Shown piece by piece: positions 1-64,000 of a stretch of 64,000 nt of DNA; positions within the stretch are counted from its first letter, which is position 1; each line of letters opens with the position of its first letter. The position numbers and the translations under genes were made by a program. The DNA is from Singulisphaera sp. GP187 (GTDB taxonomy: Bacteria; Planctomycetota; Phycisphaerae; Phycisphaerales; SM1A02). Location of the stretch: the NCBI GenBank assembly GCA_945869475.1, contig CAMBOV010000004.1:1-64000 (forward strand), in the 5' to 3' direction. The notes beneath the pieces were generated by a model, which worked only from the letters and a program-made list of their open reading frames with translations, ran no database searches and was not told the DNA's origin.

Positions 1-534
1 AACTTCAGCGTCTCGAACGATCGCATTCTCAACGTCTTCGACACCTTTAACGTGTCAGGCACGATGAACGCACTCCACACTGATAATGCCTTCGGCGATA
101 TCGATACTGACGGCGACGGCTACGCCGACGTCTTCGGTGCAACGGGCGCGTGGTCACAGACGTGGAACAGCTCTGCTGGCATTCCTTCAGATTCGTTCGT
201 CAGCATCGGCGCACCAGGTCCAGTCGCTTTGGATCCTGGCTTTACTGGCCCATACGTCAGTGGCAGCATCGCCAACCTCTCTGGTTGGTATGACAGCACT
301 CCAGGTTCACAGAATCTCGCTGGCGCAACGCTCAAGATCAAGGTCATGCAGATCGCTCGTCTTGCTGCTGGAGAGACGGGTTACACCGGTCGACTCAACG
401 TCGGCTACGCCCTATTCGGCACGACAACCCCACTCTTCTCGGGCAACGTGACTTACACCCTTCCAGTTCCAGCTCCAGGCGCACTTGCGCTTCTCGGTCT
501 CGCCGGCTTCGTCAGCCGACGTCGCCGCTCCTAA
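1..534 (+). CDS. Exported protein with PEP-CTERM-like sorting tail (5' truncated)
   Basis: The frame is open from the window edge, so the N-terminus and full length are unknown; 177 codons are visible. An acidic stretch at visible residues 33-43 (DIDTDGDGYAD) resembles an EF-hand or dockerin-type calcium loop. The C-terminus has the three-part sorting layout: a short Pro motif (VPAPG), a hydrophobic helix (ALALLGLAGF) and a basic end (RRRRS). Such tails are common in exported proteins of Phycisphaerae and are thought to be removed during surface sorting. I infer a secreted or surface protein; the rest matches no family I recognise. A strong terminator follows at 588-628, so this is the last gene of its transcript. 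Confidence 0.8.
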   Translation, partial: NFSVSNDRILNVFDTFNVSGTMNALHTDNAFGDIDTDGDGYADVFGATGAWSQTWNSSAGIPSDSFVSIGAPGPVALDPGFTGPYVSGSIANLSGWYDSTPGSQNLAGATLKIKVMQIARLAAGETGYTGRLNVGYALFGTTTPLFSGNVTYTLPVPAPGALALLGLAGFVSRRRRS

Positions 535-587
535 GCCCCTTTTCACAGATGACACAGGTAGATTTTCAGATCACTTTGTGAAGTCGG

Positions 588-628
588 CCTCCGTCCAACG
601 TCTCCCCGTGGACGGAGGTTTCTTTTTT
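588..628 (+). terminator. Rho-independent terminator
   Basis: A perfect 9-bp stem (cctccgtcc at 588-596, ggacggagg at 610-618) closes a 13-nt loop and is followed by a T-rich run (tttcttttttct). It lies 53 nt past the stop of the exported-protein gene and most likely ends that transcript. Confidence 0.85.
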
Positions 629-633
629 CTCTC

Positions 634-783
634 ATGCAAACATATGCACTCCTGACAGCCTCCGCGCTCATCGCTTCAACGGCCTCTGGGAACGCGCCAC
701 CAGCGGCTACGCCGCGGGACAAGTTCGTCCGCGGCGAGTTTGCAAGCCGAGCAAGTCCGCGCAGCTCGGCGCAGTATGTCTGA
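634..783 (+). CDS. Candidate small exported peptide (49 aa), doubtful
   Basis: An ATG at 634 opens 49 codons to a TGA at 781-783. The N-terminal half (MQTYALLTASALIASTASG) looks like a short signal peptide and is followed by a Pro/Ala stretch and a basic, Ser-rich tail. Against it: there is no ribosome binding site (it begins six bases after the T-tract of a terminator), it is short, and its 3' part runs into repeat-like DNA. I do not recognise it. It could be the remains of a longer gene or a chance frame; the signal-like start is the only reason to list it. Confidence 0.2.
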   Translation: MQTYALLTASALIASTASGNAPPAATPRDKFVRGEFASRASPRSSAQYV

Positions 784-798
784 GCCGCGGGCAACTTG

Positions 799-857
799 GA
801 CCGTGGCGCGCAACTTGAAACCGTACCGCGCAACCGCGTGAGACCGTGGCGCGCAAC
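799..857. repeat. Short degenerate repeats downstream of the zinc permease gene
   Basis: The 16-mer gaccgtggcgcgcaac occurs at 799-814 and again at 842-857. Between them lies a diverged relative (aaccgtaccgcgcaac), and a partial unit (gcgggcaacttg) precedes the first. This looks like local tandem duplication followed by drift. It fills the spacer just beyond the znuB stop, and I see no gene in it. Confidence 0.6.
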
Positions 858-875
858 CGCGCTTGTCACGTACCG

Positions 876-1715
876 CTATCCAGTGATTCGTCGCCAGATC
901 CATGCCGCGACAAAGATGAGACTCGCGAGCGCGACGATCGCAGCTCCCGGCGGAAGCGACCAGTAGTACGAGATATAGAGGCCCGTGATGATCGCGATCC
1001 ACGAGCATGCGACTGAGAGCGCCATCATCGGCACAAGCCGCCGCGCAAACATGGCAGCAGTCGCTGCTGGAGTGATGAGCAGTGCGCTCGTGAGGATCAC
1101 TCCAACGACTTGCACTCCTGAAACGACTGCGAGCGCAACCAGTGTGAGCAGCACCAGTCGCAACCGACCCGAGCCGATCCCAATGAGATCTGCATAGTGT
1201 GCGTCGTACGAACTGAGTTCGAGCTCTTTGTGAAGCAGCACGAGCATCGTGACAATCACGAATCCAGCGCCGATCATGAACCAGAGGTCGCCCCGAGTCA
1301 CGCAGAGGATGTTGCCAAAGAGCAGATGAAGAAAATCGCTCCACGTGCCGCCGAAACTCATCAGGATCACGCCGAGTGCGAACATCCCCGTGAAGACGAC
1401 GCCGATGGCGGCATCTTCTCGCACACCTCGTCGGCGCGATGCTCCTGACGAGAGCACGCTGATACCGATCGCGGTGACAAGATTGCTTGCGAGCGCGCCT
1501 GTGGCGAGGCTGAATCCATACATCTGCGCGAGGACGAGTCCGGGAAGAGTCGTGTGCGACATCGCCTCGCCTGCGAATGCGAGACGGCGAAAGACCACGT
1601 ACACCCCAAGAAGTGCGCACGAAAGTCCCGCGACGAGTGCCGCGACGAGCCCTTCGCGCATGAATCCCATCGACCAGGGTTCCATGATGAAGTTGGCAAG
1701 CGCAAGCAAGCTCAT
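876..1715 (-). CDS. znuB: Metal ABC transporter permease (zinc importer, ABC-3 family)
   Basis: The 279-residue protein is almost wholly hydrophobic with about eight membrane helices, the pattern of ABC-3 permeases (ZnuB/TroC/MntB). The family's conserved segment after the first helices (GEAMSHTTLPG, about 49-59) is present; this is where the family carries its conserved small and polar residues. It forms the inner-membrane channel that accepts zinc from ZnuA. The gene overlaps the 3' end of the ATPase gene by 4 bp, so the two are translationally coupled. It is the last gene of znuA-znuC-znuB. Zinc rather than manganese is inferred from the His-rich loop of the binding protein. Confidence 0.9.
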   Translation of the reverse strand: MSLLALANFIMEPWSMGFMREGLVAALVAGLSCALLGVYVVFRRLAFAGEAMSHTTLPGLVLAQMYGFSLATGALASNLVTAIGISVLSSGASRRRGVREDAAIGVVFTGMFALGVILMSFGGTWSDFLHLLFGNILCVTRGDLWFMIGAGFVIVTMLVLLHKELELSSYDAHYADLIGIGSGRLRLVLLTLVALAVVSGVQVVGVILTSALLITPAATAAMFARRLVPMMALSVACSWIAIITGLYISYYWSLPPGAAIVALASLIFVAAWIWRRITG

Positions 1716-2434
1716 ACTGCCGCCTCTCGCACAGAGCCATTCTCAAGGGTCAGGACTCCGTCGAACGGCTGATCGTGCACGCCAACATCGTGCGTCGAAA
1801 CAATCATCGATTTTCCCTCTCGTTGCAACCGAGCGAGCACACCACCGACGAGCGCACGAGTCGCGGCATCTACTGCATTGAGCGGCTCATCGAGCAGCAG
1901 CAAATCAGAGCCTTGAGCAAGCGCGCGTGCCAACATCACGCGCTGTTGCTGTCCACCCGAGAGTTGATCAATCGGATTGGTCGCGATCGACATGATGTCG
2001 AGTTCTTCGAGCGTTGCTGCGACGACCGCATGATCGTTCGCATCGGCGCTCGTCAGCCATCCGCAGTGCACATACCGACCGCCAAGTACGAATCGCTCGA
2101 CCGACACTGGAAAGCTCCAGCTGATCTCTTCGCGCTGTGGCAAGTACGAGGTTCGATGATGGCAGGCGCGCACTTTCAATCCGAAGACGCCGATCGATCC
2201 AGATTTGCTCGCGAGCAATCCTGCGATCGTCTTCAAGAGGGTGCTCTTTCCAGATCCGTTGGCGCCGACGAGTGCGAGACGCGATCCCACTGGCAAGGTG
2301 AAATTCACCCCCGAAAGCACTGGTTTTTCACTGCCTCGATAGCCCACCGCGAGATCCCGCACCTGCAATGCGGGGGCGTGAGGATCGGGCGCGTGCAAGT
2401 GGCGACCGCCGTATGCGAGCCACTCGAACTTCAC
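1712..2434 (-). CDS. znuC: Metal ABC transporter ATP-binding protein
   Basis: A 240-residue ABC ATPase. Walker A is GANGSGKST (57-65), the signature is LSGGQQQR (158-165), Walker B is LLLLDEP (178-184), and a switch histidine lies in STHD near residue 214. The glutamine of the Q-loop (YLPQ) is at 100. It powers zinc import with the permease and binding protein encoded on either side. About 20 residues precede the usual ABC start and include several His; the start was chosen because its ATG overlaps the znuA stop by 4 bp, the same arrangement as at its own 3' end. Confidence 0.92.
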   Translation of the reverse strand: MKFEWLAYGGRHLHAPDPHAPALQVRDLAVGYRGSEKPVLSGVNFTLPVGSRLALVGANGSGKSTLLKTIAGLLASKSGSIGVFGLKVRACHHRTSYLPQREEISWSFPVSVERFVLGGRYVHCGWLTSADANDHAVVAATLEELDIMSIATNPIDQLSGGQQQRVMLARALAQGSDLLLLDEPLNAVDAATRALVGGVLARLQREGKSMIVSTHDVGVHDQPFDGVLTLENGSVREAAV

Positions 2435-3432
2435 TCGTTCAGTGCCTTGACGATTGCCTTCACGTTTGCGCGCATCGTTTCAAGATACGCCTTCCCCGGC
2501 TCGACTGCCGGAGGCTGCAGGAGTCCGTCGAGTTGCAGCGTCTCAACGAGGCGCACCTTTGCTTCACGCGCGACTGTGGCGGCGACCCTCGATGGATGTG
2601 CAGCGTCGCCCAAGACAACACCGCACTTGGTCGCCTGAACTTCGCGCACCATCTTGATCAACTCTTGCGGCGAGGGATCACTCTGCGAGACCCCCCCGCC
2701 CATCATCTCAACGCCGACGACTCGAAAGCCGTATCGATCTGCGAAGTAGCTCAATCCATCATGTGTCGTCACGAGCACGCGCTTCTCGGGCGCAATGGTC
2801 TGAACCTGCGACTTGATCCAGGTATCGAGTTTCACGAGTTCGCCGTCAAGCGCGAGACTTCGCGCGCGAAACGCGTCGACACTCTGCGGGCGCAGGGCGA
2901 CAAGCGCTTCGCAGAGGCGCTGATTGAGAACTTGAACCTTCGACGGATCATGCCAAATGTGTGGATCGACGCTCCCAGCAGAGTCGTGGTCATGCGCGTG
3001 ATCATGCGCGTGATCATGCGCGTGAACGCCAGCGGCGCCCGCACTCGCCGCCTTCGCGAGCCCATCCGCGATGACCAGAAGTGTGCCGCGCGATGCAGTC
3101 GACGCGTGCAATTTCGCGAGCGGCCGATCAAGGCCGAGTCCAAACTGCACGACAAGATCAGCGGATGCGATCTGTTGTGCGTCGGCTGGAGTCGGTTCGT
3201 AGTGGTGTGGATTGCCACCACCCGCGCCGAGCACGACGAGCGCGAGATCCTTCCCGCCGAGCCAGCGAACAAGATCGGCGGCGACGGGATTCGCAACGAC
3301 AATTTTCAGGGGAGCGGCAGTCGCGCTCTCCACGGGCGGCGTGCTGTGCAGAGTCGGCGCAGTCGGTGTCGCCGCCTGACCCGCGAGCGCCGCGGCGATG
3401 CAAAGGAGTGAAAGTGTGATCACGCGGACCAT
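2431..3432 (-). CDS. znuA: Zinc ABC transporter substrate-binding protein
   Basis: A 333-residue periplasmic cluster A-I binding protein. Residues 1-20 form a signal peptide. Likely metal ligands are a His in NPHHYEP (about 76-77), a His in DPHIWHDP (about 158) and a His in the later THDGLSYF segment. A His/Asp-rich loop (HAHDHAHDHAHDHD, 137-150) sits where ZnuA proteins carry a flexible zinc-scavenging loop; this supports zinc over manganese. The loop is encoded by a 12-bp tandem repeat. Only 23 bp separate this gene from the HD-GYP gene upstream, so either the promoter lies inside that gene or the two are co-transcribed. I see no clear Zur operator. Confidence 0.9.
   Translation of the reverse strand: MVRVITLSLLCIAAALAGQAATPTAPTLHSTPPVESATAAPLKIVVANPVAADLVRWLGGKDLALVVLGAGGGNPHHYEPTPADAQQIASADLVVQFGLGLDRPLAKLHASTASRGTLLVIADGLAKAASAGAAGVHAHDHAHDHAHDHDSAGSVDPHIWHDPSKVQVLNQRLCEALVALRPQSVDAFRARSLALDGELVKLDTWIKSQVQTIAPEKRVLVTTHDGLSYFADRYGFRVVGVEMMGGGVSQSDPSPQELIKMVREVQATKCGVVLGDAAHPSRVAATVAREAKVRLVETLQLDGLLQPPAVEPGKAYLETMRANVKAIVKALNE
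2991..3024. repeat. 12-bp tandem repeat encoding the ZnuA His-rich loop
   Basis: The unit catgcgcgtgat is repeated 2.8 times without mismatch. Read on the minus strand it encodes the four-residue period (AHDH) of the metal loop. Slippage here would change loop length in whole codons and keep the frame. Confidence 0.9.
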
Positions 3433-3455
3433 AGTAGGTCGCCAATGCGACGGTG

Positions 3456-5570
3456 CTACCCGGGGTACCGGGCGGCGACGGCGCGAAACTGATCCAAGGT
3501 CGAACTCTCAAGCAAGATCTCTATCAACTCTGGATCGAACTGCCGACCCGCGTTGATGCGCATCTCGGCAATCACCCTCGGCTCGGGCCACGCCTCTTTG
3601 TACTGCCGCTTCGAGCTCAGCGCATCGAAGACATCCGCGACCGAGACAATTCGAGAGAAGAGTGGGATCGCCTCACCCTTCATCGGAGCGACATCTCCCT
3701 GGCCCTCGTCGCTACTCACCGCGAGCTTCACGACATTCACAACCCCTGGATAGCCACCCCCATCCCATCGCTCGTGGTGGTGCAGTGCGACATCAAAGCA
3801 CGCGAGGTCGAGCACCGACACATTGTCCGAAAAGAGCCGCGCACCAATCACGCAGTGGCGCTGCATAACTGAGTACTCCTCAGCGGTCAGCCGCCCAGGT
3901 TTGTTTAGCACCGCGTCTGGGATTCCAACCTTTCCGACATCGTGCAACATCGCGGCGATGCGCAAGACATCCCGTTGCCGCTGCGCTTCGACAGGATCGA
4001 CTCTGCGGTGACGGCACCACGCGTCGAAGAGCACGACCGCATACTGGGCAACACGCGTGATATGCCCAAAGGTTTCAGCGGGATCACGCATTTCAGCCAT
4101 TTCCGTCATGCGTAGCACGAGCGCGCGCGTCAGTTCAGCACGCTCAATCGCGATCGTCGCCATCGTTCCAAAGTGCGTCATCGTTGCAACTTCAGCGGGG
4201 GTGAATCCCGCTCGCGGTGCTCTCGATTCGTCTTGTGGATTCAAGAGTTGCAAGACTCCAACGTTCTTGCCTGCGGAGGTTCGAAGAGGCAGCGCGAGAA
4301 TGGCGCGCGTTCGATAGCCGCTCGCCTCATCGACTGAGCGATTGAAGTGGTAGGGACTGTCGCTTGGAATCTCGTAGGCATCGGCGACCTCGATCGGCTT
4401 TCCCGTTGACGCTGCATATCCAGCGATACTGCCTCCATTCACAAGGATGCGTGTGCCCCGGATGTCTGGACGGTTCTGCGTGCCAACTTCAGTTTCGAGG
4501 GTCGAATTCTGCACGTACTTCAAGACCAAGTCATTTCCCTCGCGAATCATCACGCTTCCAGCATCACAGTCGAGCAGTTTGCGCGCATCACTCAGGATGC
4601 GCTCGAGCAAGGTGTCGAGATCTTGCACCTCATGCAGGTTCGCGTCGACGTCTGAGATCGCGGCGAGTGTCTTGTGTTTTCGTCGGACGTCGATCGTCAA
4701 CGCCGAGTTGTCGATCGTCAACGCCGAGTTCTGCTGCGCAAGTCGCTCGCGGTCGCCAAGACTCTCCGCCATCGCGTTGAGTTCGGCACCCACCTCGCCG
4801 AGTTCAGTTCTTGGATCGAGGTTGAGTCGCCCGTCAAATTTTCCCGCGCCAACCTCGCGCACGAAGGCACCCATCCGCTCGATCGGTCGAAGAAATCGAT
4901 CAACGAGTCGGTCAACCGTGAAATACACAAGTGCTGATAAGACGAGTGCGACCGCAACGGCGAGCAGCCAGAGCCAATCCAACTGGCTCAAAATCCTCTG
5001 GTGATCGATGTCGACACCAGCGAGTCCAACAAAGCTGCCGTCGGCGGCGCGAATGGGGGCGTATCCCGAAAGCCACTCGCCAAGTCGGTCGTGCAGGTAG
5101 CGAGCTGAGTCTTGTCGCCCGTCGATCAGCGCTGGCTGACCATCGGGCGAACTCGCGTTGTAGGGCACTCCTGGAGCATCCCACTCTGGGTTCACCGCTC
5201 CGCTCGCCAGCAGCCGCTCGCACGAATCGACAGCGAAATCAAAGCCCGTTGTGGATGCGTGTCGTGTGGGCACGATCAGATAGACAAAGTGAAATGGATA
5301 GTCGCTCGCGCTGTTTTGAATCTGCACGCGCCGCAAGTAGTGGTTCAATTCCGCGTAATCGGCAGTGTCAATGCTCTCTGGTCCGGTGAGAGAGGCCAAC
5401 GCCTCACCCCGAACTCCAGCAGCCACCGTCAGCGCGACCGCTCGCACTTGCAATTCCATCAGGCCTTTGAATCGCTCCCGGGCGAACCAGGAACTCGCAA
5501 CGCAGAGCACGGCGATCGCAACCACCGCCGTCAGCACCGTCGCACATTTGATCTTTGTTCGCAGTTTCAT
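3456..5570 (-). CDS. Membrane HD-GYP phosphodiesterase with HAMP and GAF domains
   Basis: About 704 residues from the ATG (a GTG six bases upstream is possible). Order: membrane helix near 9-30, extracytoplasmic sensor region to about 200, second helix 201-221, HAMP 222-275, a linker with the seven-residue repeat NSALTID twice, GAF about 315-480, HD-GYP about 495-700. The HD pair is in MLHDVGK (545-546) and the GYP motif is HHERWDGGGYPG (600-611), so the catalytic set looks complete. Known members hydrolyse cyclic di-GMP; the signal sensed is unknown. There is no Shine-Dalgarno, and the start lies 13 nt beyond the tRNA-Thr gene, so the message may come from the tRNA transcript. Confidence 0.88.
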   Translation of the reverse strand: MKLRTKIKCATVLTAVVAIAVLCVASSWFARERFKGLMELQVRAVALTVAAGVRGEALASLTGPESIDTADYAELNHYLRRVQIQNSASDYPFHFVYLIVPTRHASTTGFDFAVDSCERLLASGAVNPEWDAPGVPYNASSPDGQPALIDGRQDSARYLHDRLGEWLSGYAPIRAADGSFVGLAGVDIDHQRILSQLDWLWLLAVAVALVLSALVYFTVDRLVDRFLRPIERMGAFVREVGAGKFDGRLNLDPRTELGEVGAELNAMAESLGDRERLAQQNSALTIDNSALTIDVRRKHKTLAAISDVDANLHEVQDLDTLLERILSDARKLLDCDAGSVMIREGNDLVLKYVQNSTLETEVGTQNRPDIRGTRILVNGGSIAGYAASTGKPIEVADAYEIPSDSPYHFNRSVDEASGYRTRAILALPLRTSAGKNVGVLQLLNPQDESRAPRAGFTPAEVATMTHFGTMATIAIERAELTRALVLRMTEMAEMRDPAETFGHITRVAQYAVVLFDAWCRHRRVDPVEAQRQRDVLRIAAMLHDVGKVGIPDAVLNKPGRLTAEEYSVMQRHCVIGARLFSDNVSVLDLACFDVALHHHERWDGGGYPGVVNVVKLAVSSDEGQGDVAPMKGEAIPLFSRIVSVADVFDALSSKRQYKEAWPEPRVIAEMRINAGRQFDPELIEILLESSTLDQFRAVAARYPG
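4689..4730. repeat. 21-bp perfect tandem duplication inside the HD-GYP gene
   Basis: Two adjacent identical 21-bp units (4689-4709 and 4710-4730) duplicate NSALTID in the coiled segment between HAMP and GAF. The duplication keeps the frame and adds two helical turns to a signalling linker, which could alter signal phase. Confidence 0.95.
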
Positions 5571-5583
5571 GTGCACAAAAAAA

Positions 5584-5655
5584 AGCCGCCGATCGGACTT
5601 GAACCGACAACCTCAAGATTACAAATCATGTGCTCTACCATTGAGCTACAGCGGC
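5584..5655 (-). tRNA. trnT: tRNA-Thr (anticodon UGU)
   Basis: The minus strand folds into a standard 72-nt cloverleaf: acceptor GCCGCTG paired with CGGCGGC (one T-G wobble), D-stem GCTC/GAGC, anticodon loop TTTGTAA with anticodon TGT, T-stem GTCGG/CCGAT with loop TTCAAGT. The third anticodon-stem pair is a T-T mismatch. The discriminator is T and the CCA end is not encoded. A run of T follows at once on the transcribed strand and could serve as a 3' trailer or stop. It lies 41 nt beyond the mnmG stop. Confidence 0.93.
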
Positions 5656-5696
5656 GAGGTGCAGAACCGTGATTCTGCTTTTCGGAGTCTAGCAAC

Positions 5697-7781
5697 TCAT
5701 CCGATCTTGTTGCGTTGGCGGTCGCGGCGAATCGCCAGATCGAGAATCGAAATGTCCGCGGGGGTGAGCCCCGCGAGTCGCGAAGCCTGACCGAGTGTTG
5801 CGGGACGGAATTTCGCAAGTGATTCGATCGCTTCCGCTGCGAGTCCGACCACCGAGCGAGGCTCGATGTGGGATGGAATCAGCGTGTGTTCACACAGTGC
5901 GGCACGCTTCAATTCGGCGCGTTGCCGTCCCATGTACCCCTCATATCGCAGGTCGGTCAGCAGTCGCTCGATCACCGCGTGTTCGACGCGCTCGCCCCTC
6001 GCGTCTGCACCAATCAAGATCTCGGTCATCGAGTGTGCAGTCGTTTCAGATCGGCGCGCGACGTCGATCAATCGCTTGCCGATTCCAAAAACTTCCGGCG
6101 CGCGAATCGCCATAAGCCGCTTGCGAAGAGCCGCGAGGGCCACGTCACGCTCTGCGACGATCGCGACGCGCTCTTCGCCCACGAGCCCGCACTCGACGCC
6201 CAGTTCGCTGAGACGATTCTCAGCGTTGTCGGCGCGAAGAGTGAGTCGATACTCGGCGCGACTCGTAAACATTCGGTACGGCTCTCTCGGCTGGCGCGTC
6301 ACGAGATCGTCCATGAGCACACCGATGTACGCCTGATCTCGCCCGATGCGCACGAGATCAAGGCCGAGCGCAGATCGTGCTCCGTTGAGTCCGGCGACGA
6401 GTCCTTGCGATGCTGCTTCTTCGTAGCCGCTGGTTCCATTGATCTGCCCAGCGAGAAAGAGTCCTGTGATCGATTTCGTCTGCGCCGTCGAATCGATCTG
6501 GTGCGGCCAGACCATGTCATATTCGACGGCGTATCCCCATCGCTTCACGACCGCTCGCTCGCAGCCGGGAATTCCGCGCACGATCTGCGCCTGAATCTCT
6601 TTCGGAAGCGAGGTTGAAATTCCGTTGCAGTAAATGTCGTCGGTCGCGAGCGACTCCGGTTCGAGAAAGACATGGTGCGATTCGCGCTGGGCGAATCGAA
6701 CGACCTTGTCTTCAAGACTCGGGCAATAGCGCGGACCACTCTCAGCCTCCATCGCGCCGCAGTACATCGGTGCGAGGTGCAAGTTGTCGCGCACGAGTGC
6801 GTGAATCTCTGCGGTGGTCTGCGTCTCGCGACACTCCGCCTGCGGGAATGCTGGAAACTTTCCGCCGGGCAGAATCTGCGGTGAAAGTGTGCTGAACGGG
6901 ATCGGCGGCTGATCGCCCCACTGCGGCGCGAGACTCTCCCAGTCAACCGAACTTCGGGCGAGTCGCGGTGGAGTGCCTGTCTTGAGGCGACCGAGCTCAA
7001 ATCCAAGTTCGCGCAGTGCCGCTGAGATTCCAACGGCAGTTCCTTCGCCGATGCGTCCTCCTTCGGATTGCGCGAAGCCCGTGTGCATCAGCGCGCGCAT
7101 AAATGTTCCTGTCGTGAGCACCGCAGCGCGCGCTTCGAGTGTGACGCGTCCATCGGATTGGGCCGTCACCGAAAGTCGTTCACTTGCACTCTCAATGGCA
7201 ACTCGCGGTGCTGCCGTCCCATATGGCATGCGCGGAGCAACTGAAACTCCTCGCTCTCCAGCGTGCATTGCCGCGATCGCATGGGCGTTGTGGGCAGTCG
7301 CCCCGCTGTCGCAAGAGACAATCTGCGCACCTGCGCGCAGCCGCACTCCGTACACGCGACCACTGCGCACTTCGAACGATTCGACGAGACCTTGCACCAT
7401 CACGATTGGCACGCTCGCATCGGCTCTCGTCGAGAGCAATCGTTGCACTTCGGCTTGATAGTGGTGGCGATCGCACTGCGCACGGGGACCGCGCACCGCC
7501 GCTCCCTTTGTCGCATTGAGAACGCGAAATTGAATTCCCGTTGCATCTGTGGCCCGCCCCATGATGCCGCCAAGCGCATCGATTTCGCGCACCATTTGTC
7601 CCTTTGCGAGTCCGCCGATGGCTGGATTGCAACTCATCGCTCCAACAGTGGATGGATCCATCGTGATCATGATCACGCACGCCCCCTGCGCGCCTGCTGC
7701 GCCGAGCGCGCTCGATGCCGCCCACGCAGCTTCTGCGCCTGCGTGGCCGCCGCCAATGACTATGACCGACCACGCGTTCAT
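5697..7781 (-). CDS. mnmG: tRNA uridine 5-carboxymethylaminomethyl modification enzyme MnmG (GidA)
   Basis: A 694-residue FAD protein. The dinucleotide-binding motif GGGHAG is at 10-15; the family block around SCNPAIGGLAKG is near 50-62; the C-terminal helical domain that binds MnmE and tRNA is present to the end. With MnmE it adds the aminomethyl group to wobble uridine 34 of certain tRNAs. Length is slightly above the usual 620-650 because of small Ala-rich insertions in the N-terminal third (for example SSALGAAGAQGA). No mnmE is in view. It lies on the same strand just upstream of tRNA-Thr. Confidence 0.95.
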   Translation of the reverse strand: MNAWSVIVIGGGHAGAEAAWAASSALGAAGAQGACVIMITMDPSTVGAMSCNPAIGGLAKGQMVREIDALGGIMGRATDATGIQFRVLNATKGAAVRGPRAQCDRHHYQAEVQRLLSTRADASVPIVMVQGLVESFEVRSGRVYGVRLRAGAQIVSCDSGATAHNAHAIAAMHAGERGVSVAPRMPYGTAAPRVAIESASERLSVTAQSDGRVTLEARAAVLTTGTFMRALMHTGFAQSEGGRIGEGTAVGISAALRELGFELGRLKTGTPPRLARSSVDWESLAPQWGDQPPIPFSTLSPQILPGGKFPAFPQAECRETQTTAEIHALVRDNLHLAPMYCGAMEAESGPRYCPSLEDKVVRFAQRESHHVFLEPESLATDDIYCNGISTSLPKEIQAQIVRGIPGCERAVVKRWGYAVEYDMVWPHQIDSTAQTKSITGLFLAGQINGTSGYEEAASQGLVAGLNGARSALGLDLVRIGRDQAYIGVLMDDLVTRQPREPYRMFTSRAEYRLTLRADNAENRLSELGVECGLVGEERVAIVAERDVALAALRKRLMAIRAPEVFGIGKRLIDVARRSETTAHSMTEILIGADARGERVEHAVIERLLTDLRYEGYMGRQRAELKRAALCEHTLIPSHIEPRSVVGLAAEAIESLAKFRPATLGQASRLAGLTPADISILDLAIRRDRQRNKIG

Positions 7782-7807
7782 CGTGCAAATATAGACTCGC
7801 CCGTTCC

Positions 7808-9310
7808 ATGTACAAACGAATCACACTTTCGAAGTCGGCGCGGGCAATCCACCTCATTCCATTTCATTCGAGTGAGGCAGGCGCCCGGCTGACGCTCTCG
7901 CACGTCACGATCACACCTGCGGCACTGCATGCGCGTCTCACTGAGGCGCTGCGAACGAGTGCCTTTCGCGCCGAGAATGGCGAGACGCTGCTCGTTGGAG
8001 AGTCGCATATGTTCGTGGGGCTCGGAAGCGCGAAGGACTACACACTCAACCGACTTCGCGCGGCAGCAGCGAAAGTTGGACGAGCACTCGTTCGAATTGG
8101 CACGACATCCGCCTCGCTCGCTGCCAGCAGTGCATGGACCGCGACCTCTGACGAAGCGAAGTGCACCGCGCAGTCAGCTGGAAGCGCATTCGCGCAGGGT
8201 CTCTCGCTTGGATCGTGGCGAATGGACTTGTTCGACGGCACTGCGACACGACGACCTCCGAAACTCGCCGCGCTCGCGCTCTGGTCGGATGAGCCCGCCA
8301 CGCGCACCGGCCTCGCCCACGGACTCATCGTTGCCGACGGCGCGAACACGGCACGGCGCATCGCCGCGACCCCTCCAAACATTGCGCATCCAATGTGGAT
8401 CGCCACCGAAAGCAAGCGCATCGGTCGCGAAGGCAAGATGCGCGTCAAGGTGATCGACTTTGCACGGGCCAAGGCGCTTGGGATGGGTGGACTCGTCGCC
8501 GTCGGGCAGGGTTCTGCGATCAAGCCCTGCATCGTTGCGATCTCGTGGACGCCGAAGAAAATCGCACCGCGCGCGCGAGGTGAGCACGTCGTCATCGTGG
8601 GCAAGACGATTACCTACGACACGGGCGGCTACTCACTCAAGGTGAACAACGGCATGAAGGGAATGAAGTACGACAAGTGCGGCGGTGCGGCGGTGATGGG
8701 AGTGATGCAAGCGATCGCAGCACTTCGACTGCCGATGCGAGTCACGGCCGTGCTTGCCGTCGCTGAGAACATGGTCTCGCATGACTCCTATCGGCCCGAT
8801 GACATCATCACGATGCACAACGGCGTCACAGTCGAAGTCACCAACACCGACGCCGAGGGACGACTCGTCTTGGCCGACGCATTGAGTTGGGCGTGCGACA
8901 CACTCGCTCCGACTCGCATCCTCGATCTCGCGACACTGACTGGCGGAGTTGGCGTTGGACTCGGCCATTTCTGCGCTGGATACTTCTGTGAAGATGAGCA
9001 GCTGAAGGGGCAGGTCGAAGCGGCTGCCTCGGCATCGGGCGAGCGCGTCTGGCAACTGCCGCTGTGGGCCGATCACCGAGATTTCATGCGCAGTCAGCAC
9101 GCAGATCTCATCAATAGCAACCCGCTTCGCTCGGCCCACCCCATTCAAGGCGCAGCGTTTCTCTCGTTCTTTGTGCGCGAGAATCTCCCGTGGGCGCATC
9201 TCGACATCGCCGCCGTTGCGGCGTCTGACGCGGCTCACGAAGTCACAGGGGTCGGTCCAACAGGATGGGGAGTGCGACTCTGCGTCGACCTTCTTGAAAA
9301 GATGACGTGA
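7808..9310 (+). CDS. pepA: Leucyl aminopeptidase family protein (M17)
   Basis: The 500-residue protein has the two-domain M17 layout, with the catalytic half from about residue 200. The metal and catalytic residues are kept: Lys and Asp in GKTITYDTGG (about 265-274), Lys in SLK, Asp in KYDKCGG, and NTDAEGRL near 346-353 supplying Asp, Glu and the catalytic Arg. The family consensus GKGxxFDSGG is changed to GKTITYDTGG. It should release N-terminal residues from peptides in the cytoplasm using two metal ions. It diverges from mnmG with only 26 bp between starts, so the promoters overlap. No good ribosome binding site precedes the ATG. Confidence 0.9.
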   Translation: MYKRITLSKSARAIHLIPFHSSEAGARLTLSHVTITPAALHARLTEALRTSAFRAENGETLLVGESHMFVGLGSAKDYTLNRLRAAAAKVGRALVRIGTTSASLAASSAWTATSDEAKCTAQSAGSAFAQGLSLGSWRMDLFDGTATRRPPKLAALALWSDEPATRTGLAHGLIVADGANTARRIAATPPNIAHPMWIATESKRIGREGKMRVKVIDFARAKALGMGGLVAVGQGSAIKPCIVAISWTPKKIAPRARGEHVVIVGKTITYDTGGYSLKVNNGMKGMKYDKCGGAAVMGVMQAIAALRLPMRVTAVLAVAENMVSHDSYRPDDIITMHNGVTVEVTNTDAEGRLVLADALSWACDTLAPTRILDLATLTGGVGVGLGHFCAGYFCEDEQLKGQVEAAASASGERVWQLPLWADHRDFMRSQHADLINSNPLRSAHPIQGAAFLSFFVRENLPWAHLDIAAVAASDAAHEVTGVGPTGWGVRLCVDLLEKMT

Positions 9311-9313
9311 TTT

Positions 9314-9784
9314 TTACGAAGCGCCCTCACCCTTCGGATCTTGACCGAGTTCGATTCGCGCGATCTTCGCGAGGCGGCGCGCGTGGCGACCGCCGTCGTA
9401 ACTCGTTCGCATCCACGCATCGACGATCCGCTTGACGAGCGTCTGTCCAAGCAAGTCGGCTGAGAGGCACAAGACGTTGGCGTCATTGTGGCTGCGCGAG
9501 AGTTGTGCGCTGAGTTCATCGAGTGCGAGCGCTGCGCGAATGCCCGCGATTTTGTTCGCTGCGATTGCCATCCCAATGCCGGTTCCGCAAATCAAAACCC
9601 CGCGTTCAGCCTGTTGCGAGACAATCATTTGCGAGACTCGCCATGCGACGTCCGGATAGTCCGACGGCGCGCCACTGGTGTCACCCAAGAGAATTGGGCT
9701 GTGACCATCGATTCGCAACTGCTGTTCAATTGCTTGCGCAACCGCGATGCCCCGGTGATCGCTGCCGATGGCGACGTGCATCAT
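9314..9784 (-). CDS. rpiB: Ribose-5-phosphate isomerase B
   Basis: A 156-residue RpiB/LacAB-family isomerase. The N-terminal GSDHRG (7-12) and the CGTGIGMAIAANK segment carrying the active Cys (about residue 67) are intact, as is the HNDANVLCLSA block that follows. It interconverts ribulose 5-phosphate and ribose 5-phosphate in the pentose phosphate pathway. Its start (ATGATG) overlaps the stop of the upstream phosphatase gene by 4 bp, indicating coupled translation. This pairing with a low-molecular-weight phosphatase recurs in many bacteria. The C-terminal tail ending KGEGAS is probably disordered. Confidence 0.94.
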   Translation of the reverse strand: MMHVAIGSDHRGIAVAQAIEQQLRIDGHSPILLGDTSGAPSDYPDVAWRVSQMIVSQQAERGVLICGTGIGMAIAANKIAGIRAALALDELSAQLSRSHNDANVLCLSADLLGQTLVKRIVDAWMRTSYDGGRHARRLAKIARIELGQDPKGEGAS

Positions 9785-10239
9785 GGCTTCAGCATCCCTG
9801 AAAGTCGCGCAGGAATCAACCCCACAAGTTGTTCACCGAGGCGGTCGTACTCGGCGGGTCCCATGCCGATGGGATCTTCGACATCTCCCTCGGGATCGAG
9901 TGGCACGATCTTGGCGAGATGATCCCTCTCACCATGCACCAAACTGCGCGCTCCATTGACGTGACTTGAGGTCATTCCCAGGACCAGATCAGCCCGACGA
10001 ATCATCTCAGCAGTCAGCCGTTTGCTGCGTCCGTCGTGCGAAAGACCCATTCGTTTGAGAGAATCGAAGGCTTCGGGTGAGATGTGGGAGCCGTCAGAGG
10101 CCGAGGTTCCAGCCGATGCAACAAAGATCGAATCGGTGATTCCAACGACCTTTCCTCTCTGGATCTGACTGCGCGCGATCGCCTCCGCCATTGGCGAACG
10201 GCAGGTGTTGCCCGTACAGACGAAGAGCACGGTTCTCAT
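9781..10239 (-). CDS. Low-molecular-weight protein-tyrosine-phosphatase family protein
   Basis: From the chosen ATG at 10239 the product is 152 residues and begins with a strand leading straight into the P-loop VCTGNTCRSPM (nucleophile Cys8, Arg14 of CX5R). A late Asp-Pro (VEDPIG, about 125-130) supplies the usual acid. Longer in-frame starts upstream add 32 residues with no family match and run through the likely promoter. Members act on phosphotyrosine or related phosphoarginine, and the arsenate reductase group has the same fold; substrate cannot be told here. First gene of a two-gene operon with rpiB. Confidence 0.88.
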   Translation of the reverse strand: MRTVLFVCTGNTCRSPMAEAIARSQIQRGKVVGITDSIFVASAGTSASDGSHISPEAFDSLKRMGLSHDGRSKRLTAEMIRRADLVLGMTSSHVNGARSLVHGERDHLAKIVPLDPEGDVEDPIGMGPAEYDRLGEQLVGLIPARLSGMLKP

Positions 10240-10287
10240 TGGCGCGAATAGTACAGACCGTCCGCGGCGCTTTGGGGTAGATTTGAG

Positions 10288-10899
10288 TTGCGAGAGCACC
10301 CCGTGGAATTTGTCTCCTTCGAAGAAACTTGGCACGCACTACGATTTTTGGGGGTTCAAGAAGTTGTTTATTCAACGAGTGAACTTCGGCTCTCGATCAC
10401 TGAGGGAGCGCAGAGTTCATCGATCGAACTCGCCGCAATTGATCATCCGACCCACACAACACTGCCGGCGGACTTGCTTCAATTCGACCGAAGAAACCTG
10501 GCCGAACTTGTCGAAGGACTCATTCACAAACTCCATCTCACACAGGTCAGTGTGATTCCGGTGGGTCATTGGCGGCAACTTTTCGAAGTTGTCGCCGACG
10601 GCATGGCGTCGATCGAAAAGTGGCGGGCGATCGACAGTGAAGCGATCGTCGAACTCAACACACGCGACGCGCTGACGTTTCAGCCGGCAGACTTTCACAT
10701 CTTGCGCGAATTCGTCTACTGCGTGCTCACCTCGGGCGGTGAGAGCGTGCATGGCATCACCCTCACAACGACGGGGCATCCCCTGCTGATCGAAGTGCTC
10801 CCCGTTGGTGAAGTCGTCATCTACACAGGACGAACTGACTTGCACCGTGTGGTGCGCGATTTCGCCTCGCACGCGCATGCGCTCGCGAATCAGGGCTGA
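10288..10899 (+). CDS. Hypothetical protein
   Basis: A 203-residue soluble protein from a TTG start; a GTG at 10303 is an equally good candidate and neither has a clear ribosome binding site. It has no signal peptide or membrane helix, balanced charge, and alternating predicted strands and helices. I recognise no motif. It diverges from the phosphatase gene with 48 bp between starts and converges on the zinc-ribbon gene. Codon usage matches its neighbours, so it is likely a real, lineage-specific gene. Confidence 0.7.
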   Translation: MREHPVEFVSFEETWHALRFLGVQEVVYSTSELRLSITEGAQSSSIELAAIDHPTHTTLPADLLQFDRRNLAELVEGLIHKLHLTQVSVIPVGHWRQLFEVVADGMASIEKWRAIDSEAIVELNTRDALTFQPADFHILREFVYCVLTSGGESVHGITLTTTGHPLLIEVLPVGEVVIYTGRTDLHRVVRDFASHAHALANQG

Positions 10900-10925
10900 G
10901 CTGGGCTGGCGATCACAATTTTCGA

Positions 10926-11288
10926 TCAGCCCGGGGACGGTTCTTCACCCTCGACATCTTCACCGCGCGAAGAGAAACACCCGCGGCATTGTGCGCACTG
11001 AAACGACGCGTTGGCATTGCCCTCAACCTGCCCGATCGTGTGCCCATTGCATCCCGGGCATCGACCACGATTCAGTTTTCGCAGGGCGAATCGTCGTTCG
11101 AGTGCGCACAGAATCGACCAACAGGCCACGGCTGGAATCAGCGCCATCACGGCGAGAAAGACCATCGAAAGAGCGCCGATGGGCAGTGCGAACACCATGA
11201 CAAATGCGAGCCCGAACGAGAGCAGATAGGCGGCGAAGACCACCCCGAGGTAGTACCGACGAAGGGTGCGCAAGAGCGTGTGCCACAT
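10926..11288 (-). CDS. Small membrane protein with C-terminal zinc ribbon
   Basis: A 120-residue protein: a short basic N-terminus (MWHTLLRTLRRYY), two strong membrane helices at about 13-36 and 38-58, then a cytoplasmic tail carrying CPGC and CAQC pairs 17 residues apart, the spacing of a zinc ribbon. The end is acidic. The start was set at the ATG just before the basic segment; longer in-frame starts would run back into dnaN. Function is unknown. It diverges from dnaN across a 52-bp spacer that holds the dnaN signals. Confidence 0.75.
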   Translation of the reverse strand: MWHTLLRTLRRYYLGVVFAAYLLSFGLAFVMVFALPIGALSMVFLAVMALIPAVACWSILCALERRFALRKLNRGRCPGCNGHTIGQVEGNANASFQCAQCRGCFSSRGEDVEGEEPSPG

Positions 11289-11318
11289 GAGTGAAGAATA
11301 GGCGTTGCGTGGGGCGGG

Positions 11319-11324
11319 TATAGT
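11319..11324 (+). promoter_or_regulatory. Candidate -10 element for dnaN
   Basis: TATAGT lies 16 bp before the dnaN ATG. No good -35 is present at the right distance, so this rests on the hexamer alone. A start about seven bases downstream would give a very short leader that still contains the ribosome binding site gaggaa. Confidence 0.3.
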
Positions 11325-11340
11325 CAAAGATGAGGAACCT

Positions 11341-12474
11341 ATGGCAATGACTGCAACTGGATCGATGAAAATTGTCTGTGACCGAACGGCTCTTGTGGAC
11401 GCATTAACGATGGCGAGCAGCGTCGTAATGGCGCGCACGACCATCCCAGTGCTGCTCTGCGTGAAGCTCTCAGCGCGCGATGGATCGCTGCACTTGCAGG
11501 CGACTGACCAGGACATTCGCCTCTCACTCACGCTCGCGAGCGTCGAGGTGCAGAGTGATGGCGAAGCGCTGATTCCAGCCGACAAACTCGCGCAAATCGT
11601 GCGCTCGTGCGACGACACGACCCTCACCATCGAGATGGACAAGACGGTCGCATCGGTGCGCGCCGATGATGCGAAGTTTCGCGTCTATGGATACGACCCG
11701 CGCGAGTTTCCAGCTGAACGCGAGAAGAGCGAGATTCCAACGGAGTTCGAAGTGAGCGCTGGCGCCCTGCGCCGGATGATCAGCCGAACGGTCTTCGCGA
11801 CTGCCGCTGACAACACCCGCTACGCATTCAATGGGGTGCTGCTCGAACGCAAGGGGCGCAAGTTGCGCATGGTCGCGACGGATGGCCGCCGACTCGCGAT
11901 GGTTCGCGGCGATTGCGCGGGCGCTGCCGAAGGAGACGCTTCGTGCATCATCCCGACGAAGGCTCTCAATGTGCTCAATCGATTGCTCGACGATCCTGAA
12001 ACGAGCGTTCGCATTTCGCGTGACCGCACTCGCATCCACTTCGTGATTGGTGAGAGCGCGATCTTGGTCTCGAGTCTCATCGAAGGCAATTTTCCACCGT
12101 TTGACGATGTCTTGCCCAAAGAGCACGATCGTCGCGGAACATTCGACACCGCCGAACTCGCCGCGGCCGTCAAGCGCGCAGCACTGCTCACCAACGAAGA
12201 GAGCAAAGGAGTCAAACTCTCCTTCAATTCGGGTGGTCTCACAATCTCAGCGCGCGCCGCCGAGATGGGAGATGCAGAGATTCATCTTCCCGCGCTCACA
12301 TGGGAAGGAGCTGAGATCGAAATCGGCTTCAATCCCAGTTACGTGACGGATGTGCTTCGGATCGCAGACACCACCGAGATTGCAATTGAGCTCAAGGCGG
12401 GAAACCGCCCTGGCGTCGTGAAGATCGGCAGCGATTTCACCTACGTCATCATGCCAGTCAGTTTGCCAGGCTGA
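11341..12474 (+). CDS. dnaN: DNA polymerase III subunit beta (sliding clamp)
   Basis: A 377-residue clamp protein made of three repeated domains, close to the usual 366-380. It opens with the family start MKIVCDRTAL after an eight-residue extension, and has NGVLLE..LRMVATDGRRLA in the middle domain and the C-terminal hydrophobic end YVIMPVSL that lines the partner-binding cleft. The start at 11341 is chosen for the gaggaa ribosome binding site six bases upstream. The clamp tethers the replicative polymerase to DNA. There is no dnaA, recF or gyrB beside it. The stop codon sits inside a 13-bp tandem repeat. Confidence 0.96.
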   Translation: MAMTATGSMKIVCDRTALVDALTMASSVVMARTTIPVLLCVKLSARDGSLHLQATDQDIRLSLTLASVEVQSDGEALIPADKLAQIVRSCDDTTLTIEMDKTVASVRADDAKFRVYGYDPREFPAEREKSEIPTEFEVSAGALRRMISRTVFATAADNTRYAFNGVLLERKGRKLRMVATDGRRLAMVRGDCAGAAEGDASCIIPTKALNVLNRLLDDPETSVRISRDRTRIHFVIGESAILVSSLIEGNFPPFDDVLPKEHDRRGTFDTAELAAAVKRAALLTNEESKGVKLSFNSGGLTISARAAEMGDAEIHLPALTWEGAEIEIGFNPSYVTDVLRIADTTEIAIELKAGNRPGVVKIGSDFTYVIMPVSLPG

Positions 12475-12517
12475 GTCGGCAGGCTGAGTCGGCAGGCTGA
12501 GTCGGCAGGCTGAGTCG
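12468..12517. repeat. 13-bp tandem repeat starting at the dnaN stop
   Basis: The unit aggctgagtcggc is present three times in full and once in part, with no mismatch. The first copy contains the dnaN stop codon (TGA 12472-12474). The identity of the copies points to a recent expansion. Confidence 0.95.
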
Positions 12518-12538
12518 CTGCTCTTTCCCTGTGGGCGC

Positions 12539-13228
12539 TTACTTCTTGGGCGCGTACTTCACGCCGCAACCCTTGTTCTTGGTTGTTGCAGGTTCGACGG
12601 GCTTTCCAGCCTTCACCGCGGTCACCGCATTCACGATGTAGTTGGTCTTGCCATCGTCACTCGTTGGTGCACCGATGTACACAACGTTGCCAGTGCCATC
12701 GATGATGAAGATGTGCGGAGTCGTCTTCGCACCGTATGCACGTCCAACTTTTCCATCCGCGTCCATCAGCACCGGATTCGATTGACCGGCTTTCGCAACG
12801 ATCGCTGCGCTGTCCGTCGCCTCGGTTGCTGTGCTCTTTCCTTGGTGGCCATCCTTCGTTGAATCGATCGAGAGATAGACCGCAGTTGGATCGGCCGCCT
12901 TCACACCCGCGACGGTCGCACTCGCGCGCCCGCTTCCCCAGTACGAGTCCTCGCCCTGTCCACTCGCTGGGCAGGTCGAACAGAACCATTCGAGAATGAC
13001 GGTCTTGCCCTTGTAATCAGCGAGGTTGTAGGTCTTGCCATCGGCGCCGGTGAGTGTGAACTCAGGTGCAGCGTGAGCGATCGAAGCGCCACTGGCCTTG
13101 TGATCATGACCCGCGTGCGGATCGTGAGTGGGTGGCGGTCCCTTGGCGGCATCCTGTGGCGCAGCGGCGAGAAGAAGTGCGGTGCAAGCAAGGAGTGAAG
13201 CGGCGAGTGTTCTGTAGTTCATGCGCAT
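12539..13228 (-). CDS. Exported redoxin / thioredoxin-fold protein
   Basis: A 229-residue protein with a signal peptide (1-25), a short His-rich linker (THDPHAGHDH, 34-43) that may bind metal, then a redoxin fold from about 54. The active region is WFCSTCPASG, a CxxC pair (Cys83, Cys86) followed by Pro. The cis-Pro segment KTTPHIFIID comes later. It is likely a periplasmic thiol oxidoreductase or thiol peroxidase-like protein; the C-terminal GCGVKY has one more Cys. It is transcribed in the same direction as the DsbD N-domain-like gene 38 bp upstream, and the two may act together. Confidence 0.8.
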   Translation of the reverse strand: MRMNYRTLAASLLACTALLLAAAPQDAAKGPPPTHDPHAGHDHKASGASIAHAAPEFTLTGADGKTYNLADYKGKTVILEWFCSTCPASGQGEDSYWGSGRASATVAGVKAADPTAVYLSIDSTKDGHQGKSTATEATDSAAIVAKAGQSNPVLMDADGKVGRAYGAKTTPHIFIIDGTGNVVYIGAPTSDDGKTNYIVNAVTAVKAGKPVEPATTKNKGCGVKYAPKK

Positions 13229-13266
13229 GTTGGCTTTCGATGTTCTCTTGGGACGAATGATTCATT

Positions 13267-14124
13267 TCACGGTGCACTGACTGGACCATCCAGCGGTGCG
13301 AGATCTATTTCATAGACGGGACTCGATTCCCGATCACCAACTAAGAGTAGCCCACAAATGCGCATCGGGCCTTCGACCGCATCGCCAGGATGCAGTTGCA
13401 AAGGAGCGCGCATCGTGATGAGGTCGCCCGTCTGGGTGAAGGTGAAGGGCCCGGTTCCGCCTCGAAACTCGACTCCTGCGACTGGATGTGGGATGAATCG
13501 GGCGTCCTTTGCCGCCAACAACGCGACCGGTGCCGTGACGACCAACACGTGAGGCGAACCGTTTTCGATGCAGGCCGCAAAGCCCTTGGGGAACTTCGTT
13601 GGATAGGCGCGAGTCACCTTCGGCGGCGGCAGTGGTGCAGTTGTCGTCGCCACGGTGAGCGCGAGTTCACTCTTGCCCATCACACAACTGCTCTTGCAGG
13701 CCATCCATGAAACAGATGCGCTCACCGCGATCGAATCACTCGCTGCGTCGCTCGAACTCTTCGAGAGTGGCGAACGCTTCACGGGCACGATGAGATCGAG
13801 CGAAGTCTCGTATCCGAAGTTGCGCTCACCACCGGTTTCAAAGACCTGCGGACGAGGAAAGCTCGGCTGCGCCGCCGTCCATCCCTCGGGCAGCACGAGT
13901 TTCACGCTCGGAGCCACGCCGCTCTCACCTGGGTTCGTCCAGAAGAGGTGCCATCCCGGGTCGATTGAAAAGCGCACGATGACCGCGTCGCCTCCAGCAT
14001 CGATCCGCACGAGGTGTGGAACGATCGCCACCGAGACTGGCTGCGCGAATTCGCTCGGCAGTGCGAGGGCGAGTGACGCGCACGCGCCATAGACTGCGCT
14101 CAAGATCGGTGTGAACGAGATCAT
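13267..14124 (-). CDS. Exported DsbD N-terminal-domain-like protein
   Basis: A 285-residue protein that starts with a signal peptide (MISFTPILSAVYGACASLALA). The segment GWHLFWTNPGESGVAP followed by LPEGWT is the hallmark of the immunoglobulin-like N-domain of DsbD/ScsB-type reductases. The Cys pair is in ACKSSCVMG. Full DsbD adds a membrane domain and a thioredoxin domain; neither is fused here, and no membrane partner is in view. The neighbouring redoxin could supply the thioredoxin part. The ATG at 14124 was chosen because longer starts add arginine-rich sequence with no export signal. Confidence 0.75.
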   Translation of the reverse strand: MISFTPILSAVYGACASLALALPSEFAQPVSVAIVPHLVRIDAGGDAVIVRFSIDPGWHLFWTNPGESGVAPSVKLVLPEGWTAAQPSFPRPQVFETGGERNFGYETSLDLIVPVKRSPLSKSSSDAASDSIAVSASVSWMACKSSCVMGKSELALTVATTTAPLPPPKVTRAYPTKFPKGFAACIENGSPHVLVVTAPVALLAAKDARFIPHPVAGVEFRGGTGPFTFTQTGDLITMRAPLQLHPGDAVEGPMRICGLLLVGDRESSPVYEIDLAPLDGPVSAP

Positions 14125-14180
14125 CCTGCGTGTCAGCGTACGTGCCACTGCATGAGATCCAAGAGGATGGATTCCACGAG

Positions 14181-14657
14181 ATGCGACGAGAACAAGCTTA
14201 TCTTCTGACTGGAACGATTGCGACGATGGCTGTGCTGCTGGGCTGCGACCCAAGTACAAGTGATCGAGATCTCGTCTACGTCGATTCGTATCACGCGATC
14301 GAGGCGATGAACGTGCGACCTGGAGTTTTTCAATCGGCGCGATCATCGGCGTTTATCGATCCCCGCAATCGGGCGCTCTACAGCATCAAACACATTGCAG
14401 GAGCGATCAACCTTCCATTTGAAGACATGACACTCGAGGCGCCTGGACTGCTCGAGAAGTACGACGTGCTCATCGTCTACGACACGGACTACGACGACGT
14501 GCTTGCCAAGGCGGCGAGTAAGCGATTGCTCGAGTTGCGTTTCAAGACGGTCTACACGCTCGAGGGTGGATTGAAAGCGTGGGAAAAAGCCGGCAACGAA
14601 GTGCAGAGTGGACTGCCAGCGAATGCTCCACAACTGCCTGACAAACCCGTGATTTGA
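14181..14657 (+). CDS. Rhodanese-like lipoprotein lacking the active cysteine
   Basis: From the ATG at 14181 the 158-residue product has a lipoprotein signal ending in VLLGC, then a rhodanese fold: YHAIEAM, FIDPRNRALYSIKHIAGAINLPF (the RxxxxxxGHIxGAxN-type block) and a C-terminal LEGGLKAWEKAG typical of rhodaneses. The position that normally holds the catalytic Cys reads LIVYDTDYDD, so Cys is replaced by Asp and sulfur transfer is unlikely. It may be a binding or scaffold version. It starts 56 bp from the divergent DsbD-like gene and may share its promoter region. A start at 14130 is possible but would hide the signal peptide. Confidence 0.78.
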   Translation: MRREQAYLLTGTIATMAVLLGCDPSTSDRDLVYVDSYHAIEAMNVRPGVFQSARSSAFIDPRNRALYSIKHIAGAINLPFEDMTLEAPGLLEKYDVLIVYDTDYDDVLAKAASKRLLELRFKTVYTLEGGLKAWEKAGNEVQSGLPANAPQLPDKPVI

Positions 14658-14692
14658 TCGCTGGGATCAGAACTCAGAGTTGAACGTGCGAA

Positions 14693-15562
14693 TCACTCGA
14701 GTGCGGCCGCGCCCGAGACGATTTCGGTGAGTTCAGTCGTGATCTTCGCTTGACGAGCGCGGTTGTAATTGCGCTTGAGTGTGCGACCGAGTCCGTTTGC
14801 GTTGTCCGTCGCAGCTTTCATCGCAACCATTCGCATCACGTTCTCACTCACGATCGCGTCGTTCATCGCTTGAAAAAGCGAGACTTTGACCGACTTTGGA
14901 AGCAGTTCATTGAGCAGAACTTCGGCGCTGGGCTGAAACTCATAGACCGTCGCCGCGCCGCGAATCGCGAGTGCTCCCTCGAGTGTGAGGGGCAACAACT
15001 GCATTATTTCAGGCACTTGACGCGAGGTCGAGGCAAATCGCATATACGCGACATGCACCGCATCAACTTTTCCCGCGGTGTACTCGGCCATATATCGATC
15101 GGCGAGAGTCGCGACTTCCTTGAACGCTGGCTTATCACCGAAGGCATGCCGTTCTGCGACATCCACCTTCAAGAATCGAAAGAACGAGACGGCTTTCTTT
15201 CCTGCGGTCTCAACGATGATCTCACGCTTCTCTGAGCGACGCTTGCGAATCTCAGCCATCGCGGTGCGCAGAATGCTTCCGTTGTAGGCGCCGCACAGTC
15301 CGCGATCCGAACTCACGACCAAGAGAATCTCTTTGCCCACTGGCTTGGTCCCACGCCCGAGCAGTGGATTGACGACATCACCCGCGGCGGCCGCGACCTC
15401 AGCGACAAGCGCGCGAATTCGTTCGGTGTAGGGGCGAGTCGCCTTTGATCGTTGCAGCGCCGCAGTGAACTTCGCGGTGGCGATCATCTGCATCGTCTTG
15501 GTGATGCGCTGAATCGTGCGCACGGCGACCATTCGTTTCTTGATTTCGCGGATTTGAGCCAT
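14693..15562 (-). CDS. atpG: ATP synthase F1 subunit gamma
   Basis: A 289-residue gamma subunit. The N-terminal helix begins MAQIREIKKRMVAVRTIQRITKTM, the GLCGAYN block is near 90-96, and the C-terminal helix (MKAATDNANGLGRTL..YNRARQAKITTELTEIV) is intact; these two helices form the rotor shaft. It couples proton flow to catalysis in the F1 head. It normally lies between atpA and atpD, yet here it is the last gene of an operon with thiE and a phosphodiesterase, 15 bp after the latter. It could be a displaced single copy or a second gamma copy; the rest of the genome would decide. Confidence 0.93.
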   Translation of the reverse strand: MAQIREIKKRMVAVRTIQRITKTMQMIATAKFTAALQRSKATRPYTERIRALVAEVAAAAGDVVNPLLGRGTKPVGKEILLVVSSDRGLCGAYNGSILRTAMAEIRKRRSEKREIIVETAGKKAVSFFRFLKVDVAERHAFGDKPAFKEVATLADRYMAEYTAGKVDAVHVAYMRFASTSRQVPEIMQLLPLTLEGALAIRGAATVYEFQPSAEVLLNELLPKSVKVSLFQAMNDAIVSENVMRMVAMKAATDNANGLGRTLKRNYNRARQAKITTELTEIVSGAAALE

Positions 15563-15577
15563 AAGGAGTTCGGGATA

Positions 15578-16438
15578 TTAGCAAGGTGCGCAAGGCAACC
15601 GCAGACCGTCGAAACCCAGTGACATTCCTGCAGGCAGAATGGGGTCGACTTCGCTGTGTTTGATGTCGTGCGTCATGTGCACAAACACCGTGTTTTGTGC
15701 TGCAATTTCACTCGCGTGGGCGACGGCTTGGTCGACGGTGAAATGGGTTGGGTGGGCACGAAATCGCAGCATGTCGAGCACGAGAGTTTTGAGGTCGCGA
15801 AGCGCCGCGTAGGTCTCGGGAGGGATCCCAGAGACGTCGGTGCAATATGCCATCGGAAAGAGTCCCCCGCCATCGCCGCCATCGACCGTGTCGATGCGCC
15901 ATCCCACAATTGGAAGCCGACCATGCAAGAGCCGCACAGGTGTCATGCGAAGTCCGTGGCGCTCGATTGACTTTCCCGGCGTGACGTGATTCGCGATGAG
16001 GTTCGCAACGAAAGAGTTGTTGGCATTTCGGTGCGCATGAAAGATGTGTTCGTAGATGCGCTCAAGCGTTTCGATGGCGTTGCTCTCGGCAAAGAGATCG
16101 ATCGATGACTCCATGATCGCGTTGTAGCGGCGCACTTCATCGAGTCCCCAGACATGATCGACGTGCGTATGCGTGATGAGAATCGCATCGCACCGGGTGA
16201 TCCCACTCTTGAGCGCCTGCGTTCGATGATCTGGCGAAACATCGAGCAGCCAGATTCGATCGAGACCCGTTGGATCGCAAAACCGCAGCGCCGCACTCGT
16301 GCGAAGCCGCTGATCGCGCGGATCATCTGAAGTGCAGATCGCGCACGTGCAGCCGATGACTGGCACGCCAGAGCTCGTGCCCGTGCCGAGCAGTTCGAGT
16401 TGACCCCTCGAGACGCGCCCGCCAGCACCCTCGCTCAC
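15578..16438 (-). CDS. MBL-fold metal-dependent phosphodiesterase (PhnP-like)
   Basis: A 286-residue metallo-beta-lactamase-fold protein. It opens LELLGTGTSSGVPVIGC followed by CxxC and DDPRDQRLRTSAAL, the start seen in PhnP, and carries the metal motif THTHVDHVWGLDE. A late HMTHD and a C-terminal Gly-rich end complete the site. PhnP opens phosphoribosyl cyclic phosphate; with no phn genes near, a related cyclic phosphodiester is as likely. The GTG start overlaps the thiE stop by 4 bp (GTGA), which is why the long upstream extension in the same frame was rejected. Confidence 0.82.
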   Translation of the reverse strand: MSEGAGGRVSRGQLELLGTGTSSGVPVIGCTCAICTSDDPRDQRLRTSAALRFCDPTGLDRIWLLDVSPDHRTQALKSGITRCDAILITHTHVDHVWGLDEVRRYNAIMESSIDLFAESNAIETLERIYEHIFHAHRNANNSFVANLIANHVTPGKSIERHGLRMTPVRLLHGRLPIVGWRIDTVDGGDGGGLFPMAYCTDVSGIPPETYAALRDLKTLVLDMLRFRAHPTHFTVDQAVAHASEIAAQNTVFVHMTHDIKHSEVDPILPAGMSLGFDGLRLPCAPC

Positions 16439-17469
16439 GCGAAAATCTCGCGAAGCGCGGCGACTTGTGCTGCAGGATCGGGCGACGAGCAGACGCACGT
16501 CGAGACCGCGACTCCCAGGCAGCCGACCGCGCGCAGTTGGGAGGCATTCTGTGGCGTGATTCCGCCAATCGCAAGATGGGCAGTGCTCGGCCAGAGCGAG
16601 ACGAACTCGGCCATCCACTGCGGTCCTGCAGGTCGTTGCTGGGGCTTCACACTCGACGCGAACATCGCGCCGACTCCGCACGAATCGGCGCCACTCTCGA
16701 TCGCCGCGCGCGCGTGCGCCGCGTTGTGTGAAGTCGCGCCGATGAGAAGCGCACGACCTGCGATGCGGCGCGCTTCGTGCACCGAGAGATCGCTCGCGCC
16801 GAGGTGAACGCCATCGGCGCCTGCAGCAAGCGCGACGTCGACGCGGTCGTTCACGATGACAGCCGCGCCAGTGCGATGAGCTGCCTCGACGACGGCGCGC
16901 GTGTGCGCAACGAGTTGCGCCGTGCCCATCTCTTTCTCGCGCACTTGAATGCAATCGGCGCCCGCCTCGAGGGCGCACCGCAGCACATCCATCGGATGAA
17001 GCTGGCAGAGCGATTGCGTCAAGAGCAGACAGACCCGCCACTGTCCCCCACTGCTCGACTTCACGCAAAGCACCAACTGCGCGTTCAACGTGTATGCGCG
17101 GTAACGCAATGACTCGATCGCCGACCACTGCACAGTGGATGGTGGCAAGAGTTTCACTCCCTCTTCGAGACTTCGCAGCGCTTCGACGAGGCGCGATCCA
17201 TTCGCTGCGACGGTCGCCGCGATCGTGGCTCGCGAACCTTCATGCGTTCCTTCGATTGTTGTGCCAACATCGCCCGCGAGGTCACGGTGCGCCTCGCGAA
17301 TTCCAGCGGGGAGTGCGGCGAGGGAAGTCACGAGATCGTGGCGAAGTGCCTTGTAGCCGTGCGTCAACGCGAGGTCATCGACGCAGAATCGCGCGACGTC
17401 TTCGAGCACACGTGCCGCTTCAATCGCACGATTCGCAGCACTATCAATGAGTCGAATCGAGCTCCGCAT
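16435..17469 (-). CDS. thiE: Thiamine phosphate synthase with N-terminal ThiD2-like domain
   Basis: A 344-residue two-part protein. Residues 1 to about 145 ([23 protein letters not shown] near the start) match the ThiD2-type domain found fused to ThiE in several phyla. Residues about 150-344 are Thi[36 protein letters not shown] and a C-terminal AIGGIT phosphate-binding loop. ThiE joins the pyrimidine and thiazole phosphates to make thiamine phosphate. The ATG at 17469 was chosen; an upstream ATG would overlap the superoxide dismutase start. No TPP riboswitch fits in the 64-bp spacer. First gene of thiE / phosphodiesterase / atpG. Confidence 0.9.
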
Positions 17470-17533
17470 CGAGCCCACTATAGAACCAAGAGTCGTGCGC
17501 GCGCGGTGGCTATCCTCCTCGCAGGAGATCCAC

Positions 17534-18163
17534 ATGCCATTCACCCTTCCAGAACTTCCATACGCAGACACCGCACTCGAACCGACGATCGATGCCAAGA
17601 CGATGTTGATTCATCGCACAAAGCATCATCAGGCGTACATCGACAACCTCAACAAGGCACTCGACGGACAAGCCGCCTACGCACCGTGGACGATTGACGA
17701 ACTCTGCCGACAACTCGGCTCGATTCCAGAAACGATCCGCGCCGTCGTGCGCAACAATGGCGGAGGACATTGGAATCACTCGATGTTCTGGCTCGCGATG
17801 GCTCCCAAGGGTCAGGGAGGCGCACCGAGCGCACAACTCGCCACCGCGATCGACACCTCGTTCGGTTCGATGGACGCATTCAAGAAGTCCTTTGCCGAAG
17901 CCGGAATGAAACGCTTCGGTTCTGGATGGTCGTGGCTCGTGATCAAGAACGACGGCTCGCTCGCAGTGACATCAACGCCGAACCAAGACAATCCACTGAT
18001 GAAGGGATTCGTTGATGTTGTCGGCACGCCGCTGCTCGGCGTCGATGTGTGGGAGCACGCGTACTACTTGAACTACCAGAATCGTCGCGCCGATTACTTG
18101 GGCGCGTGGTGGGACGTCGTGAACTGGAACGAAGTCACACGACGATTCACTTGCGCTCAGTAA
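17534..18163 (+). CDS. Superoxide dismutase, Fe/Mn family
   Basis: A 209-residue Fe/Mn superoxide dismutase. Metal ligands are visible: His27 (MLIHRTKHH), His in [11 protein letters not shown], and Asp and His in [10 protein letters not shown]. The start at 17534 is set by gcaggag eight bases upstream and by the family start [10 protein letters not shown]. It converts superoxide to hydrogen peroxide and oxygen, with no signal peptide, so it is cytoplasmic. The segment GSGWSWLV and NQDNPLM lean to the Mn or cambialistic type but cannot settle the metal. Its last 17 bp overlap the convergent lipoprotein gene. Confidence 0.94.
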
Positions 18164-18914
18164 CGCCGTCGATCATCGCTTGAAAATCTGAGCGGGCAGC
18201 TTCGACTGTTGCTGCGGGACCGACCAATCGAATGAAGACCGTTCGATCGGGCGCTTGCAGGATCGCTCCGAGCTGCATCATGCCGGGTCGGGGTGCCGCT
18301 TGTCCCATTCCTTGGTAACGACCGGCGAGTTCGATCCATTTCACCTGCATTCCTGCGACGGTGCGGTCTTCGATTTTCGCAGTCGCCTCTGAATCATCGT
18401 CGTTGCGAAACTGGCCGACCCAACGTTTGATGTTCATATCGATTGGCCCGCCATCCCCTGCAGCAAAGACGCTAAAGACAACCTCTGCGGCGCCCGACGA
18501 TTCGCCAATTCCGGGCACCGAGTATTGCAGTGCCCGAAACTGCATCGTTGGACTCTGCCACTGCCACGTGACGGGTTTGGGCATGACGAATCCAGCGATC
18601 TCGACGATCTTCCCGTCAGATTCAGCACTCGAGACGGTTTGCGCAGCGGCGTCGGAGTTGGGCGTTCGCGCAGAACTTGCCTTGGGGGTCTGCGCTGTCG
18701 ATGCGATGCCAGTGGGCCTTGAGGGAGTTTGTTGCTTCGCAGCGGGTTGCGCAGTGGCAGCAGATTGCGCCGAAGAATCAGGTTGCGGTGCACGCGCATC
18801 ACTTGATCCCTTCACCACTGGAACCGGCGGCTTGGGAGCGCCCGTCGAATCACCGCAGCCTGTGAGCGCGGTGAGCGAGGCAACGATGAGCAACGAGAGT
18901 GCAGCTGATTTCAT
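18147..18914 (-). CDS. Lipoprotein, unknown function
   Basis: From the ATG at 18914, a 255-residue protein with a lipobox (ALTGC near 15-19), an Ala/Pro/Gln/Ser-rich low-complexity spacer to about 100, and a folded C-terminal domain of about 150 residues ([20 protein letters not shown] to the end). The C-terminal part, with [12 protein letters not shown] and a later [10 protein letters not shown], suggests a small binding domain, but I recognise no named family. It is probably a cell-envelope lipoprotein. It overlaps the superoxide dismutase gene tail to tail and diverges from moaA across 40 bp. Confidence 0.75.
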
Positions 18915-18954
18915 ATCAATAGGATAGGGCGGACGGACGAAGCCCTCTCGTGAC

Positions 18955-20025
18955 ATGACGCCATCGCTGACCAATCCTCTTCTGTCTCTCACGCAACTCG
19001 ATCGGCGCGCGCCGGCGCGAACTCAAGAACCCTTCCCCGTCACCGGCGCGCTGCGCGACCGCTTCGGTCGAGTGATGAACGACCTTCGCCTGTCGATCAC
19101 AGACAAGTGCAACTTTCGCTGCACCTACTGTCTCTCACCAGGCGCGACGTTTCTGCCAACGAGTGATCGACTCACGACACAAGAGCTCGTTCGACTCGGA
19201 CATCTCTTCGCGCGACTCGGTGTGCAGCGACTGCGGCTGACGGGCGGTGAACCGACGCTCCATCCTGAACTCACAACGATTCTGAGCGAACTCTCGCCGC
19301 TCTTTGACGATGTCTCAATGACGACCAATGGATCGCTTCTCACCGACAAGAACGCCCGCGCGTGGAAGGCAGCTGGACTTCACCGCATCACCATCAGCAT
19401 CGACTCGGTCGACCCCGTTCGCTTTCGCACGATCACTCGATCGAAGGTCGACTCGGCTGTGGTGATCGACGGAGTTCGCGCGGCGATTGGCGCGGGATTG
19501 CATCCCGTCAAGGTCAACGCCGTCTTGCTCGCTGGCGTCAATGAAGCCGACGCTCCAGCGCTCGCGGCGCTCGCGCGCGAACTCGAGATCGAGGTGCGCT
19601 TCATCGAGTTCATGCCACTCGACCAAGATGGTGGATGGAGCGACCGTGCCGTGGTGCAATCCAAAAGCACTCTGCAGCGAATCTCGGATGTTTTCACGCT
19701 CGTGCTCGAGGGGCGAGACCGACCCGACCGAACCGCGGTGCGTTACCGCTTTCTCGATGGCGCCGGCGGAAGCGTGAGCACAATCGCTCCAGTTTCAGAG
19801 CCATTCTGCGGCGAGTGCAGTCGAATTCGCGTGACGACCGATGGCTACGTGCGACCCTGCTTGCTCGCTCGCGACGAGTGGCCATTGCTGCCGCTGTTGC
19901 GTTCGAACGCGAGCGACCGCGACCTCGAACTCGCGATCCGTGAAGCTGTCTGGAACAAAGATCAAGGCGGCGCGCTCACAATGGGTCCCATCGGCGGTCG
20001 CACGATGTCTGCAATCGGCGGCTGA
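18955..20025 (+). CDS. moaA: GTP 3',8-cyclase MoaA
   Basis: A 356-residue radical SAM enzyme. The first cluster motif is CNFRCTYC (Cys52, 56, 59), the SAM-binding GGEPTLH follows near 98-104, and the second iron-sulfur site is CGECSRIRVTTDGYVRPCL (Cys about 285, 288, 302). The C-terminus ends in GG, which MoaA needs for activity. It makes the first intermediate of molybdenum cofactor from GTP with MoaC. No other moa or mob gene is in view, and the 40-bp upstream spacer is too short for a Moco riboswitch. Confidence 0.95.
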   Translation: MTPSLTNPLLSLTQLDRRAPARTQEPFPVTGALRDRFGRVMNDLRLSITDKCNFRCTYCLSPGATFLPTSDRLTTQELVRLGHLFARLGVQRLRLTGGEPTLHPELTTILSELSPLFDDVSMTTNGSLLTDKNARAWKAAGLHRITISIDSVDPVRFRTITRSKVDSAVVIDGVRAAIGAGLHPVKVNAVLLAGVNEADAPALAALARELEIEVRFIEFMPLDQDGGWSDRAVVQSKSTLQRISDVFTLVLEGRDRPDRTAVRYRFLDGAGGSVSTIAPVSEPFCGECSRIRVTTDGYVRPCLLARDEWPLLPLLRSNASDRDLELAIREAVWNKDQGGALTMGPIGGRTMSAIGG

Positions 20026-20101
20026 GACGCGAGCGCTGCTCACGCTCGCTGGGCGCTGGCGCGACGAAGCGCAGCCGGGACGGGGATTTTTCAGCGTCCT
20101 G

Positions 20102-21751
20102 TTAGACCGTCACCCGCTCGAGCAAACCCAACTGTCCGAATGTTTCTTCGATTGAAGACTGATGCTCCGCGCGATACTGCGCATCGGAATCAAGGACTGG
20201 CTTGCCAAGAATCTCCTGAAACATGGCGCGCGTATAGACCGGTTTCACGGCCGCTGTGAACGTGGCGCTCTTCGGGGTTAAGTTGCTTTCAAAGATTCCC
20301 GCCGCGCTCACGGGAAGAAAATCCTCGTAGCGAAGTCCGTGCACGTGCGCAAAACCAAGTTGCACCAATTGGTGAATGTCGCGCGTTTTGATTGAGCCGC
20401 GCGCGGCAATGCCCTTGGCCGTCGCGCGATAGCGGCCATAGACAAGCCCTTGCTGCAGCAACTGGGAAAGCGTTTTTGGAAATCGAGCGAATGGCTTGGC
20501 GTACAGCGCTTCAAACGCCGCGAAATCGCGCGTGGCAAGCGACGGATCTTCATCGCGCGCCGCGTCGGCCTGCTCCACGCAACGGTCATACAACTCGCGG
20601 CCCGCGGGTGTGGTTGCGTAGCCACGCTCCTCGATCTCACCAAATCGCGCGGTGTGTGTGGCATGCACAACGCTGCCGTTGGAGTTCTGAAACTGCACGG
20701 GCTCGGTGAGTGCCTTGTATGCGTCTTGGCGCAACAGAATTGGAGTGTCCTGCGACGGACCCTCCGTGAACTCTTTGAAGCCAGAATGCTCGAGATTGCC
20801 GAGTGAAAACTGGGGCGATTGCAGCGTGGCGACAAGCGTGTCCACCAGCCGCGCAATCTCGCCTGGCGAGACGATTGCGTGTGTGAACGACTCAATGCGC
20901 GCGTGGTCAATGTGCTTGAAGTGAAGGAGCAACCAATCCGGATCGACCGCCGCACACAAGCGCGTGAGCGTGGTGGTGACGCGCTCGCGCAGGGTTTCGA
21001 CTCGCATCTCAGCCATGCAAAATTTCATAGACGCCGTGTACAGGTCCATGCAAAACGTATTGGGAGTGAGATGGTTTAAACAATGCGATTCAAAGCAGGC
21101 GATGTCCGCGGCAATCTGAAACCCAGAGTCACACAGTTCGCAGTACAGGGCGTGGTCGTGTGCCTGACCAGTCCACTTGAAGATTCGGTCGACTCCCGCG
21201 CGCACAAGCGCGATGAAATCCCGCTCATCCAGTCCGCCTTGACGCTCATTTTTTTCTATGAGATTTTTTGCGCTGAGTGAAATCACCTCGTGCGTGGCGA
21301 GCAGCGCATCCACGCGCGTGCGGGTGGCCGCATCGAAAAAATCCGTGACTAACAGCGATGTGAACATGCGATGCTCGGGATTGACCACGGACCGAAACGC
21401 CGTGGCGATGACCGGTTTGCTCTTGGTGCCCACATCGGTCATGTCGTAAAAATTGTGAGGCTGCATCGCAAATGCTGCGAAATAGCGGGCGATCCAACGA
21501 TATGCGTCGGGGCGACCAATGCGGATTGCGCCATGACGCTCGCCACTTTTTTGAGTCAGTTGCTGCGGTGATATGGCGAAGCCCACGTACAAGAGAGCCA
21601 CCAAGTCGCACACCACTGTATTGCACACATGGTTCACAGCAAGGCTGCGGTCATACAGAGGAACTTCTTTCGCGAACATGCTCGACAGTTCGCCAAAAAG
21701 TATGTTTTGCATCTCAATGGGGTCGGCGAAGCGTGTGTCGTGTGCAGTCAT
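20102..21751 (-). CDS. 2-oxoadipate dioxygenase/decarboxylase family protein (DUF1338, HglS/YdcJ-like)
   Basis: A 549-residue DUF1338 protein. Likely iron ligands by family comparison are His73 (ERHGAIRIG), His227 (LNHLTPNT) and a Glu in FGEIEERG (372-375); the stretch ERGYATTPAGRELYD is a family signature. Characterised HglS turns 2-oxoadipate into 2-hydroxyglutarate in D-lysine breakdown. It is some 80 residues longer than that enzyme. The start has a good site (aaaggga). No lysine catabolic gene is nearby. The coding DNA has more A/T-rich patches than its neighbours and it borders a decayed DinB gene, so it may be a later arrival. Confidence 0.8.
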   Translation of the reverse strand: MTAHDTRFADPIEMQNILFGELSSMFAKEVPLYDRSLAVNHVCNTVVCDLVALLYVGFAISPQQLTQKSGERHGAIRIGRPDAYRWIARYFAAFAMQPHNFYDMTDVGTKSKPVIATAFRSVVNPEHRMFTSLLVTDFFDAATRTRVDALLATHEVISLSAKNLIEKNERQGGLDERDFIALVRAGVDRIFKWTGQAHDHALYCELCDSGFQIAADIACFESHCLNHLTPNTFCMDLYTASMKFCMAEMRVETLRERVTTTLTRLCAAVDPDWLLLHFKHIDHARIESFTHAIVSPGEIARLVDTLVATLQSPQFSLGNLEHSGFKEFTEGPSQDTPILLRQDAYKALTEPVQFQNSNGSVVHATHTARFGEIEERGYATTPAGRELYDRCVEQADAARDEDPSLATRDFAAFEALYAKPFARFPKTLSQLLQQGLVYGRYRATAKGIAARGSIKTRDIHQLVQLGFAHVHGLRYEDFLPVSAAGIFESNLTPKSATFTAAVKPVYTRAMFQEILGKPVLDSDAQYRAEHQSSIEETFGQLGLLERVTV

Positions 21752-21869
21752 GGAATCCCTTTCAATGCGTGGGTGTGAAGGACGGCGTGTGGAGTGTGAA
21801 CCTCTCCAGATTTGGTGGACACCCGAAGTCGCGAGAATACTCGCACGTGGCGGCGAACGAACCCACTCG

Positions 21870-21919
21870 AAAATCCGAAGCGTCTGTTCTTTGATTCCCT
21901 CAAGAATTCGGATTTTTTT
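21870..21919 (+). terminator. Possible terminator or operator upstream of the dioxygenase gene
   Basis: An 8-bp inverted repeat (aaatccga at 21871-21878, tcggattt at 21908-21915) ends in a run of seven T on the plus strand. The 29-nt loop is long for a terminator, and no plus-strand gene is seen upstream, so it might instead be a leftover or a binding site for the dioxygenase promoter. The stretch 21752-22077 holds no gene I can support. Confidence 0.3.
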
Positions 21920-22077
21920 GGGGTGGTGTGGTCCCTACCCTGGAGATTTTGAAAACGTTTAAGTTCGGCGAATCGTCGAACAGATGATTCTGTGGGCGAC
22001 AGACAACCCCGAGATGATCCCAGCCGATGGATTGAAGTGCGAAATCCCCGCCGGGTGGAGCGCGCCACCGACGCGGT

Positions 22078-22308
22078 GAGAGTGAATCGACAGTGCGCGG
22101 GGCGAGCGGATTTCCGTGGCTGAAATCCATGATCCGCGCCGAACTGCCGCTCGACAACGTGCGCCATGTGCAACATCACGCTGGGCAACTGAGCGCGTTC
22201 TTGCGACGAAAGAAGGTCAAGACGCAGTGGATGAAGTCGGGTCGCGATCGTGTTCGCTGCATTCGTGGTCTATGTCTTCTTCACCCGCGGTTAGCGACTC
22301 GCGGCTGA
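22078..22308 (+). pseudogene. Remnant of a DinB-family protein (C-terminal part)
   Basis: The plus-strand frame ending at 22308 reads WLKSMIRAELPLDNVRHVQHHAGQLSAFLRRK. The block NVRHVQHHAGQL is the last metal-binding helix of DinB/YfiT-type proteins (H..HH pattern), and the preceding GFPWLK and following WMKSG fit the same end of the fold. No start codon with a signal lies upstream, the frame is broken by stops before about 22042, and a related-looking piece (ADGLKCEIPAGW) sits in another frame at about 21995-22075. I read this as a frameshifted, truncated gene. It overlaps the STAS gene by 18 bp. Confidence 0.55.
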
Positions 22309-22653
22309 GCTCGCGATGACCTCACGAGCCTGTTGCAGGGTCGCAACGATCTGCATCATCGAGTCAAGCCTCGCGATTCGCAGCGCTTGCTCGATCGCAT
22401 CGATCGGCGCGAGAATGACGACCGGGTGCTTGTCGGCACTGAGTGTTCGCGCGACGTGAATCAACATGCTCATCCCTGCCGATGCAAGAAAGGTGACCCT
22501 TGAGAGATCGACGATGAGTGGTTTGTGCCGTCCTGCCGTCGACGCCGAAAATCGCAGTTCAATTTCGCGGGTCGAGGCGACGTCGAGCATTCCGCTCACT
22601 TCAACGTGGGTGAGGGAGTCAGACGACTCCACAACAAGAAAGGTCGCGGGCAT
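22291..22653 (-). CDS. STAS-domain protein (anti-sigma factor antagonist type)
   Basis: The 120-residue product is a single STAS domain: VEVSGMLDVASTREIE, then LIVDLSRVTFLASAGMSML, where the Ser in ASAG is the residue phosphorylated in SpoIIAA/RsbV relatives. Known members bind an anti-sigma kinase and release a sigma factor when unphosphorylated. No kinase or phosphatase gene is adjacent, so the partner is encoded elsewhere. The ATG at 22653 was chosen for homology; the upstream extension of 71 codons is basic and unrelated and runs into the divergent gene. Confidence 0.82.
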   Translation of the reverse strand: MPATFLVVESSDSLTHVEVSGMLDVASTREIELRFSASTAGRHKPLIVDLSRVTFLASAGMSMLIHVARTLSADKHPVVILAPIDAIEQALRIARLDSMMQIVATLQQAREVIASSAASR

Positions 22654-22731
22654 CCCGCGAGCATACGAGAGCGCCACTGCTGCACTGCTGTGCAGCCTGT
22701 GGCGACCCCGCCTCAGCGGTACCTTCCTTCG

Positions 22732-24321
22732 ATGCCACTTCGAACCGTGACCGATGCACACATTTGGACGGGCGATCCCCATGGGCCTTGGGCGAAGCAC
22801 ATGACCCTCGCTGATGGACGCGTTGAGTCGCTGGGCAACATCTCTCGCGACGGCGAGACACTGCACCTACCAGGTGCGTTCATTCTGCCGGGACTCATCG
22901 ACTCGCACGCCCACCTACTGATGGGCGGACTCTTCATGCAGCGGCTCGATCTGAGTGGCGCCAAGAGTCGCGACGATTTCGATCGACTCATCGCACTGCA
23001 CGCGGCCCAACTCGCGCCCGACCGCTGGATCGAAGCATTCGGTTGGGACGAACAACACTGGGATGGCACCCGCCCCGATCTCTCGTGGCTTCGCGCCGCA
23101 GGCGATCGACCTGCGATCGCGTGGAGATGCGATCAACATGTTGTGCTCGTCAATGGTCGAGTGCTCGAACTGCTTGGGCTTGTCGAGAGATGCGACGACA
23201 TTCCTGGAGGCACCGTCGTGCGTGACGAGCGCGGCGCTGCAACGGGATTGCTTCTCGAACAAGCCGCGTGGAAGGTGCTCGGTCCGCGCATTCCGCCACC
23301 AACTCTCGCGATGCGTCATCACGCGTTGCGCGAGGCCTGCGCACACTTTCTCTCGGTCGGTGTGACACGTGTCGGCGCGATGGAGTATCTCGACGACATC
23401 GAGAACGTGTTCTTGCCCGCGAGGGCAGATGGCTCACTCACACTGCGCATCGCCGCAACGGTGCTCGACCGTGAACGACCACTTCCGTTCGCTCGTGCAG
23501 ACGCACTGCACGGCGACGACTTTCTTCGCATCATCGGATTCAAATCATTCGCAGATGGAACGCTCGGCTCATCCACCGCGAGCATGCTCGATCGATACAG
23601 CGACGCACCTGCGTCGACAACTCTGTCCGGTCAAGGCGTTGGATCACTCATGGAACACGCACTCGAAGGGACACTCACCGACTGGATGCGTGAAGTGCTC
23701 GCAGCGGGCTACTCCCCTTCTGTGCACGCCATCGGCGACCGCGCGCTCGAAGAAGTTCTTCGCGCGGCGACTGCCTGCGACACACAGTTGCGCACACGCT
23801 TCGAACACGCGCAAACCGTGCATCCAGATTCGGTGGCGCGTTTTCGCGGCCGTCTCGTCAGCATGCAGCCCTTTCACAAGGCGACCGATGCGCCACTTGC
23901 TCGCACGCGACTCGGCACACACCGCACCAACCGCCTCTTTCAGTTTCGCTCGTATCTCACGCACGGCGCACGACTCGCTTTCGGATCTGACTGGCCGATC
24001 GCCTGCGCTGATCCACTTGAAGGGATGCGCGTGGCAATCACTGGAGAGGCGCTCGATGGATGCGTCTACGGCGCGAACCAGAATCTCACCGCGTATGAAG
24101 CGATCACGGCATACACGTCGGGTGCAGCAGAGTGCCTGGGTCACTGCAACGGCGCTGGGCATTTGAACGCTGGTTCCCCAGCCGACTTTGTCGCGCTTGA
24201 CCGCAATCCACTCGCATGCAATTGGATGGACGAATCGCCCCAAGTCTTACTCACCGTCGTGAATGGAATTGTGCGCTACGACGCGACGGGCAACCACATC
24301 GTCACTACCGCGACGGCGTGA
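22732..24321 (+). CDS. Amidohydrolase family protein (YtcJ-like)
   Basis: A 529-residue metal-dependent hydrolase of the amidohydrolase-3 group. Metal-site motifs are seen in order: DSHAHLL (His59, His61), FADGTLGSSTA in the middle, HAIGDRA near 340, FEHAQTV near 360 and FGSDWPI near 418. Relatives hydrolyse N-acyl amino acids or similar amides; substrate cannot be inferred from the neighbours. There is no signal peptide. The ATG at 22732 sits right before TVTDAHIWTG, the usual first strand. It diverges from the STAS gene and its 3' end overlaps the protease gene by 46 bp. Confidence 0.85.
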   Translation: MPLRTVTDAHIWTGDPHGPWAKHMTLADGRVESLGNISRDGETLHLPGAFILPGLIDSHAHLLMGGLFMQRLDLSGAKSRDDFDRLIALHAAQLAPDRWIEAFGWDEQHWDGTRPDLSWLRAAGDRPAIAWRCDQHVVLVNGRVLELLGLVERCDDIPGGTVVRDERGAATGLLLEQAAWKVLGPRIPPPTLAMRHHALREACAHFLSVGVTRVGAMEYLDDIENVFLPARADGSLTLRIAATVLDRERPLPFARADALHGDDFLRIIGFKSFADGTLGSSTASMLDRYSDAPASTTLSGQGVGSLMEHALEGTLTDWMREVLAAGYSPSVHAIGDRALEEVLRAATACDTQLRTRFEHAQTVHPDSVARFRGRLVSMQPFHKATDAPLARTRLGTHRTNRLFQFRSYLTHGARLAFGSDWPIACADPLEGMRVAITGEALDGCVYGANQNLTAYEAITAYTSGAAECLGHCNGAGHLNAGSPADFVALDRNPLACNWMDESPQVLLTVVNGIVRYDATGNHIVTTATA

Positions 24322-24950
24322 ACACTCCACGTCTGAATCGCATCCACCAAGACACTCGAGAGGTTCGTCGAGAAAACAGCGATGAAGAGCGCGAGCAATC
24401 CAAACTGCTGGACGCCAGGCTTTGACATGAATCGCATGGCGCCATCGGAGAAACCAGCCAAGATCATTGATCCATCGAGTGGCGGCACCGGCATCAAATT
24501 AAAGATCATCAGATAGAGGTTGAGCCACGCTCCCGTCACGAGAAACAACCGCAAGTTTGTTGCGATGGGCTCATTCTGCGGTCCATATCGAATTGCAACC
24601 GCGCACGCGACGATACAGATCGCGCTCAATGCAAGGTTCACGGCTGGACCAGCGGCCGCAACAAACGCCCATCCCTTGCGGCCATTTCGAAACCGCGAAG
24701 GATTCACCGGCATCAATCCCCAGGCGATGCCCATGACCAACAAGGCGATGATGCTGAACCATCCCATGTGCACCACTGGATTGAGCGTGATGTGCCCCGT
24801 GTCGCGCGGGGTGGTGTCGCCCTCGTAGAGCGCCGCGTATCCATGACCAAGTTCGTGCAAGACGACCGAGACGATGACCCACACGAGCCAACTCATGAGC
24901 AGAACGCTCTCGCCAGCCTGATACAGATCTGCGATCCACCATCCAGTCAT
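24276..24950 (-). CDS. Site-2 protease family protein (M50)
   Basis: A 224-residue polytopic membrane protein. The zinc motif HELGH is in the second helix (32-36), and the partner Asp is in NLMPVPPLDGS (about 166-176), the pattern of M50 class proteases. About six helices are expected and there is no PDZ domain, as in the short YwhC-like group. It would cut membrane-spanning substrates inside the bilayer. The ATG at 24950 follows the last stop-free region that makes sense; longer starts add basic soluble sequence. It diverges from the rpsP promoter region and overlaps the amidohydrolase gene tail to tail. Confidence 0.88.
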   Translation of the reverse strand: MTGWWIADLYQAGESVLLMSWLVWVIVSVVLHELGHGYAALYEGDTTPRDTGHITLNPVVHMGWFSIIALLVMGIAWGLMPVNPSRFRNGRKGWAFVAAAGPAVNLALSAICIVACAVAIRYGPQNEPIATNLRLFLVTGAWLNLYLMIFNLMPVPPLDGSMILAGFSDGAMRFMSKPGVQQFGLLALFIAVFSTNLSSVLVDAIQTWSVHAVAVVTMWLPVAS

Positions 24951-24954
24951 AGGT

Positions 24955-24983
24955 TTGGAGGGTAGCGCGAACTTTGCTATGCT
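24955..24983 (+). promoter_or_regulatory. Candidate promoter for rpsP-trmD-rplS
   Basis: ttggag (24955-24960) and tatgct (24978-24983) are separated by 17 bp. The -10 matches four of six consensus bases and the -35 only three. It would give a leader of about 130 nt before rpsP, in which the paired structure listed next lies. Confidence 0.4.
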
Positions 24984-25023
24984 TCGTGGCTCGCAATCCC
25001 GCCCCCCAAAGGTTTGTCGCACA

Positions 25024-25077
25024 GCTCCCACTACGACGGGAGCCCAACGGCGAATCCGGCGAGCTCCCGTCCGTTGG
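25024..25077 (+). promoter_or_regulatory. Structured rpsP leader with alternative pairings
   Basis: gctccc (25024-25029) pairs with gggagc (25038-25043), and ccaacgg (25044-25050) pairs with ccgttgg (25071-25077), giving two abutting stems. A second gctccc (25063-25068) lies in the loop of the second stem and can pair with the same gggagc instead, which would make a pseudoknot with the second stem. Such competing pairings are typical of regulatory leaders. Function is inferred. Confidence 0.5.
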
Positions 25078-25120
25078 ACGATCGACTCACCGCGGAGGGC
25101 ATGTTCAAGGGAGTCCCCCA

Positions 25121-25465
25121 ATGGTCGTTCTTCGCCTCAAACGTTTCGGTCGCATCCACTCGCCTTTCTATCGCCTGTCGGCCGCTGACAAGCGCTCGCC
25201 CAATGATGGTCGCGTGATCGAAGAGTTGGGATGGTTCAGCCCAACAGCTCCAGAAGGTCAACAGTGGAAGCTCAAGAGCGAACGCGCTCTCTACTGGCTC
25301 TCGGTCGGCGCGCAGCCATCCGAAACGGTCATCTCACTGCTTCGCCGTGCTGGAATCTCAAACTTGGTGGGCACCAAGGGCAAGCCATCACTCTCAGCAA
25401 CTCGTCAGAAGGCTCGCCGCAACGCACCAAAGAAGGTCGCTGCCGTCGCCGCTGTCAAGAAGTAA
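25121..25465 (+). CDS. rpsP: 30S ribosomal protein bS16
   Basis: A 114-residue S16: MVVLRLKRFGRIHSPFYRLSAADKRSPNDGRVIEELGWFSP is the conserved start, and the later segment ERALYWLSVGAQPSETVISLLRRAG completes the fold. The C-terminus is a basic Ala/Lys tail longer than in E. coli (82 residues), common in some phyla. The ATG has aagggag nine bases upstream. It helps assemble the 5' domain of the small subunit. First gene of rpsP-trmD-rplS, with a structured leader. Confidence 0.96.
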   Translation: MVVLRLKRFGRIHSPFYRLSAADKRSPNDGRVIEELGWFSPTAPEGQQWKLKSERALYWLSVGAQPSETVISLLRRAGISNLVGTKGKPSLSATRQKARRNAPKKVAAVAAVKK

Positions 25466-25483
25466 TCGCGCGTTGGTTTTGCA

Positions 25484-26323
25484 ATGACACTTCGAATCGA
25501 CATCCTCACATTGTTCCCCGACATGTTCGCGCCAGTTCTTGGCACGAGCATTGTCGGACGCGCAATTGCGCAGGGGTTGCTCGAAGTGCATGTGCATGAC
25601 ATTCGCGCGTGGTCGCTCGGTCGCGATGTCGGAGGCCACAACCGAGTCGATGATCGTCCCTTTGGCGGAGGACCTGGCATGGTCTTCATGTGCGAACCAC
25701 TCAGCGCCGCAGTCGAAGCAGTTGATGCACAGGACGCCCGTCCTGCACGTCGCATCTTGCTCTCGCCCGCAGGCAAGAGGTTCGCGCAGTGCGATGCAGC
25801 GACGTTTGCCACAAGCGAACGAATCATGCTGATTTGCGGCCATTACGAAGGGATCGACCAACGCGCCATCGACATCCTGAAACTCGAAGAACTCTCGATG
25901 GGAGACTTTGTGCTCTCGGGTGGAGAACTTCCAGCGCTCACCGTCGTCGATGCCGTTGCACGCCTCATCCCTGGCGCACTCGGGCATGAAGATTCTGCTG
26001 CTGAAGATTCGTTTTCAAAGCGCGACGCAGCGGGAAATCCGCTGCTCGATTGCCCACACTACACACGTCCTCGCGAGTGGCGAGGAGAGACTGTTCCTGA
26101 TGTTCTTCTCTCTGGTGATCACCAAGCAATTGCGCGGTGGCGACTTGAAGAGAGCATCAAACGGACGCGCCAACGCCGTCCGGACCTCGATTCACTCCAT
26201 GCGCAACCTCTTGAGGACGAGGCCTCAACGTTGCATCGCTCGATCGGCCTGAATCCAACAGGATCATGCTGCCACAGCACATTCACAACCGGGCTCACTG
26301 CCCACGAGAGGATTTCAACATGA
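25484..26323 (+). CDS. trmD: tRNA (guanine(37)-N1)-methyltransferase
   Basis: A 279-residue SPOUT methyltransferase. It begins MTLRIDILTLFPDMF, has DDRPFGGGPGMV (57-68), CGHYEGIDQR and the SAM-binding knot SMGDFVLSGGELPA. It methylates G37 next to the anticodon and so prevents frameshifting. The C-terminal tail beyond the usual 245-255 residues is low in motifs. It lies 18 bp after rpsP; the rimM gene that usually stands between them is absent. Its stop overlaps the rplS start (ATGA). Confidence 0.96.
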   Translation: MTLRIDILTLFPDMFAPVLGTSIVGRAIAQGLLEVHVHDIRAWSLGRDVGGHNRVDDRPFGGGPGMVFMCEPLSAAVEAVDAQDARPARRILLSPAGKRFAQCDAATFATSERIMLICGHYEGIDQRAIDILKLEELSMGDFVLSGGELPALTVVDAVARLIPGALGHEDSAAEDSFSKRDAAGNPLLDCPHYTRPREWRGETVPDVLLSGDHQAIARWRLEESIKRTRQRRPDLDSLHAQPLEDEASTLHRSIGLNPTGSCCHSTFTTGLTAHERIST

Positions 26324-26700
26324 ATCGAACCGCCATCATGGAGAGCGTCGAGGCCAAGCATCTCAAGCCTGCCGCGGACGTTCCAGTTATGCGTATCGGA
26401 GACACCGTTGACGTGCATTACCGCATCGTCGAAGGTGACAAAGAGCGCGTGCAGATTTTTCAAGGTGTCTTGCTCGCGACCAAGGGTCGTGGCATCAACA
26501 AGGTCATCACCATTCGCCGCATCGTCGCCAACGAAGGTGTCGAGCGAATCTTTCCATTGCACTCAAGTCGCGTTGCGAAGGTTGTCGTGCTGCGTTCGGC
26601 CGAAGTTCGCCGATCCAAGCTCTACTACCTGCGCGGACTCACCGGCAAGGCTCGACGCCTGCGTGAAACCCGCCGCGAAGGTGCGTCTGAGGCGAAGTAA
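26320..26700 (+). CDS. rplS: 50S ribosomal protein bL19
   Basis: A 126-residue L19: VMRIGDTVDVHYRIVEGDKERVQIFQGVLLATKGRG, TIRRIVANEGVERIFPLHSS and the basic RRSKLYYLRGLTGKARRLRE end are all conserved. It lies at the subunit interface of the large subunit. The ATG overlaps the trmD stop by 4 bp and has gagagga upstream; an earlier in-frame start would place unrelated sequence in front. Last gene of its operon, followed by a clear terminator. Confidence 0.96.
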   Translation: MNRTAIMESVEAKHLKPAADVPVMRIGDTVDVHYRIVEGDKERVQIFQGVLLATKGRGINKVITIRRIVANEGVERIFPLHSSRVAKVVVLRSAEVRRSKLYYLRGLTGKARRLRETRREGASEAK

Positions 26701-26755
26701 GGGATTGCTCGCCGCCCTTCCACATCCGCGCGCGTCTTTGCGCACGGGTCACACA

Positions 26756-27418
26756 TTGCAGACACACGACCCGCCCTCAACAGGCGGGTCTTTTTTCGTT
26801 GACGAGACTCTGCCGCCGCACACGTTTTATTGGATCGGTGGAAACCCGCAGTCGCCCGTGTGGAAGAGTTCGTTCGACGCCGCGCTCGCACTCGTCCCGC
26901 GCAAGAGCACGCTGCTCTGTTGGAGCGGCACATTCGCTGATGAGTTCTTCGGCGGTGATGTTCGCAACTGGTCGTCGCCTGGAAAACCAGCCCTCGAACG
27001 CTGGCTCGATGCGACGCTCGCTCAGCTCGCTGCACATGGGGCAGGTCACACACTCGGGATCGTTCCCCATCACACGCACCTCTTGAGCGATATCTCTGGA
27101 CAGATGCGACTCTGGCATTCTCGACGTGAGCGCGGGCTTGCGACGATTCTTCATCCCGCGGCGATCATCGCGCCATCGATGATGCGCGATGTCAACGATC
27201 ACCTCACGCGCGCAATTTCTTCGCTCGGTGAGCGGTGCGATCTGTGCATCCTCGAAGACATCGCTCTCGCCGCGAACCCATCGACAGAAGATGTGACATT
27301 TGACCGCGTTTCATGGCACGAAGGCATGCTCGCGCACGACTTTGTGCATCGGCTCCTGGCGCAATATCTCTCTCCCACAACCCCGATTCTGCTCTCATCG
27401 CCGCCCTTCTTTCGCTGA
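26756..27418 (+). CDS. Hypothetical protein, possibly TIM-barrel-like; start uncertain
   Basis: The frame ending at 27418 encodes about 200 well-composed residues from HTFYWIGGNPQSPVWKS to the end. Candidate starts are TTG 26756, which would place the terminator inside the gene, and GTG 26858, which would drop the first conserved-looking strand; neither has a clear ribosome binding site. Segments such as HTLGIVPHHTHLL, TILHPAAIIAPSM and LCILEDIAL recur like the strands of a TIM barrel of the xylose-isomerase/AP-endonuclease type, but no motif proves it. I do not recognise the family. Confidence 0.6.
   Translation: MQTHDPPSTGGSFFVDETLPPHTFYWIGGNPQSPVWKSSFDAALALVPRKSTLLCWSGTFADEFFGGDVRNWSSPGKPALERWLDATLAQLAAHGAGHTLGIVPHHTHLLSDISGQMRLWHSRRERGLATILHPAAIIAPSMMRDVNDHLTRAISSLGERCDLCILEDIALAANPSTEDVTFDRVSWHEGMLAHDFVHRLLAQYLSPTTPILLSSPPFFR
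26768..26796 (+). terminator. Rho-independent terminator after rplS
   Basis: A perfect 8-bp stem gacccgcc / ggcgggtc with a 7-nt loop is followed by six T. It ends the rpsP-trmD-rplS transcript. The next reading frame, if it starts at 26756, would contain this hairpin. Confidence 0.93.
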
Positions 27419-27502
27419 GAACTCAGCGCTCAAACTGGCAAGGACCCAAGACTGGGCTAGACTTGGTGAACGGGAGCCACTCCGGCTTTCGGTCAGGAGA
27501 TT

Positions 27503-28135
27503 GTGTTGACTGCTCTGGTCAGTGGACTGGACTCAAAAGTTCTGGTTCTCAACAAGCTCTACACGGCCTTGCGTGTGGTGAATGCTCGTCGCGCCTTCAC
27601 ACTCTTGCAGCGAGAGGTCGCCGAGGTCATCTCGGTTGAAGCGGGCAACTACGTTTCCTATGACTTGATGAGTTGGCAGGATGCCTCTGAGTACCAGCAC
27701 GCGCATGAGCATGAGGTGCACGATTGGGTGACGACCACGAGGCTCGTGATCGCTGTTCCGAAGATCGTTCGGCTCTTGGGGTACGACCGATTTCCAAAGG
27801 AACTCGTCAAACTCAATCGTCGCAACATCTATGCACGCGATGGAAATCAATGCCAGTACTGCGGCGCCTCCTTTTCGACGCGCGAGTTGACGCTTGATCA
27901 CGTGCTCCCCCGCGTTCAGGGCGGCATGAATTCATGGACCAATCTCGTCTGCGCCTGCGTCAAATGCAACGCTCGCAAAGGCGGACGCACCCCAACGCAA
28001 GCGCGAATGAAACTCATTCGCCTCGCGGTGAAACCCAAGCGCAATCCTGCCATCGCCCTGCGGCTTGGCAGCCCCAAGTATCAGTCGTGGAAGACCTTCC
28101 TCGACGAGGCATACTGGACGATCGAACTCGAATAG
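27503..28135 (+). CDS. HNH endonuclease family protein
   Basis: A 210-residue protein. The C-terminal half has a zinc-braced HNH site: CQYC (about 116-119), LTLDHVLPRVQGG (catalytic His near 133), then NLVCACVKCNARKGGRTP with the second CxxC. The N-terminal half (LVLNKLYTALRVVNARRAFTLL) is the conserved lead-in of the chromosomally encoded, non-mobile HNH group found across many phyla. Its DNA role is not known. The start is GTG with caggaga upstream. It is a stand-alone gene with no restriction or intein context. Confidence 0.88.
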   Translation: MLTALVSGLDSKVLVLNKLYTALRVVNARRAFTLLQREVAEVISVEAGNYVSYDLMSWQDASEYQHAHEHEVHDWVTTTRLVIAVPKIVRLLGYDRFPKELVKLNRRNIYARDGNQCQYCGASFSTRELTLDHVLPRVQGGMNSWTNLVCACVKCNARKGGRTPTQARMKLIRLAVKPKRNPAIALRLGSPKYQSWKTFLDEAYWTIELE

Positions 28136-28152
28136 CGCACCAGGGCGCGCCC

Positions 28153-29613
28153 TTAACTCGAGAGCGTTACCACGAACGAGACGATGAGTCCGTTGTGAAA
28201 TCCGTGCGCGACCATGCATGAGATCAAACTGCCGCGCGTCTCGCGTGCGAGGCAGAATGCGAACGCGAGCGCTCCGAGAATTGGAATGAAGAGAATTCCC
28301 TGAGGATGGATCGCCGCGAAGACAAAGCTTGATCCCAGTGCGGCCGCGACAAACGAGAGACCCCGTCCCCAGGTGTGTGAGAGGTCGCGCAAGTGACGAA
28401 AAAGCACGCCGCGAAAGACAATTTCTTCGACGATCGGCGCAGCGACCGCCGCGAGAAAGAACAGCACGATTCGCGTCAGCGTTGACCCTTGCACGATCGC
28501 TTCTGGAAGTGGATGCCCCGCATCGGCCAACTCTTTCGACAAGAGAAGCGAGAGCGCGAAAGCGATCAGCGCTCCTACGATCAACATCGGAATCGCCGTC
28601 GCCCACACGGTGAAACCATAGAAAAACTCCCGCCAGAAGCCCCTTCCGCAGTGAAGACCGACATCGTGACAGACTTGTTTCCACGAGACTCCGCGACGGC
28701 GTCCGATGGCGAGTGCAATCAGCGGCAGGCACATCGACGCGAGTTGTAGAAAGAGTGGGAGTCCACCGTGGAGTCGTCCCGCGCGCGTCGCAATCAGTGC
28801 GACACCGACTGACAAGAGCAATGTCAACGCGAACCAAGCCGCGAAAATCCACGGCAAGCGCGTCGCTGTCGAGAGCGGCTCAGCAAGTGGCTTGGCGAGA
28901 GTTGCTTCGGCAGAGCGCACCGCGAGAATCACGAGCCAGACGAACCCCCACAGTCCCGCGATCGTTGCGAGCGATAGGAACACGCCCATCGCAATGGCGA
29001 TCGTCCATGCACTGCTCGCGAGTGATGCCTCAAAGAGTGGATTGCTATCCCCTGTTGAATTGAGCAGCTCGCCGAACCATCCAAAGGTCGCCTCAAGTGT
29101 CTCTTGCTGCGCATCAGAAAGTTCGTGATGACCTGCAGGTTCTGCGACATCGAGAATACCTTGGTCGACCAACGCGGCGACCTCAAGAAAACCGGGCGGC
29201 GCAGCGGTGGGATCGCGCTCGACGCGCGTGATCACTTCTTGCATCGCCGAACGCGCCTGCGTGAAATCTTCTGCCCGGGTGAGCAAAATCGCACCGCACA
29301 CGACCATCACTGGTGGTTGCGTCGGTGACAGAAGTGCAGAAATCTGCTGTCCGGCAAGGTTCTTGTTCTGGGTCACCGACTCGAGCGAGAGCAGGCTCAC
29401 CACGACCTTTCCCATGAACACTTCCTTGAATCCGACCATCATTTGTGGTGCGAGCGCCGCATTCCCTGGCTCGAGCGGCTCAGTTGCAGCGTTCTCTGTC
29501 TCCTTCGGCAGCAAGTCATCGAGCGAAATCCACAAGCCTGCACAGGCAAGAATGGCGATCCAGGCGGCGATCAGAGAGATTCGGGGTGAACTCATGGTTC
29601 GCAACGCTATCAC
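28153..29613 (-). CDS. CPBP-family intramembrane glutamic protease
   Basis: A 486-residue membrane protein. After a first helix and an extracytoplasmic region to about 190 come several helices; the CPBP/ABI motifs are in the last third: EEIVFRGVLFRHL near 395, FVFAAIHPQ and HGFHNGL near the end. Known relatives (Rce1) cut near prenylated C-termini or handle peptides. The large soluble N-terminal part is unlike short family members. The GTG at 29613 is preferred to the ATG at 29595 because aaggga lies seven bases upstream. It diverges from rplM across 89 bp. Confidence 0.87.
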   Translation of the reverse strand: MIALRTMSSPRISLIAAWIAILACAGLWISLDDLLPKETENAATEPLEPGNAALAPQMMVGFKEVFMGKVVVSLLSLESVTQNKNLAGQQISALLSPTQPPVMVVCGAILLTRAEDFTQARSAMQEVITRVERDPTAAPPGFLEVAALVDQGILDVAEPAGHHELSDAQQETLEATFGWFGELLNSTGDSNPLFEASLASSAWTIAIAMGVFLSLATIAGLWGFVWLVILAVRSAEATLAKPLAEPLSTATRLPWIFAAWFALTLLLSVGVALIATRAGRLHGGLPLFLQLASMCLPLIALAIGRRRGVSWKQVCHDVGLHCGRGFWREFFYGFTVWATAIPMLIVGALIAFALSLLLSKELADAGHPLPEAIVQGSTLTRIVLFFLAAVAAPIVEEIVFRGVLFRHLRDLSHTWGRGLSFVAAALGSSFVFAAIHPQGILFIPILGALAFAFCLARETRGSLISCMVAHGFHNGLIVSFVVTLSS

Positions 29614-29624
29614 GAGTCATTCCC

Positions 29625-29652
29625 TTGACACTTTGAGCGATTTCGGTACGCT
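29625..29652 (+). promoter_or_regulatory. Promoter for rplM-rpsI
   Basis: A perfect TTGACA (29625-29630) and TACGCT (29647-29652) are separated by 16 bp, placing the start about 45 bp before the rplM ATG. The -35 overlaps the ribosome binding site of the divergent protease gene on the other strand. Confidence 0.5.
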
Positions 29653-29702
29653 TTTCCCTCCCCCTGCTTCGATCAGAAGCGCTCTCGAAAGACTCAATCA
29701 CT

Positions 29703-30143
29703 ATGCCCCGCCAAACAACATTCGTCAAGACCGGACAGCTCCCAGCAACCTGGCGCATCGTCGATGCGGAAGGCAAAGTGCTCGGACGTCTCGCGACTGA
29801 AATCGCCACCGCACTCATGGGGAAGCACCGACCTGAGTACACCCCCAACGTTCTCTGTGGCGATTCGATCATCATCACGAATGCTGCGAAGATCGTGCTG
29901 ACTGGACGCAAAGGCCAACTCAAGACTCTCCGAAGGTGGAGTGGTTACCCAGGTGGTCTTCGTGTTCGAAACTACGACACACTGCTTCGAGATGATCCAA
30001 CCACACTGGTGACCGAAGCGATCATCCGCATGCTTCCACGCGGTCGGCTCGGTCGACGCATCACACGAAACTTGCGCGTCTTCGCAGGAGCGCAGCACGA
30101 TCACCAGGCACAACAGCCAACCACAATGAAGACCAAGGCCTAA
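29703..30143 (+). CDS. rplM: 50S ribosomal protein uL13
   Basis: A 146-residue L13: TWRIVDAEGKVLGRLATEIA, ALMGKHRPEYTPNVLCGD and the later MLPRGRLGRRITRNLRVF are conserved throughout. It is among the first proteins to join the large subunit. The C-terminal end is Gln/Thr-rich. Only 3 bp separate it from rpsI, so the pair is co-translated, as in most bacteria. Confidence 0.96.
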   Translation: MPRQTTFVKTGQLPATWRIVDAEGKVLGRLATEIATALMGKHRPEYTPNVLCGDSIIITNAAKIVLTGRKGQLKTLRRWSGYPGGLRVRNYDTLLRDDPTTLVTEAIIRMLPRGRLGRRITRNLRVFAGAQHDHQAQQPTTMKTKA

Positions 30144-30146
30144 TCA

Positions 30147-30611
30147 ATGACCAGCATGCCAACGATGACTCTCGGTACGACTGTCGGAACCACGAAGTCC
30201 TCCCTCCAACACACCGCCGACCCAAAGGGTTGGTACTGGGGAACCGGTCGCCGCAAGACTGCGACCGCGCGCGTTCGCATTCACCCAGGATCTGGCAAGT
30301 TTGAAGTCAACGAGACTCCATTCGAAGAATTTTTCGTTGAAGACCGCGATCGCAAGATGTTGCTCGCAGTCGTCGACAAGTGCTCGCTGCGCGACAAGAT
30401 TGATATCAAAGTCAATGTTGCTGGCGGTGGAGTCACTGGACAAGCTGGCGCGTTGCTCATGGGCCTCGCCCGTGCGATCTTCGCCTACGACCTGAACCTC
30501 GAGCCCGTGCTTCGCGCGAACAATTTCTTGACGCGCGATTCACGAAAGGTCGAGCGCAAGAAGTATGGACAGTCCGGCGCACGCCGACGCTTCCAGTTCT
30601 CCAAACGCTAA
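30147..30611 (+). CDS. rpsI: 30S ribosomal protein uS9
   Basis: A 154-residue S9: YWGTGRRKTATARVRIHPG, then VNVAGGGVTGQAGALLMGLARA and the C-terminal LTRDSRKVERKKYGQSGARRRFQFSKR tail whose last Arg contacts P-site tRNA. An N-terminal extension of about 28 residues, rich in Thr and Met, is not usual for the family; the true start could be the ATG at 30156 or later. It pairs with rplM. A 12-bp duplication and a weak terminator follow the stop. Confidence 0.95.
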   Translation: MTSMPTMTLGTTVGTTKSSLQHTADPKGWYWGTGRRKTATARVRIHPGSGKFEVNETPFEEFFVEDRDRKMLLAVVDKCSLRDKIDIKVNVAGGGVTGQAGALLMGLARAIFAYDLNLEPVLRANNFLTRDSRKVERKKYGQSGARRRFQFSKR

Positions 30612-30634
30612 GCCGATCGTTCAGCCGATCGTTC
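30611..30634. repeat. 12-bp tandem duplication at the rpsI stop
   Basis: agccgatcgttc occurs twice back to back (30611-30622, 30623-30634), the first copy beginning with the last base of the stop codon. Confidence 0.9.
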
Positions 30635-30639
30635 GTCTG

Positions 30640-30659
30640 CCTTTCAGAAGGATTTTTTT
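30640..30659 (+). terminator. Weak terminator after rpsI
   Basis: A short stem cctt/aagg with a four-base loop is followed by seven T. The stem is only 4 bp, but the T-run and place just after the rplM-rpsI operon make it plausible. The convergent gene's stop codon lies in the T-run. Confidence 0.4.
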
Positions 30660-32355
30660 ATTCTGTGCTTTGTCGTGCGATCGCTCGACTCAGCATTCGC
30701 GCAACCACGCCGACTGGCTTCTTCAGCTCGTGCGCGATCTCTTGGACCGTCTGCGGTCGCGCGCCATCCCATCCAAGTCGTTGGTGCCAGAGTGCAACAC
30801 CGTCTGCATGCTGATCGAGTCGTGCGACTCTGCGTGCGAGTGTGTCCGCGGGTCGCAACCACGGGGCGACGAGATCGAGCGGCTCGCGCATCGCCGCGCC
30901 CGCTGTGCCGCCCGCTGTCGCCGCGCCCGCTGCAGCCCCTGCGCGCGAGGTGCGCGCTGGCAGCGCCACCGAAATCAATCGACGGTCGAGCGCGAGAGCA
31001 AGTGCGCGCACAAGTTTGATGCGCTGGTCGGCAATCTGAATTGGATCGGCCTCGAGCACGACCTCGAGAAGCGTCTTGGCAGCGAGGGTGAGCAGTCGTG
31101 TTGAATCTGCCGCGGTGAATTGCATTGGATCGACTCCGCTCCACGCCTTGAGTCGGGTCGCGACCGTCGGCATCGCCCCACTGAAGAGCGTGCGAAGAAT
31201 CAACCGCGCCCAGCGAAGGTCGGTGTCGATCTGGTCGAGCGTGCGTTCTGGTGGACGGCTCACTGGCAATACGCCCGCCGCGCGCTGTGCGCTCCACAAG
31301 AGATACCGCACGGCCATCATGCGTGCGCTGCTAGCGACTGCGCTCGCCGCAGCGGTGAGCGTGGATGGCGCCATCGCGAGCCAACGCATCCCGTTCACGA
31401 TCGGTGATGCACCCATCAAATCTGCGCGCACCGACCGCGGCGCGAGCAAGACTTCGCGCGCGTTTTCTCGCCAAAATGTGCTTGGAATCTCGACGTCTTT
31501 GAGCAGAAATCCGCCCGCGGTCCGTCGCAGATCGGCGCCACGAGCTTGTTGCACGAGCCTGTCTGCTGCGGCGCGCGAGCACTTCAGTCGGCGGGCGATC
31601 TGGGCCGCGCCACTCCCCTGCCGAAACGCAGAGAGTGCGAGTGCGCCAGCGCGCGGTTCGCGCGAGGGACGGCCGGCGAGTTTTCCGTCGCTCGCCGATG
31701 GATGCTTCTTGAGCAGCGTGCGCACACTCTCGCGACTGCGCCCGACGGTCGTGGCGATCGCGCGTGCTGCCGAGGTGATGCGTCGCTCTCCAGTTGCAGC
31801 TGCGCTCGCTCCCCGAGACAGTATCGCCCGCCGCGTCGAGTCGTCCATTCGTGAAAATGCACCCGCGCGCTCGATGCGTCGTGCATGCAGTTGGCGAAAG
31901 GCGATCGCGTCACTTTTGCGAATTCCCACGACGAGTGTGTGCGAGCCCGCGCGCATGCGTGTGCGCTGCACCCAGCAGAAGAGCAGCCCCAGAGAGCGGT
32001 AGCGGTGAAGCGTTCGCTCGCTCACCTTCCACGCGCGTGCAAGTTGGCTCGTCGTGTATGCATCGGCTGCCGCTTCAGGAGCGCGCGCGCTCAACCGAAG
32101 CGCGAGTTCATTCAGGTCGCGTGCGAGCGATGCGCCGACGACTTGCAAGTTGACGTATTCCGGCCGCTTTTCGCTGCGAAACTTGGTGATTTTGTACTCG
32201 ACGTCGCTCCATCCAGAGAGGTCGTCTGCGCGAACCGTCGAGACGAGCGTTCGCACGCTCTCGAGTTGTCGCCGCGCCGCATCACGCGGAACGAAAGCCA
32301 CCTGCTGTGCAAGTGATCTCATCGCATCGAGAATGAAAGCGCGCGCTCGTGGCAT
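30658..32355 (-). CDS. Putative DNA-binding regulator with several helix-turn-helix-like segments
   Basis: A 565-residue basic, Arg/Ala-rich protein. Four segments look like helix-turn-helix units: YTTSQLARAWKVSERTLHRYRSLG (about 99-122, MerR-like), SAARAIATTVGRSRESVRTLLKKH (about 193-216), SGAAQIARRLKCSRAAADRLV (about 246-266) and, at the C-terminus, QTVQEIAHELKKPVGVVARMLSRAI, which resembles sigma-70 region 4. An Ala/Gly low-complexity stretch lies near 470-490. No sigma region 2 is evident, so calling it a sigma factor would be a guess. It is 16 bp from alr, same strand, and may be co-transcribed. Confidence 0.7.
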   Translation of the reverse strand: MPRARAFILDAMRSLAQQVAFVPRDAARRQLESVRTLVSTVRADDLSGWSDVEYKITKFRSEKRPEYVNLQVVGASLARDLNELALRLSARAPEAAADAYTTSQLARAWKVSERTLHRYRSLGLLFCWVQRTRMRAGSHTLVVGIRKSDAIAFRQLHARRIERAGAFSRMDDSTRRAILSRGASAAATGERRITSAARAIATTVGRSRESVRTLLKKHPSASDGKLAGRPSREPRAGALALSAFRQGSGAAQIARRLKCSRAAADRLVQQARGADLRRTAGGFLLKDVEIPSTFWRENAREVLLAPRSVRADLMGASPIVNGMRWLAMAPSTLTAAASAVASSARMMAVRYLLWSAQRAAGVLPVSRPPERTLDQIDTDLRWARLILRTLFSGAMPTVATRLKAWSGVDPMQFTAADSTRLLTLAAKTLLEVVLEADPIQIADQRIKLVRALALALDRRLISVALPARTSRAGAAAGAATAGGTAGAAMREPLDLVAPWLRPADTLARRVARLDQHADGVALWHQRLGWDGARPQTVQEIAHELKKPVGVVARMLSRAIARQSTE

Positions 32356-32371
32356 CGCTCGTGCGGCTCAC

Positions 32372-33637
32372 TTAGCCCGTCATCGCGCCGGGGGCCTGTC
32401 GCTCACTGCGCACCATCGAAAGAGACTGAGTCAACCCAACCTGCGTTGACGCAGTTTCGCCGACATAGTTGCGTGGGATGCGAGGACTCAACCGGCAGAG
32501 CAACTCATAGGGATGGGTCGCGCAGCCTCGAGAGATCTGCGGAAGATAATTTCGCGCCGTGCTGTCGCGACCGTACAACTCGGCGGCCATCCCGATGAAT
32601 CCATCGCCGTACGCGATCGATGCGGGAACGTCCGTGAGATCGACGATGATCTGATCCATGTTGACCGCTCCAACGACGGCCGCGTCGAACGCCTTCAATC
32701 CGTTGGGCGTCTGCGCGAGAACTCGAATCCACCTTTCCACTCCCTGCGAAGTCGCTGGATAGCCGTCGAAATATCCCACCGGAACAATGCCGAGCCGCGA
32801 GGAACGTCGCGTGCGAAAGAGCGATCCGTACCCGACGGAGGCACCGCACGGCACATCCTTCACATGAACGATCGAAGACTCCCACGAGACAATCGACTCG
32901 AGTTGCGCGTGGTCTTCGTCGGCCACCTGCGGCATCTCGGCGAGACCGGTCCACGCGAGGCCGGCGCGAACCATCTTTGCGTGAAACCTCCGATGGCGCA
33001 CCAACGCATGCGAATTCGCCGCGTGAATCAGCACGTCACTCGAGATGCTCGCGGCCTCTGACTCGAGCACTCGCTCAAAGGCGTCCATCTGCGCATGAGT
33101 GGTTGCATCACATTCGCGGCTCGCTGAAAAGTGCGTGAAGACCCCTGCGAGGCGCAGTCGTCGATCATCGGCGATGTGCGCGAGGATGCGTCCCGCCTCG
33201 CCGACGCTGCTGCCGCCACGTGACATGCCAGTATCGATCTCGACGTGCACCGGAATCGACCCACCGCCGAGTTGTTCTGCCATCAGTGCGACGTCGATCG
33301 CGTGCGAGAGACTGTGAACGACGAGGTGAAGCCGACCAGCGAGCAAGAGTCTGTGGATCGCTCCCCCAGACTCGATCTCACGCACTGGCATCAGCACGAG
33401 TTGTGGCGTCGTGACTCCAGCGGCTGAAATCGCTTCCGCTTGTGCCAAGTTGTAAACCGCGAGCATCCCAACGCCACTTTCAGCCAATTGACGGGCAATT
33501 CGTGGTGCTCCCAGCCCGTACGCATCAGCCTTGACGACCGCGCAGAGTTCACACTGTGGTGAGATGAGATCACGAATTGCGCTGACATTTCGGTCGAGCG
33601 CGCTGAGATCGATGTTGAGAACGCTTGTGCTTCGCAT
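32372..33637 (-). CDS. alr: Alanine racemase
   Basis: A 421-residue PLP enzyme. The PLP lysine is Lys36 in VVKADAYGLG; the catalytic Tyr lies in SVGYGSLFRTRRSSRLGIVPVGYFDGYP; VNMDQIIVDLTD, near the C-terminal beta domain, is also typical. It makes D-alanine for peptidoglycan, which fits the murA gene elsewhere in the window. The ATG at 33637 is preferred over one 15 bases upstream because gggcggag lies five bases before it. The C-terminal tail of about 40 residues after the usual end has no motif. It diverges from the helicase gene across 54 bp. Confidence 0.95.
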   Translation of the reverse strand: MRSTSVLNIDLSALDRNVSAIRDLISPQCELCAVVKADAYGLGAPRIARQLAESGVGMLAVYNLAQAEAISAAGVTTPQLVLMPVREIESGGAIHRLLLAGRLHLVVHSLSHAIDVALMAEQLGGGSIPVHVEIDTGMSRGGSSVGEAGRILAHIADDRRLRLAGVFTHFSASRECDATTHAQMDAFERVLESEAASISSDVLIHAANSHALVRHRRFHAKMVRAGLAWTGLAEMPQVADEDHAQLESIVSWESSIVHVKDVPCGASVGYGSLFRTRRSSRLGIVPVGYFDGYPATSQGVERWIRVLAQTPNGLKAFDAAVVGAVNMDQIIVDLTDVPASIAYGDGFIGMAAELYGRDSTARNYLPQISRGCATHPYELLCRLSPRIPRNYVGETASTQVGLTQSLSMVRSERQAPGAMTG

Positions 33638-33691
33638 CCGTGCTCCGCCCATTCTTGTATCGGCTGACTCTTCTCGCTACCATCAAGGTTC

Positions 33692-35071
33692 GTGACAACG
33701 AACGACGCTCCATCCGGCGACTTGGCCGGACGATCCCAAGACATTTTCGCTGTCGACCAAACTTTCGCCGCCCTCGGGCTGTCTGAGCCGATTCTGCGTG
33801 CCCTTGGGGAGCGCGGTTTTGTCCATCCAACTCAGATTCAGGCTGACCTCATCCCCATCGTGCTCGCCGGCAAGGATTGCCTCGGTCAAGCGAAGACCGG
33901 CACGGGAAAGACCGCGGCATTTGCGCTGCCGGCATTGCAGATCATCGGCGCAGGCGAACCGCTCTCAGTCTTGATTCTCGTGCCGACACGCGAGCTCGCG
34001 ATTCAAGTCGCGAAAGAAATTCACGACTTCGCCCGCCACACAGGACACCACGTCGTGCCGATCTACGGAGGTCAGCCGATCTCGACCCAGCTTCAGAAAT
34101 TGCATCGAAACCCAGCGATTGTTGTGGGAACTCCTGGTCGCGTGATGGATCTGCACCAACGCGGCGAACTCTCCTATTCAAACGTGAAATTTGCCGTGCT
34201 CGACGAAGTCGATCGCATGCTCGACATCGGCTTTCGCGAAGACATCCGAAAAATCTTAGGATCGATGAAGCACCATCCCCAGACGGTCTTCGTCTCTGCG
34301 ACGATCTCGCCAGACATCGAGAAACTCGCGCGGCAGTACTTGCGCGATCCAGAGAAGATCGTGACGACCGCCAAGAGTCTCACTGTTTCGCAGGTGCGCC
34401 AGACCTATTTCGCTGTTGAGCACTGGGACAAGCGCCGATTGCTCTTGCACCTCTTGCGCAAAGAAGATCCAGAGTTGACCTTGGTCTTCTGCCGAATGAA
34501 GCGCACGGTCGACGATGTCACCGAATTCTTAGGCAAGAACGGCATCGACGCTCATCAGATGCACGGCGACATGTATCAAACGAAGCGCGACAAGGTGATG
34601 TCCAAACTGCGCGAAGGAACGCTCTCGGTGCTTGTCGCGAGCGATTTGGCATCGCGCGGACTCGACGTCGATGACATCAGCCACGTTGTGAACTACGACC
34701 TTCCAGAAGATCCAGAGGTCTATGTGCATCGCATCGGACGCACCGCACGCGCTGGTCGCAAGGGTGTCGCATGGACATTCGTCTGCCCCGATCAAGGCGA
34801 GTTGCTGACCGCCATCGAGAGCCTCGCGAACATCGAGATTCCCGTCGCGACATACGACGACTTCACACCAGGCCCAGTGCCATCGGACATTCATGCACGA
34901 CGAGAACTTGAGCAGGTGCGCCGGCAGGCATCGATGGAATCAAAGTCGCGCGATCCACTTGCAAACAAGCCAGATTCGACTGATTTGACGCGGTTTCCTG
35001 GGGGACTTGTTCCCACGCAAGCTCCACCAAACCGGTTCGGCGGACGTTTGACGACCCGCCGAAGACGCTGA
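33692..35071 (+). CDS. DEAD-box family ATP-dependent RNA helicase with DEVD motif II
   Basis: A 459-residue two-domain helicase. Seen in order: Q-motif region HPTQIQ (45-50), motif I AKTGTGKT (67-74), PTRELA, motif II VLDEVD (about 169-174), motif III SAT, then VFCRMKRT, ASDLASRGLDVDD and YVHRIGRTARAG in domain two. Motif II reads DEVD instead of DEAD. The C-terminal tail is Arg-rich and ends RRRR, as in many bacterial RNA helicases that bind rRNA or mRNA. GTG start. psuG follows 4 bp after the stop, so they are co-transcribed. Confidence 0.94.
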   Translation: MTTNDAPSGDLAGRSQDIFAVDQTFAALGLSEPILRALGERGFVHPTQIQADLIPIVLAGKDCLGQAKTGTGKTAAFALPALQIIGAGEPLSVLILVPTRELAIQVAKEIHDFARHTGHHVVPIYGGQPISTQLQKLHRNPAIVVGTPGRVMDLHQRGELSYSNVKFAVLDEVDRMLDIGFREDIRKILGSMKHHPQTVFVSATISPDIEKLARQYLRDPEKIVTTAKSLTVSQVRQTYFAVEHWDKRRLLLHLLRKEDPELTLVFCRMKRTVDDVTEFLGKNGIDAHQMHGDMYQTKRDKVMSKLREGTLSVLVASDLASRGLDVDDISHVVNYDLPEDPEVYVHRIGRTARAGRKGVAWTFVCPDQGELLTAIESLANIEIPVATYDDFTPGPVPSDIHARRELEQVRRQASMESKSRDPLANKPDSTDLTRFPGGLVPTQAPPNRFGGRLTTRRRR

Positions 35072-35075
35072 GCAC

Positions 35076-36068
35076 GTGAGCCGGTTGAACGCCACCACGC
35101 TTTCGTGGACACCATCAGCTGAGGTCGCAGATGCTCTTCGCACGGGTCGCGCTGTCGTCGCACTCGAATCAACGGTGCTCACACATGGACTCCCCCGCTC
35201 ACCACGCACGATGAGCGAGAAGTTTCTTCGCGCCTATCCCTCGTGGAATGCTTCTGTGCCAGCGAATCTCGCTGCGGCACGCGCAGCAGAACTCGCCGTT
35301 CGCGCGAGAGATGCGATCCCAGCAACCATTGCGGTGATCGATGGAGTTGTGTGCGTTGGACTCACAGACGATCAACTTGTTCGCCTCGCCGCGCAGAGCG
35401 ATCCACTGAAGATTTCTCTGCGAGACCTTGGACCGGCGATCGCGTTTGCCCGCACCGGCGGAACGACCGTCGCCTCAACTTCTCTGATCGCCTGCGCGGC
35501 TGGAATTCAGCTCTTTGCGACGGGTGGCATCGGCGGAGTGCACCGAGGATGGTCAACAACGCTCGACATTTCAGCTGACTTGAACGCGATCGCGACCAAC
35601 CGAGTGGTGGTGGTCTGCGCAGGGGCGAAAATCTTGCTCGATTTGCCCGCGACGCTCGAAGCGCTCGAGGCTCTTGGAATTCCGGCGCTCGGCTACCGCA
35701 CCCGGGCGCTTCCCCGTTTCACGGTCGAAGCTGACCCCGAGCTCTTGCTTCCAGAAGTCGTGCATTCCCCCGCTGAAATTGCCGCAGTTGTCGCAGCGCA
35801 TTGGACGGCCCAACCGACACGCGGAGCACTCGTGATGCAACCCTGTCCAGAGTCGTTCGCGTTGAGTGCACAACCGATCGAAGTGGCGCTTGCCGCGGCG
35901 CTCGAAGAGGCCAAAGCGTGCGGCGTGCGCGGAGCGGCGACCACTCCGTTCTTGCTCGCCCGACTGGCGGCGTGCGAGAGCGGCAATCAAGTGCTCGAGG
36001 CAAATCTCGCGCTTCTGTTTGCGAACGCAACGCTCGCTGCCCAAGTCGCCACCGCCCTCGCGAGGTGA
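35076..36068 (+). CDS. psuG: Pseudouridine-5'-phosphate glycosidase
   Basis: A 330-residue PsuG/IndA-family enzyme. Family blocks are present: VALESTVLTHGLP (29-41), GGTTVASTS, LFATGGIGGVHRG, a DISADL segment, VVCAGAKILLDLPATLEALE and the C-terminal GAATTPFLLARL. It splits pseudouridine phosphate to uracil and ribose 5-phosphate, which would be recycled by pathways such as RpiB. No psuK kinase or transporter is adjacent. The GTG start lies four bases past the helicase stop. The link to an RNA helicase suggests RNA turnover but is only context. Confidence 0.93.
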   Translation: MSRLNATTLSWTPSAEVADALRTGRAVVALESTVLTHGLPRSPRTMSEKFLRAYPSWNASVPANLAAARAAELAVRARDAIPATIAVIDGVVCVGLTDDQLVRLAAQSDPLKISLRDLGPAIAFARTGGTTVASTSLIACAAGIQLFATGGIGGVHRGWSTTLDISADLNAIATNRVVVVCAGAKILLDLPATLEALEALGIPALGYRTRALPRFTVEADPELLLPEVVHSPAEIAAVVAAHWTAQPTRGALVMQPCPESFALSAQPIEVALAAALEEAKACGVRGAATTPFLLARLAACESGNQVLEANLALLFANATLAAQVATALAR

Positions 36069-36078
36069 AATGCAACCC

Positions 36079-36107
36079 TTGACATTGAAAGTTGAAACTG
36101 CTCTACT
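36079..36107 (+). promoter_or_regulatory. Candidate promoter for rho
   Basis: A perfect TTGACA (36079-36084) and TCTACT (36102-36107, four of six consensus bases) are 17 bp apart. Transcription would start near 36114, so the GTG at 36120 would have almost no leader, which favours the ATG at 36153 as the true rho start. Confidence 0.5.
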
Positions 36108-36119
36108 CGGCGCGTCGGC

Positions 36120-37271
36120 GTGACAGACCTTCAGTCTCCGCCCGACATACACATGAGTACCGTTCGCGGGATCCTTGAATGGGCTTCAGGCTCTGAGGGT
36201 CGAATCAGACAGTTCAACGATGGCTTGATCGACAACCCGGACGATCCAGTTGTCCCTACGGCCATGGCTGAGAGTTATTGTCTGCGTCCCTGCACGAGCG
36301 TTCTCGCCGAGGTCGCAACGGTTGAGACACGCACGAGGCGCGGTCGCCGGGTGCGCAACGTCGTGGATCGACTGATCGAGATCGAGGGGCTTGCTCCCGA
36401 AGCGTTCGCGGCTCGCAAACCGTTCTTAGAACTGACGGCACTCGATCCCGCCCCTCGAATCACACTTGAATATCCAGGCTGCCCGCCAGCCTGTCGATTG
36501 ATCGATCTCTTCTGCCCCATCGGATTTGGAACTCGTGGATTGATCGTCGCACCACCAAAGGCTGGAAAGACGATCCTTCTGCAGAATTTGGCCTACGGAA
36601 TCAAGCGGAACCATCCTGAAGTTGAACTCATCGCGCTCTTGATCGACGAACGACCCGAAGAGGTCACCGACTTCAAGCGCAACGTTCCAGCGCAGGTTCT
36701 CGCCTCGAGCAATGATCAAGATGTCGAGCGCCACACGGCGCTTGGAATCCTTGCCATCGAGCGAGCGCGACGAATGGTTGAGGCGGGCCGCGACGTCGTC
36801 GTGTTGCTCGACTCAATCACTCGTCTCGGCCGTGCCTTCAACAACTCACGTCGCTACGGCTCAGGCGGCCGCACGATGTCGGGCGGGCTCGACTCGCGCG
36901 CACTCGAGATTCCAAAGCAGCTCTTTGGTGCAGCGCGCAAAGCTGAAGAGGGTGGATCGCTCACCATCATCGCGAGTTGCCTCGTCGACACGGGAAGCCG
37001 CGCCGACCAGATCATCTTTGAAGAGTTCAAGGGAACTGGCAACATGGAACTGATCCTCGATCGCTCGATTTCCGAGAAGCGCATCTTTCCCGCAATCAAC
37101 CTCGCGGCGAGCGGCACCCGCAAGGAGCATCTCATGCTTTCGGAGAAAGAACTCAAGACGATTACCGCGCTGCGTCGCCGATTGCTCGCCATGCCGCCGC
37201 ATGTGCAGATCGAACAGTTGCTTGCCGCGCTCACGCGCTTTCCCACCAACGACGCACTCGTCGGTGGTTAG
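36120..37271 (+). CDS. rho: Transcription termination factor Rho, short form
   Basis: A 383-residue protein (372 if it starts at ATG 36153). The cold-shock-like RNA-binding domain spans about 12-85, and the hexameric ATPase follows: Walker A APPKAGKT (about 143-150), LLIDERPEEVTDF, the Q-loop region DVERHTALG, Walker B DVVVLLDSITRLGRAFN, and the R-loop SGGLDSRALEIPKQLFGAARKAEEGG split over 290-315. The usual N-terminal helical Rho_N domain is missing, which makes it about 35 residues shorter than the E. coli protein. It releases RNA from elongating polymerase. It has its own promoter behind psuG. Confidence 0.95.
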   Translation: MTDLQSPPDIHMSTVRGILEWASGSEGRIRQFNDGLIDNPDDPVVPTAMAESYCLRPCTSVLAEVATVETRTRRGRRVRNVVDRLIEIEGLAPEAFAARKPFLELTALDPAPRITLEYPGCPPACRLIDLFCPIGFGTRGLIVAPPKAGKTILLQNLAYGIKRNHPEVELIALLIDERPEEVTDFKRNVPAQVLASSNDQDVERHTALGILAIERARRMVEAGRDVVVLLDSITRLGRAFNNSRRYGSGGRTMSGGLDSRALEIPKQLFGAARKAEEGGSLTIIASCLVDTGSRADQIIFEEFKGTGNMELILDRSISEKRIFPAINLAASGTRKEHLMLSEKELKTITALRRRLLAMPPHVQIEQLLAALTRFPTNDALVGG

Positions 37272-37314
37272 TCGCTGATCGCCCCTGTGAGCGGTTCACG
37301 GTAGCCTTGCGCGA

Positions 37315-38559
37315 ATGAATGGATCTGGAATAAAGACGGGGTTCTTCTTGTTCAGCGGGTTACTGACCTTCGCATTTGTCGCGGTCACGCTTGCGAAACT
37401 TGACCTCTTCACGAACCGAACCCCGTACGTCATTGGCTTCACCGTTTCCGACGGAGTGCTGGGACTCTCCAAGGGATCGGACGTCCGTGTCGGCGGACTC
37501 GCGCGCGGTCAAGTTGATTCGATCGTTCCAATGATGGGCGCCGACGGACAGTTGATAGGGCTTCGTGTGAATATCGAAGTCGATCCGGAAGTACGACTGC
37601 ACTCCGATGCAGTCGTGTTGCGCATGCTGCCACTCCTGGGCACGACGGCATCGCTCAATTTCATCGCGCTTGGAACTGCCGGGGACGTTCTTCCCGCTGG
37701 CTCGCTCATTCAAGCGGCTCCAAGTAGCGGTGTGCTCGCTTCACTGCTTGGACCCTACAACGCAACGAAAGCTGACCAAGTCATCGACAACCTCGCGACG
37801 TTCAGCAAGTTCTTGGCGAGTGTTCCGACGGAATACAACACGCGCATCGTTCCGGCGCTCGAAAATGCAAACACGGTCGTCGCGGACCTTCGAACGGACT
37901 ACTCGTCGTGGCGAACGAAGATTTCTGACACACTCGGATATGCGGAGACTTCGTCGCAAAAACTCGACGCGAGTTTGACGGATGTACGCGATCTCTTGAC
38001 GCGAAATGGTCCGAAACTCGATGCATCGGTCGCGAATCTCGACACGGCGCTCGCGAGTGCCAACGACGCACTGAAGCACATCAACCAAGAGACGCTCGGA
38101 CTCGTCGACAGCGCCCTGCGTGCCGCTGAGTCAACGGTCGACAGTTTCGGAAAGTCCGTCGACATCGTGCACAATCTGCTGCTCGAGCGCTCGCCCGATA
38201 TCGCCGAGTCACTCTCGAACATTCGCAGCGCAAGTGGGCAGCTCAGATTGGCGGCGATGGAAGTGCGCCGAAGTCCGTGGAAGATTCTCTATCAGCCCAA
38301 CACCGACCAGGTCGCCCACGAAAACCTCTACGAATCAGCGCGTAGTTTCGCGATGGCCGCGGGCGACCTCCGCGCCGCTGGCGATTCGCTGCGACTGGTC
38401 GTCGAGCGTGATCCAGGACGGTACGAATCAGACGCGAAGTTTCGCGAAGCCGTCCAATCGATGGTGCTCGATGCTCTGACGAAGTACGAACTCGCCCAGA
38501 AGCAACTCAATGACGTGCTGATGGCACCCGCCCCCGCGGGCGAGTCGCAAGCGAAGTAG
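37315..38559 (+). CDS. MCE-family (MlaD-like) protein
   Basis: A 414-residue protein: N-terminal membrane helix 9-28, an MCE domain at about 38-115 (FTVSDGVLGLSKGSDVRVGGLARGQVDSI is the typical first half, with PLLGTTASLNFIALG in the second), then a long helical region to the end with heptad-like spacing (residues about 150-400). Such proteins form lipid-carrying rings or tubes between membranes with MlaE/MlaF. The gene lies 3 bp before a second MCE gene, and no MlaE or MlaF gene is near. The Ala/Pro-rich C-terminus may be disordered. Confidence 0.86.
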   Translation: MNGSGIKTGFFLFSGLLTFAFVAVTLAKLDLFTNRTPYVIGFTVSDGVLGLSKGSDVRVGGLARGQVDSIVPMMGADGQLIGLRVNIEVDPEVRLHSDAVVLRMLPLLGTTASLNFIALGTAGDVLPAGSLIQAAPSSGVLASLLGPYNATKADQVIDNLATFSKFLASVPTEYNTRIVPALENANTVVADLRTDYSSWRTKISDTLGYAETSSQKLDASLTDVRDLLTRNGPKLDASVANLDTALASANDALKHINQETLGLVDSALRAAESTVDSFGKSVDIVHNLLLERSPDIAESLSNIRSASGQLRLAAMEVRRSPWKILYQPNTDQVAHENLYESARSFAMAAGDLRAAGDSLRLVVERDPGRYESDAKFREAVQSMVLDALTKYELAQKQLNDVLMAPAPAGESQAK

Positions 38560-38562
38560 TTC

Positions 38563-39813
38563 GTGGCTCCATCCGACACTCATCATCATGAGATTCGTAC
38601 GGGCGCCTTCGTGGCGCTTGGGCTTGTTGCGGTGTTCGTCGCTCTGTGCAGCATGCCAGCGCTCATGGGACCGCCCATGATCGATGTGCATGTGTCCTTC
38701 CCATTCACTACTGGAGTGCAAGGGATCGCTCCGGGAACTCCTGTTGTCATGGGAGGCATTCGCTTCGGCAATGTGAAGAAGGTCCAGTTTGTCGCTGAAG
38801 CTGATGGTCAGCCAAGCGAGTTCGACGTCACTCTCTCGGTCGAAAAGGGAGTGGTGGTGCCGCGCACCGCGACTGTCGCGGTGACGCAGTCGGTGCTGGG
38901 TTCTGGAACGGTGCTGGTCATTCGCCTTGCGAATGGTCCGCCTGGGATGCACCTGGGACCGACGGAGGAACTCGCCGCAGCGCCAATTCCGTCGACGCTC
39001 GAACTGCTCTTCGGTATCGATCGCGCCAAGAATCTTGAGGCCGCCATGGTGACCTTTCAGACGTTTGATCCCAAGCCATCTGTGCAAGACGCGAAGGAGC
39101 GCTTCGCCGTGCTCGTGAATGAAAGCGCTGCACTGAAGACAGAAGTCGCCTCGGATGTCGATGGATGGCGCCCACAGGCGATCGCAGTGCTCGATGCATT
39201 CGACACGGCGCGAATTCGGATGGATGAGATCGAAGCGATCTTCGCACCCGCGGGGGCGCTCGACCGCGCCCGACTCGAGCCTGCGTTTGAGCGCATCTCT
39301 GGCAATTTCACGGCCAGCGCGACACTGATCGCTTCGATGCGAACACGATGGAATGGAGAAGTGCTTCCGCCGCTCAACGACCTCATCGATCGATTTCGGA
39401 AATCGTTCGCAATCGTGAAGGGTGATTACGAACGGCTCGTGACCCTCCTCGATGGAGGGAGTGAAACTATTGGATCGGTGAACGCCGACTTGCAGATCGC
39501 TGGCCACCAAATGCGGGCCGCTCAGCACGAAATCACTTTGATGCCATGGACGCTGCTCGGAGGCGCGATCGCAGACAAGGGCGAGCAGGAACAGTTCAAA
39601 GTCATTGCGCGCGAACTCCTTCGAAGCACCACTGAGCTGCACTTGAGTGTGACCGCGGCGAAGGAACTGCTCGCGCAAGATCCCAGACTCGTCGAGCGTT
39701 ATCCAGAACTCTCCGAGCTCTTGAAGAACTGGATGACTCGATCCGCGGCCGAGCAAGATGTCGCCGCAGAGCAGATCTTGAATCGACTCATCGGCGCGCC
39801 CACTTCGAAGTGA
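38563..39813 (+). CDS. MCE-family (MlaD-like) protein, second copy
   Basis: A 416-residue protein with GTG start: a His-rich N-terminus (DTHHHEIRTG), membrane helix about 14-32, MCE domain about 42-128 (VSFPFTTGVQGIAPGTPVVMGGIRFGNVKKV, later SVLGSGTVLVIRLA), then a long helical part. It is only distantly similar to its neighbour, so an old pair, perhaps forming mixed rings. Its stop overlaps the start of the methyltransferase gene by one base (TGATG), tying the three genes into one operon. Confidence 0.86.
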   Translation: MAPSDTHHHEIRTGAFVALGLVAVFVALCSMPALMGPPMIDVHVSFPFTTGVQGIAPGTPVVMGGIRFGNVKKVQFVAEADGQPSEFDVTLSVEKGVVVPRTATVAVTQSVLGSGTVLVIRLANGPPGMHLGPTEELAAAPIPSTLELLFGIDRAKNLEAAMVTFQTFDPKPSVQDAKERFAVLVNESAALKTEVASDVDGWRPQAIAVLDAFDTARIRMDEIEAIFAPAGALDRARLEPAFERISGNFTASATLIASMRTRWNGEVLPPLNDLIDRFRKSFAIVKGDYERLVTLLDGGSETIGSVNADLQIAGHQMRAAQHEITLMPWTLLGGAIADKGEQEQFKVIARELLRSTTELHLSVTAAKELLAQDPRLVERYPELSELLKNWMTRSAAEQDVAAEQILNRLIGAPTSK

Positions 39814-40754
39814 TGTTGCAGAGCGCAACGTGCATCACAGACACAACGGACGCACGCGTCGCGCACTTTCGCGCTGTGCGCGATGGCGACTTGCGCGGGC
39901 GAGATGGATTGTTCTGCGTCGAAAGTCCCCGAGTCATCCGTCGATTCTTGCACGCGCTGGTGGCGAGTCGTCGGGGCGCGATTGCAGCATCACCACTCTC
40001 GCTAAGAGCTTTGCTGCTCACCCCCGCCGTTGCCGAGTCGCTGGGCGAACTGCTCGGTCGTGCTCGCGAGTGCACCGAGGATGGCACATCAGCGGCGCTC
40101 TACCTCGCAGAGTCGTCGGTGATGTCTCAACTCGCTGGCTACAAGATGCACATGGGTGCGCTCGCGCTTGGAGTGCGGCCCGCATCGACATCGTTCGATC
40201 AGCTTCTCGCGGTGCTGCCGCCCCACCATCACCTGCTCATCCCATGGGGCGTCGTGCACACTGACAACATCGGCGCGATCTTTCGAAACGCAGGATCATT
40301 CGCGAACGCCGGAGTGTTGCTTGCAGGTGGCTCGTCGGATCCACTCAATCGCAAGGCGATCCGCATCTCCTCTGGACGGGTCTTCAGCGTTCCCTGGGGC
40401 GAGTCGCATGATCTCGCGGGCGACCTCGTGCGATTGCGCGACGAGTTTGGATTCGCGATTGTCGCCGCTGAAGAGAGTGAAGGCGCCACCCCGATCGAAG
40501 AACTCTGCACACTGCCAACCGTCGCACGCGCGCGCAGAGTCGCGGTGATTCTGGGCAGTGAAGGGGATGGCGTCACGGCAGAACTTCGTGCGCAGTGCGA
40601 TGCAACGTGCGTCATCGCGATGGGCGATCCACATCAGCCAACGAATCGACTGCTCGAATCAAATGATCGACCGAGCCTGAATGTCGCGGTCGCGTCAGCC
40701 CTCTTCTTGCATCGACTGCGCAGCGCCGGCGGCCATTCCCGCACCGAGTGCTGA
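39813..40754 (+). CDS. SpoU-family RNA 2'-O-methyltransferase
   Basis: A 313-residue SPOUT enzyme. Motif 1 is TDNIGAIFRNAGSF (Asn and Arg present), motif 2 is VAVILGSEGDG and motif 3 is [17 protein letters not shown]. The N-terminal third resembles the substrate-binding domain of TrmH/RlmB relatives (FCVESPRVIRRFL). It should methylate ribose 2'-OH in tRNA or rRNA; target unknown. The ATG at 39813 overlaps the MCE stop; a GTG three bases earlier is possible. Its last 60 bp overlap murA on the other strand. Confidence 0.9.
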   Translation: MLQSATCITDTTDARVAHFRAVRDGDLRGRDGLFCVESPRVIRRFLHALVASRRGAIAASPLSLRALLLTPAVAESLGELLGRARECTEDGTSAALYLAESSVMSQLAGYKMHMGALALGVRPASTSFDQLLAVLPPHHHLLIPWGVVHTDNIGAIFRNAGSFANAGVLLAGGSSDPLNRKAIRISSGRVFSVPWGESHDLAGDLVRLRDEFGFAIVAAEESEGATPIEELCTLPTVARARRVAVILGSEGDGVTAELRAQCDATCVIAMGDPHQPTNRLLESNDRPSLNVAVASALFLHRLRSAGGHSRTEC

Positions 40755-42056
40755 ACCCTCTGCGACAACTTGTGGCTTCTTGACTCGCTCGATGCGTGCG
40801 CCGAGCTGTCGAAGTGTCTCTTCCATGCGCTGATAGCCACGGTCGAGGTGATAGACACGATTGACCGTTGTCTCGCCCTCTGAAGCAAGCGCCGCGAGCA
40901 CAAGACTTGCAGACGCGCGCAAATCGCTCGCCATCACTTCGGCACCGACGAGTCGACCGCCACCAGAGACGACAACCGTCGGTCCGTGGCGCAGGAGTTG
41001 CGCTCCCATGCGTGAGAGTTCGGCGACGTGCATAAATCGCTCGGGATAAATCTTTTCAGTGATCACCGAATTGCCCTGCGCGAAGCACAAGAGCGCCATG
41101 AACTGCGCCTGCAAGTCGGTTGGGAATCCTGGATGCGGTTGTGTCGTGATGACTGTTGGTTTGAGTTGTCGTTCGCTTGTGACTCGCACGGTGCACGATC
41201 GGTCATCTGCATCTGGAGTGATCTTGTGCACGTTCACACCGATCAACGCGAGGCGATCAACGACGGCAAGCAGCGAGTCGTACGGAAAGTCGTCGATGAC
41301 GATCTCGCCATTGGTGATCGCCGCCGCGATTGCGTAGGTGCCAGCGACGATTCGATCGGGCATGACGCGGTGGGAGACACCACCGAGTTCGTCGACTCCA
41401 TCGATGATGATGCGCGGTCCACCTGCCCCACGAATCTTCGCTCCCATCGAGATGAGCATGTCCGCCAAGTCGACGACTTCAGGCTCGCAGGCCGCGCTCT
41501 CGATCACGGTGCGTCCCACCGCGAGCGTGGCAGCACTCATGACGTTCGCGGTGCCTAGCACAGTCGATCCGAATGGACCGCCGAGGAAGACCGTCGCTCC
41601 CTTGAGGCGATCAGCACTCGCGTGGATGTTTCCGTTTCGAAGTTCGATCTTGGCGCCGAGTTTCTCGAGTCCGCGCAAGTGCAAATCGACCGGTCGATCA
41701 CCGAAGGCGCACCCTCCTGGCATCGAGATGATCGCTTTCTTGCGGCGTGCGAGCATCGGTCCAAGGATGCAGATCGAGGCGCGCATCGTGCGAACCTGTT
41801 CGTAGGGGGCTTCGATCGCATTGGGGTCTTTGGTCTGCATCGAGATTCGCTCGTCGCCGAGATGAATCTCGACACCGAGGGTGTTGAGCAATTTGCGCAT
41901 GCTCACGACGTCCGCGAGCGACGCGACATTGGTCAGCGTCACCTCTTCGCTCGTGAGCAGCGACGTTGCCATCAGCGGCAGCGTCGCATTCTTCGCCCCT
42001 TCGACACGGATGCGTCCTGCCAATCGTTGACCACCTTGAATGACGAACTTGTCCAT
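40695..42056 (-). CDS. murA: UDP-N-acetylglucosamine 1-carboxyvinyltransferase
   Basis: A 453-residue EPSP-synthase-fold enzyme. Lys22 and Asn23 (GAKNATLP) and the catalytic Cys116 in [14 protein letters not shown] are present, and the latter is the fosfomycin target. It transfers enolpyruvate to UDP-GlcNAc, the first step of peptidoglycan synthesis. The ATG at 42056 has a strong aaggagg seven bases upstream. The C-terminus has an extra tail of about 30 residues rich in Gly, Ala and Met. It shows, with alr, that this planctomycete keeps the wall pathway. It overlaps the methyltransferase gene tail to tail by 60 bp. Confidence 0.96.
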
Positions 42057-42244
42057 GGCGATCCTCCTTGATCGCGGCGTGCGTTCCATCGAATGCAACC
42101 TCGGCGCACGGCGTGCCGCTGCTACAGGAGTGGTGCCACGGAGGCCCAACTTCGTGAAATATATTTCGGCGCTCGGCAGTGTCGAGGCTCACATTTGTTG
42201 CCGAGATAACAGAGTTCGATCGAAGTTCCTACGATCCGCTTTCA

Positions 42245-43252
42245 ATGACGGTGCACCCCAACGATCCAACCCTTCCAGAAGCCAAAATGCACATCGTTCT
42301 GCCTGCAGCGGCTGTCGCGGCGCGCATTGCCTCGAGTGAGTCGTGCTTGCGCGGCAAATCGGCGAGTTTCGTTCGGCACATCGCGGTTGATCTGAGCGGA
42401 ACCGCACTCGATGGCACCTTTCTCGCGGGACAGTCTTTCGGCATCGTCGTGCCAGGAGTCGACAGCAAAGGTCGACCCCACAAGGTGCGGCTCTATTCGA
42501 TCGCGAGCCCCAGCTACGGCGAAGATGGCTTTGGACGGGTCATCTCGACCACCTGCAAGCGCACGATCGAGGAGATTCCAGATGAAAACGACCCGATGCG
42601 GTCGGATGGCCATCCTCTGATCTTGGGAGTCTGCAGCAATTGGCTCTGCGACAGCAAGGTTGGAGATGAGGTGCGGGTCTCGGGTCCCAACGGAAAGCGC
42701 TTTGTGCTGCCAGTCGACACGAGTGCTCACGACTACATCTTTCTCGCTACGGGTACTGGCATCGCGCCTTTTCGCGGGATGATTCACGAGCTGCTCGTCG
42801 GTCCGCCTGAGGGATCGCCGTGGCGCGCGAAGTGGACTGGTCCCTGTCGCAGTCGCATCCATCTCGTCATGGGAACCCCCTACCGAACCGACCTGCTCTA
42901 TGACTCGTGGTTCTGTGAACTCGCCAAGGCGCATCCCAACTTTTCCTACCACCCTGTGATCAGTCGCGAGCCACTGCCGCAGCCTGGTTTCGGACCGCAC
43001 GCCCATCACTACGTTGCGACTCGCATGGAACATTTCAGACCACTGCTCGAGTCTGATCGCACGCTCATCTATGCGTGTGGACTCGCCGGAATGCAGGTCG
43101 GAATCTTTCAGGCGCTCGCCACTGCAGGGCTTGGTGGTGGATACCTCACCGTTCAAGACGAGATCGCCACGATTCCGCCGGCAGAGTGGACGACTGAGCA
43201 GATCAAGCGACGCGTTCGACCGACGCACCGTTGCATGCTCGAGGTGTACTAG
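42245..43252 (+). CDS. Ferredoxin-NADP(+) reductase, plant type
   Basis: A 335-residue flavoprotein (a GTG at 42179 would add 22). FAD binding: VRLYSIASPSYGEDG (81-95) and CSNWLCDSKVGDEVRVSGPNG, which is the plant-type CSNFLCD..PG pattern. NADP site: FLATGTGIAPFRGMIHELL (about 165-183) and YACGLAGMQVG. The C-terminus ends EVY, with the terminal Tyr that stacks on the flavin in plastid and cyanobacterial enzymes. It moves electrons between ferredoxin and NADP(H). No ferredoxin gene is next to it. Confidence 0.9.
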   Translation: MTVHPNDPTLPEAKMHIVLPAAAVAARIASSESCLRGKSASFVRHIAVDLSGTALDGTFLAGQSFGIVVPGVDSKGRPHKVRLYSIASPSYGEDGFGRVISTTCKRTIEEIPDENDPMRSDGHPLILGVCSNWLCDSKVGDEVRVSGPNGKRFVLPVDTSAHDYIFLATGTGIAPFRGMIHELLVGPPEGSPWRAKWTGPCRSRIHLVMGTPYRTDLLYDSWFCELAKAHPNFSYHPVISREPLPQPGFGPHAHHYVATRMEHFRPLLESDRTLIYACGLAGMQVGIFQALATAGLGGGYLTVQDEIATIPPAEWTTEQIKRRVRPTHRCMLEVY

Positions 43253-43364
43253 TTTGCGCGGTTGAGATTCCCGCCAAACTCCACCATTCTCCTCGAAATG
43301 ACCGATAAAACAGCCGCGACAATTTTGGCGATGGTCGCGAAGTTACGACTACTATTCGAGATCT

Positions 43365-44837
43365 ATGGCGAGCGATTCTGGCGAATGGATGAGTGCGCAG
43401 GCGCGTGTTGAACGTGCGCGCGGTCTCTTTCAATCGGGAAAACTCGAAGCCGCCGCCGCTGAAATGCGCCGTGCGCTTGCGACTGAACCTGAACGGGGCG
43501 ACTGGCATCACAACCTTGCGGTGACACTCGATGCGATGGGACGCCACGCCGAAGCACTCGCCGCGTACGAACGCGCGATCGAACTCGTGCCAAATCACGT
43601 GCACGCGCTTCTGGGCGCGGCGCAAAATGCCTTGCGTGCTGGCCATGCAGATCGGTGCGTGCGCCTCTGTGAGCGCGCTGTGAAAGTGGATTCAAATATT
43701 GAGCCGGCCTATTCGATGCGCATCTTGGCGCTTGGGATGCTCAATCGATACGAGGATGCTGAATCGGTCTACTTTCTCGCGCAGCAGTATCTGAAGGAGA
43801 TGCCGCTCTGCCTCGCGGAGATGGCCAACGTGCTCGCGCAACAAGGAAAGTTCGACCGGGCGATCTGGTGTTACCGCGAAGCACTCTCACAGAATCCAAA
43901 GGTCGCCTCAGTGAAAACTCGACTCGGTGTCGTGCTGCTTCGCGCGGGTCAGACCGAGACGGCGCATCATGTCTTGATGCAAGCACTGCGCGAACAACCA
44001 GGTGATAGCCCGACACTCTTGGCGCTCGCACGTGCACTTGAAGGGCTCGGTCGCATCGGTGAAGCTGAAGAGAAGTACCGCCGGATTGTTGAACTCGAAC
44101 CTGCCAATCCAGCCGCACACATTCGCCTCGGTGACATCGCGCTTCGCGCTGGCCGACTCGACGAGGCACGCGCCGCATACTCACTCGTGATCACGCTGGG
44201 AGTGCGCGACGTGCCAGTTCGTTTGCGACTTGTCGAGGCGCTTACGAAATTGAGTTTGCTCGAAGAGGCTGGTCGACATCTCGAAGAACTCTTTGGACGC
44301 GAGATTCCCCCGTCGGCGGTGCAGGGAGTCGATGACTCAACGATCGCATTTGGCGCCGCAGGAGCGGCAATTGAGTGTGGCCGTCCCGCGGTCGCTGCTC
44401 GAATTCTCACGGCCGCGGTGTTACACAATCCACGGGACGAACGACTCTGGCGACGACTCGCCCGAGCGCGCTTCGAAGCGGGCGATCGCATAGGTGGTCG
44501 CCGCGCGACCCGCCGCGCACTCGCACTGAATCGCACCTGCCCACAGACACTCCACAACGTTGCGCTCGATGCGATGACGCACGGTGAACTGCGGCACGCG
44601 TGGGCAGCGATCCGGCGCGGAATCGCCGCGAATCCAAACGAGCACGGACTTCGTCGCATTCGTCTGCGCATCCTTGGAATTCTCGTGCACCGTGCAGTTC
44701 ACGCTCTTGGCGAGGTGGTTCGTCACCGAAGCGTGGCAGTTGCCGCGCAGTTGGTTGGAGTGCTCGGCGTCGTTCGATCGACCGTGTGGCACAAGAAAAG
44801 CACCGCGCGGAAAGAATCCGGCGCGGCGCGTCGTTGA
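43365..44837 (+). CDS. Tetratricopeptide-repeat protein
   Basis: A 490-residue protein made almost wholly of TPR units, around ten. Clear ones: HHNLAVTLDAMGRHAEALAAYERAIEL (about 48-74), MANVLAQQGKFDRAIWCYREAL and IRLGDIALRAGRLDEARAAYS. The TPR hallmark residues (Gly8, Ala20, Pro32) recur. There is no signal peptide or membrane helix, so it is likely a cytoplasmic scaffold. The last 60 residues are basic and not TPR-like. Partner unknown. It converges with rpsR, 17 bp apart. Confidence 0.87.
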   Translation: MASDSGEWMSAQARVERARGLFQSGKLEAAAAEMRRALATEPERGDWHHNLAVTLDAMGRHAEALAAYERAIELVPNHVHALLGAAQNALRAGHADRCVRLCERAVKVDSNIEPAYSMRILALGMLNRYEDAESVYFLAQQYLKEMPLCLAEMANVLAQQGKFDRAIWCYREALSQNPKVASVKTRLGVVLLRAGQTETAHHVLMQALREQPGDSPTLLALARALEGLGRIGEAEEKYRRIVELEPANPAAHIRLGDIALRAGRLDEARAAYSLVITLGVRDVPVRLRLVEALTKLSLLEEAGRHLEELFGREIPPSAVQGVDDSTIAFGAAGAAIECGRPAVAARILTAAVLHNPRDERLWRRLARARFEAGDRIGGRRATRRALALNRTCPQTLHNVALDAMTHGELRHAWAAIRRGIAANPNEHGLRRIRLRILGILVHRAVHALGEVVRHRSVAVAAQLVGVLGVVRSTVWHKKSTARKESGAARR

Positions 44838-44854
44838 TTCGATCGTGTCGCGAC

Positions 44855-45091
44855 TTACATCGCAGCATTTGTGAATGGCAGCAGCGAGAGAAATCGCGCG
44901 CGCTTCACAGCTTGTGCGAGCATCGACTGATCGCCCGCGGACATTTCAAGACGCTTGCGTGAGAGCAACTTTCCGTTTTGAGTCATCGCACGACGAAGCT
45001 CTTCGACTTGCTTGTAATCGATGAAGAGGCGACCCTTCGCGTCTTTTTGGCGGCGAATGACTGGAGGAGGAGGTGCTTGAAATTGAGACAT
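44855..45091 (-). CDS. rpsR: 30S ribosomal protein bS18
   Basis: A 78-residue S18: RLFIDYKQVEELRRAMTQNGKLLSRKRLEMSAGDQSMLAQAVKRARFLSLLPF is conserved across two family blocks. The usual FITERGKI core is changed to AMTQNGKL and no zinc-binding Cys pair is present. The ATG has gaggaa nine bases upstream. It pairs with S6 at the platform of the small subunit, but rpsF and rplI, its usual neighbours, are not here. A chain of hairpins precedes it. Confidence 0.92.
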   Translation of the reverse strand: MSQFQAPPPPVIRRQKDAKGRLFIDYKQVEELRRAMTQNGKLLSRKRLEMSAGDQSMLAQAVKRARFLSLLPFTNAAM

Positions 45092-45103
45092 GGTTGTGGT
45101 TCC

Positions 45104-45206
45104 TCGGCGTGTGCGCCGACCGCTTTCGAAAGCCCTCACGCGGTGCGGTCGTCGCGCAGAGGTTCGCCACGGACCCCTCAGGGGGGCTTCTAGGACATCT
45201 AGAAGC
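45104..45206 (-). promoter_or_regulatory. Multi-hairpin leader of rpsR
   Basis: On the minus strand the rpsR leader holds, in transcript order: gcttctag/ctagaagc (45186-45206), cccc/gggg (45174-45184), a two-part stem cctc..cgcg / cgcg..gagg (45134-45162), the perfect palindrome gctttcgaaagc (45122-45133), and tcggcg-caca-cgccga (45104-45119). The last stem ends in the first bases of the gaggaa ribosome binding site, so its formation would limit access. An autoregulatory role is inferred. Confidence 0.5.
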
Positions 45207-45251
45207 AGCGAGTCGGATAGGGTACTCAACCCTTGCGAGATTGCAACGACG

Positions 45252-46094
45252 ATGGCGCGAACTCTCATTCTCTCTGATCTTCACTTTGGACTGCCCGAGG
45301 TTCCGTGTGGACGGCCGCCGCGCACCCCTTCGACGCTCGCTCCCCTGCTCAACGAGGCTGATCATCTGGTTTTGAATGGAGATATCGCCGATATTCACCA
45401 TGAAAGGCGGGGTAATCATGGGATGACCCTGCTCGACGAGTGGCTCTCCATGATCGCGCGCGCAGGTATCGCGCTGACGCGCATCAACGGAAATCACGAC
45501 TTCGATTGTTCGCAGCGAGACTTCGCTGACCTCTGTGGCGGTGCGGTCTTCGTGACCCACGGTCATGCATTCGGAGAGTCGATGTTGCCCTGGACCCCTG
45601 CGCACCGCGTGGTGAGCGACGCACTTCGCGAGGCGCGCGCGCGCAATCCACAGACTCTTGAAGGTGATCTCGCAGCGGCTGGTGAGGCTGCGATGGCACA
45701 GTGGGGAGAGAAGATTTCACACAACGAACCGACGGCGCTCATCTCTATTGGGATGAATCCGTGGCGTGTCGCGCGTGTGCTCGCATGGTGGAGAAAGTTT
45801 CCTCGTGAGGCGGCGGCGTACGCCGATCGCTTTCGCCCAGCCGCGCAGGTTGTGGTCTGCGGTCACTCGCATCGCGCTGGTGCGTGGTCGATTGGTGCCG
45901 AGCGTGGGATGAAGCCCCGACGCATTCTGAACACCGGTGGATTTACCTTCCCATCGTCGCCGCACGCAGTGCTGATTGACGAGAGTGCGAGCGAACTTCG
46001 CGTGCAGTTGCGATCGATTCGCGTGCGAGCGGGTCGCTATGAACTTGCGCCTGAGAGTTCAGCGAGTTGTTGGCGCATCCAGCGTCCCGCCTGA
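45252..46094 (+). CDS. Metallophosphoesterase family protein
   Basis: From the ATG at 45252, 280 residues. Calcineurin-like motifs in order: LILSDLHFG (5-13), LNGDIAD, NGNHDFD, VTHGHAF and VVCGHSHRAG. Relatives include the UDP-2,3-diacylglucosamine pyrophosphatase (LpxH) type, but the tail and context do not allow a specific call. It is probably cytoplasmic. It diverges from rpsR across the hairpin-rich spacer, and its last 58 bp overlap the HMG-CoA lyase gene on the other strand. Confidence 0.87.
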   Translation: MARTLILSDLHFGLPEVPCGRPPRTPSTLAPLLNEADHLVLNGDIADIHHERRGNHGMTLLDEWLSMIARAGIALTRINGNHDFDCSQRDFADLCGGAVFVTHGHAFGESMLPWTPAHRVVSDALREARARNPQTLEGDLAAAGEAAMAQWGEKISHNEPTALISIGMNPWRVARVLAWWRKFPREAAAYADRFRPAAQVVVCGHSHRAGAWSIGAERGMKPRRILNTGGFTFPSSPHAVLIDESASELRVQLRSIRVRAGRYELAPESSASCWRIQRPA

Positions 46095-46906
46095 TCGACT
46101 GCGTCACCATCGACTCCACTTTCGAATCCGCACGTTGTGATCGCACGGACGAGCGATTCAGTCGCGAGGTTTCCTGGAGCGCCTGGCGCATATGGACAGC
46201 CGCCAAGTCCTCCAACGCTCGCGTCAAACGAGCGTACGCCGATTTCGATTGCACGCATCGCACACGAAATGGCGCGCCCCTGCGTGTCGTGCAGGTGCAG
46301 CGTCGTTGCGCCGGGGGCGACAGTGGCTGAGATGCCTTCGTACAAGCGTGAAATTGCATCGGCATCGGCCGCGCCGATCGTGTCGCCGAGGTCAAGTTCG
46401 TGCACACCGAGGTCGATGAGCCGAGCGCAGAGTGTGCGCACCTGCTCGGGTTGCACCGCTCCATCAAAGGGGCAGTGGATCACACAACTGATGTAGCCGC
46501 GCACGATGAGCCCGGCCTCGCGTGCTCGTGCGATGACAGGCGCGAGGCGCGAGAGCACCTGCTCGATCGAGCCATTGGTGTTGCGCTGCGAAAATCCCTC
46601 CGTGGCAGCGGCGAAGACAGCGATCTTGTCGAGGGTGCACTCGAGCGCGCGGTCGAGACCTTGTTCGTTGGGTACGAGCGCTGAGTAGATCGTTCCAGGT
46701 CGACGGTGAATTCCCGCAAGTACCGCAGTGGCATCCCCAAGTTGCGGCACCCATCGTGCACTCACGAAACTTGTGACCTCGATCTCAGAGACTCCCGTCG
46801 CTGAAAGTCGATCAACGAAGGCAATCTTCGTCTCAGCCGAGATACGCCGCGGCTCGTTCTGCAATCCGTCGCGCGGTGCAACTTCGGTGATGCGAATTGA
46901 TTTCAT
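46037..46906 (-). CDS. mvaB: Hydroxymethylglutaryl-CoA lyase family protein
   Basis: A 289-residue TIM-barrel lyase of the DRE family. EVAPRDGLQNE (8-18) carries the catalytic Arg and Asp, LHLHDTQG supplies two metal His, and SVGGLGGCPYAPGAPGNLATE holds the active Cys loop of HMG-CoA lyase. It splits HMG-CoA to acetoacetate and acetyl-CoA in leucine breakdown. Its ATG overlaps the stop of the small membrane protein by 4 bp. No other leucine degradation gene is near, so its operon partners are unusual. Confidence 0.9.
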   Translation of the reverse strand: MKSIRITEVAPRDGLQNEPRRISAETKIAFVDRLSATGVSEIEVTSFVSARWVPQLGDATAVLAGIHRRPGTIYSALVPNEQGLDRALECTLDKIAVFAAATEGFSQRNTNGSIEQVLSRLAPVIARAREAGLIVRGYISCVIHCPFDGAVQPEQVRTLCARLIDLGVHELDLGDTIGAADADAISRLYEGISATVAPGATTLHLHDTQGRAISCAMRAIEIGVRSFDASVGGLGGCPYAPGAPGNLATESLVRAITTCGFESGVDGDAVDQAGRWMRQQLAELSGASS

Positions 46907-47100
46907 GAGCGTGGGCCTTCGTGCTTTCCCGGCGGCTTCCCCTGCTGCTGATTCGCGTGCTTCTCTTCACGCGCGGCGCGTGCGAAGAGTACGAGACTAA
47001 AGATGACGACTCCAAGGGTGAGGACTGCGGCAGCCGCGAAGAGAAGTACGTCCGGCGTCAACCCCCACTGGGCGTCCGTGAACTCTTGGGTTTGCATCAC
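46903..47100 (-). CDS. Small single-pass membrane protein
   Basis: A 65-residue protein with one strong membrane helix (about 18-41), then a basic, Lys/Gln/Pro-rich tail (AAREEKHANQQQGKPPGK). It overlaps the genes on both sides by 4 bp, which supports it as a real coupled gene between ygfZ and the HMG-CoA lyase gene. Size and shape recall CcoQ-type or other small respiratory subunits, but there is no motif to prove this. Function unknown. Confidence 0.75.
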   Translation of the reverse strand: MMQTQEFTDAQWGLTPDVLLFAAAAVLTLGVVIFSLVLFARAAREEKHANQQQGKPPGKHEGPRS

Positions 47101-48392
47101 TCTGCGGCCTCGGGGTGCGCGACTTCGGTGAGAGTTGCCAGCTTCACAAACGCGAGTTCACGTTGCACGCGCGCAGGTTCATGCTTTCCCTCTGCCAGAA
47201 TCCAGAGTGATCCATCAGCCTTCGCGTGGGCTGTCTTGACTGTCGCGAATCCAATTGCCGCGGCTCCCAGCAGTGGACTCAGCGTGCTACTTGTCACGAC
47301 GCCGACTTCTTCGCCGACTGCTGCAGCTTCGCCGACTGCTGCAGCTTGGACAGCCGAGAAGACGGGCGTGCCTTCGATCGGCAGCAGCGAATGGTCCATC
47401 CGAAATGCGCAGACGACCTGCTTTGGTTTTCCCAGGCTCGCCATACGTGCGACAACTTCTTGTCCGAGATAGCAACCCTTGGTGAATGAGACGCACTGCG
47501 CTAAAACGCTTGTTTCGTGCGGAAGACTTGATGTTGAAAAGTCGACCTCGAAGAGTGGAGTACCTGCTTCAATACGCGCGATGTTGAAGGCGTGCCATCC
47601 ACAGGGACGGGCGCGGCGGCGACCCGCGTCGAGCAGATCGTGTGCCCCCACGAGTGCGCTCCAGATCGTCGCGACCTGATTGCGCGCGACGATGATCTCG
47701 ATGCCAACTTCGCCGCACGAATCGTGGCGAATGAGCACGCATGCACTGCCGGCAAGTGCGTCTGCTGCGCACGCGCCCGTCGCCGCGCTCTTCTCAAGCA
47801 ACTCAATAGTCTGCGCGCTCGCTCCCACAAGTGAGAGTAGGTGGAGTGCTTGGGGACCATGCAACGCGATGCGGTATTCACGGTCTGAGACATCCGCAAT
47901 CGTGACCTCTTCTGAAAAGACGAACCCGCGCAGTGCGGCCGCCGTTTGAGCGACAACACTGCCCGAACAATCGATGAGTAGTCGGTCGCCCAGTTCACAC
48001 AGCAACAGATCTGCTTCGATGCGACCTTTGCGATTGAGCCAGAAGGCGCGGCGCACCTGGTCAGCGGCGAGCCCGCGCACATCTTGCGTCAGCATGCGCT
48101 GCAAGAATGCGATGCGGTCTGTGCCGGCAACTTCGATCGTGCCGCGCTGCGGGAGATCGCACAGAGCGACAGACTTTCGCACTGCGGCATACTCAAGTTC
48201 GACTCGGTCGAAGCATCCAACGATTTCTGCCGTGTTTCCCCATGGAATCCACTGCAGGTGTGCAACATGAGAGGGCGTGTTGATGTCGCTTCGATTCGTC
48301 GCCGCGAGCGCGCGACGCGCTGATTCGCCCTGTGCGAATACCTCGTGTTGCGCGCGAAGTGGTGACTCAAATCGAAAGGATGCGAAACTCAT
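47097..48392 (-). CDS. ygfZ: YgfZ/GcvT-domain folate-binding protein
   Basis: A 431-residue aminomethyltransferase-fold protein. The motif KGCYLGQE (about 322-329) is the YgfZ signature. YgfZ is a folate-dependent protein that supports iron-sulfur enzymes such as MiaB. The length exceeds the E. coli protein (326) through an N-terminal stretch of about 45 residues and an Ala/Val/Gly/Glu insertion near 355-368 created by an 18-bp duplication. It is coupled to the small membrane protein gene by a 4-bp overlap. The ATG at 48392 is chosen; a start 24 bases earlier is possible. Confidence 0.9.
   Translation of the reverse strand: MSFASFRFESPLRAQHEVFAQGESARRALAATNRSDINTPSHVAHLQWIPWGNTAEIVGCFDRVELEYAAVRKSVALCDLPQRGTIEVAGTDRIAFLQRMLTQDVRGLAADQVRRAFWLNRKGRIEADLLLCELGDRLLIDCSGSVVAQTAAALRGFVFSEEVTIADVSDREYRIALHGPQALHLLSLVGASAQTIELLEKSAATGACAADALAGSACVLIRHDSCGEVGIEIIVARNQVATIWSALVGAHDLLDAGRRRARPCGWHAFNIARIEAGTPLFEVDFSTSSLPHETSVLAQCVSFTKGCYLGQEVVARMASLGKPKQVVCAFRMDHSLLPIEGTPVFSAVQAAAVGEAAAVGEEVGVVTSSTLSPLLGAAAIGFATVKTAHAKADGSLWILAEGKHEPARVQRELAFVKLATLTEVAHPEAAE
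47312..47347. repeat. 18-bp tandem duplication in ygfZ
   Basis: Two identical 18-bp units lie back to back (47312-47329, 47330-47347) and duplicate six residues (AAAVGE) without breaking the frame. Confidence 0.92.
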
Positions 48393-48414
48393 GATCGAAT
48401 CATAGACTCGCCTC

Positions 48415-49467
48415 ATGAACTACGACCTTCTTCGAAGATTGTGTGAGACCGCAGGAATTCCTGGGCGCGAAGAGCGCGTTCGTGCGCTCGTGCAGAAGGA
48501 AGTCAAGGGTCTCTTCGACACAATTCACACCGATGCAATTGGATCGCTCATCTGCACGCGCAAGCCAACGAAGAAGAAGCGTGGTGAGACACCAACGCGC
48601 GTGCTCGTCGCAGCGCACATGGATGAGATCGGCTTCTACGTGCGCCACATCGATGAACATGGGTATCTCTGGTTGAATCCAGCGGGCGGCTTCGATCCGC
48701 GAAACTTGTTTTCGCGCCGCGTCTTGGTCGTCACCGATTCAGGCGACTTCGAAGGAGTGCTGAATCCTGGAGGAAAGCCGATCCACATCTCAAGTGAAGC
48801 GGATCGCACCAAGGTGCCCGCAACGGAAGAGTTCTTCGTCGACCTCGGTCGAAGCGCCGCAGAGGTTCTCAAGTCTGCGCAGATTGGCGACTACGTGGTG
48901 ATGAACGAACCATTCCTAGAGACTCCCCTCAAGGTCGTCTCGAAGGCGATCGACAATCGCATGGCGGTCTTCACCGCAATCGAAGCGGTACGACGCATCG
49001 CAAAGTCGCGTGCGGGTCACACCTGCGAGATCGTGGTTGCATTCACAACCCAAGAAGAAGTTGGGTTGCGCGGCGCGCAAGTCGCGGCCAACGCGTGCGG
49101 CGCCGATGTCGGCATCGGCCTTGACGTCAACCTCGCGTGCGACACGCCAGGCATTCCTGAGAACCAACGCGTGACGAAACAAGGACTCGGCGTCGCGATC
49201 ACAGTGCAGGATTCGTCGATGATTTCAGACATTTCGCTCGTTCGGCAGTCGTGCGCCGTTGCCAAGCGCAACGGCATTGCCTATCAGCGCGCCGTGCTGC
49301 CTCGCGGCGGACAAGACGCGGGAGCGATTCAGCGGGCTGGCCGCGGAGCGCGTTGCGTTGCATTTGGTCCAGGCACGCGCTACATCCACACGGTGACAGA
49401 GATGGTGCACAAGGCCGATCTCGATGCAACGATCGATCTGCTCACGGCGATGCTCGGCGAGCTCTAA
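48415..49467 (+). CDS. M42-family metallopeptidase
   Basis: A 350-residue peptidase. Metal and catalytic residues are in AAHMDEIGF (His about 69), IDNRMAVF (Asp about 182), TQEEVGLRGA (Glu pair about 215), GLDVN and GTRYIHT (His near 325). M42 enzymes form 12-subunit cages that remove N-terminal residues from peptides; older names are endoglucanase or glutamyl aminopeptidase. It diverges from ygfZ with 22 bp between starts. It complements the M17 peptidase gene at 7808. Confidence 0.92.
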   Translation: MNYDLLRRLCETAGIPGREERVRALVQKEVKGLFDTIHTDAIGSLICTRKPTKKKRGETPTRVLVAAHMDEIGFYVRHIDEHGYLWLNPAGGFDPRNLFSRRVLVVTDSGDFEGVLNPGGKPIHISSEADRTKVPATEEFFVDLGRSAAEVLKSAQIGDYVVMNEPFLETPLKVVSKAIDNRMAVFTAIEAVRRIAKSRAGHTCEIVVAFTTQEEVGLRGAQVAANACGADVGIGLDVNLACDTPGIPENQRVTKQGLGVAITVQDSSMISDISLVRQSCAVAKRNGIAYQRAVLPRGGQDAGAIQRAGRGARCVAFGPGTRYIHTVTEMVHKADLDATIDLLTAMLGEL

Positions 49468-49489
49468 CTTTCTCGCTCCAGAAACGGAT

Positions 49490-50182
49490 TCACTCGCGCG
49501 GTGGCGAGCAGAGCGCTCCCCACTCGTCGACATAACCGTGTTCGGTGATGACGTGCAGAAATGCCGGGAGCAATGCGTGCAGCGTGGTCACGCCTCGCTC
49601 GACGGCATCGCGATTCTGCCCACCGCCGTAGGTCGTGCATCCCAGCGCGAGTTGTCGTGCGGTGAGTCCGATACGTTCCAAGATCCCGATCAAGAGCGGC
49701 GTGGGCGCGGCTGGCAGAAGTGGCTTCGTCGAGAGCTGCACGTCTGTGGTGGCGGGTCTAAATCTCTCGGTGAGATAGGGATCGCTCCACATCGCGGTGG
49801 CATGCACTCGAATCGAATCGAGCACTCCAGGCATAATCGCATCGCGATCCCAGTGCATGATTTGTCGCGAGAAAGAGGCCGTCGCCTCGCGCTGTGGCAG
49901 TGGAGCCCCCAATGCAGAACTCCAACGAGCGAACAGACTTCCCGCTGCGCACCACAGTTCGAGGCAGGCCGTGTCTGCCTCTGTCGCTGAGCGAGTCTGC
50001 GCCACAGCAAGCCACGTCAAGCAGCGATGCACGCGAATGCGCACATCGCCATAAAGGTGCGCTTGCGCGTAGGTGTCGCGTCGCAACTTCCACTGTCCGC
50101 GCAAGACTTCTGCGCTCAGTGGCGCCGCAGCGAAATCAAACGGTGTCGGCAGTGGGGTCGAAGATGGAGTCGAGTCGGTCAT
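49490..50182 (-). CDS. Hypothetical protein
   Basis: A 230-residue soluble protein from the ATG at 50182. It starts with a Ser/Thr/Pro-rich segment, then is mostly helical (VLRGQWKLRRDTYAQAHLYGDVRIRVHRCLTW and later RFRPATTDVQLSTKPLL). It has no export signal, and I recognise no motif. It converges on the M42 peptidase gene and lies 38 bp after the fused crcB gene on the same strand, so it may be the third gene of metH-crcB. It may be limited to this lineage. Confidence 0.65.
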   Translation of the reverse strand: MTDSTPSSTPLPTPFDFAAAPLSAEVLRGQWKLRRDTYAQAHLYGDVRIRVHRCLTWLAVAQTRSATEADTACLELWCAAGSLFARWSSALGAPLPQREATASFSRQIMHWDRDAIMPGVLDSIRVHATAMWSDPYLTERFRPATTDVQLSTKPLLPAAPTPLLIGILERIGLTARQLALGCTTYGGGQNRDAVERGVTTLHALLPAFLHVITEHGYVDEWGALCSPPRE

Positions 50183-50220
50183 GCGAGCCCTTGGGAGCAA
50201 AATAGCGCATCTTGCTCGAT

Positions 50221-51069
50221 TCAGGAAACGACACGATCGGTCGCACAAAACCGTTGAGCGAGTGACCATCCAATGGTGGCGGCGAAGAGTCCGCAGACGA
50301 CGTTCGTCGATGCGATCAAGAGTGCCTCACCGAGGTCTGTCTTGCACGCGACGGTGACTTCGAGTGAGAGTGCGCTCATCGTGGTGAGACCACCAGCGCA
50401 TCCCATGAGAAGGAACCGTTCGAGTCTCAGTTTTCGCACGGGCGCGTGGCGAGGTCGGCCCAGAGAATCGATCGCACCAAGCCAGCGAAAAACAAATGCT
50501 GCGAAGGCAGCTCCACACACATTCACACTCGCCGTCGAGATCCACGGCGCGAGATCGTTCGCGCGTGCGCCCAGATCAGCTGCAATTCGCAGTGCGGTTC
50601 CGAGTGCCCCGCCGAGCGCAATCAAACTGAGTGCGCCGCCGTGGTGTGTGATGCGTCGACCACGCAGTGAGGTCGCGAGTGGAACGAGTGCCGCGGTGGA
50701 TGGGTGGGTCACGGGTGTGAGCAGTGCCGCTGCAGTCGCCGCGAGCGGACCCCCCACGATCGTGCCGATGCAGATGAACGCCGCAGTCGACCGACGACGA
50801 GCGTGCCACTGCACCAGAACGTCAACGCACATGCCGCTGAATGTGGTGAATCCTCCAAGTGCACCCGCAAGAAACAGTGCTCGCTGCCAGTCGGTGTCGA
50901 CGATGGTGAGCGCCCATCCTGCGATCGCACTTCCGATGAGATTGATCGCAAGAATCGCCTTCCACGAGGCGATCCCACGGGCGACGCACTCGTCACGAAT
51001 CACACAACGCAACCACGCACCGATCGCCCCACCGAAACATCCCAGCAGAATCCACTCGAGCGCGGTCAC
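50221..51069 (-). CDS. crcB: Double CrcB (Fluc) fluoride-channel protein, two domains in one chain
   Basis: A 282-residue membrane protein made of two CrcB-like halves. Half one (1-118): GGAIGAWLR, AINLIGSAIAG, GGFTTFSGM. Half two (about 145-282): GGALGTALR, SVNVCGAAFA, GGLTTMSAL. Each has four predicted helices; the linker (about 119-145) holds only one weakly hydrophobic stretch. Known bacterial Fluc channels are dimers of single 120-130-residue chains in antiparallel order. The pore Phe pair of TTFSTF is half kept in domain one and lost in domain two. Its start overlaps the metH stop by 4 bp. Confidence 0.85.
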   Translation of the reverse strand: MTALEWILLGCFGGAIGAWLRCVIRDECVARGIASWKAILAINLIGSAIAGWALTIVDTDWQRALFLAGALGGFTTFSGMCVDVLVQWHARRRSTAAFICIGTIVGGPLAATAAALLTPVTHPSTAALVPLATSLRGRRITHHGGALSLIALGGALGTALRIAADLGARANDLAPWISTASVNVCGAAFAAFVFRWLGAIDSLGRPRHAPVRKLRLERFLLMGCAGGLTTMSALSLEVTVACKTDLGEALLIASTNVVCGLFAATIGWSLAQRFCATDRVVS

Positions 51070-54000
51070 GCTGAAAAGTACTTCGCTTGAGGATGATGTA
51101 CGACCATTGCGCTCGTCGATTGCTCAGGTTCGATCTGATAGTTCTCGGTGAGCGTGCAACCGATGCGCTCGGGTTGCAGCAGACGAAAGAGCTTTTCTTG
51201 GTCGGCCATCTCAGGGCATGCCGGATATCCGAAGGAGTACCGGCTCCCACGGTAGTGCTGCTGAAAGAGACGCTCAACCTTTGGATCGTCCTCGTGTGCG
51301 AATCCGAGTTCGGCGCGAATGCGTTTGTGCCACATCTCCGCGAGTGCCTCTGCGCACTCGACACCCATCCCGTGCAGGTAGAGATACTCGGTGTATGCGT
51401 TGCGCTCGAAGAGTTCTTTGGCGCGGTGACTCGCTTCGCATCCCATCGTGACGCAGGTGAGCGTCAAGACATCGCGCGTTCCTGATTCGATGGGACGAAA
51501 GAAATCGCAGATCGAGAGCTTGCGCCCCGACTTCTGGCGCGGAAAGGTGAAGCGCTCCCGCTCACGGTCGTGATCCTCGCTATCGAAAACGATGAGGTCA
51601 TCTCCCTGCGTATTGCAGGGAAAATAGCCCCAGACGACCGCTGGACGCAGAATCTTCTCTTGACGACACTCGCGCTTGAGCCGCTCGAGCGTCGGCTCGA
51701 CTTCATCGCTGAGAAACTGCGCGTAGCCACGGTCGTCGAGATCGCCTCTGCGAAATCCCCACTGTCCGCGAAAGAGCGCGGTGCGATTGATGTAGGGATA
51801 GAGAAGGTCGAGGTCGAGCCGCTCGGCGAGGCGCGATCCCCAAAATGGCGGATCAGGAATCGGATTGTCACGCGCGATAACGCCGCCGACCGTCGCGCCG
51901 CTTGGTGCGCAGCCCGTGTTCACAAATGCAGGATCGAACGATGACTCCGAGGCCGTCGAGATCGTGGCCGTCGTGCTCTGCTGTTGATCGTCACCGCGCG
52001 CTTCACTCGCTCGAAGCACATTCGCTTTCGCCCTCGCCTCGACCGCGGCACGCTTGGCAGTGCGCGCGTCGATCTCTTGATTGACCACTGCGAGCGTGCC
52101 TTGCGCGAGCGCTTCACAGACCGCGAGACCTTCAAACGCATCGCGTCCGTAATACATCTCGCCCCGGTAGACCTTTCGCAAGTGACCCTCGGCGTAGTGT
52201 CGGGTGAGCGCGGCGCCGCCGAGCATCACAGGAACTCGAATCTCTTGGCGATTCATTTCGCGCAGGTTTTCTTCCATCACTGTGACGCTCTTGACGAGCA
52301 GTCCGCTCATACCAATCGCGTCGGCACCGGTTGTCTTCCACGCGTCGAGAATCTGCGCCAGGCTCTGTTTGATGCCGATATTATGCACTTTGTAGCCGTT
52401 GTTCGAGAGAATGATGTCGACAAGATTCTTGCCGATGTCATGCACGTCTCCCGCGACCGTCGCGAGCACCACAATCGCCTTGGGCTTCGCGCTGACTCCA
52501 ACGCGTTCCATGTGCGGTTGAAGAATCGCAACCGCCTTCTTCATGATCGATGCGCTCTGTAAGACAAATGGCAATTGCATCCGACCCGATCCAAAGAGAT
52601 CTCCCACGGTCTTCATGCCCGCGAGCAAGTGATCATTGATGATCGTCAGCGGCGGATAGATCTCGAGCGCCGCGTTGAGCGATTCTTCGAGCGACTTCTC
52701 TTCGCCATCGACGATGTGTCGTTGCAACCGCTCTTCGATTGGAAGTTCTTCGATCGGCGCCGATGTGACGGCGCTCACTCCATCGGGAAAGAGTGAAATG
52801 AAATGAAGCAGTGGATCGAACTTCTCGGGCTGTCCCTCTGGTCGCTCACTGCCACGTCGATCGAAGATGAGCCACTGAGCTGCTTGCCACTGCTCGGCTG
52901 GAATGCGGCTCTCGGGCAGGATGCGCGAGGCATGTAAAATCGCCGCCGTCAATCCGCGGGCGCGCGCCTCGTGCAGATAGGCACTGTTGAGCACGGCGCG
53001 CGCAGCAGGCTTCAACCCGAACGAAATGTTGGAGAGTCCAAGGATGATCGAGCAGCGCGGAAATCGATCAGAAAGCAGCCGAATTCCTTCGAGTGTCTCG
53101 AGTCCGAGGCGTCGGTCATCGTCATTGCCCGTTGCGATGGTGAAGGTGAGTGGATCCCAAAACAGATCGCTCTCGTCGAGCCCCCACTTGCGGGTGTAGA
53201 GATCGTGGATGCGCTCAGCGATCTCGAGTTTGCGTGCAGCAGTCTTGGCCATTCCCGCCACGGGGTCTTCGTCGATCGTGAGTGCGACACACGCGGCGCC
53301 ATACTTCTTGAGCAGCGGGCAGATGCGATCGAGTCGCGCTTCGCCATCCTCAAGATTGATCGAGTTCACGATGCACCGACCTGGGGCATGCTGCAAACCC
53401 GCTTCGATCACGTCTGCTTGGGTCGAGTCAATCATGAGCGGCGCATTCACTTGGCGAATGAACCGCGCGACCGTCTGTGACATGTCACGAACTCCGTCGC
53501 GGCCCACGAAGTCGACGCAGACGTCGAGCACGTGCGATCCATCGCGCACCTCTTCTTTTGCCATCGACGCGAGTCCATCCCAATCCTCCGCGTCGAGCAG
53601 CGTCTTGAACTTGCGCGAGCCATTTGCGTTCGTGCGCTCAGCGACGATCAGAAACGAGTTGTCTTGGCGAAACTCGGTCTGTGTGTAGAGACTCGAGCAG
53701 CCAGGCTCATTCGTCGCGCGGCCATGCGCCAGCGGTTGCTGTGAGATCGGCACAGCTTCGCGCAGCGCAGCGATGTGCAGAGGCGTCGTTCCGCAACAAC
53801 CGCCGATGATGTTGGCGCCATACTCCTCGACGAACCGGCGCATCGCGATTGTGAAATCGGCTGGTTTCAGAGGGTAATCGGTGCGACCTTCCACCAGAAC
53901 CGGAAGCCCCGCATTGGGAACGACCGAGAACGGGCGATCCCAGTGCTTGCTCAGATAGGCGAGGTGTGGAGCCATTTCAACAGGACCTGTCGCGCAGTTC

Positions 54001-54680
54001 AAGCCGAGCGATGCGATTGGAAATGGCGTGAGCGCATTGACGACGGCTGAGATGTCCGAGCCGAGCAGCATCGTGCCGGTCGTCTCCATCGTCACTGAAA
54101 CCAAGATTGGCATGTCGCGCACTGAGCGCTTCGCTCGTTCAAGCGCTTCGAGGCACGCCGTGATCGCGCACTTGATCTGTAAGAGATCTTGGCAGGTCTC
54201 AATCATGAAACAATCGGCGCCGCCATCGATCAGTCCGCGCGCTTGTTCGCGATACGAGGCGCACATCGACTCCCACGTCGCTTGCCCGAGCGAAATGAGC
54301 TTCGTTCCGGGGCCCATCGATCCTGCAACAAATCTGGATCGACCCGCTGATGCGTATCGATCACACGCAGCACGTGCGATCTGCGCCCCGCGAACGTTGA
54401 GGTCGTAGACCCAGTCGACCATCTCCTGATCGAAGTCAGCGGCGACGAGTTGATTCGTTCCGAACGTGTCGGTCTCAACGACATCTGCGCCGACTGCAAG
54501 AAAACTTTCATGAATGCGCTGAATCATGTCGGGACGCGAACGCACAAGAATGTCCGTGCAATTGTCCCGTCCGAGATAATCCGCTGGCGCGCAATCTGCG
54601 CACGAATGAATCGATGTTCCCATTGCTCCGTCAAAGAGCAGGACGCGGCGGTCGAGTTGAGCGAGCAACGTCGTGGGCAT
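51066..54680 (-). CDS. metH: Methionine synthase, cobalamin-dependent
   Basis: A 1204-residue four-module enzyme. Homocysteine domain 1 to about 330 (zinc Cys in LNCATG near 228 and GGCCGTTP near 294); methyl-tetrahydrofolate domain about 345-640; cap and cobalamin domain about 650-885 with DVHDIGKN (about 748-755) providing the axial His; activation domain about 960-1204 with RGSRYSFGYPACP. A Ser/Thr/Gln-rich linker lies near 900. It makes methionine from homocysteine. No B12 or SAM riboswitch fits the 103-bp upstream spacer, but a palindrome is there. crcB is coupled downstream. Confidence 0.97.
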   Translation of the reverse strand: MPTTLLAQLDRRVLLFDGAMGTSIHSCADCAPADYLGRDNCTDILVRSRPDMIQRIHESFLAVGADVVETDTFGTNQLVAADFDQEMVDWVYDLNVRGAQIARAACDRYASAGRSRFVAGSMGPGTKLISLGQATWESMCASYREQARGLIDGGADCFMIETCQDLLQIKCAITACLEALERAKRSVRDMPILVSVTMETTGTMLLGSDISAVVNALTPFPIASLGLNCATGPVEMAPHLAYLSKHWDRPFSVVPNAGLPVLVEGRTDYPLKPADFTIAMRRFVEEYGANIIGGCCGTTPLHIAALREAVPISQQPLAHGRATNEPGCSSLYTQTEFRQDNSFLIVAERTNANGSRKFKTLLDAEDWDGLASMAKEEVRDGSHVLDVCVDFVGRDGVRDMSQTVARFIRQVNAPLMIDSTQADVIEAGLQHAPGRCIVNSINLEDGEARLDRICPLLKKYGAACVALTIDEDPVAGMAKTAARKLEIAERIHDLYTRKWGLDESDLFWDPLTFTIATGNDDDRRLGLETLEGIRLLSDRFPRCSIILGLSNISFGLKPAARAVLNSAYLHEARARGLTAAILHASRILPESRIPAEQWQAAQWLIFDRRGSERPEGQPEKFDPLLHFISLFPDGVSAVTSAPIEELPIEERLQRHIVDGEEKSLEESLNAALEIYPPLTIINDHLLAGMKTVGDLFGSGRMQLPFVLQSASIMKKAVAILQPHMERVGVSAKPKAIVVLATVAGDVHDIGKNLVDIILSNNGYKVHNIGIKQSLAQILDAWKTTGADAIGMSGLLVKSVTVMEENLREMNRQEIRVPVMLGGAALTRHYAEGHLRKVYRGEMYYGRDAFEGLAVCEALAQGTLAVVNQEIDARTAKRAAVEARAKANVLRASEARGDDQQQSTTATISTASESSFDPAFVNTGCAPSGATVGGVIARDNPIPDPPFWGSRLAERLDLDLLYPYINRTALFRGQWGFRRGDLDDRGYAQFLSDEVEPTLERLKRECRQEKILRPAVVWGYFPCNTQGDDLIVFDSEDHDRERERFTFPRQKSGRKLSICDFFRPIESGTRDVLTLTCVTMGCEASHRAKELFERNAYTEYLYLHGMGVECAEALAEMWHKRIRAELGFAHEDDPKVERLFQQHYRGSRYSFGYPACPEMADQEKLFRLLQPERIGCTLTENYQIEPEQSTSAMVVHHPQAKYFSA

Positions 54681-54718
54681 GGGGCAAGGGTAGAGGCAGT
54701 CGAGCGAGTTTTCAACCG

Positions 54719-54740
54719 TCCATCCGGATAAACGGATGGA
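54719..54740. promoter_or_regulatory. Perfect inverted repeat between metH and the S41 protease gene
   Basis: tccatccg-gataaa-cggatgga is an exact 8-bp inverted repeat 39 bp before the metH ATG and 44 bp before the protease ATG. Its place suggests an operator shared by the divergent genes or a leader hairpin. No T-run follows on either side. Confidence 0.5.
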
Positions 54741-54783
54741 TGAACCACCGCCCCGGCGCCTGATGCCATGCGATACTGCCAGA

Positions 54784-56196
54784 ATGCGCCTCTTTCAGCT
54801 CGCGTCACTCTCTGCCACCATCGCCCTGCACTCACTGACCGGCGGATGCATCGGCGCGTCGCAGGTTGCACCGGCGCTGCCTGCCACGCCACCGCCAGAG
54901 CCCACCCAGCCCGACCATCCTCCAGAAGAGTCGCTCGCGCTCATGAATGCAGACGTCTTCGATCAGGTGTGGGTGATCATCCGCGACACCCATCCAGATC
55001 CAACGATCAACAAGGGTGACTGGAACGACAAACGCCTTCAGTTTCGTGACCGAGCGATCGCAGCGAATTCGACCGATGAACTTCGCAACGTGTTGCGCGA
55101 CATGCTCGACACACTTGGAGAGAGTCACTTTGCGATCATTCCGAATTCCGTGTCGGGGTCAACTGAAGCTCACGGTGGATGGTCGGGCATCACCATTCAC
55201 GTGATGGGTGGCGAGGCGATTGTCACGCGCGTCGCGCCGAAGAGTCCAGCCGCCGCCGCAGGGGTTCGCACCGGATGGCGTGCCCTCACCGCTGAAGGAG
55301 ACTCGCTCGATGAGATCATCAAGCCGTTTGGCACTCCACGAACGGCGCTCGAACGGCTCGCGCGCGACCGCGCCATTGAAGCATTCATGGGAGGGCGCCC
55401 GGGGATGAGTCCGGTCTACGTCTTCGTCGACAACGATGGACGTGAACACACCATCACACTCATCCTTGAAGATCTTCCGGGCGAACCCGTCACCTTTGGA
55501 AATCTCCCCCCATTTGCTGCAGAAATCGAACACTCGTGGGTCAGCGACGAGACGATTCGCGCGCTCGGCTGCGACCCATCTGCGACAGGTCGCGTCGGAT
55601 ATCTGCGATTCAGTATCTGGATGACCGCACTCTCTGCAGCGATCGATGATGCGCTCACGACCTTTCGAACGGCCGATGCGATTGTGATCGACCTGCGCGG
55701 AAATCCTGGCGGGCTTGGATTGATGGCGACCGGCGTCGCAGGGCACTTCCTTGCCGAAACGACTTCGCTCGGAACGATGCGCGGGCGCGACATGAAGATT
55801 GACTTTCGCACCAACCCTCGGAGTGTTGACCGCGCGGGAAATGTGATCGGCGTTTTTTCTGGACCGCTCGCACTTCTGATCGATGGTCACAGCGGAAGCA
55901 CTTCTGAGATTTTCGCAGCGGGGCTTCTCGATCTCAAGCGCGCTCAACCGTTTGGACAGACTTCGGCCGGAGCGGCGCTCCCAGCGACGACACACACCCT
56001 CAAGAACGGCGATGTTCTGCTGCACGCAATTGGAGATTTCAAGACTCCCTCAGGCATCCTCGTGGAAGGTGTTGGAGTCGCACAACAGATCGGCACACCA
56101 CCGACTCCAAGTGACTATACTTCGTCGCCCGACTCTGAACTGCGCGATGCACTGAAGTGGATCGCACAACAACGACTTCCTGCCACCGCCCCATAA
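54784..56196 (+). CDS. S41-family serine protease, lipoprotein
   Basis: A 470-residue protein. It has a lipoprotein signal (LHSLTGGC, Cys about 22), a helical S41 N-domain, a PDZ-like segment (AIVTRVAPKSPAAAAGVRTGW, about 140-160) and the peptidase core with VIDLRGNPGG and the likely nucleophile Ser in HSGSTSEIFAAG (about 369-371). Known relatives are C-terminal processing proteases and Tricorn-like enzymes. The start at 54784 gives the cleanest signal. It heads a run of four co-directional genes to 59435 with gaps of 0 to 16 bp. Confidence 0.87.
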   Translation: MRLFQLASLSATIALHSLTGGCIGASQVAPALPATPPPEPTQPDHPPEESLALMNADVFDQVWVIIRDTHPDPTINKGDWNDKRLQFRDRAIAANSTDELRNVLRDMLDTLGESHFAIIPNSVSGSTEAHGGWSGITIHVMGGEAIVTRVAPKSPAAAAGVRTGWRALTAEGDSLDEIIKPFGTPRTALERLARDRAIEAFMGGRPGMSPVYVFVDNDGREHTITLILEDLPGEPVTFGNLPPFAAEIEHSWVSDETIRALGCDPSATGRVGYLRFSIWMTALSAAIDDALTTFRTADAIVIDLRGNPGGLGLMATGVAGHFLAETTSLGTMRGRDMKIDFRTNPRSVDRAGNVIGVFSGPLALLIDGHSGSTSEIFAAGLLDLKRAQPFGQTSAGAALPATTHTLKNGDVLLHAIGDFKTPSGILVEGVGVAQQIGTPPTPSDYTSSPDSELRDALKWIAQQRLPATAP

Positions 56197-56212
56197 ACAA
56201 CGAGTTCGACCG

Positions 56213-57094
56213 ATGCGACTAACACAATCACCGCTCTTCATTTGGACCGCCACTCTCGTGCTCGCGACTTCAGCGTCCACTGCGGCAGCGCAAACAGCGA
56301 AGCCCACGACAGCTCCCGCTGCGACACCAACTTTGGCACCAGCGGTCGCACCAGCCGCCGATGCACTTCCATCAGCGAGCGACATCTTTGCCAAAGCGGT
56401 CGCGGCCGCTGGAGGAGCCGACCTCATTCGCATGCAGACATCGCGCACACAAGTCGGCACGATCGAAATGGCGGCGCAGTCGCTCAAAGGAACGATCACC
56501 ACAAAGAGCGTCTCTCCGAGCCTGCTGCTCATCGAGACTGAACTTCCGGGCTTCGGAAAAATCCGCCAAGGCATCAACGGCACTGTTGGGTGGGGGATCG
56601 ATCCGATGCGCGGTCCAAGCCTGATGGACGGGGACGAACTGACGCGCGTCTTGCGCGAATCAAGCATCGAGAGCGAACTCAATCCTGCCCTCGGCTGCGA
56701 TTCAGTCGAGGTCGTTGGACGGAGTGACTTTCGCGGCACCGCCTGTTACAAAGTTCAACTCAAGCGCGGAGAGAATCGTTCGAGTCGCTTCTACGACCTC
56801 GCGGCTGGCCATCTCGTTGGATCGGTTGAAACGGTGAAGTCATCGATGGGCGAGTTTGAGGTCACGACCTCGTACTCAAAGTTTGCTCTCTTCTCGGGAC
56901 GCACGCTCGCAACCGTGCAAGAGAACGCGATGATGGGTCAAACGCAGAAACTGACGATGAACAGCGTCGAATTTGCGCCGATTGATCCGACGGACTTTGC
57001 ACTTCCCGCTGAGATTCAAGCGCTTGTGAAAGTTGCCGCAGCGGCACCCGCGGCTCCAGCCGCAGCGCCGACCCAACCCACAACCAAGAAGTGA
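56213..57094 (+). CDS. Exported LolA-like protein of unknown function
   Basis: A 293-residue protein with signal peptide (1-26), an Ala/Pro/Thr spacer to about 53, then a beta-rich domain: GTIEMAAQSLKGTITTKSVSPSLLLIETELPGFGKIRQGINGTVGW is like the concave-sheet proteins of the LolA/LolB type, with the later YDLAAGHLVGSVETV in keeping. An Ala/Pro tail ends it. It may carry a lipid or lipoprotein. The gene runs into the ABC ATPase gene with no gap, which suggests joint work with that exporter. Confidence 0.72.
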   Translation: MRLTQSPLFIWTATLVLATSASTAAAQTAKPTTAPAATPTLAPAVAPAADALPSASDIFAKAVAAAGGADLIRMQTSRTQVGTIEMAAQSLKGTITTKSVSPSLLLIETELPGFGKIRQGINGTVGWGIDPMRGPSLMDGDELTRVLRESSIESELNPALGCDSVEVVGRSDFRGTACYKVQLKRGENRSSRFYDLAAGHLVGSVETVKSSMGEFEVTTSYSKFALFSGRTLATVQENAMMGQTQKLTMNSVEFAPIDPTDFALPAEIQALVKVAAAAPAAPAAAPTQPTTKK

Positions 57095-57102
57095 TCGCCC
57101 CC

Positions 57103-58065
57103 ATGGCTGCGTCTGAAGAATCTGCGGTTCAGTTGCACTCCGTGCACAAGCGATTCGGTTCGGTCGACGCCGTGAAAGATCTCAATCTCTCAGTCGAGAA
57201 GGGATCACTCGTGGGATTGCTCGGTCCCAACGGCGCAGGCAAGAGCACCGCAATTCGCATGATCATGTCTCTGATTCGCGCTGACAGCGGATCGATTCGC
57301 GTGCTCGGTGGCGACGCGCTCGACATGAAAGATCGCATCGGCTATCTGCCCGAAGAGCGCGGCGTCTACCGTCGCATGCGCGTCGGAGAGTTTCTGCACT
57401 TCATGGGTCAACTCAAGGGCATCCCTCGCACGGGTCTCAAGTCGCGCATCGAGGGATGGCTTGAGCGCATCGAGCTTCCAGGAGTTTTTCGCTCGCGCTG
57501 CCAAGAGTTGAGCAAGGGCATGCAGCAAAAAGTGCAATTCCTCGCGGCGGTTTTGCATGATCCAGATCTCATCGTGCTCGACGAGCCCTTTTCAGGACTC
57601 GATCCGGTGAACGCGCGCGTGCTGATTTCGACCGTCAAAGAATTGCACCAAGAGGGGCGAACGATTTTTCTCTCGACTCACCAAATGGCACAAGCGCAAC
57701 AACTCTGCGAACGGGTCGTGCTCATCAATCGCGGCGAGAAAATTCTCGACGACACCACGAGCAACGTCATCGAACGCTATTCATCGAGCGCCATCATCGT
57801 CGAGCCGATCAACCGAGAGGATGCGTCGTATGCCTCGCTCGCCTCGATCGCAGGAGTCGCATCGACCCAACTTCACGAGGATGGACGCACGATCACATTG
57901 ACCGTTGCCGACTCAGCCGATGCTCGATCCATCATGTCAGCGGCGCTCGCAACACTCCCGTGCCGACGAATTGAACTGGCGCGTGCGAGCCTCGACGAAG
58001 TCTTTATCCGCCTCGTGACTGAACATGGCGGTCACGCGCGACGATCTCTGCAAGGAGTTGCGTGA
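57103..58065 (+). CDS. ABC transporter ATP-binding protein (ABC-2 exporter type)
   Basis: A 320-residue ATPase. Walker A is LLGPNGAGKST (about 37-47), the signature is the degenerate LSKGMQQK (about 137-144), Walker B is LIVLDEPFSGLDP, and the switch His is in STHQM. The last 100 residues form the extra C-terminal domain seen in NatA/DrrA-type exporters. It would drive export by the permease encoded next. ATG 57103 is chosen; a GTG at 57091 overlapping the previous stop is possible. Confidence 0.92.
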   Translation: MAASEESAVQLHSVHKRFGSVDAVKDLNLSVEKGSLVGLLGPNGAGKSTAIRMIMSLIRADSGSIRVLGGDALDMKDRIGYLPEERGVYRRMRVGEFLHFMGQLKGIPRTGLKSRIEGWLERIELPGVFRSRCQELSKGMQQKVQFLAAVLHDPDLIVLDEPFSGLDPVNARVLISTVKELHQEGRTIFLSTHQMAQAQQLCERVVLINRGEKILDDTTSNVIERYSSSAIIVEPINREDASYASLASIAGVASTQLHEDGRTITLTVADSADARSIMSAALATLPCRRIELARASLDEVFIRLVTEHGGHARRSLQGVA

Positions 58066-59435
58066 TGGCTCGTCAACCCAAAGGATTCCGCCTCGACCGA
58101 ATCATGGTGGTGGCCATCCGTGAGTTTCGCTCGACCGTCTTCACCAAGGGCTTCATCATCGGCGCGATTGCCTTTCCACTTGGGATGTTCTTCCTCGTGG
58201 CGCTCATTCCCATGCTGATGTCAGACCACATGGTTCCCATCACTGGCACGATCGTCATCGCCGACGAGGATGGATCGGTTGCCACCGCGGCGCAAGCGGC
58301 CTTCGATCGGATGCGCGATGAACCATCCACGCTCGGTGATTCTGCACGCGACCTGCTCACGAGCGATGCTGCGCCCGATCTTGATGACCTGCATGTCTTG
58401 AGCGATGTTGGCACCACGGTCAACGTTCAGGTCAAACGATTGTCAATCACGAGCGATTTGACCGACGTTCGCGCAGAAGTGCAGGCAGAGACGCTGCTCG
58501 CACTCGCTGAGATTCCAAGCGAACTTCTCGATGCCGATCCGTCGGTTGACTCAGTGATCGCGCTGCTCGTGCCATCCAAGACCTCTCCCAAAACAACCGC
58601 ACTTCTCTCGCGCACAATTCGCGACGCGACGGTCATCGCGCGCGTCGAGCGCACAGGCACCGATCTCGCCAAGGCGCGTGCCCTCGTGCGTCAACCCAAG
58701 ACAGACGCAGCACGCATGACCCGCGAGGGAACGCAAGCGAGCGAGAGTCTCGAACTGCGGCTCTTCATCCCAGGCGGATTCATGATTCTCATGTGGATCG
58801 CAACCTTTACTAGCGCGAATCAACTCTGCACCACGACGATTGAAGAGAAGTCAAGCAAGGTGATCGAAGTGCTGCTCTCAGCCCTCAGTCCCACCGAATT
58901 GCTCGCTGGAAAAATCGTGGGCCAGAGTTTCGTCAGCGCAATCATGCTGGCGACCTACGGCTCTGTTGGGATCGCCGGCCTCGCCTTCGCAACGATGCTC
59001 GATGTCGTTCCCCTCTCGGCGATGTTGATGTTCATCGTCTGGTTCGTGCTCGCGTACTTCATGGCCGCGGCGATCATGGTGGCCGTCGGAAGTGCCGTGA
59101 GCGACTTGCGCGAGGCTCAGTCGCTCATCGGCCCAGCGATGTCGGTGATGATCATTCCACTGCTCGTCTGGCTTCCCATTTCTGAAAACCCCACAGGATG
59201 GCTCGCCACCGTTTCAAGTTTCATCCCGCCCATCGGTCCATTCATCATGGTGCTTCGCACGACCGGCGCGATGGAGCCGATTCCACTCTGGCAAATTGTT
59301 GGATCGCTCATCGTCAACGGTTGCGCGACCGTTGTGCTCATTTGGCTCGCGGGACGAGTCTTCCGCATCGGCGTCCTCATGCAGGGCAAGCCTCCCACGC
59401 CGCTCGAACTGCTTCGCTGGGCGCGCGCTCGCTGA
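58065..59435 (+). CDS. ABC-2 type permease (NatB-like)
   Basis: A 456-residue membrane protein: one helix near 30-50, a large extracytoplasmic domain (about 60-240), then five or six helices to 440. The segment TTTIEEKSSKVIEVLLSALSPTELLAGKIVGQ is the typical coupling region of ABC-2 permeases of the NatB group. Substrate unknown; the LolA-like partner hints at envelope lipid or protein traffic, which is inference. The ATG overlaps the ATPase stop by one base. The stop codon sits in a 21-bp tandem repeat. Confidence 0.9.
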   Translation: MARQPKGFRLDRIMVVAIREFRSTVFTKGFIIGAIAFPLGMFFLVALIPMLMSDHMVPITGTIVIADEDGSVATAAQAAFDRMRDEPSTLGDSARDLLTSDAAPDLDDLHVLSDVGTTVNVQVKRLSITSDLTDVRAEVQAETLLALAEIPSELLDADPSVDSVIALLVPSKTSPKTTALLSRTIRDATVIARVERTGTDLAKARALVRQPKTDAARMTREGTQASESLELRLFIPGGFMILMWIATFTSANQLCTTTIEEKSSKVIEVLLSALSPTELLAGKIVGQSFVSAIMLATYGSVGIAGLAFATMLDVVPLSAMLMFIVWFVLAYFMAAAIMVAVGSAVSDLREAQSLIGPAMSVMIIPLLVWLPISENPTGWLATVSSFIPPIGPFIMVLRTTGAMEPIPLWQIVGSLIVNGCATVVLIWLAGRVFRIGVLMQGKPPTPLELLRWARAR

Positions 59436-59484
59436 ACTTTCACGCGCGCCCGCTGAACTTTCACGCGCGCCCGCTGAACTTTCT
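59430..59484. repeat. 21-bp tandem repeat at the permease stop
   Basis: Two full identical 21-bp units (59430-59450, 59451-59471) and a 12-base partial third follow one another. The first contains the permease stop codon (59433-59435). The spacer to the next gene is almost all repeat. Confidence 0.95.
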
Positions 59485-59495
59485 AAGATCGCCTC

Positions 59496-60017
59496 ATGGC
59501 AATACAGAATCTCTGGGCCCCGTGGCGCATGGCGTATCTGCGCCAACTCGAATCGCAAGAAGAGGATGCGCAAGGCAGTTCGACCACCGCTCCCTCAAAT
59601 TTTCTGCGCTCGGCATGGGATGATGAGGCGAACGCCGCGGCACACCACGTCGTCTTTCGCAACGAGCATGGACTCATCCTGCTCAATCGATACCCGTACG
59701 CAAATGGCCATGTGCTCGTCGCGTTAGCCGATCCCCGCCCAACATTGATGGACTACACGCCACAGCAACGCGCGCAGCTGTGGCAACTCGTTGACGTTGC
59801 TGTCGATCTCGTCGAGCGCGCATTTCACCCGCAAGGAGTCAACGTTGGATTCAACCAGGGCCGGGCCGCAGGTGCGGGACTTCCCGAGCACCTGCACGTG
59901 CACGTCGTTGCGCGGTGGGGCGGTGACACGAATTTCATGGCGACCGTCGGCGCAATTCGCGTTGTTCCTGATTCGCTCGAGAACAGCTGGAAAACCCTGC
60001 GCGCCGTGGTGCGCTAA
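59496..60017 (+). CDS. HIT-domain protein (diadenosine tetraphosphate phosphorylase-like)
   Basis: A 173-residue HIT protein. It starts NLWAPWRMAYL, the mark of the bacterial/archaeal AP4A phosphorylase-type branch, and has LLNRYPYANGHVLVAL, then the catalytic HLHVHVVARWGGDTNFM (His triad about 133-137). It would cleave dinucleoside polyphosphates or nucleotide adducts. The MFS gene follows after 17 bp, so the two probably share a transcript. Confidence 0.93.
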   Translation: MAIQNLWAPWRMAYLRQLESQEEDAQGSSTTAPSNFLRSAWDDEANAAAHHVVFRNEHGLILLNRYPYANGHVLVALADPRPTLMDYTPQQRAQLWQLVDVAVDLVERAFHPQGVNVGFNQGRAAGAGLPEHLHVHVVARWGGDTNFMATVGAIRVVPDSLENSWKTLRAVVR

Positions 60018-60034
60018 GGGCATCACCACCACCC

Positions 60035-61390
60035 GTGCGCATTCCATTCACCGACTACTTCATTCGCGCGCTCAACGAATTCGTCGTTGGATTCCATCCT
60101 CGCTCGCTGCCACCGATGCTGCGCGCAAACTACGCGCGCGAACTCTTCTCGTGGTTGCTCTTGCCGCTCATGCTCGGCGCGGTCGAGGGTGGCACGATGG
60201 CGATCATCGTGAAAAAGATGTTCAGAGAAGTGGATGGCATCTCCTCAGATCAACTTGATTTCGTCGTGGCGGCGGTGAGCGCGGCGCCCAATATCGCGAA
60301 CCTCTCAAGTTTCATCTGGGCATCACTCGCGCATGGGCGCACGAAGATTCGCTTCATCAGCGCCCTGCAAGTTGCAACGTGCGTCTGCGTCGCACTCATT
60401 GCGGCAATCCCAATGAGTGCACTCGGCCTCGTGCTGCTCACGCTTCTCATCTACATCGCGCGCATCGCGTGGACAGGCGTCATCACCGTGCGAACGGCGG
60501 TCTGGCGCAACAACTATCCGCGGGCGAATCGTGCGCTCATCGCCGGCAAGATGGCGATGGTGCAAGCAGTCGTCCTTGCACTCGGCGGACTCGCCATCGG
60601 TGAGACGATGGACATCGCGCCAGGAGCATTTCGCTTTCTCTTTCCGGCGCTCGCTCTCGCTGGACTCGCAGGCAACATGATCTACCGCAAAGTTCGATTG
60701 CGCGGACAGCGTCGCCTGCAACGCGCTGAGCAGGATGGCCGCGCGCGAGGCGAAGCACAGGTTGATCCGCGTCGACTGCTCAGCCTGCTGCGCGAAGACC
60801 CGCTCTACGCGAAGTTCATGTGGTGGATGTCCGTCTTTGGACTGGGCAACCTCATGATCGGACCGCCACAAGTCATCGTGCTCAACGAGCAGTTTCAAAC
60901 GTCGTATCTCGAAGGAATCCTCGCGACAACTGTGATTCCTCTGCTGGTGATGCCCCTTGCGATCCCCGCATGGTCTCGCTTTCTTTCGCGCACGCACGTC
61001 ATCGCGTTTCGCGCGGTGCATGGCTGGACGTTTGTGCTCGCGGCAGCTGCAATGTGGATCGCCGTTCTGGTGCACTCACTTCCGATCATGTACTTCGCGA
61101 GCGTGCTGCTCGGACTCGGTTTCGCAGGTGGATCGCTCGCCTGGAATCTCGGCCACCACGACTTCGCTCCGGCTCACCGCGATAGCGAGTACATGGCGCT
61201 TCATGTGACGCTGAATGGCATTCGCGGAGCGATCGCCCCATTTCTCGCGGTCGCCCTCTACGTTCCAATGGCTGCCGCTGGATGGGGTGCCTGGTTCTTC
61301 TTCATCTGCTTTCTCATCAACCTCATCGGATTGAGCGGATTCATCTCGATGCGAAAGTTGATACCTGCTCGAAAGAGCGCGGATACTTGA
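60035..61390 (+). CDS. MFS-type transporter
   Basis: A 451-residue membrane protein with about ten to twelve helices. GTG start. The fold is of the major facilitator type: a first bundle to about 220, a basic cytoplasmic loop (RKVRLRGQRRLQRAEQDGRARGEAQ, split at about 225-250) and a second bundle. The N-terminal 30 residues (RIPFTDYFIRALNEF) are amphipathic. It has no motif to name a substrate. It lies between the HIT gene and rpsA; the rpsA promoter is at its very end. Confidence 0.82.
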   Translation: MRIPFTDYFIRALNEFVVGFHPRSLPPMLRANYARELFSWLLLPLMLGAVEGGTMAIIVKKMFREVDGISSDQLDFVVAAVSAAPNIANLSSFIWASLAHGRTKIRFISALQVATCVCVALIAAIPMSALGLVLLTLLIYIARIAWTGVITVRTAVWRNNYPRANRALIAGKMAMVQAVVLALGGLAIGETMDIAPGAFRFLFPALALAGLAGNMIYRKVRLRGQRRLQRAEQDGRARGEAQVDPRRLLSLLREDPLYAKFMWWMSVFGLGNLMIGPPQVIVLNEQFQTSYLEGILATTVIPLLVMPLAIPAWSRFLSRTHVIAFRAVHGWTFVLAAAAMWIAVLVHSLPIMYFASVLLGLGFAGGSLAWNLGHHDFAPAHRDSEYMALHVTLNGIRGAIAPFLAVALYVPMAAAGWGAWFFFICFLINLIGLSGFISMRKLIPARKSADT

Positions 61391-61396
61391 TATATT
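61388..61396 (+). promoter_or_regulatory. Extended -10 promoter for rpsA
   Basis: TGATATATT fits an extended -10 (TGN followed by TATATT). No matching -35 is seen at 17 bp. It would give a leader of about 80 nt holding the two hairpins listed next. Confidence 0.4.
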
Positions 61397-61409
61397 CATC
61401 GACCCGCCA

Positions 61410-61458
61410 CTGAGATGGTCTCAGGGGCATTCGCCTTGCACTCGAGCACTGTGCTCGA
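61410..61458 (+). promoter_or_regulatory. Two-hairpin leader of rpsA
   Basis: ctgaga-tgg-tctcag (61410-61424) and tcgagca-ctg-tgctcga (61442-61458) are perfect stems in the rpsA leader. The stretch before the ATG is a C-run with no Shine-Dalgarno. S1 of other bacteria represses its own message by binding such structured leaders; the same is inferred here. Confidence 0.45.
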
Positions 61459-61485
61459 CTGCGCATTTTGAAACCCCCCCCACCC

Positions 61486-63270
61486 ATGGTTGATTACAAC
61501 TTAATTGAAGACATCGCACTCGATGTTGACGCCGTCACGCTGCAACTGCGCGAGGCATTCGGCGACCGCGCCATTACTGAAGACCTCAGCGCCATCCTTG
61601 AGAAGGCCGGCGCCTCGATCGGCGCTCCAAACAGCGTCATCAAAGGAACCGTCGTCTCGATCAGCGGCGACTTTGTCATCGTCGACGTCGGACTGAAGAG
61701 CGAAGGACAGATTCCAAAGGAAGAATTCGATGACGCTGGCGGCGTGTCGCCCGGCGACATCGTTGACGTTCTGCTCGAAGAAATCGACGACGGCGAAGGC
61801 AACATCGTCATCTCGAAGCGCAAGGCCGATCGCATTCGCGGTTGGGAACAACTGCTGCAATCGAAGAAGGAAGGCGATGTCGTCGAAGGAAAGGTGCTTC
61901 GCAAGATCAAGGGTGGATTGCTCGTCGACATCGGCGTGCCAGTCTTCTTGCCAGCCTCGCAGGTTGATGTCCGACGTCCGGGTGATGTTGGCGACTTCGT
62001 CGGCCGCACGATTCGTGCCGCCGTACTGAAGATCGATCTCGAACGCCGCAACATCGTCATCAGCCGACGCAAGCTGATCGAAGTCGAGCGCGAGGACGCC
62101 CGTCGCAACTTGCTCACGCAAGTCAAAGAAGGCGATATCGTCAAGGGAACGGTCACAAATATCGCAGAATTCGGCGCATTCGTCGATCTCGGCGGTATCG
62201 ACGGACTCTTGCACATCACCGACATGTCGTGGGGACGGGTCAACCATCCAAGCGAGATCGTCCGCATCGGACAAGAGATCGAAGTCAAGGTGCTCAACAT
62301 CGACCGCGAGCGCGAGAAGGTTGCACTCGGCCTCAAGCAGCGCGAGCCAAGTCCATGGGAAGAGATCGAGAAGAAGTACCCAGTGGGCGCACGCGTGCAC
62401 GGCTCGGTCGTCAGCCTGATGTCCTACGGCGCATTCGTTCGGCTCGAAGATGGCATCGAAGGACTCGTGCACGTCAGTGAAATGTCGTGGACCCGTCGTG
62501 TGAACCATCCAAGTGAGATCGTCCAAGTGAATCAAGAGATCGACGTTGTCGTTCTTGACTTCAACAAGGACAAGCTTGAAATCTCGCTCGGCATGAAGCA
62601 GTGCGAAGTGAATCCATGGGATCTCGTTGCAGAGCATTATCCCGTTGGCACCGTCATCTCAGGAAAGGTGCGCAACCTCGCCAACTACGGCGCGTTCATC
62701 GAAATCGAAGCGGGCATCGACGGATTGCTGCACATCTCGGATATGTCCTGGACGAAGAAGATTGCCCATCCAAATGAGATCCTCAAGAAGGGCGACGAGA
62801 TCAAGTGCGTCGTGATCGAAGTCGATCAAGAGAAGCAACGCGTCGGACTCGGCGTGAAGCAGCTCACCGAAGATCCATGGGTCGAAGCGATTCCAGGCGC
62901 ATACCGCCCAGGAATGATCGTCAAGGGAACCGTCACAAAGATCACCAATTTCGGTGTCTTTGTCGAACTCGAAGATGGTCTCGAAGGACTCCTTCACATC
63001 TCCGAGCTCAGCGACCAGAAGGTCGAGAACCCGATGGACATCGTCAAGGCGGGCCAAGAAGTCGACGTCAAGATTCTTCGCGTCGACACCGACGATCGAA
63101 AGATCGGTCTCAGCCTCAAGCGCGCTCAGTGGGGCAATACCGCCACCGGTCGTGAGGATGCACCTGCGACCGAAGATGATGCGTTCATTCTTCCGCGAAA
63201 GTCGAAGCCAACCAAGGGTGGAATGGATAGCCACGGCGCCCTCGGTACGGACAAGATTCAACGCGACTGA
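61486..63270 (+). CDS. rpsA: 30S ribosomal protein bS1
   Basis: A 594-residue protein with six S1 domains at about 50-115, 130-200, 215-285, 300-370, 385-455 and 475-545. Domains three to six are strongly alike (GTVTNIAEFGAFVDLGG, GSVVSLMSYGAFVRLED, GKVRNLANYGAFIEIEA, GTVTKITNFGVFVELED). S1 brings mRNA to the ribosome, above all messages with weak Shine-Dalgarno sites, which suits the many weak sites in this window. The ATG at 61486 is chosen over a TTG 18 bases earlier. A strong terminator follows. Confidence 0.96.
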   Translation: MVDYNLIEDIALDVDAVTLQLREAFGDRAITEDLSAILEKAGASIGAPNSVIKGTVVSISGDFVIVDVGLKSEGQIPKEEFDDAGGVSPGDIVDVLLEEIDDGEGNIVISKRKADRIRGWEQLLQSKKEGDVVEGKVLRKIKGGLLVDIGVPVFLPASQVDVRRPGDVGDFVGRTIRAAVLKIDLERRNIVISRRKLIEVEREDARRNLLTQVKEGDIVKGTVTNIAEFGAFVDLGGIDGLLHITDMSWGRVNHPSEIVRIGQEIEVKVLNIDREREKVALGLKQREPSPWEEIEKKYPVGARVHGSVVSLMSYGAFVRLEDGIEGLVHVSEMSWTRRVNHPSEIVQVNQEIDVVVLDFNKDKLEISLGMKQCEVNPWDLVAEHYPVGTVISGKVRNLANYGAFIEIEAGIDGLLHISDMSWTKKIAHPNEILKKGDEIKCVVIEVDQEKQRVGLGVKQLTEDPWVEAIPGAYRPGMIVKGTVTKITNFGVFVELEDGLEGLLHISELSDQKVENPMDIVKAGQEVDVKILRVDTDDRKIGLSLKRAQWGNTATGREDAPATEDDAFILPRKSKPTKGGMDSHGALGTDKIQRD

Positions 63271-63301
63271 TCGCACCACTCAGCTCCTGCGTATGTTTTT
63301 C

Positions 63302-63339
63302 ACACACGGCTCCACCTCACAGGGTGGGGCCGTGTTTTT
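63302..63339 (+). terminator. Rho-independent terminator after rpsA
   Basis: A 13-bp stem (63302-63314 with 63321-63333, one T-G pair) with a 6-nt loop is followed by seven T. It ends the rpsA transcript. Confidence 0.93.
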
Positions 63340-63403
63340 TTCGACATGAGCGAGTGAACACACGCGCGGCGCGCTCACGCACATCTCTTCATTGCAAAAG
63401 CAA

Positions 63404-63507
63404 CGACGGCCCACGATAAATCGCAGGCCGTCGCGCTTTTCGGCACATCCTGCACTCGCATGCTGGGACGTGTCTCCCCATCCGCCCTGCCGCCCCCCGA
63501 AGGGGGG
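63404..63507. other. Gene-poor spacer with two further hairpins
   Basis: The 448-bp stretch from the rpsA stop to 63719 holds no gene I can support. Besides the rpsA terminator it has cgacggcc/ggccgtcg (63404-63411, 63426-63433) followed by cgctttt, a possible back-up terminator, and a perfect cccccc-gaa-gggggg stem (63493-63507) with no T-run. Confidence 0.5.
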
Positions 63508-63718
63508 TTGCTGGTTCCGAAAAAGGCGTTTGTGTCAGAGTATTGCCAAGAATGAAAGAATCGTCAGCAGCGCAAGCCGCGTTCGTGTGACCTCGTATGG
63601 GATGATTCGGTGTATCAACATCGCAACACTCGTATCTTCTGGTATCTGCTGGCTCGTCTCACGAGCACCCACTCTGCTTGGCTAGATCACACGCGTGACC
63701 TCCCCGTACACTTGCAAG

Positions 63719-64000
63719 ATGGCGCGGATTCGTCGACTTGCCACCTTTTGTCACATTTTTTTGATCGTTTTCTGTCATTGCGGCTTTGCTCAGTCGCCGA
63801 GGGCAGAGGCAACACTCCACGCCTGGCAGAGATGTCGAGAGTGGGTAAATGTTGGCGATATTGGCAATGACAGCGGAGATTTGACCATTAAAGAGTGCTG
63901 GGCGGCGGTGGTCATCCTGCGCCTCGATGGACGGGTCGTCGGTGTCGGCGAGGCGCATGACTCGCTGCCCATCGCGCACGCCATGGCGGCAGCCCTGCTC
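63719..64000 (+). CDS. Secreted or membrane-anchored protein, unknown (3' truncated)
   Basis: An ATG at 63719 opens a frame that runs off the window after 94 codons. The first 24 residues (MARIRRLATFCHIFLIVFCH and onward to GFAQ) form a clear signal peptide with a basic start, hydrophobic core and AxA-like end. The mature part visible, TLHAWQRCREWVNVGDIGN and then ECWAAVVILRLDGRVVGVGEAH, has two Cys that could pair. I do not recognise it. It stands well apart from rpsA, so it has its own promoter in the preceding spacer. Confidence 0.65.
   Translation, partial: MARIRRLATFCHIFLIVFCHCGFAQSPRAEATLHAWQRCREWVNVGDIGNDSGDLTIKECWAAVVILRLDGRVVGVGEAHDSLPIAHAMAAALL

Follow-up and report, generated by a model that had tools for sequence, protein, structure and literature searches.

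One gene in the window (the whole 64,000-nucleotide stretch of DNA that was analysed) encodes two CrcB/Fluc domains in a single reading frame, and this fusion is real. With a probability of roughly 0.7, its product is predicted to be a single-chain Fluc-type fluoride channel that originated by the joining of two overlapping genes for the subunits of a heterodimer. This reading is supported by the two CRCB stretches, the opposite charge bias of the halves, an FEX-like structural model, hydrophobic linkers in relatives, the placement of the halves in a gene tree, an unfused pair at locus L054, low dN/dS, an engineered fusion that works, the helix parity of a shortened relative (L095) and a genome in which no second CRCB locus was found. 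It is weakened by a weak linker, short spans in four relatives, incomplete Phe boxes, an Ile at the Tyr104 position, a shortfall against TIGR00494, the lack of a riboswitch match, two genomes without CRCB and modest tree supports. Judging from sequence, the transported ion would be fluoride.

Two such halves in one chain are known from yeast and plants, and here they occur in an aquatic, uncultured planctomycete. According to the available part of PMC3755343, bacteria have duplicated Fluc pairs and eukaryotes have fused Fluc relatives, and the fusion of subunits with an even number of helices needs a captured inversion helix. The gene bears on an evolutionary question, the route from dual-topology dimers to single chains with inverted repeats. 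Its relatives seem to preserve steps of that change, namely pairs, fusions with differing linkers and a possible loss of one barrel, and genes of the family would lend themselves to expression and testing in E. coli.

The fused gene and its conservation

The Pfam profile CRCB (PF02537) matches the open reading frame in two stretches, at 101.4 bits (E 4.2e-29) against a cut-off of 32.9, which makes the protein a member of that family; the NCBIfam CrcB equivalog model TIGR00494 scores 63 bits, short of its cut-off of 80.45. As in FEX proteins, both CRCB domains lie in one chain, and the linker between them is free of stops and frameshifts. The preliminary description had placed both halves in a single 282-residue chain and seen the family motifs in each, and it was right on both counts: the Gly before the TM1 Arg, the N..G motif and the GG.T motif are invariant in both halves of the 18 fused proteins aligned. 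No second CRCB locus was found in the genome, whose completeness is rated at 96.7%. Features of the locus are collected in Table 1.

Table 1. Features of the fused crcB locus and its two neighbours, in window coordinates
Feature	Position	Strand	Remarks
Fused two-domain CrcB/Fluc gene	50221..51069	minus	282 aa, GTG start; from ORF and Pfam
Domain 1 (CRCB)	50731..51042	minus	R21, N43, Phe77 (F82 position), Met80 (F85 position), Asp83; charge bias -4
Linker, residues 117-142	50644..50721	minus	pLDDT <50 over residues 119-142; putative membrane return before RGRR cluster
Domain 2 (CRCB)	50266..50625	minus	R161, Thr179 (T39 position), N183, Met231, Leu234, Glu237; charge bias +6
Overlap of metH stop and crcB start, 4 nt (GTGA)	51066..51069	minus	
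metH, B12-dependent methionine synthase, 1204 aa	51066..54680	minus	TIGR02082 above cut-off; upstream neighbour, outside the channel
Downstream gene, unknown family, about 230 aa	49490..50182	minus	start at 50182 picked by position after the crcB stop

The fused frame was read without stops in 17 of the 19 genomes of the window's genus, and at least two genomes of a second genus, G023 and G126, carry a fusion as well (a comparison of coordinates shows locus L100 and that of G126 to be one and the same). Pairwise dN/dS is 0.09-0.21 in either half over nine comparisons, in some of which dS exceeds 1, and indicates that both fused halves are under purifying selection. A sequencing error that merges two genes, one of the objections raised beforehand, is ruled out by this recurrence of a stop-free frame in 19 genomes of two genera together with the selection on it. 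Another objection, that relatives might lack the fusion, did not materialise either.

The relatives are draft assemblies; the named ones are metagenome-assembled planctomycetes, and two name Lake Baikal. A survey of the phylum covered 392 genomes with a match in 183, and among the matches listed those of G000, the window's own genome, and G023 were full-length over both halves. A survey of the family covered 181 genomes with a match in 135, and 35 of these were searched again; the fusions reported from both surveys are a minimum. Coverage beyond the phylum consisted of one contig scan with a single peptide pattern, and one scan of viral contigs returned no viral relatives. Some candidates for further fusions were rejected: the open frame 304 of G082 proved to be two ORFs split by an in-frame stop, and L101 and L104 are separate genes. 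At G384:C61:20751-21098, a 348-base match has a profile range over both halves of the fused profile; it is too short for two domains and is probably a single domain oddly aligned. The crcB region of G142 (L127) has overlapping partial matches in different frames, perhaps owing to a frameshift.

Two genomes of the genus, G013 (95% complete) and G014 (85% complete), gave no CRCB match. The metH match of G013 stops at 23277, and on the same contig that of the downstream gene starts at 23468; the loss of crcB there is a clean absence with metH retained. In G014, the downstream gene likewise has no match. A CLC-type protein as a replacement that would explain the loss was considered and rejected as non-discriminating, since 12 of the 19 genomes of the genus encode a CLC, among them that of the window and the two that lack crcB. 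The window's genome encodes a 600-aa CLC-family protein at G000:C1:164293-165387 (L150).

Topology, linker and predicted fold

The preliminary description had left a choice for the topology: either the linker crosses the membrane or the two halves have opposite charge bias. The charge bias, counted as Lys plus Arg per loop, is indeed opposite in all 19 fused proteins, at -2 to -5 in half one and +1 to +7 in half two. Among 36 unfused pairs the two genes have opposite signs in 35 (the exception is 0/+12); the negative member is the first gene in 28 of them and the second gene in 7. Single crcB genes lie near charge balance, from 0 to +3, with L127 and L129 set aside because one is perhaps broken and the other has no visible partner. 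Such opposite bias leads one to expect antiparallel insertion of the halves and a linker that runs back across the membrane: with half one N-out and half two N-in, the chain must re-enter the cytoplasm after helix 4 and before half two.

A linker that is at best weakly membrane-spanning had also been described, and this holds for the window protein, where an uncharged stretch of 21 residues has a best KD of 1.06 and model confidence is low. The linkers of L047 and L100 are clearly hydrophobic, with 18-21 uncharged residues and a best 15-residue KD of 2.35-2.43. As two relatives carry so clear a stretch, the linker is probably a return crossing like that of FEX. In L033, L035, L038 and L040, only 50-54 residues separate the residue-95 column from the residue-153 column (helix 4 to half two), which is tight for two full membrane crossings. 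A fused CrcB in G017 (L045:5245-6072, the same as L095:7971-8795) has neither helix 4 of half one nor the linker; a search of it for a hidden frameshift saw none, and its half one has canonical residues at the T39, F82, F85 and E88 positions. Since helix 4 and the linker are absent together, a form of 3+4 helices with unchanged parity is left, in this one genome.

An AlphaFold (AF2) model of the window protein has a mean pLDDT of 84.3 and a pTM of 0.81. Its helices span residues 3-30, 35-56, 60-74/77-89 and 93-116 in half one and 139-170, 175-197, 210-228/231-244 and 246-275 in half two, which agrees with the four plus four helices counted earlier and reproduces the Fluc arrangement of four helices per half with helix 3 broken. 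In VIA-align, the top match of the model is Candida FEX (9op1_C; Z 24.4, 256 aligned residues, rmsd 3.7, 13% identity), followed by single Fluc chains, which align to half two at Z 12-13, and then by aquaporins (about 8). The predicted fold is therefore an antiparallel single-chain one when set against 9op1_C, and it is Fluc/FEX-like in place of the unrelated fold that had been feared. Foldseek places single Fluc chains first (E 0.008), with FEX absent among the best 50 rows. The L095 model (pLDDT 85.8) aligns to FEX in VIA-align at Z 19.1, with 237 aligned residues and rmsd 4.6, and in Foldseek it finds FEX at rank 3 with rmsd 10.7. All of these structures are predictions from programs that took no account of the membrane.

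By the proposed mechanism, overlapping genes for the two subunits of a heterodimer would have fused to give one chain, in which half one would lie N-out/C-out and half two N-in/C-in. Helix 4 and the linker would form a hairpin that brings the chain back to the cytoplasm, and the result would be an antiparallel pseudo-dimer as in Fluc and FEX. The crossing linker, the active pore and the conduction and export of fluoride are predicted parts of this mechanism, and fluoride would exit passively down its electrochemical gradient.

Pore residues and gene neighbourhood

An alignment of 129 domains gave the pore positions, whose roles were taken from the available parts of PMC5417652 and PMC8315801. 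Each Fluc pore, as described in the former, combines F82 of one subunit with F85 of its partner. In the latter, the Fluc mutants T39V, T39A and T39C are inactive and F82M is active, Y104I is inactive in Fluc-Bpe, and several such changes kill Fluc-Bpe/Ec2.

In half one of the window protein, the residue at the Fluc-Bpe F82 position is Phe and that at F85 is Met; half two has Met and Leu there. Of the four Phe of a homodimer-type channel with a complete Phe box in each pore, the protein retains one. The pore asymmetry noticed in the preliminary description is thus borne out. Its account of the residues, weakened in half one and lost in half two, also stands. Its reading of them half by half calls for correction, since F82 and F85 pair across subunits and decay has to be read across the halves; similar losses occur in unfused pairs, too. 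The 17 genus proteins show a like pattern: 16 of the first halves have Phe at F82 and 15 have Met at F85, and in the second halves the F82 position is occupied by Met, Val or Leu and the F85 position by Leu, Ile or Val. Exactly one half has Thr at the T39 position in 18 of the 19 fused proteins, and both halves have it in L045; by half, this Thr falls in half two in 16 proteins and in half one in 4 (L034, L045, L047 and L100). The Tyr104 position is Ile in both window halves and Ile, Leu or Val in every readable fused half (half one of L045 does not have the position). The Arg22, Asn43 and Ser83 positions are retained in both halves of all 19.

Judged by the Fluc mutants, the half-two pore looks like the better one in the window protein. 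This pore, to which half two contributes helices 1, 2 and 4 and half one Phe77, would probably be the working one, and the other would be vestigial. Against this reading speak the Ile at the Tyr104 position of both halves, the Leu at the F85 position of half two and several unfused pairs (L048, for example) in which neither gene has Thr at T39 but Ile or Leu. The unfused g18 pairs L054, L112 and L116 have Phe/Cys and Leu/Leu at F82/F85, and several unfused pairs of the family also miss some Phe-box residues. Because Phe losses occur in L054, L112 and L116, fusion is unnecessary to explain them, and they may predate it.

The preliminary description had also linked the gene to metH through a 4-bp overlap. 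The overlap itself is real, and a survey of the linkage places metH ahead of the fused gene in 16 of 16 other genus loci; a conserved coupling by overlap was not found. With start codons that were partly chosen by the analyst, the spacing from the metH stop to crcB at 18 fused loci is -4 nt in three (the window, L036 and L046), 0 to 45 in 14 and 710 in L047, and in G035 metH lies about 6 kb away. The gene order is weak evidence, since G013 keeps metH without crcB, and the link appears to be one of conserved order and not evidence of shared function. The downstream gene follows the fused gene in 14 of the 16 other genus loci (the exceptions are L034 and L036). Its product has no significant Pfam or NCBIfam match and is matched in 10 of 21 genomes searched, its own included; the gene lies beside crcB at most loci of the genus and likewise in the genus with the unfused pair, and serves as a synteny anchor. 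No fluoride riboswitch was found at the Rfam gathering score within the window, nor any in the loci of 13 relatives searched.

Origin, alternatives and known systems

In 32 of 36 unfused pairs (loci among L048-L055 and L101-L135), the start of the second gene overlaps the stop of the first by exactly 4 nt. As the related unfused genes are overlapping pairs of this kind, the fusion looks like a local bacterial event. In a quick tree of bacterial sequences (88 rows, 129 columns), all 19 fused first halves fall among the genes that come first in related pairs (SH-aLRT 92), and 17 of the 19 second halves, those of the genus, among the genes that come second (SH-aLRT 87). The second halves of G023 and L100 fall elsewhere, near another pair genus and on a long branch. 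L054 is an unfused pair with the 4-nt overlap, and the gene that immediately follows it is homologous to the downstream gene of the window. From this synteny and the tree, a change from pair to fusion inside the family is the simplest reading. The tree is compatible with one such event or with two: a branch with a support of 12 separates the 19 fused first halves from the rest, and half two of G023 and L100 stands apart.

Among other explanations, a Fluc-type fold repurposed for another ion or metabolite after the loss of the Phe box is unlikely. It would account for an incomplete Phe box in both window pores, for Ile, Leu or Val in place of Tyr104 and for the placement after metH that is conserved in the genus. 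Against it stand the retained Arg22, Asn43 and Ser83 positions, the weakness of the gene order given metH without crcB in G013, and a genome in which the search turned up no second CRCB locus that could assume fluoride export. It is less probable still that the halves insert in parallel and that two fused chains pair antiparallel, with dual topology of the whole chain. The window linker, which is not a clear transmembrane helix and is not resolved in the model, would allow this; the opposite charge bias in 19 of 19 proteins, the match of the single-chain model to FEX over both halves and the clear hydrophobic linkers of two relatives point the other way. In the available part of PMC3755343, moreover, an engineered antiparallel fusion works and parallel ones have minimal activity.

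Acquisition of the gene from a eukaryote as an FEX, without fusion in bacteria, would fit the FEX-like architecture and fold and the likeness of the first-half motif (TTFSGM in the window protein, SSFSSM in yeast Fex1p according to the available part of PMC5417652). It is nonetheless very improbable, given the grouping of half one with first genes and of the genus half two with second genes of bacterial pairs (in a tree without FEX), the downstream gene family common to the fused locus and an unfused pair, and PDB Fluc chains that outscore FEX by sequence against the window protein. There is just as slight a chance that the gene is a decaying remnant or an assembly artefact joining two genes. 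The draft state of the relatives' assemblies and the lack of helix 4 of half one in L045, one genome only, might raise that suspicion, which the same fusion in 19 genomes, the dN/dS of both halves and the lack of a visible hidden frameshift in L045 allay. Under the preferred reading of a bacterial fusion, the FEX-like architecture apparently came about by convergence. Tentatively, at a little under even odds, bacteria reinvented the FEX architecture within a family that contains single genes, pairs overlapping by 4 nt, fusions whose inversion linker is plainly hydrophobic (G023, G126), others in which it is weaker or shorter (the window's genus) and the seven-helix form of G017 with one barrel, and in which sublineages appear to keep opposite pores.

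No report of a natural bacterial CrcB fusion was recognised in the literature searched, which included few subscription papers and is no proof of absence. Fluc/CrcB heterodimer pairs, such as La1/La2 of Lactobacillus, resemble the window protein in having two homologous CRCB subunits of opposite charge bias (in 35 of the 36 pairs measured), but they are separate chains, whereas the window protein is one chain with a linker. FEX proteins (yeast Fex1p and Candida FEX, 9op1) share with it two CRCB domains per chain and an antiparallel fold, the latter by model in the window protein; one pore is less canonical in FEX and appears to be so in the window protein, and in both the first half has a Phe at the F82 position and Met at F85. 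They differ in that the tree and synteny suggest a bacterial origin for the window protein, in that FEX has a clear linker helix where the window protein has a weak linker, and in that half two of the window protein also lacks the F85-position Phe (Leu234). The closest design is Laf-TM, a laboratory-made fusion of La1 and La2 through a glycophorin helix (described in the available part of PMC3755343); the window protein has the same design, but it is natural and its native linker is weakly hydrophobic.
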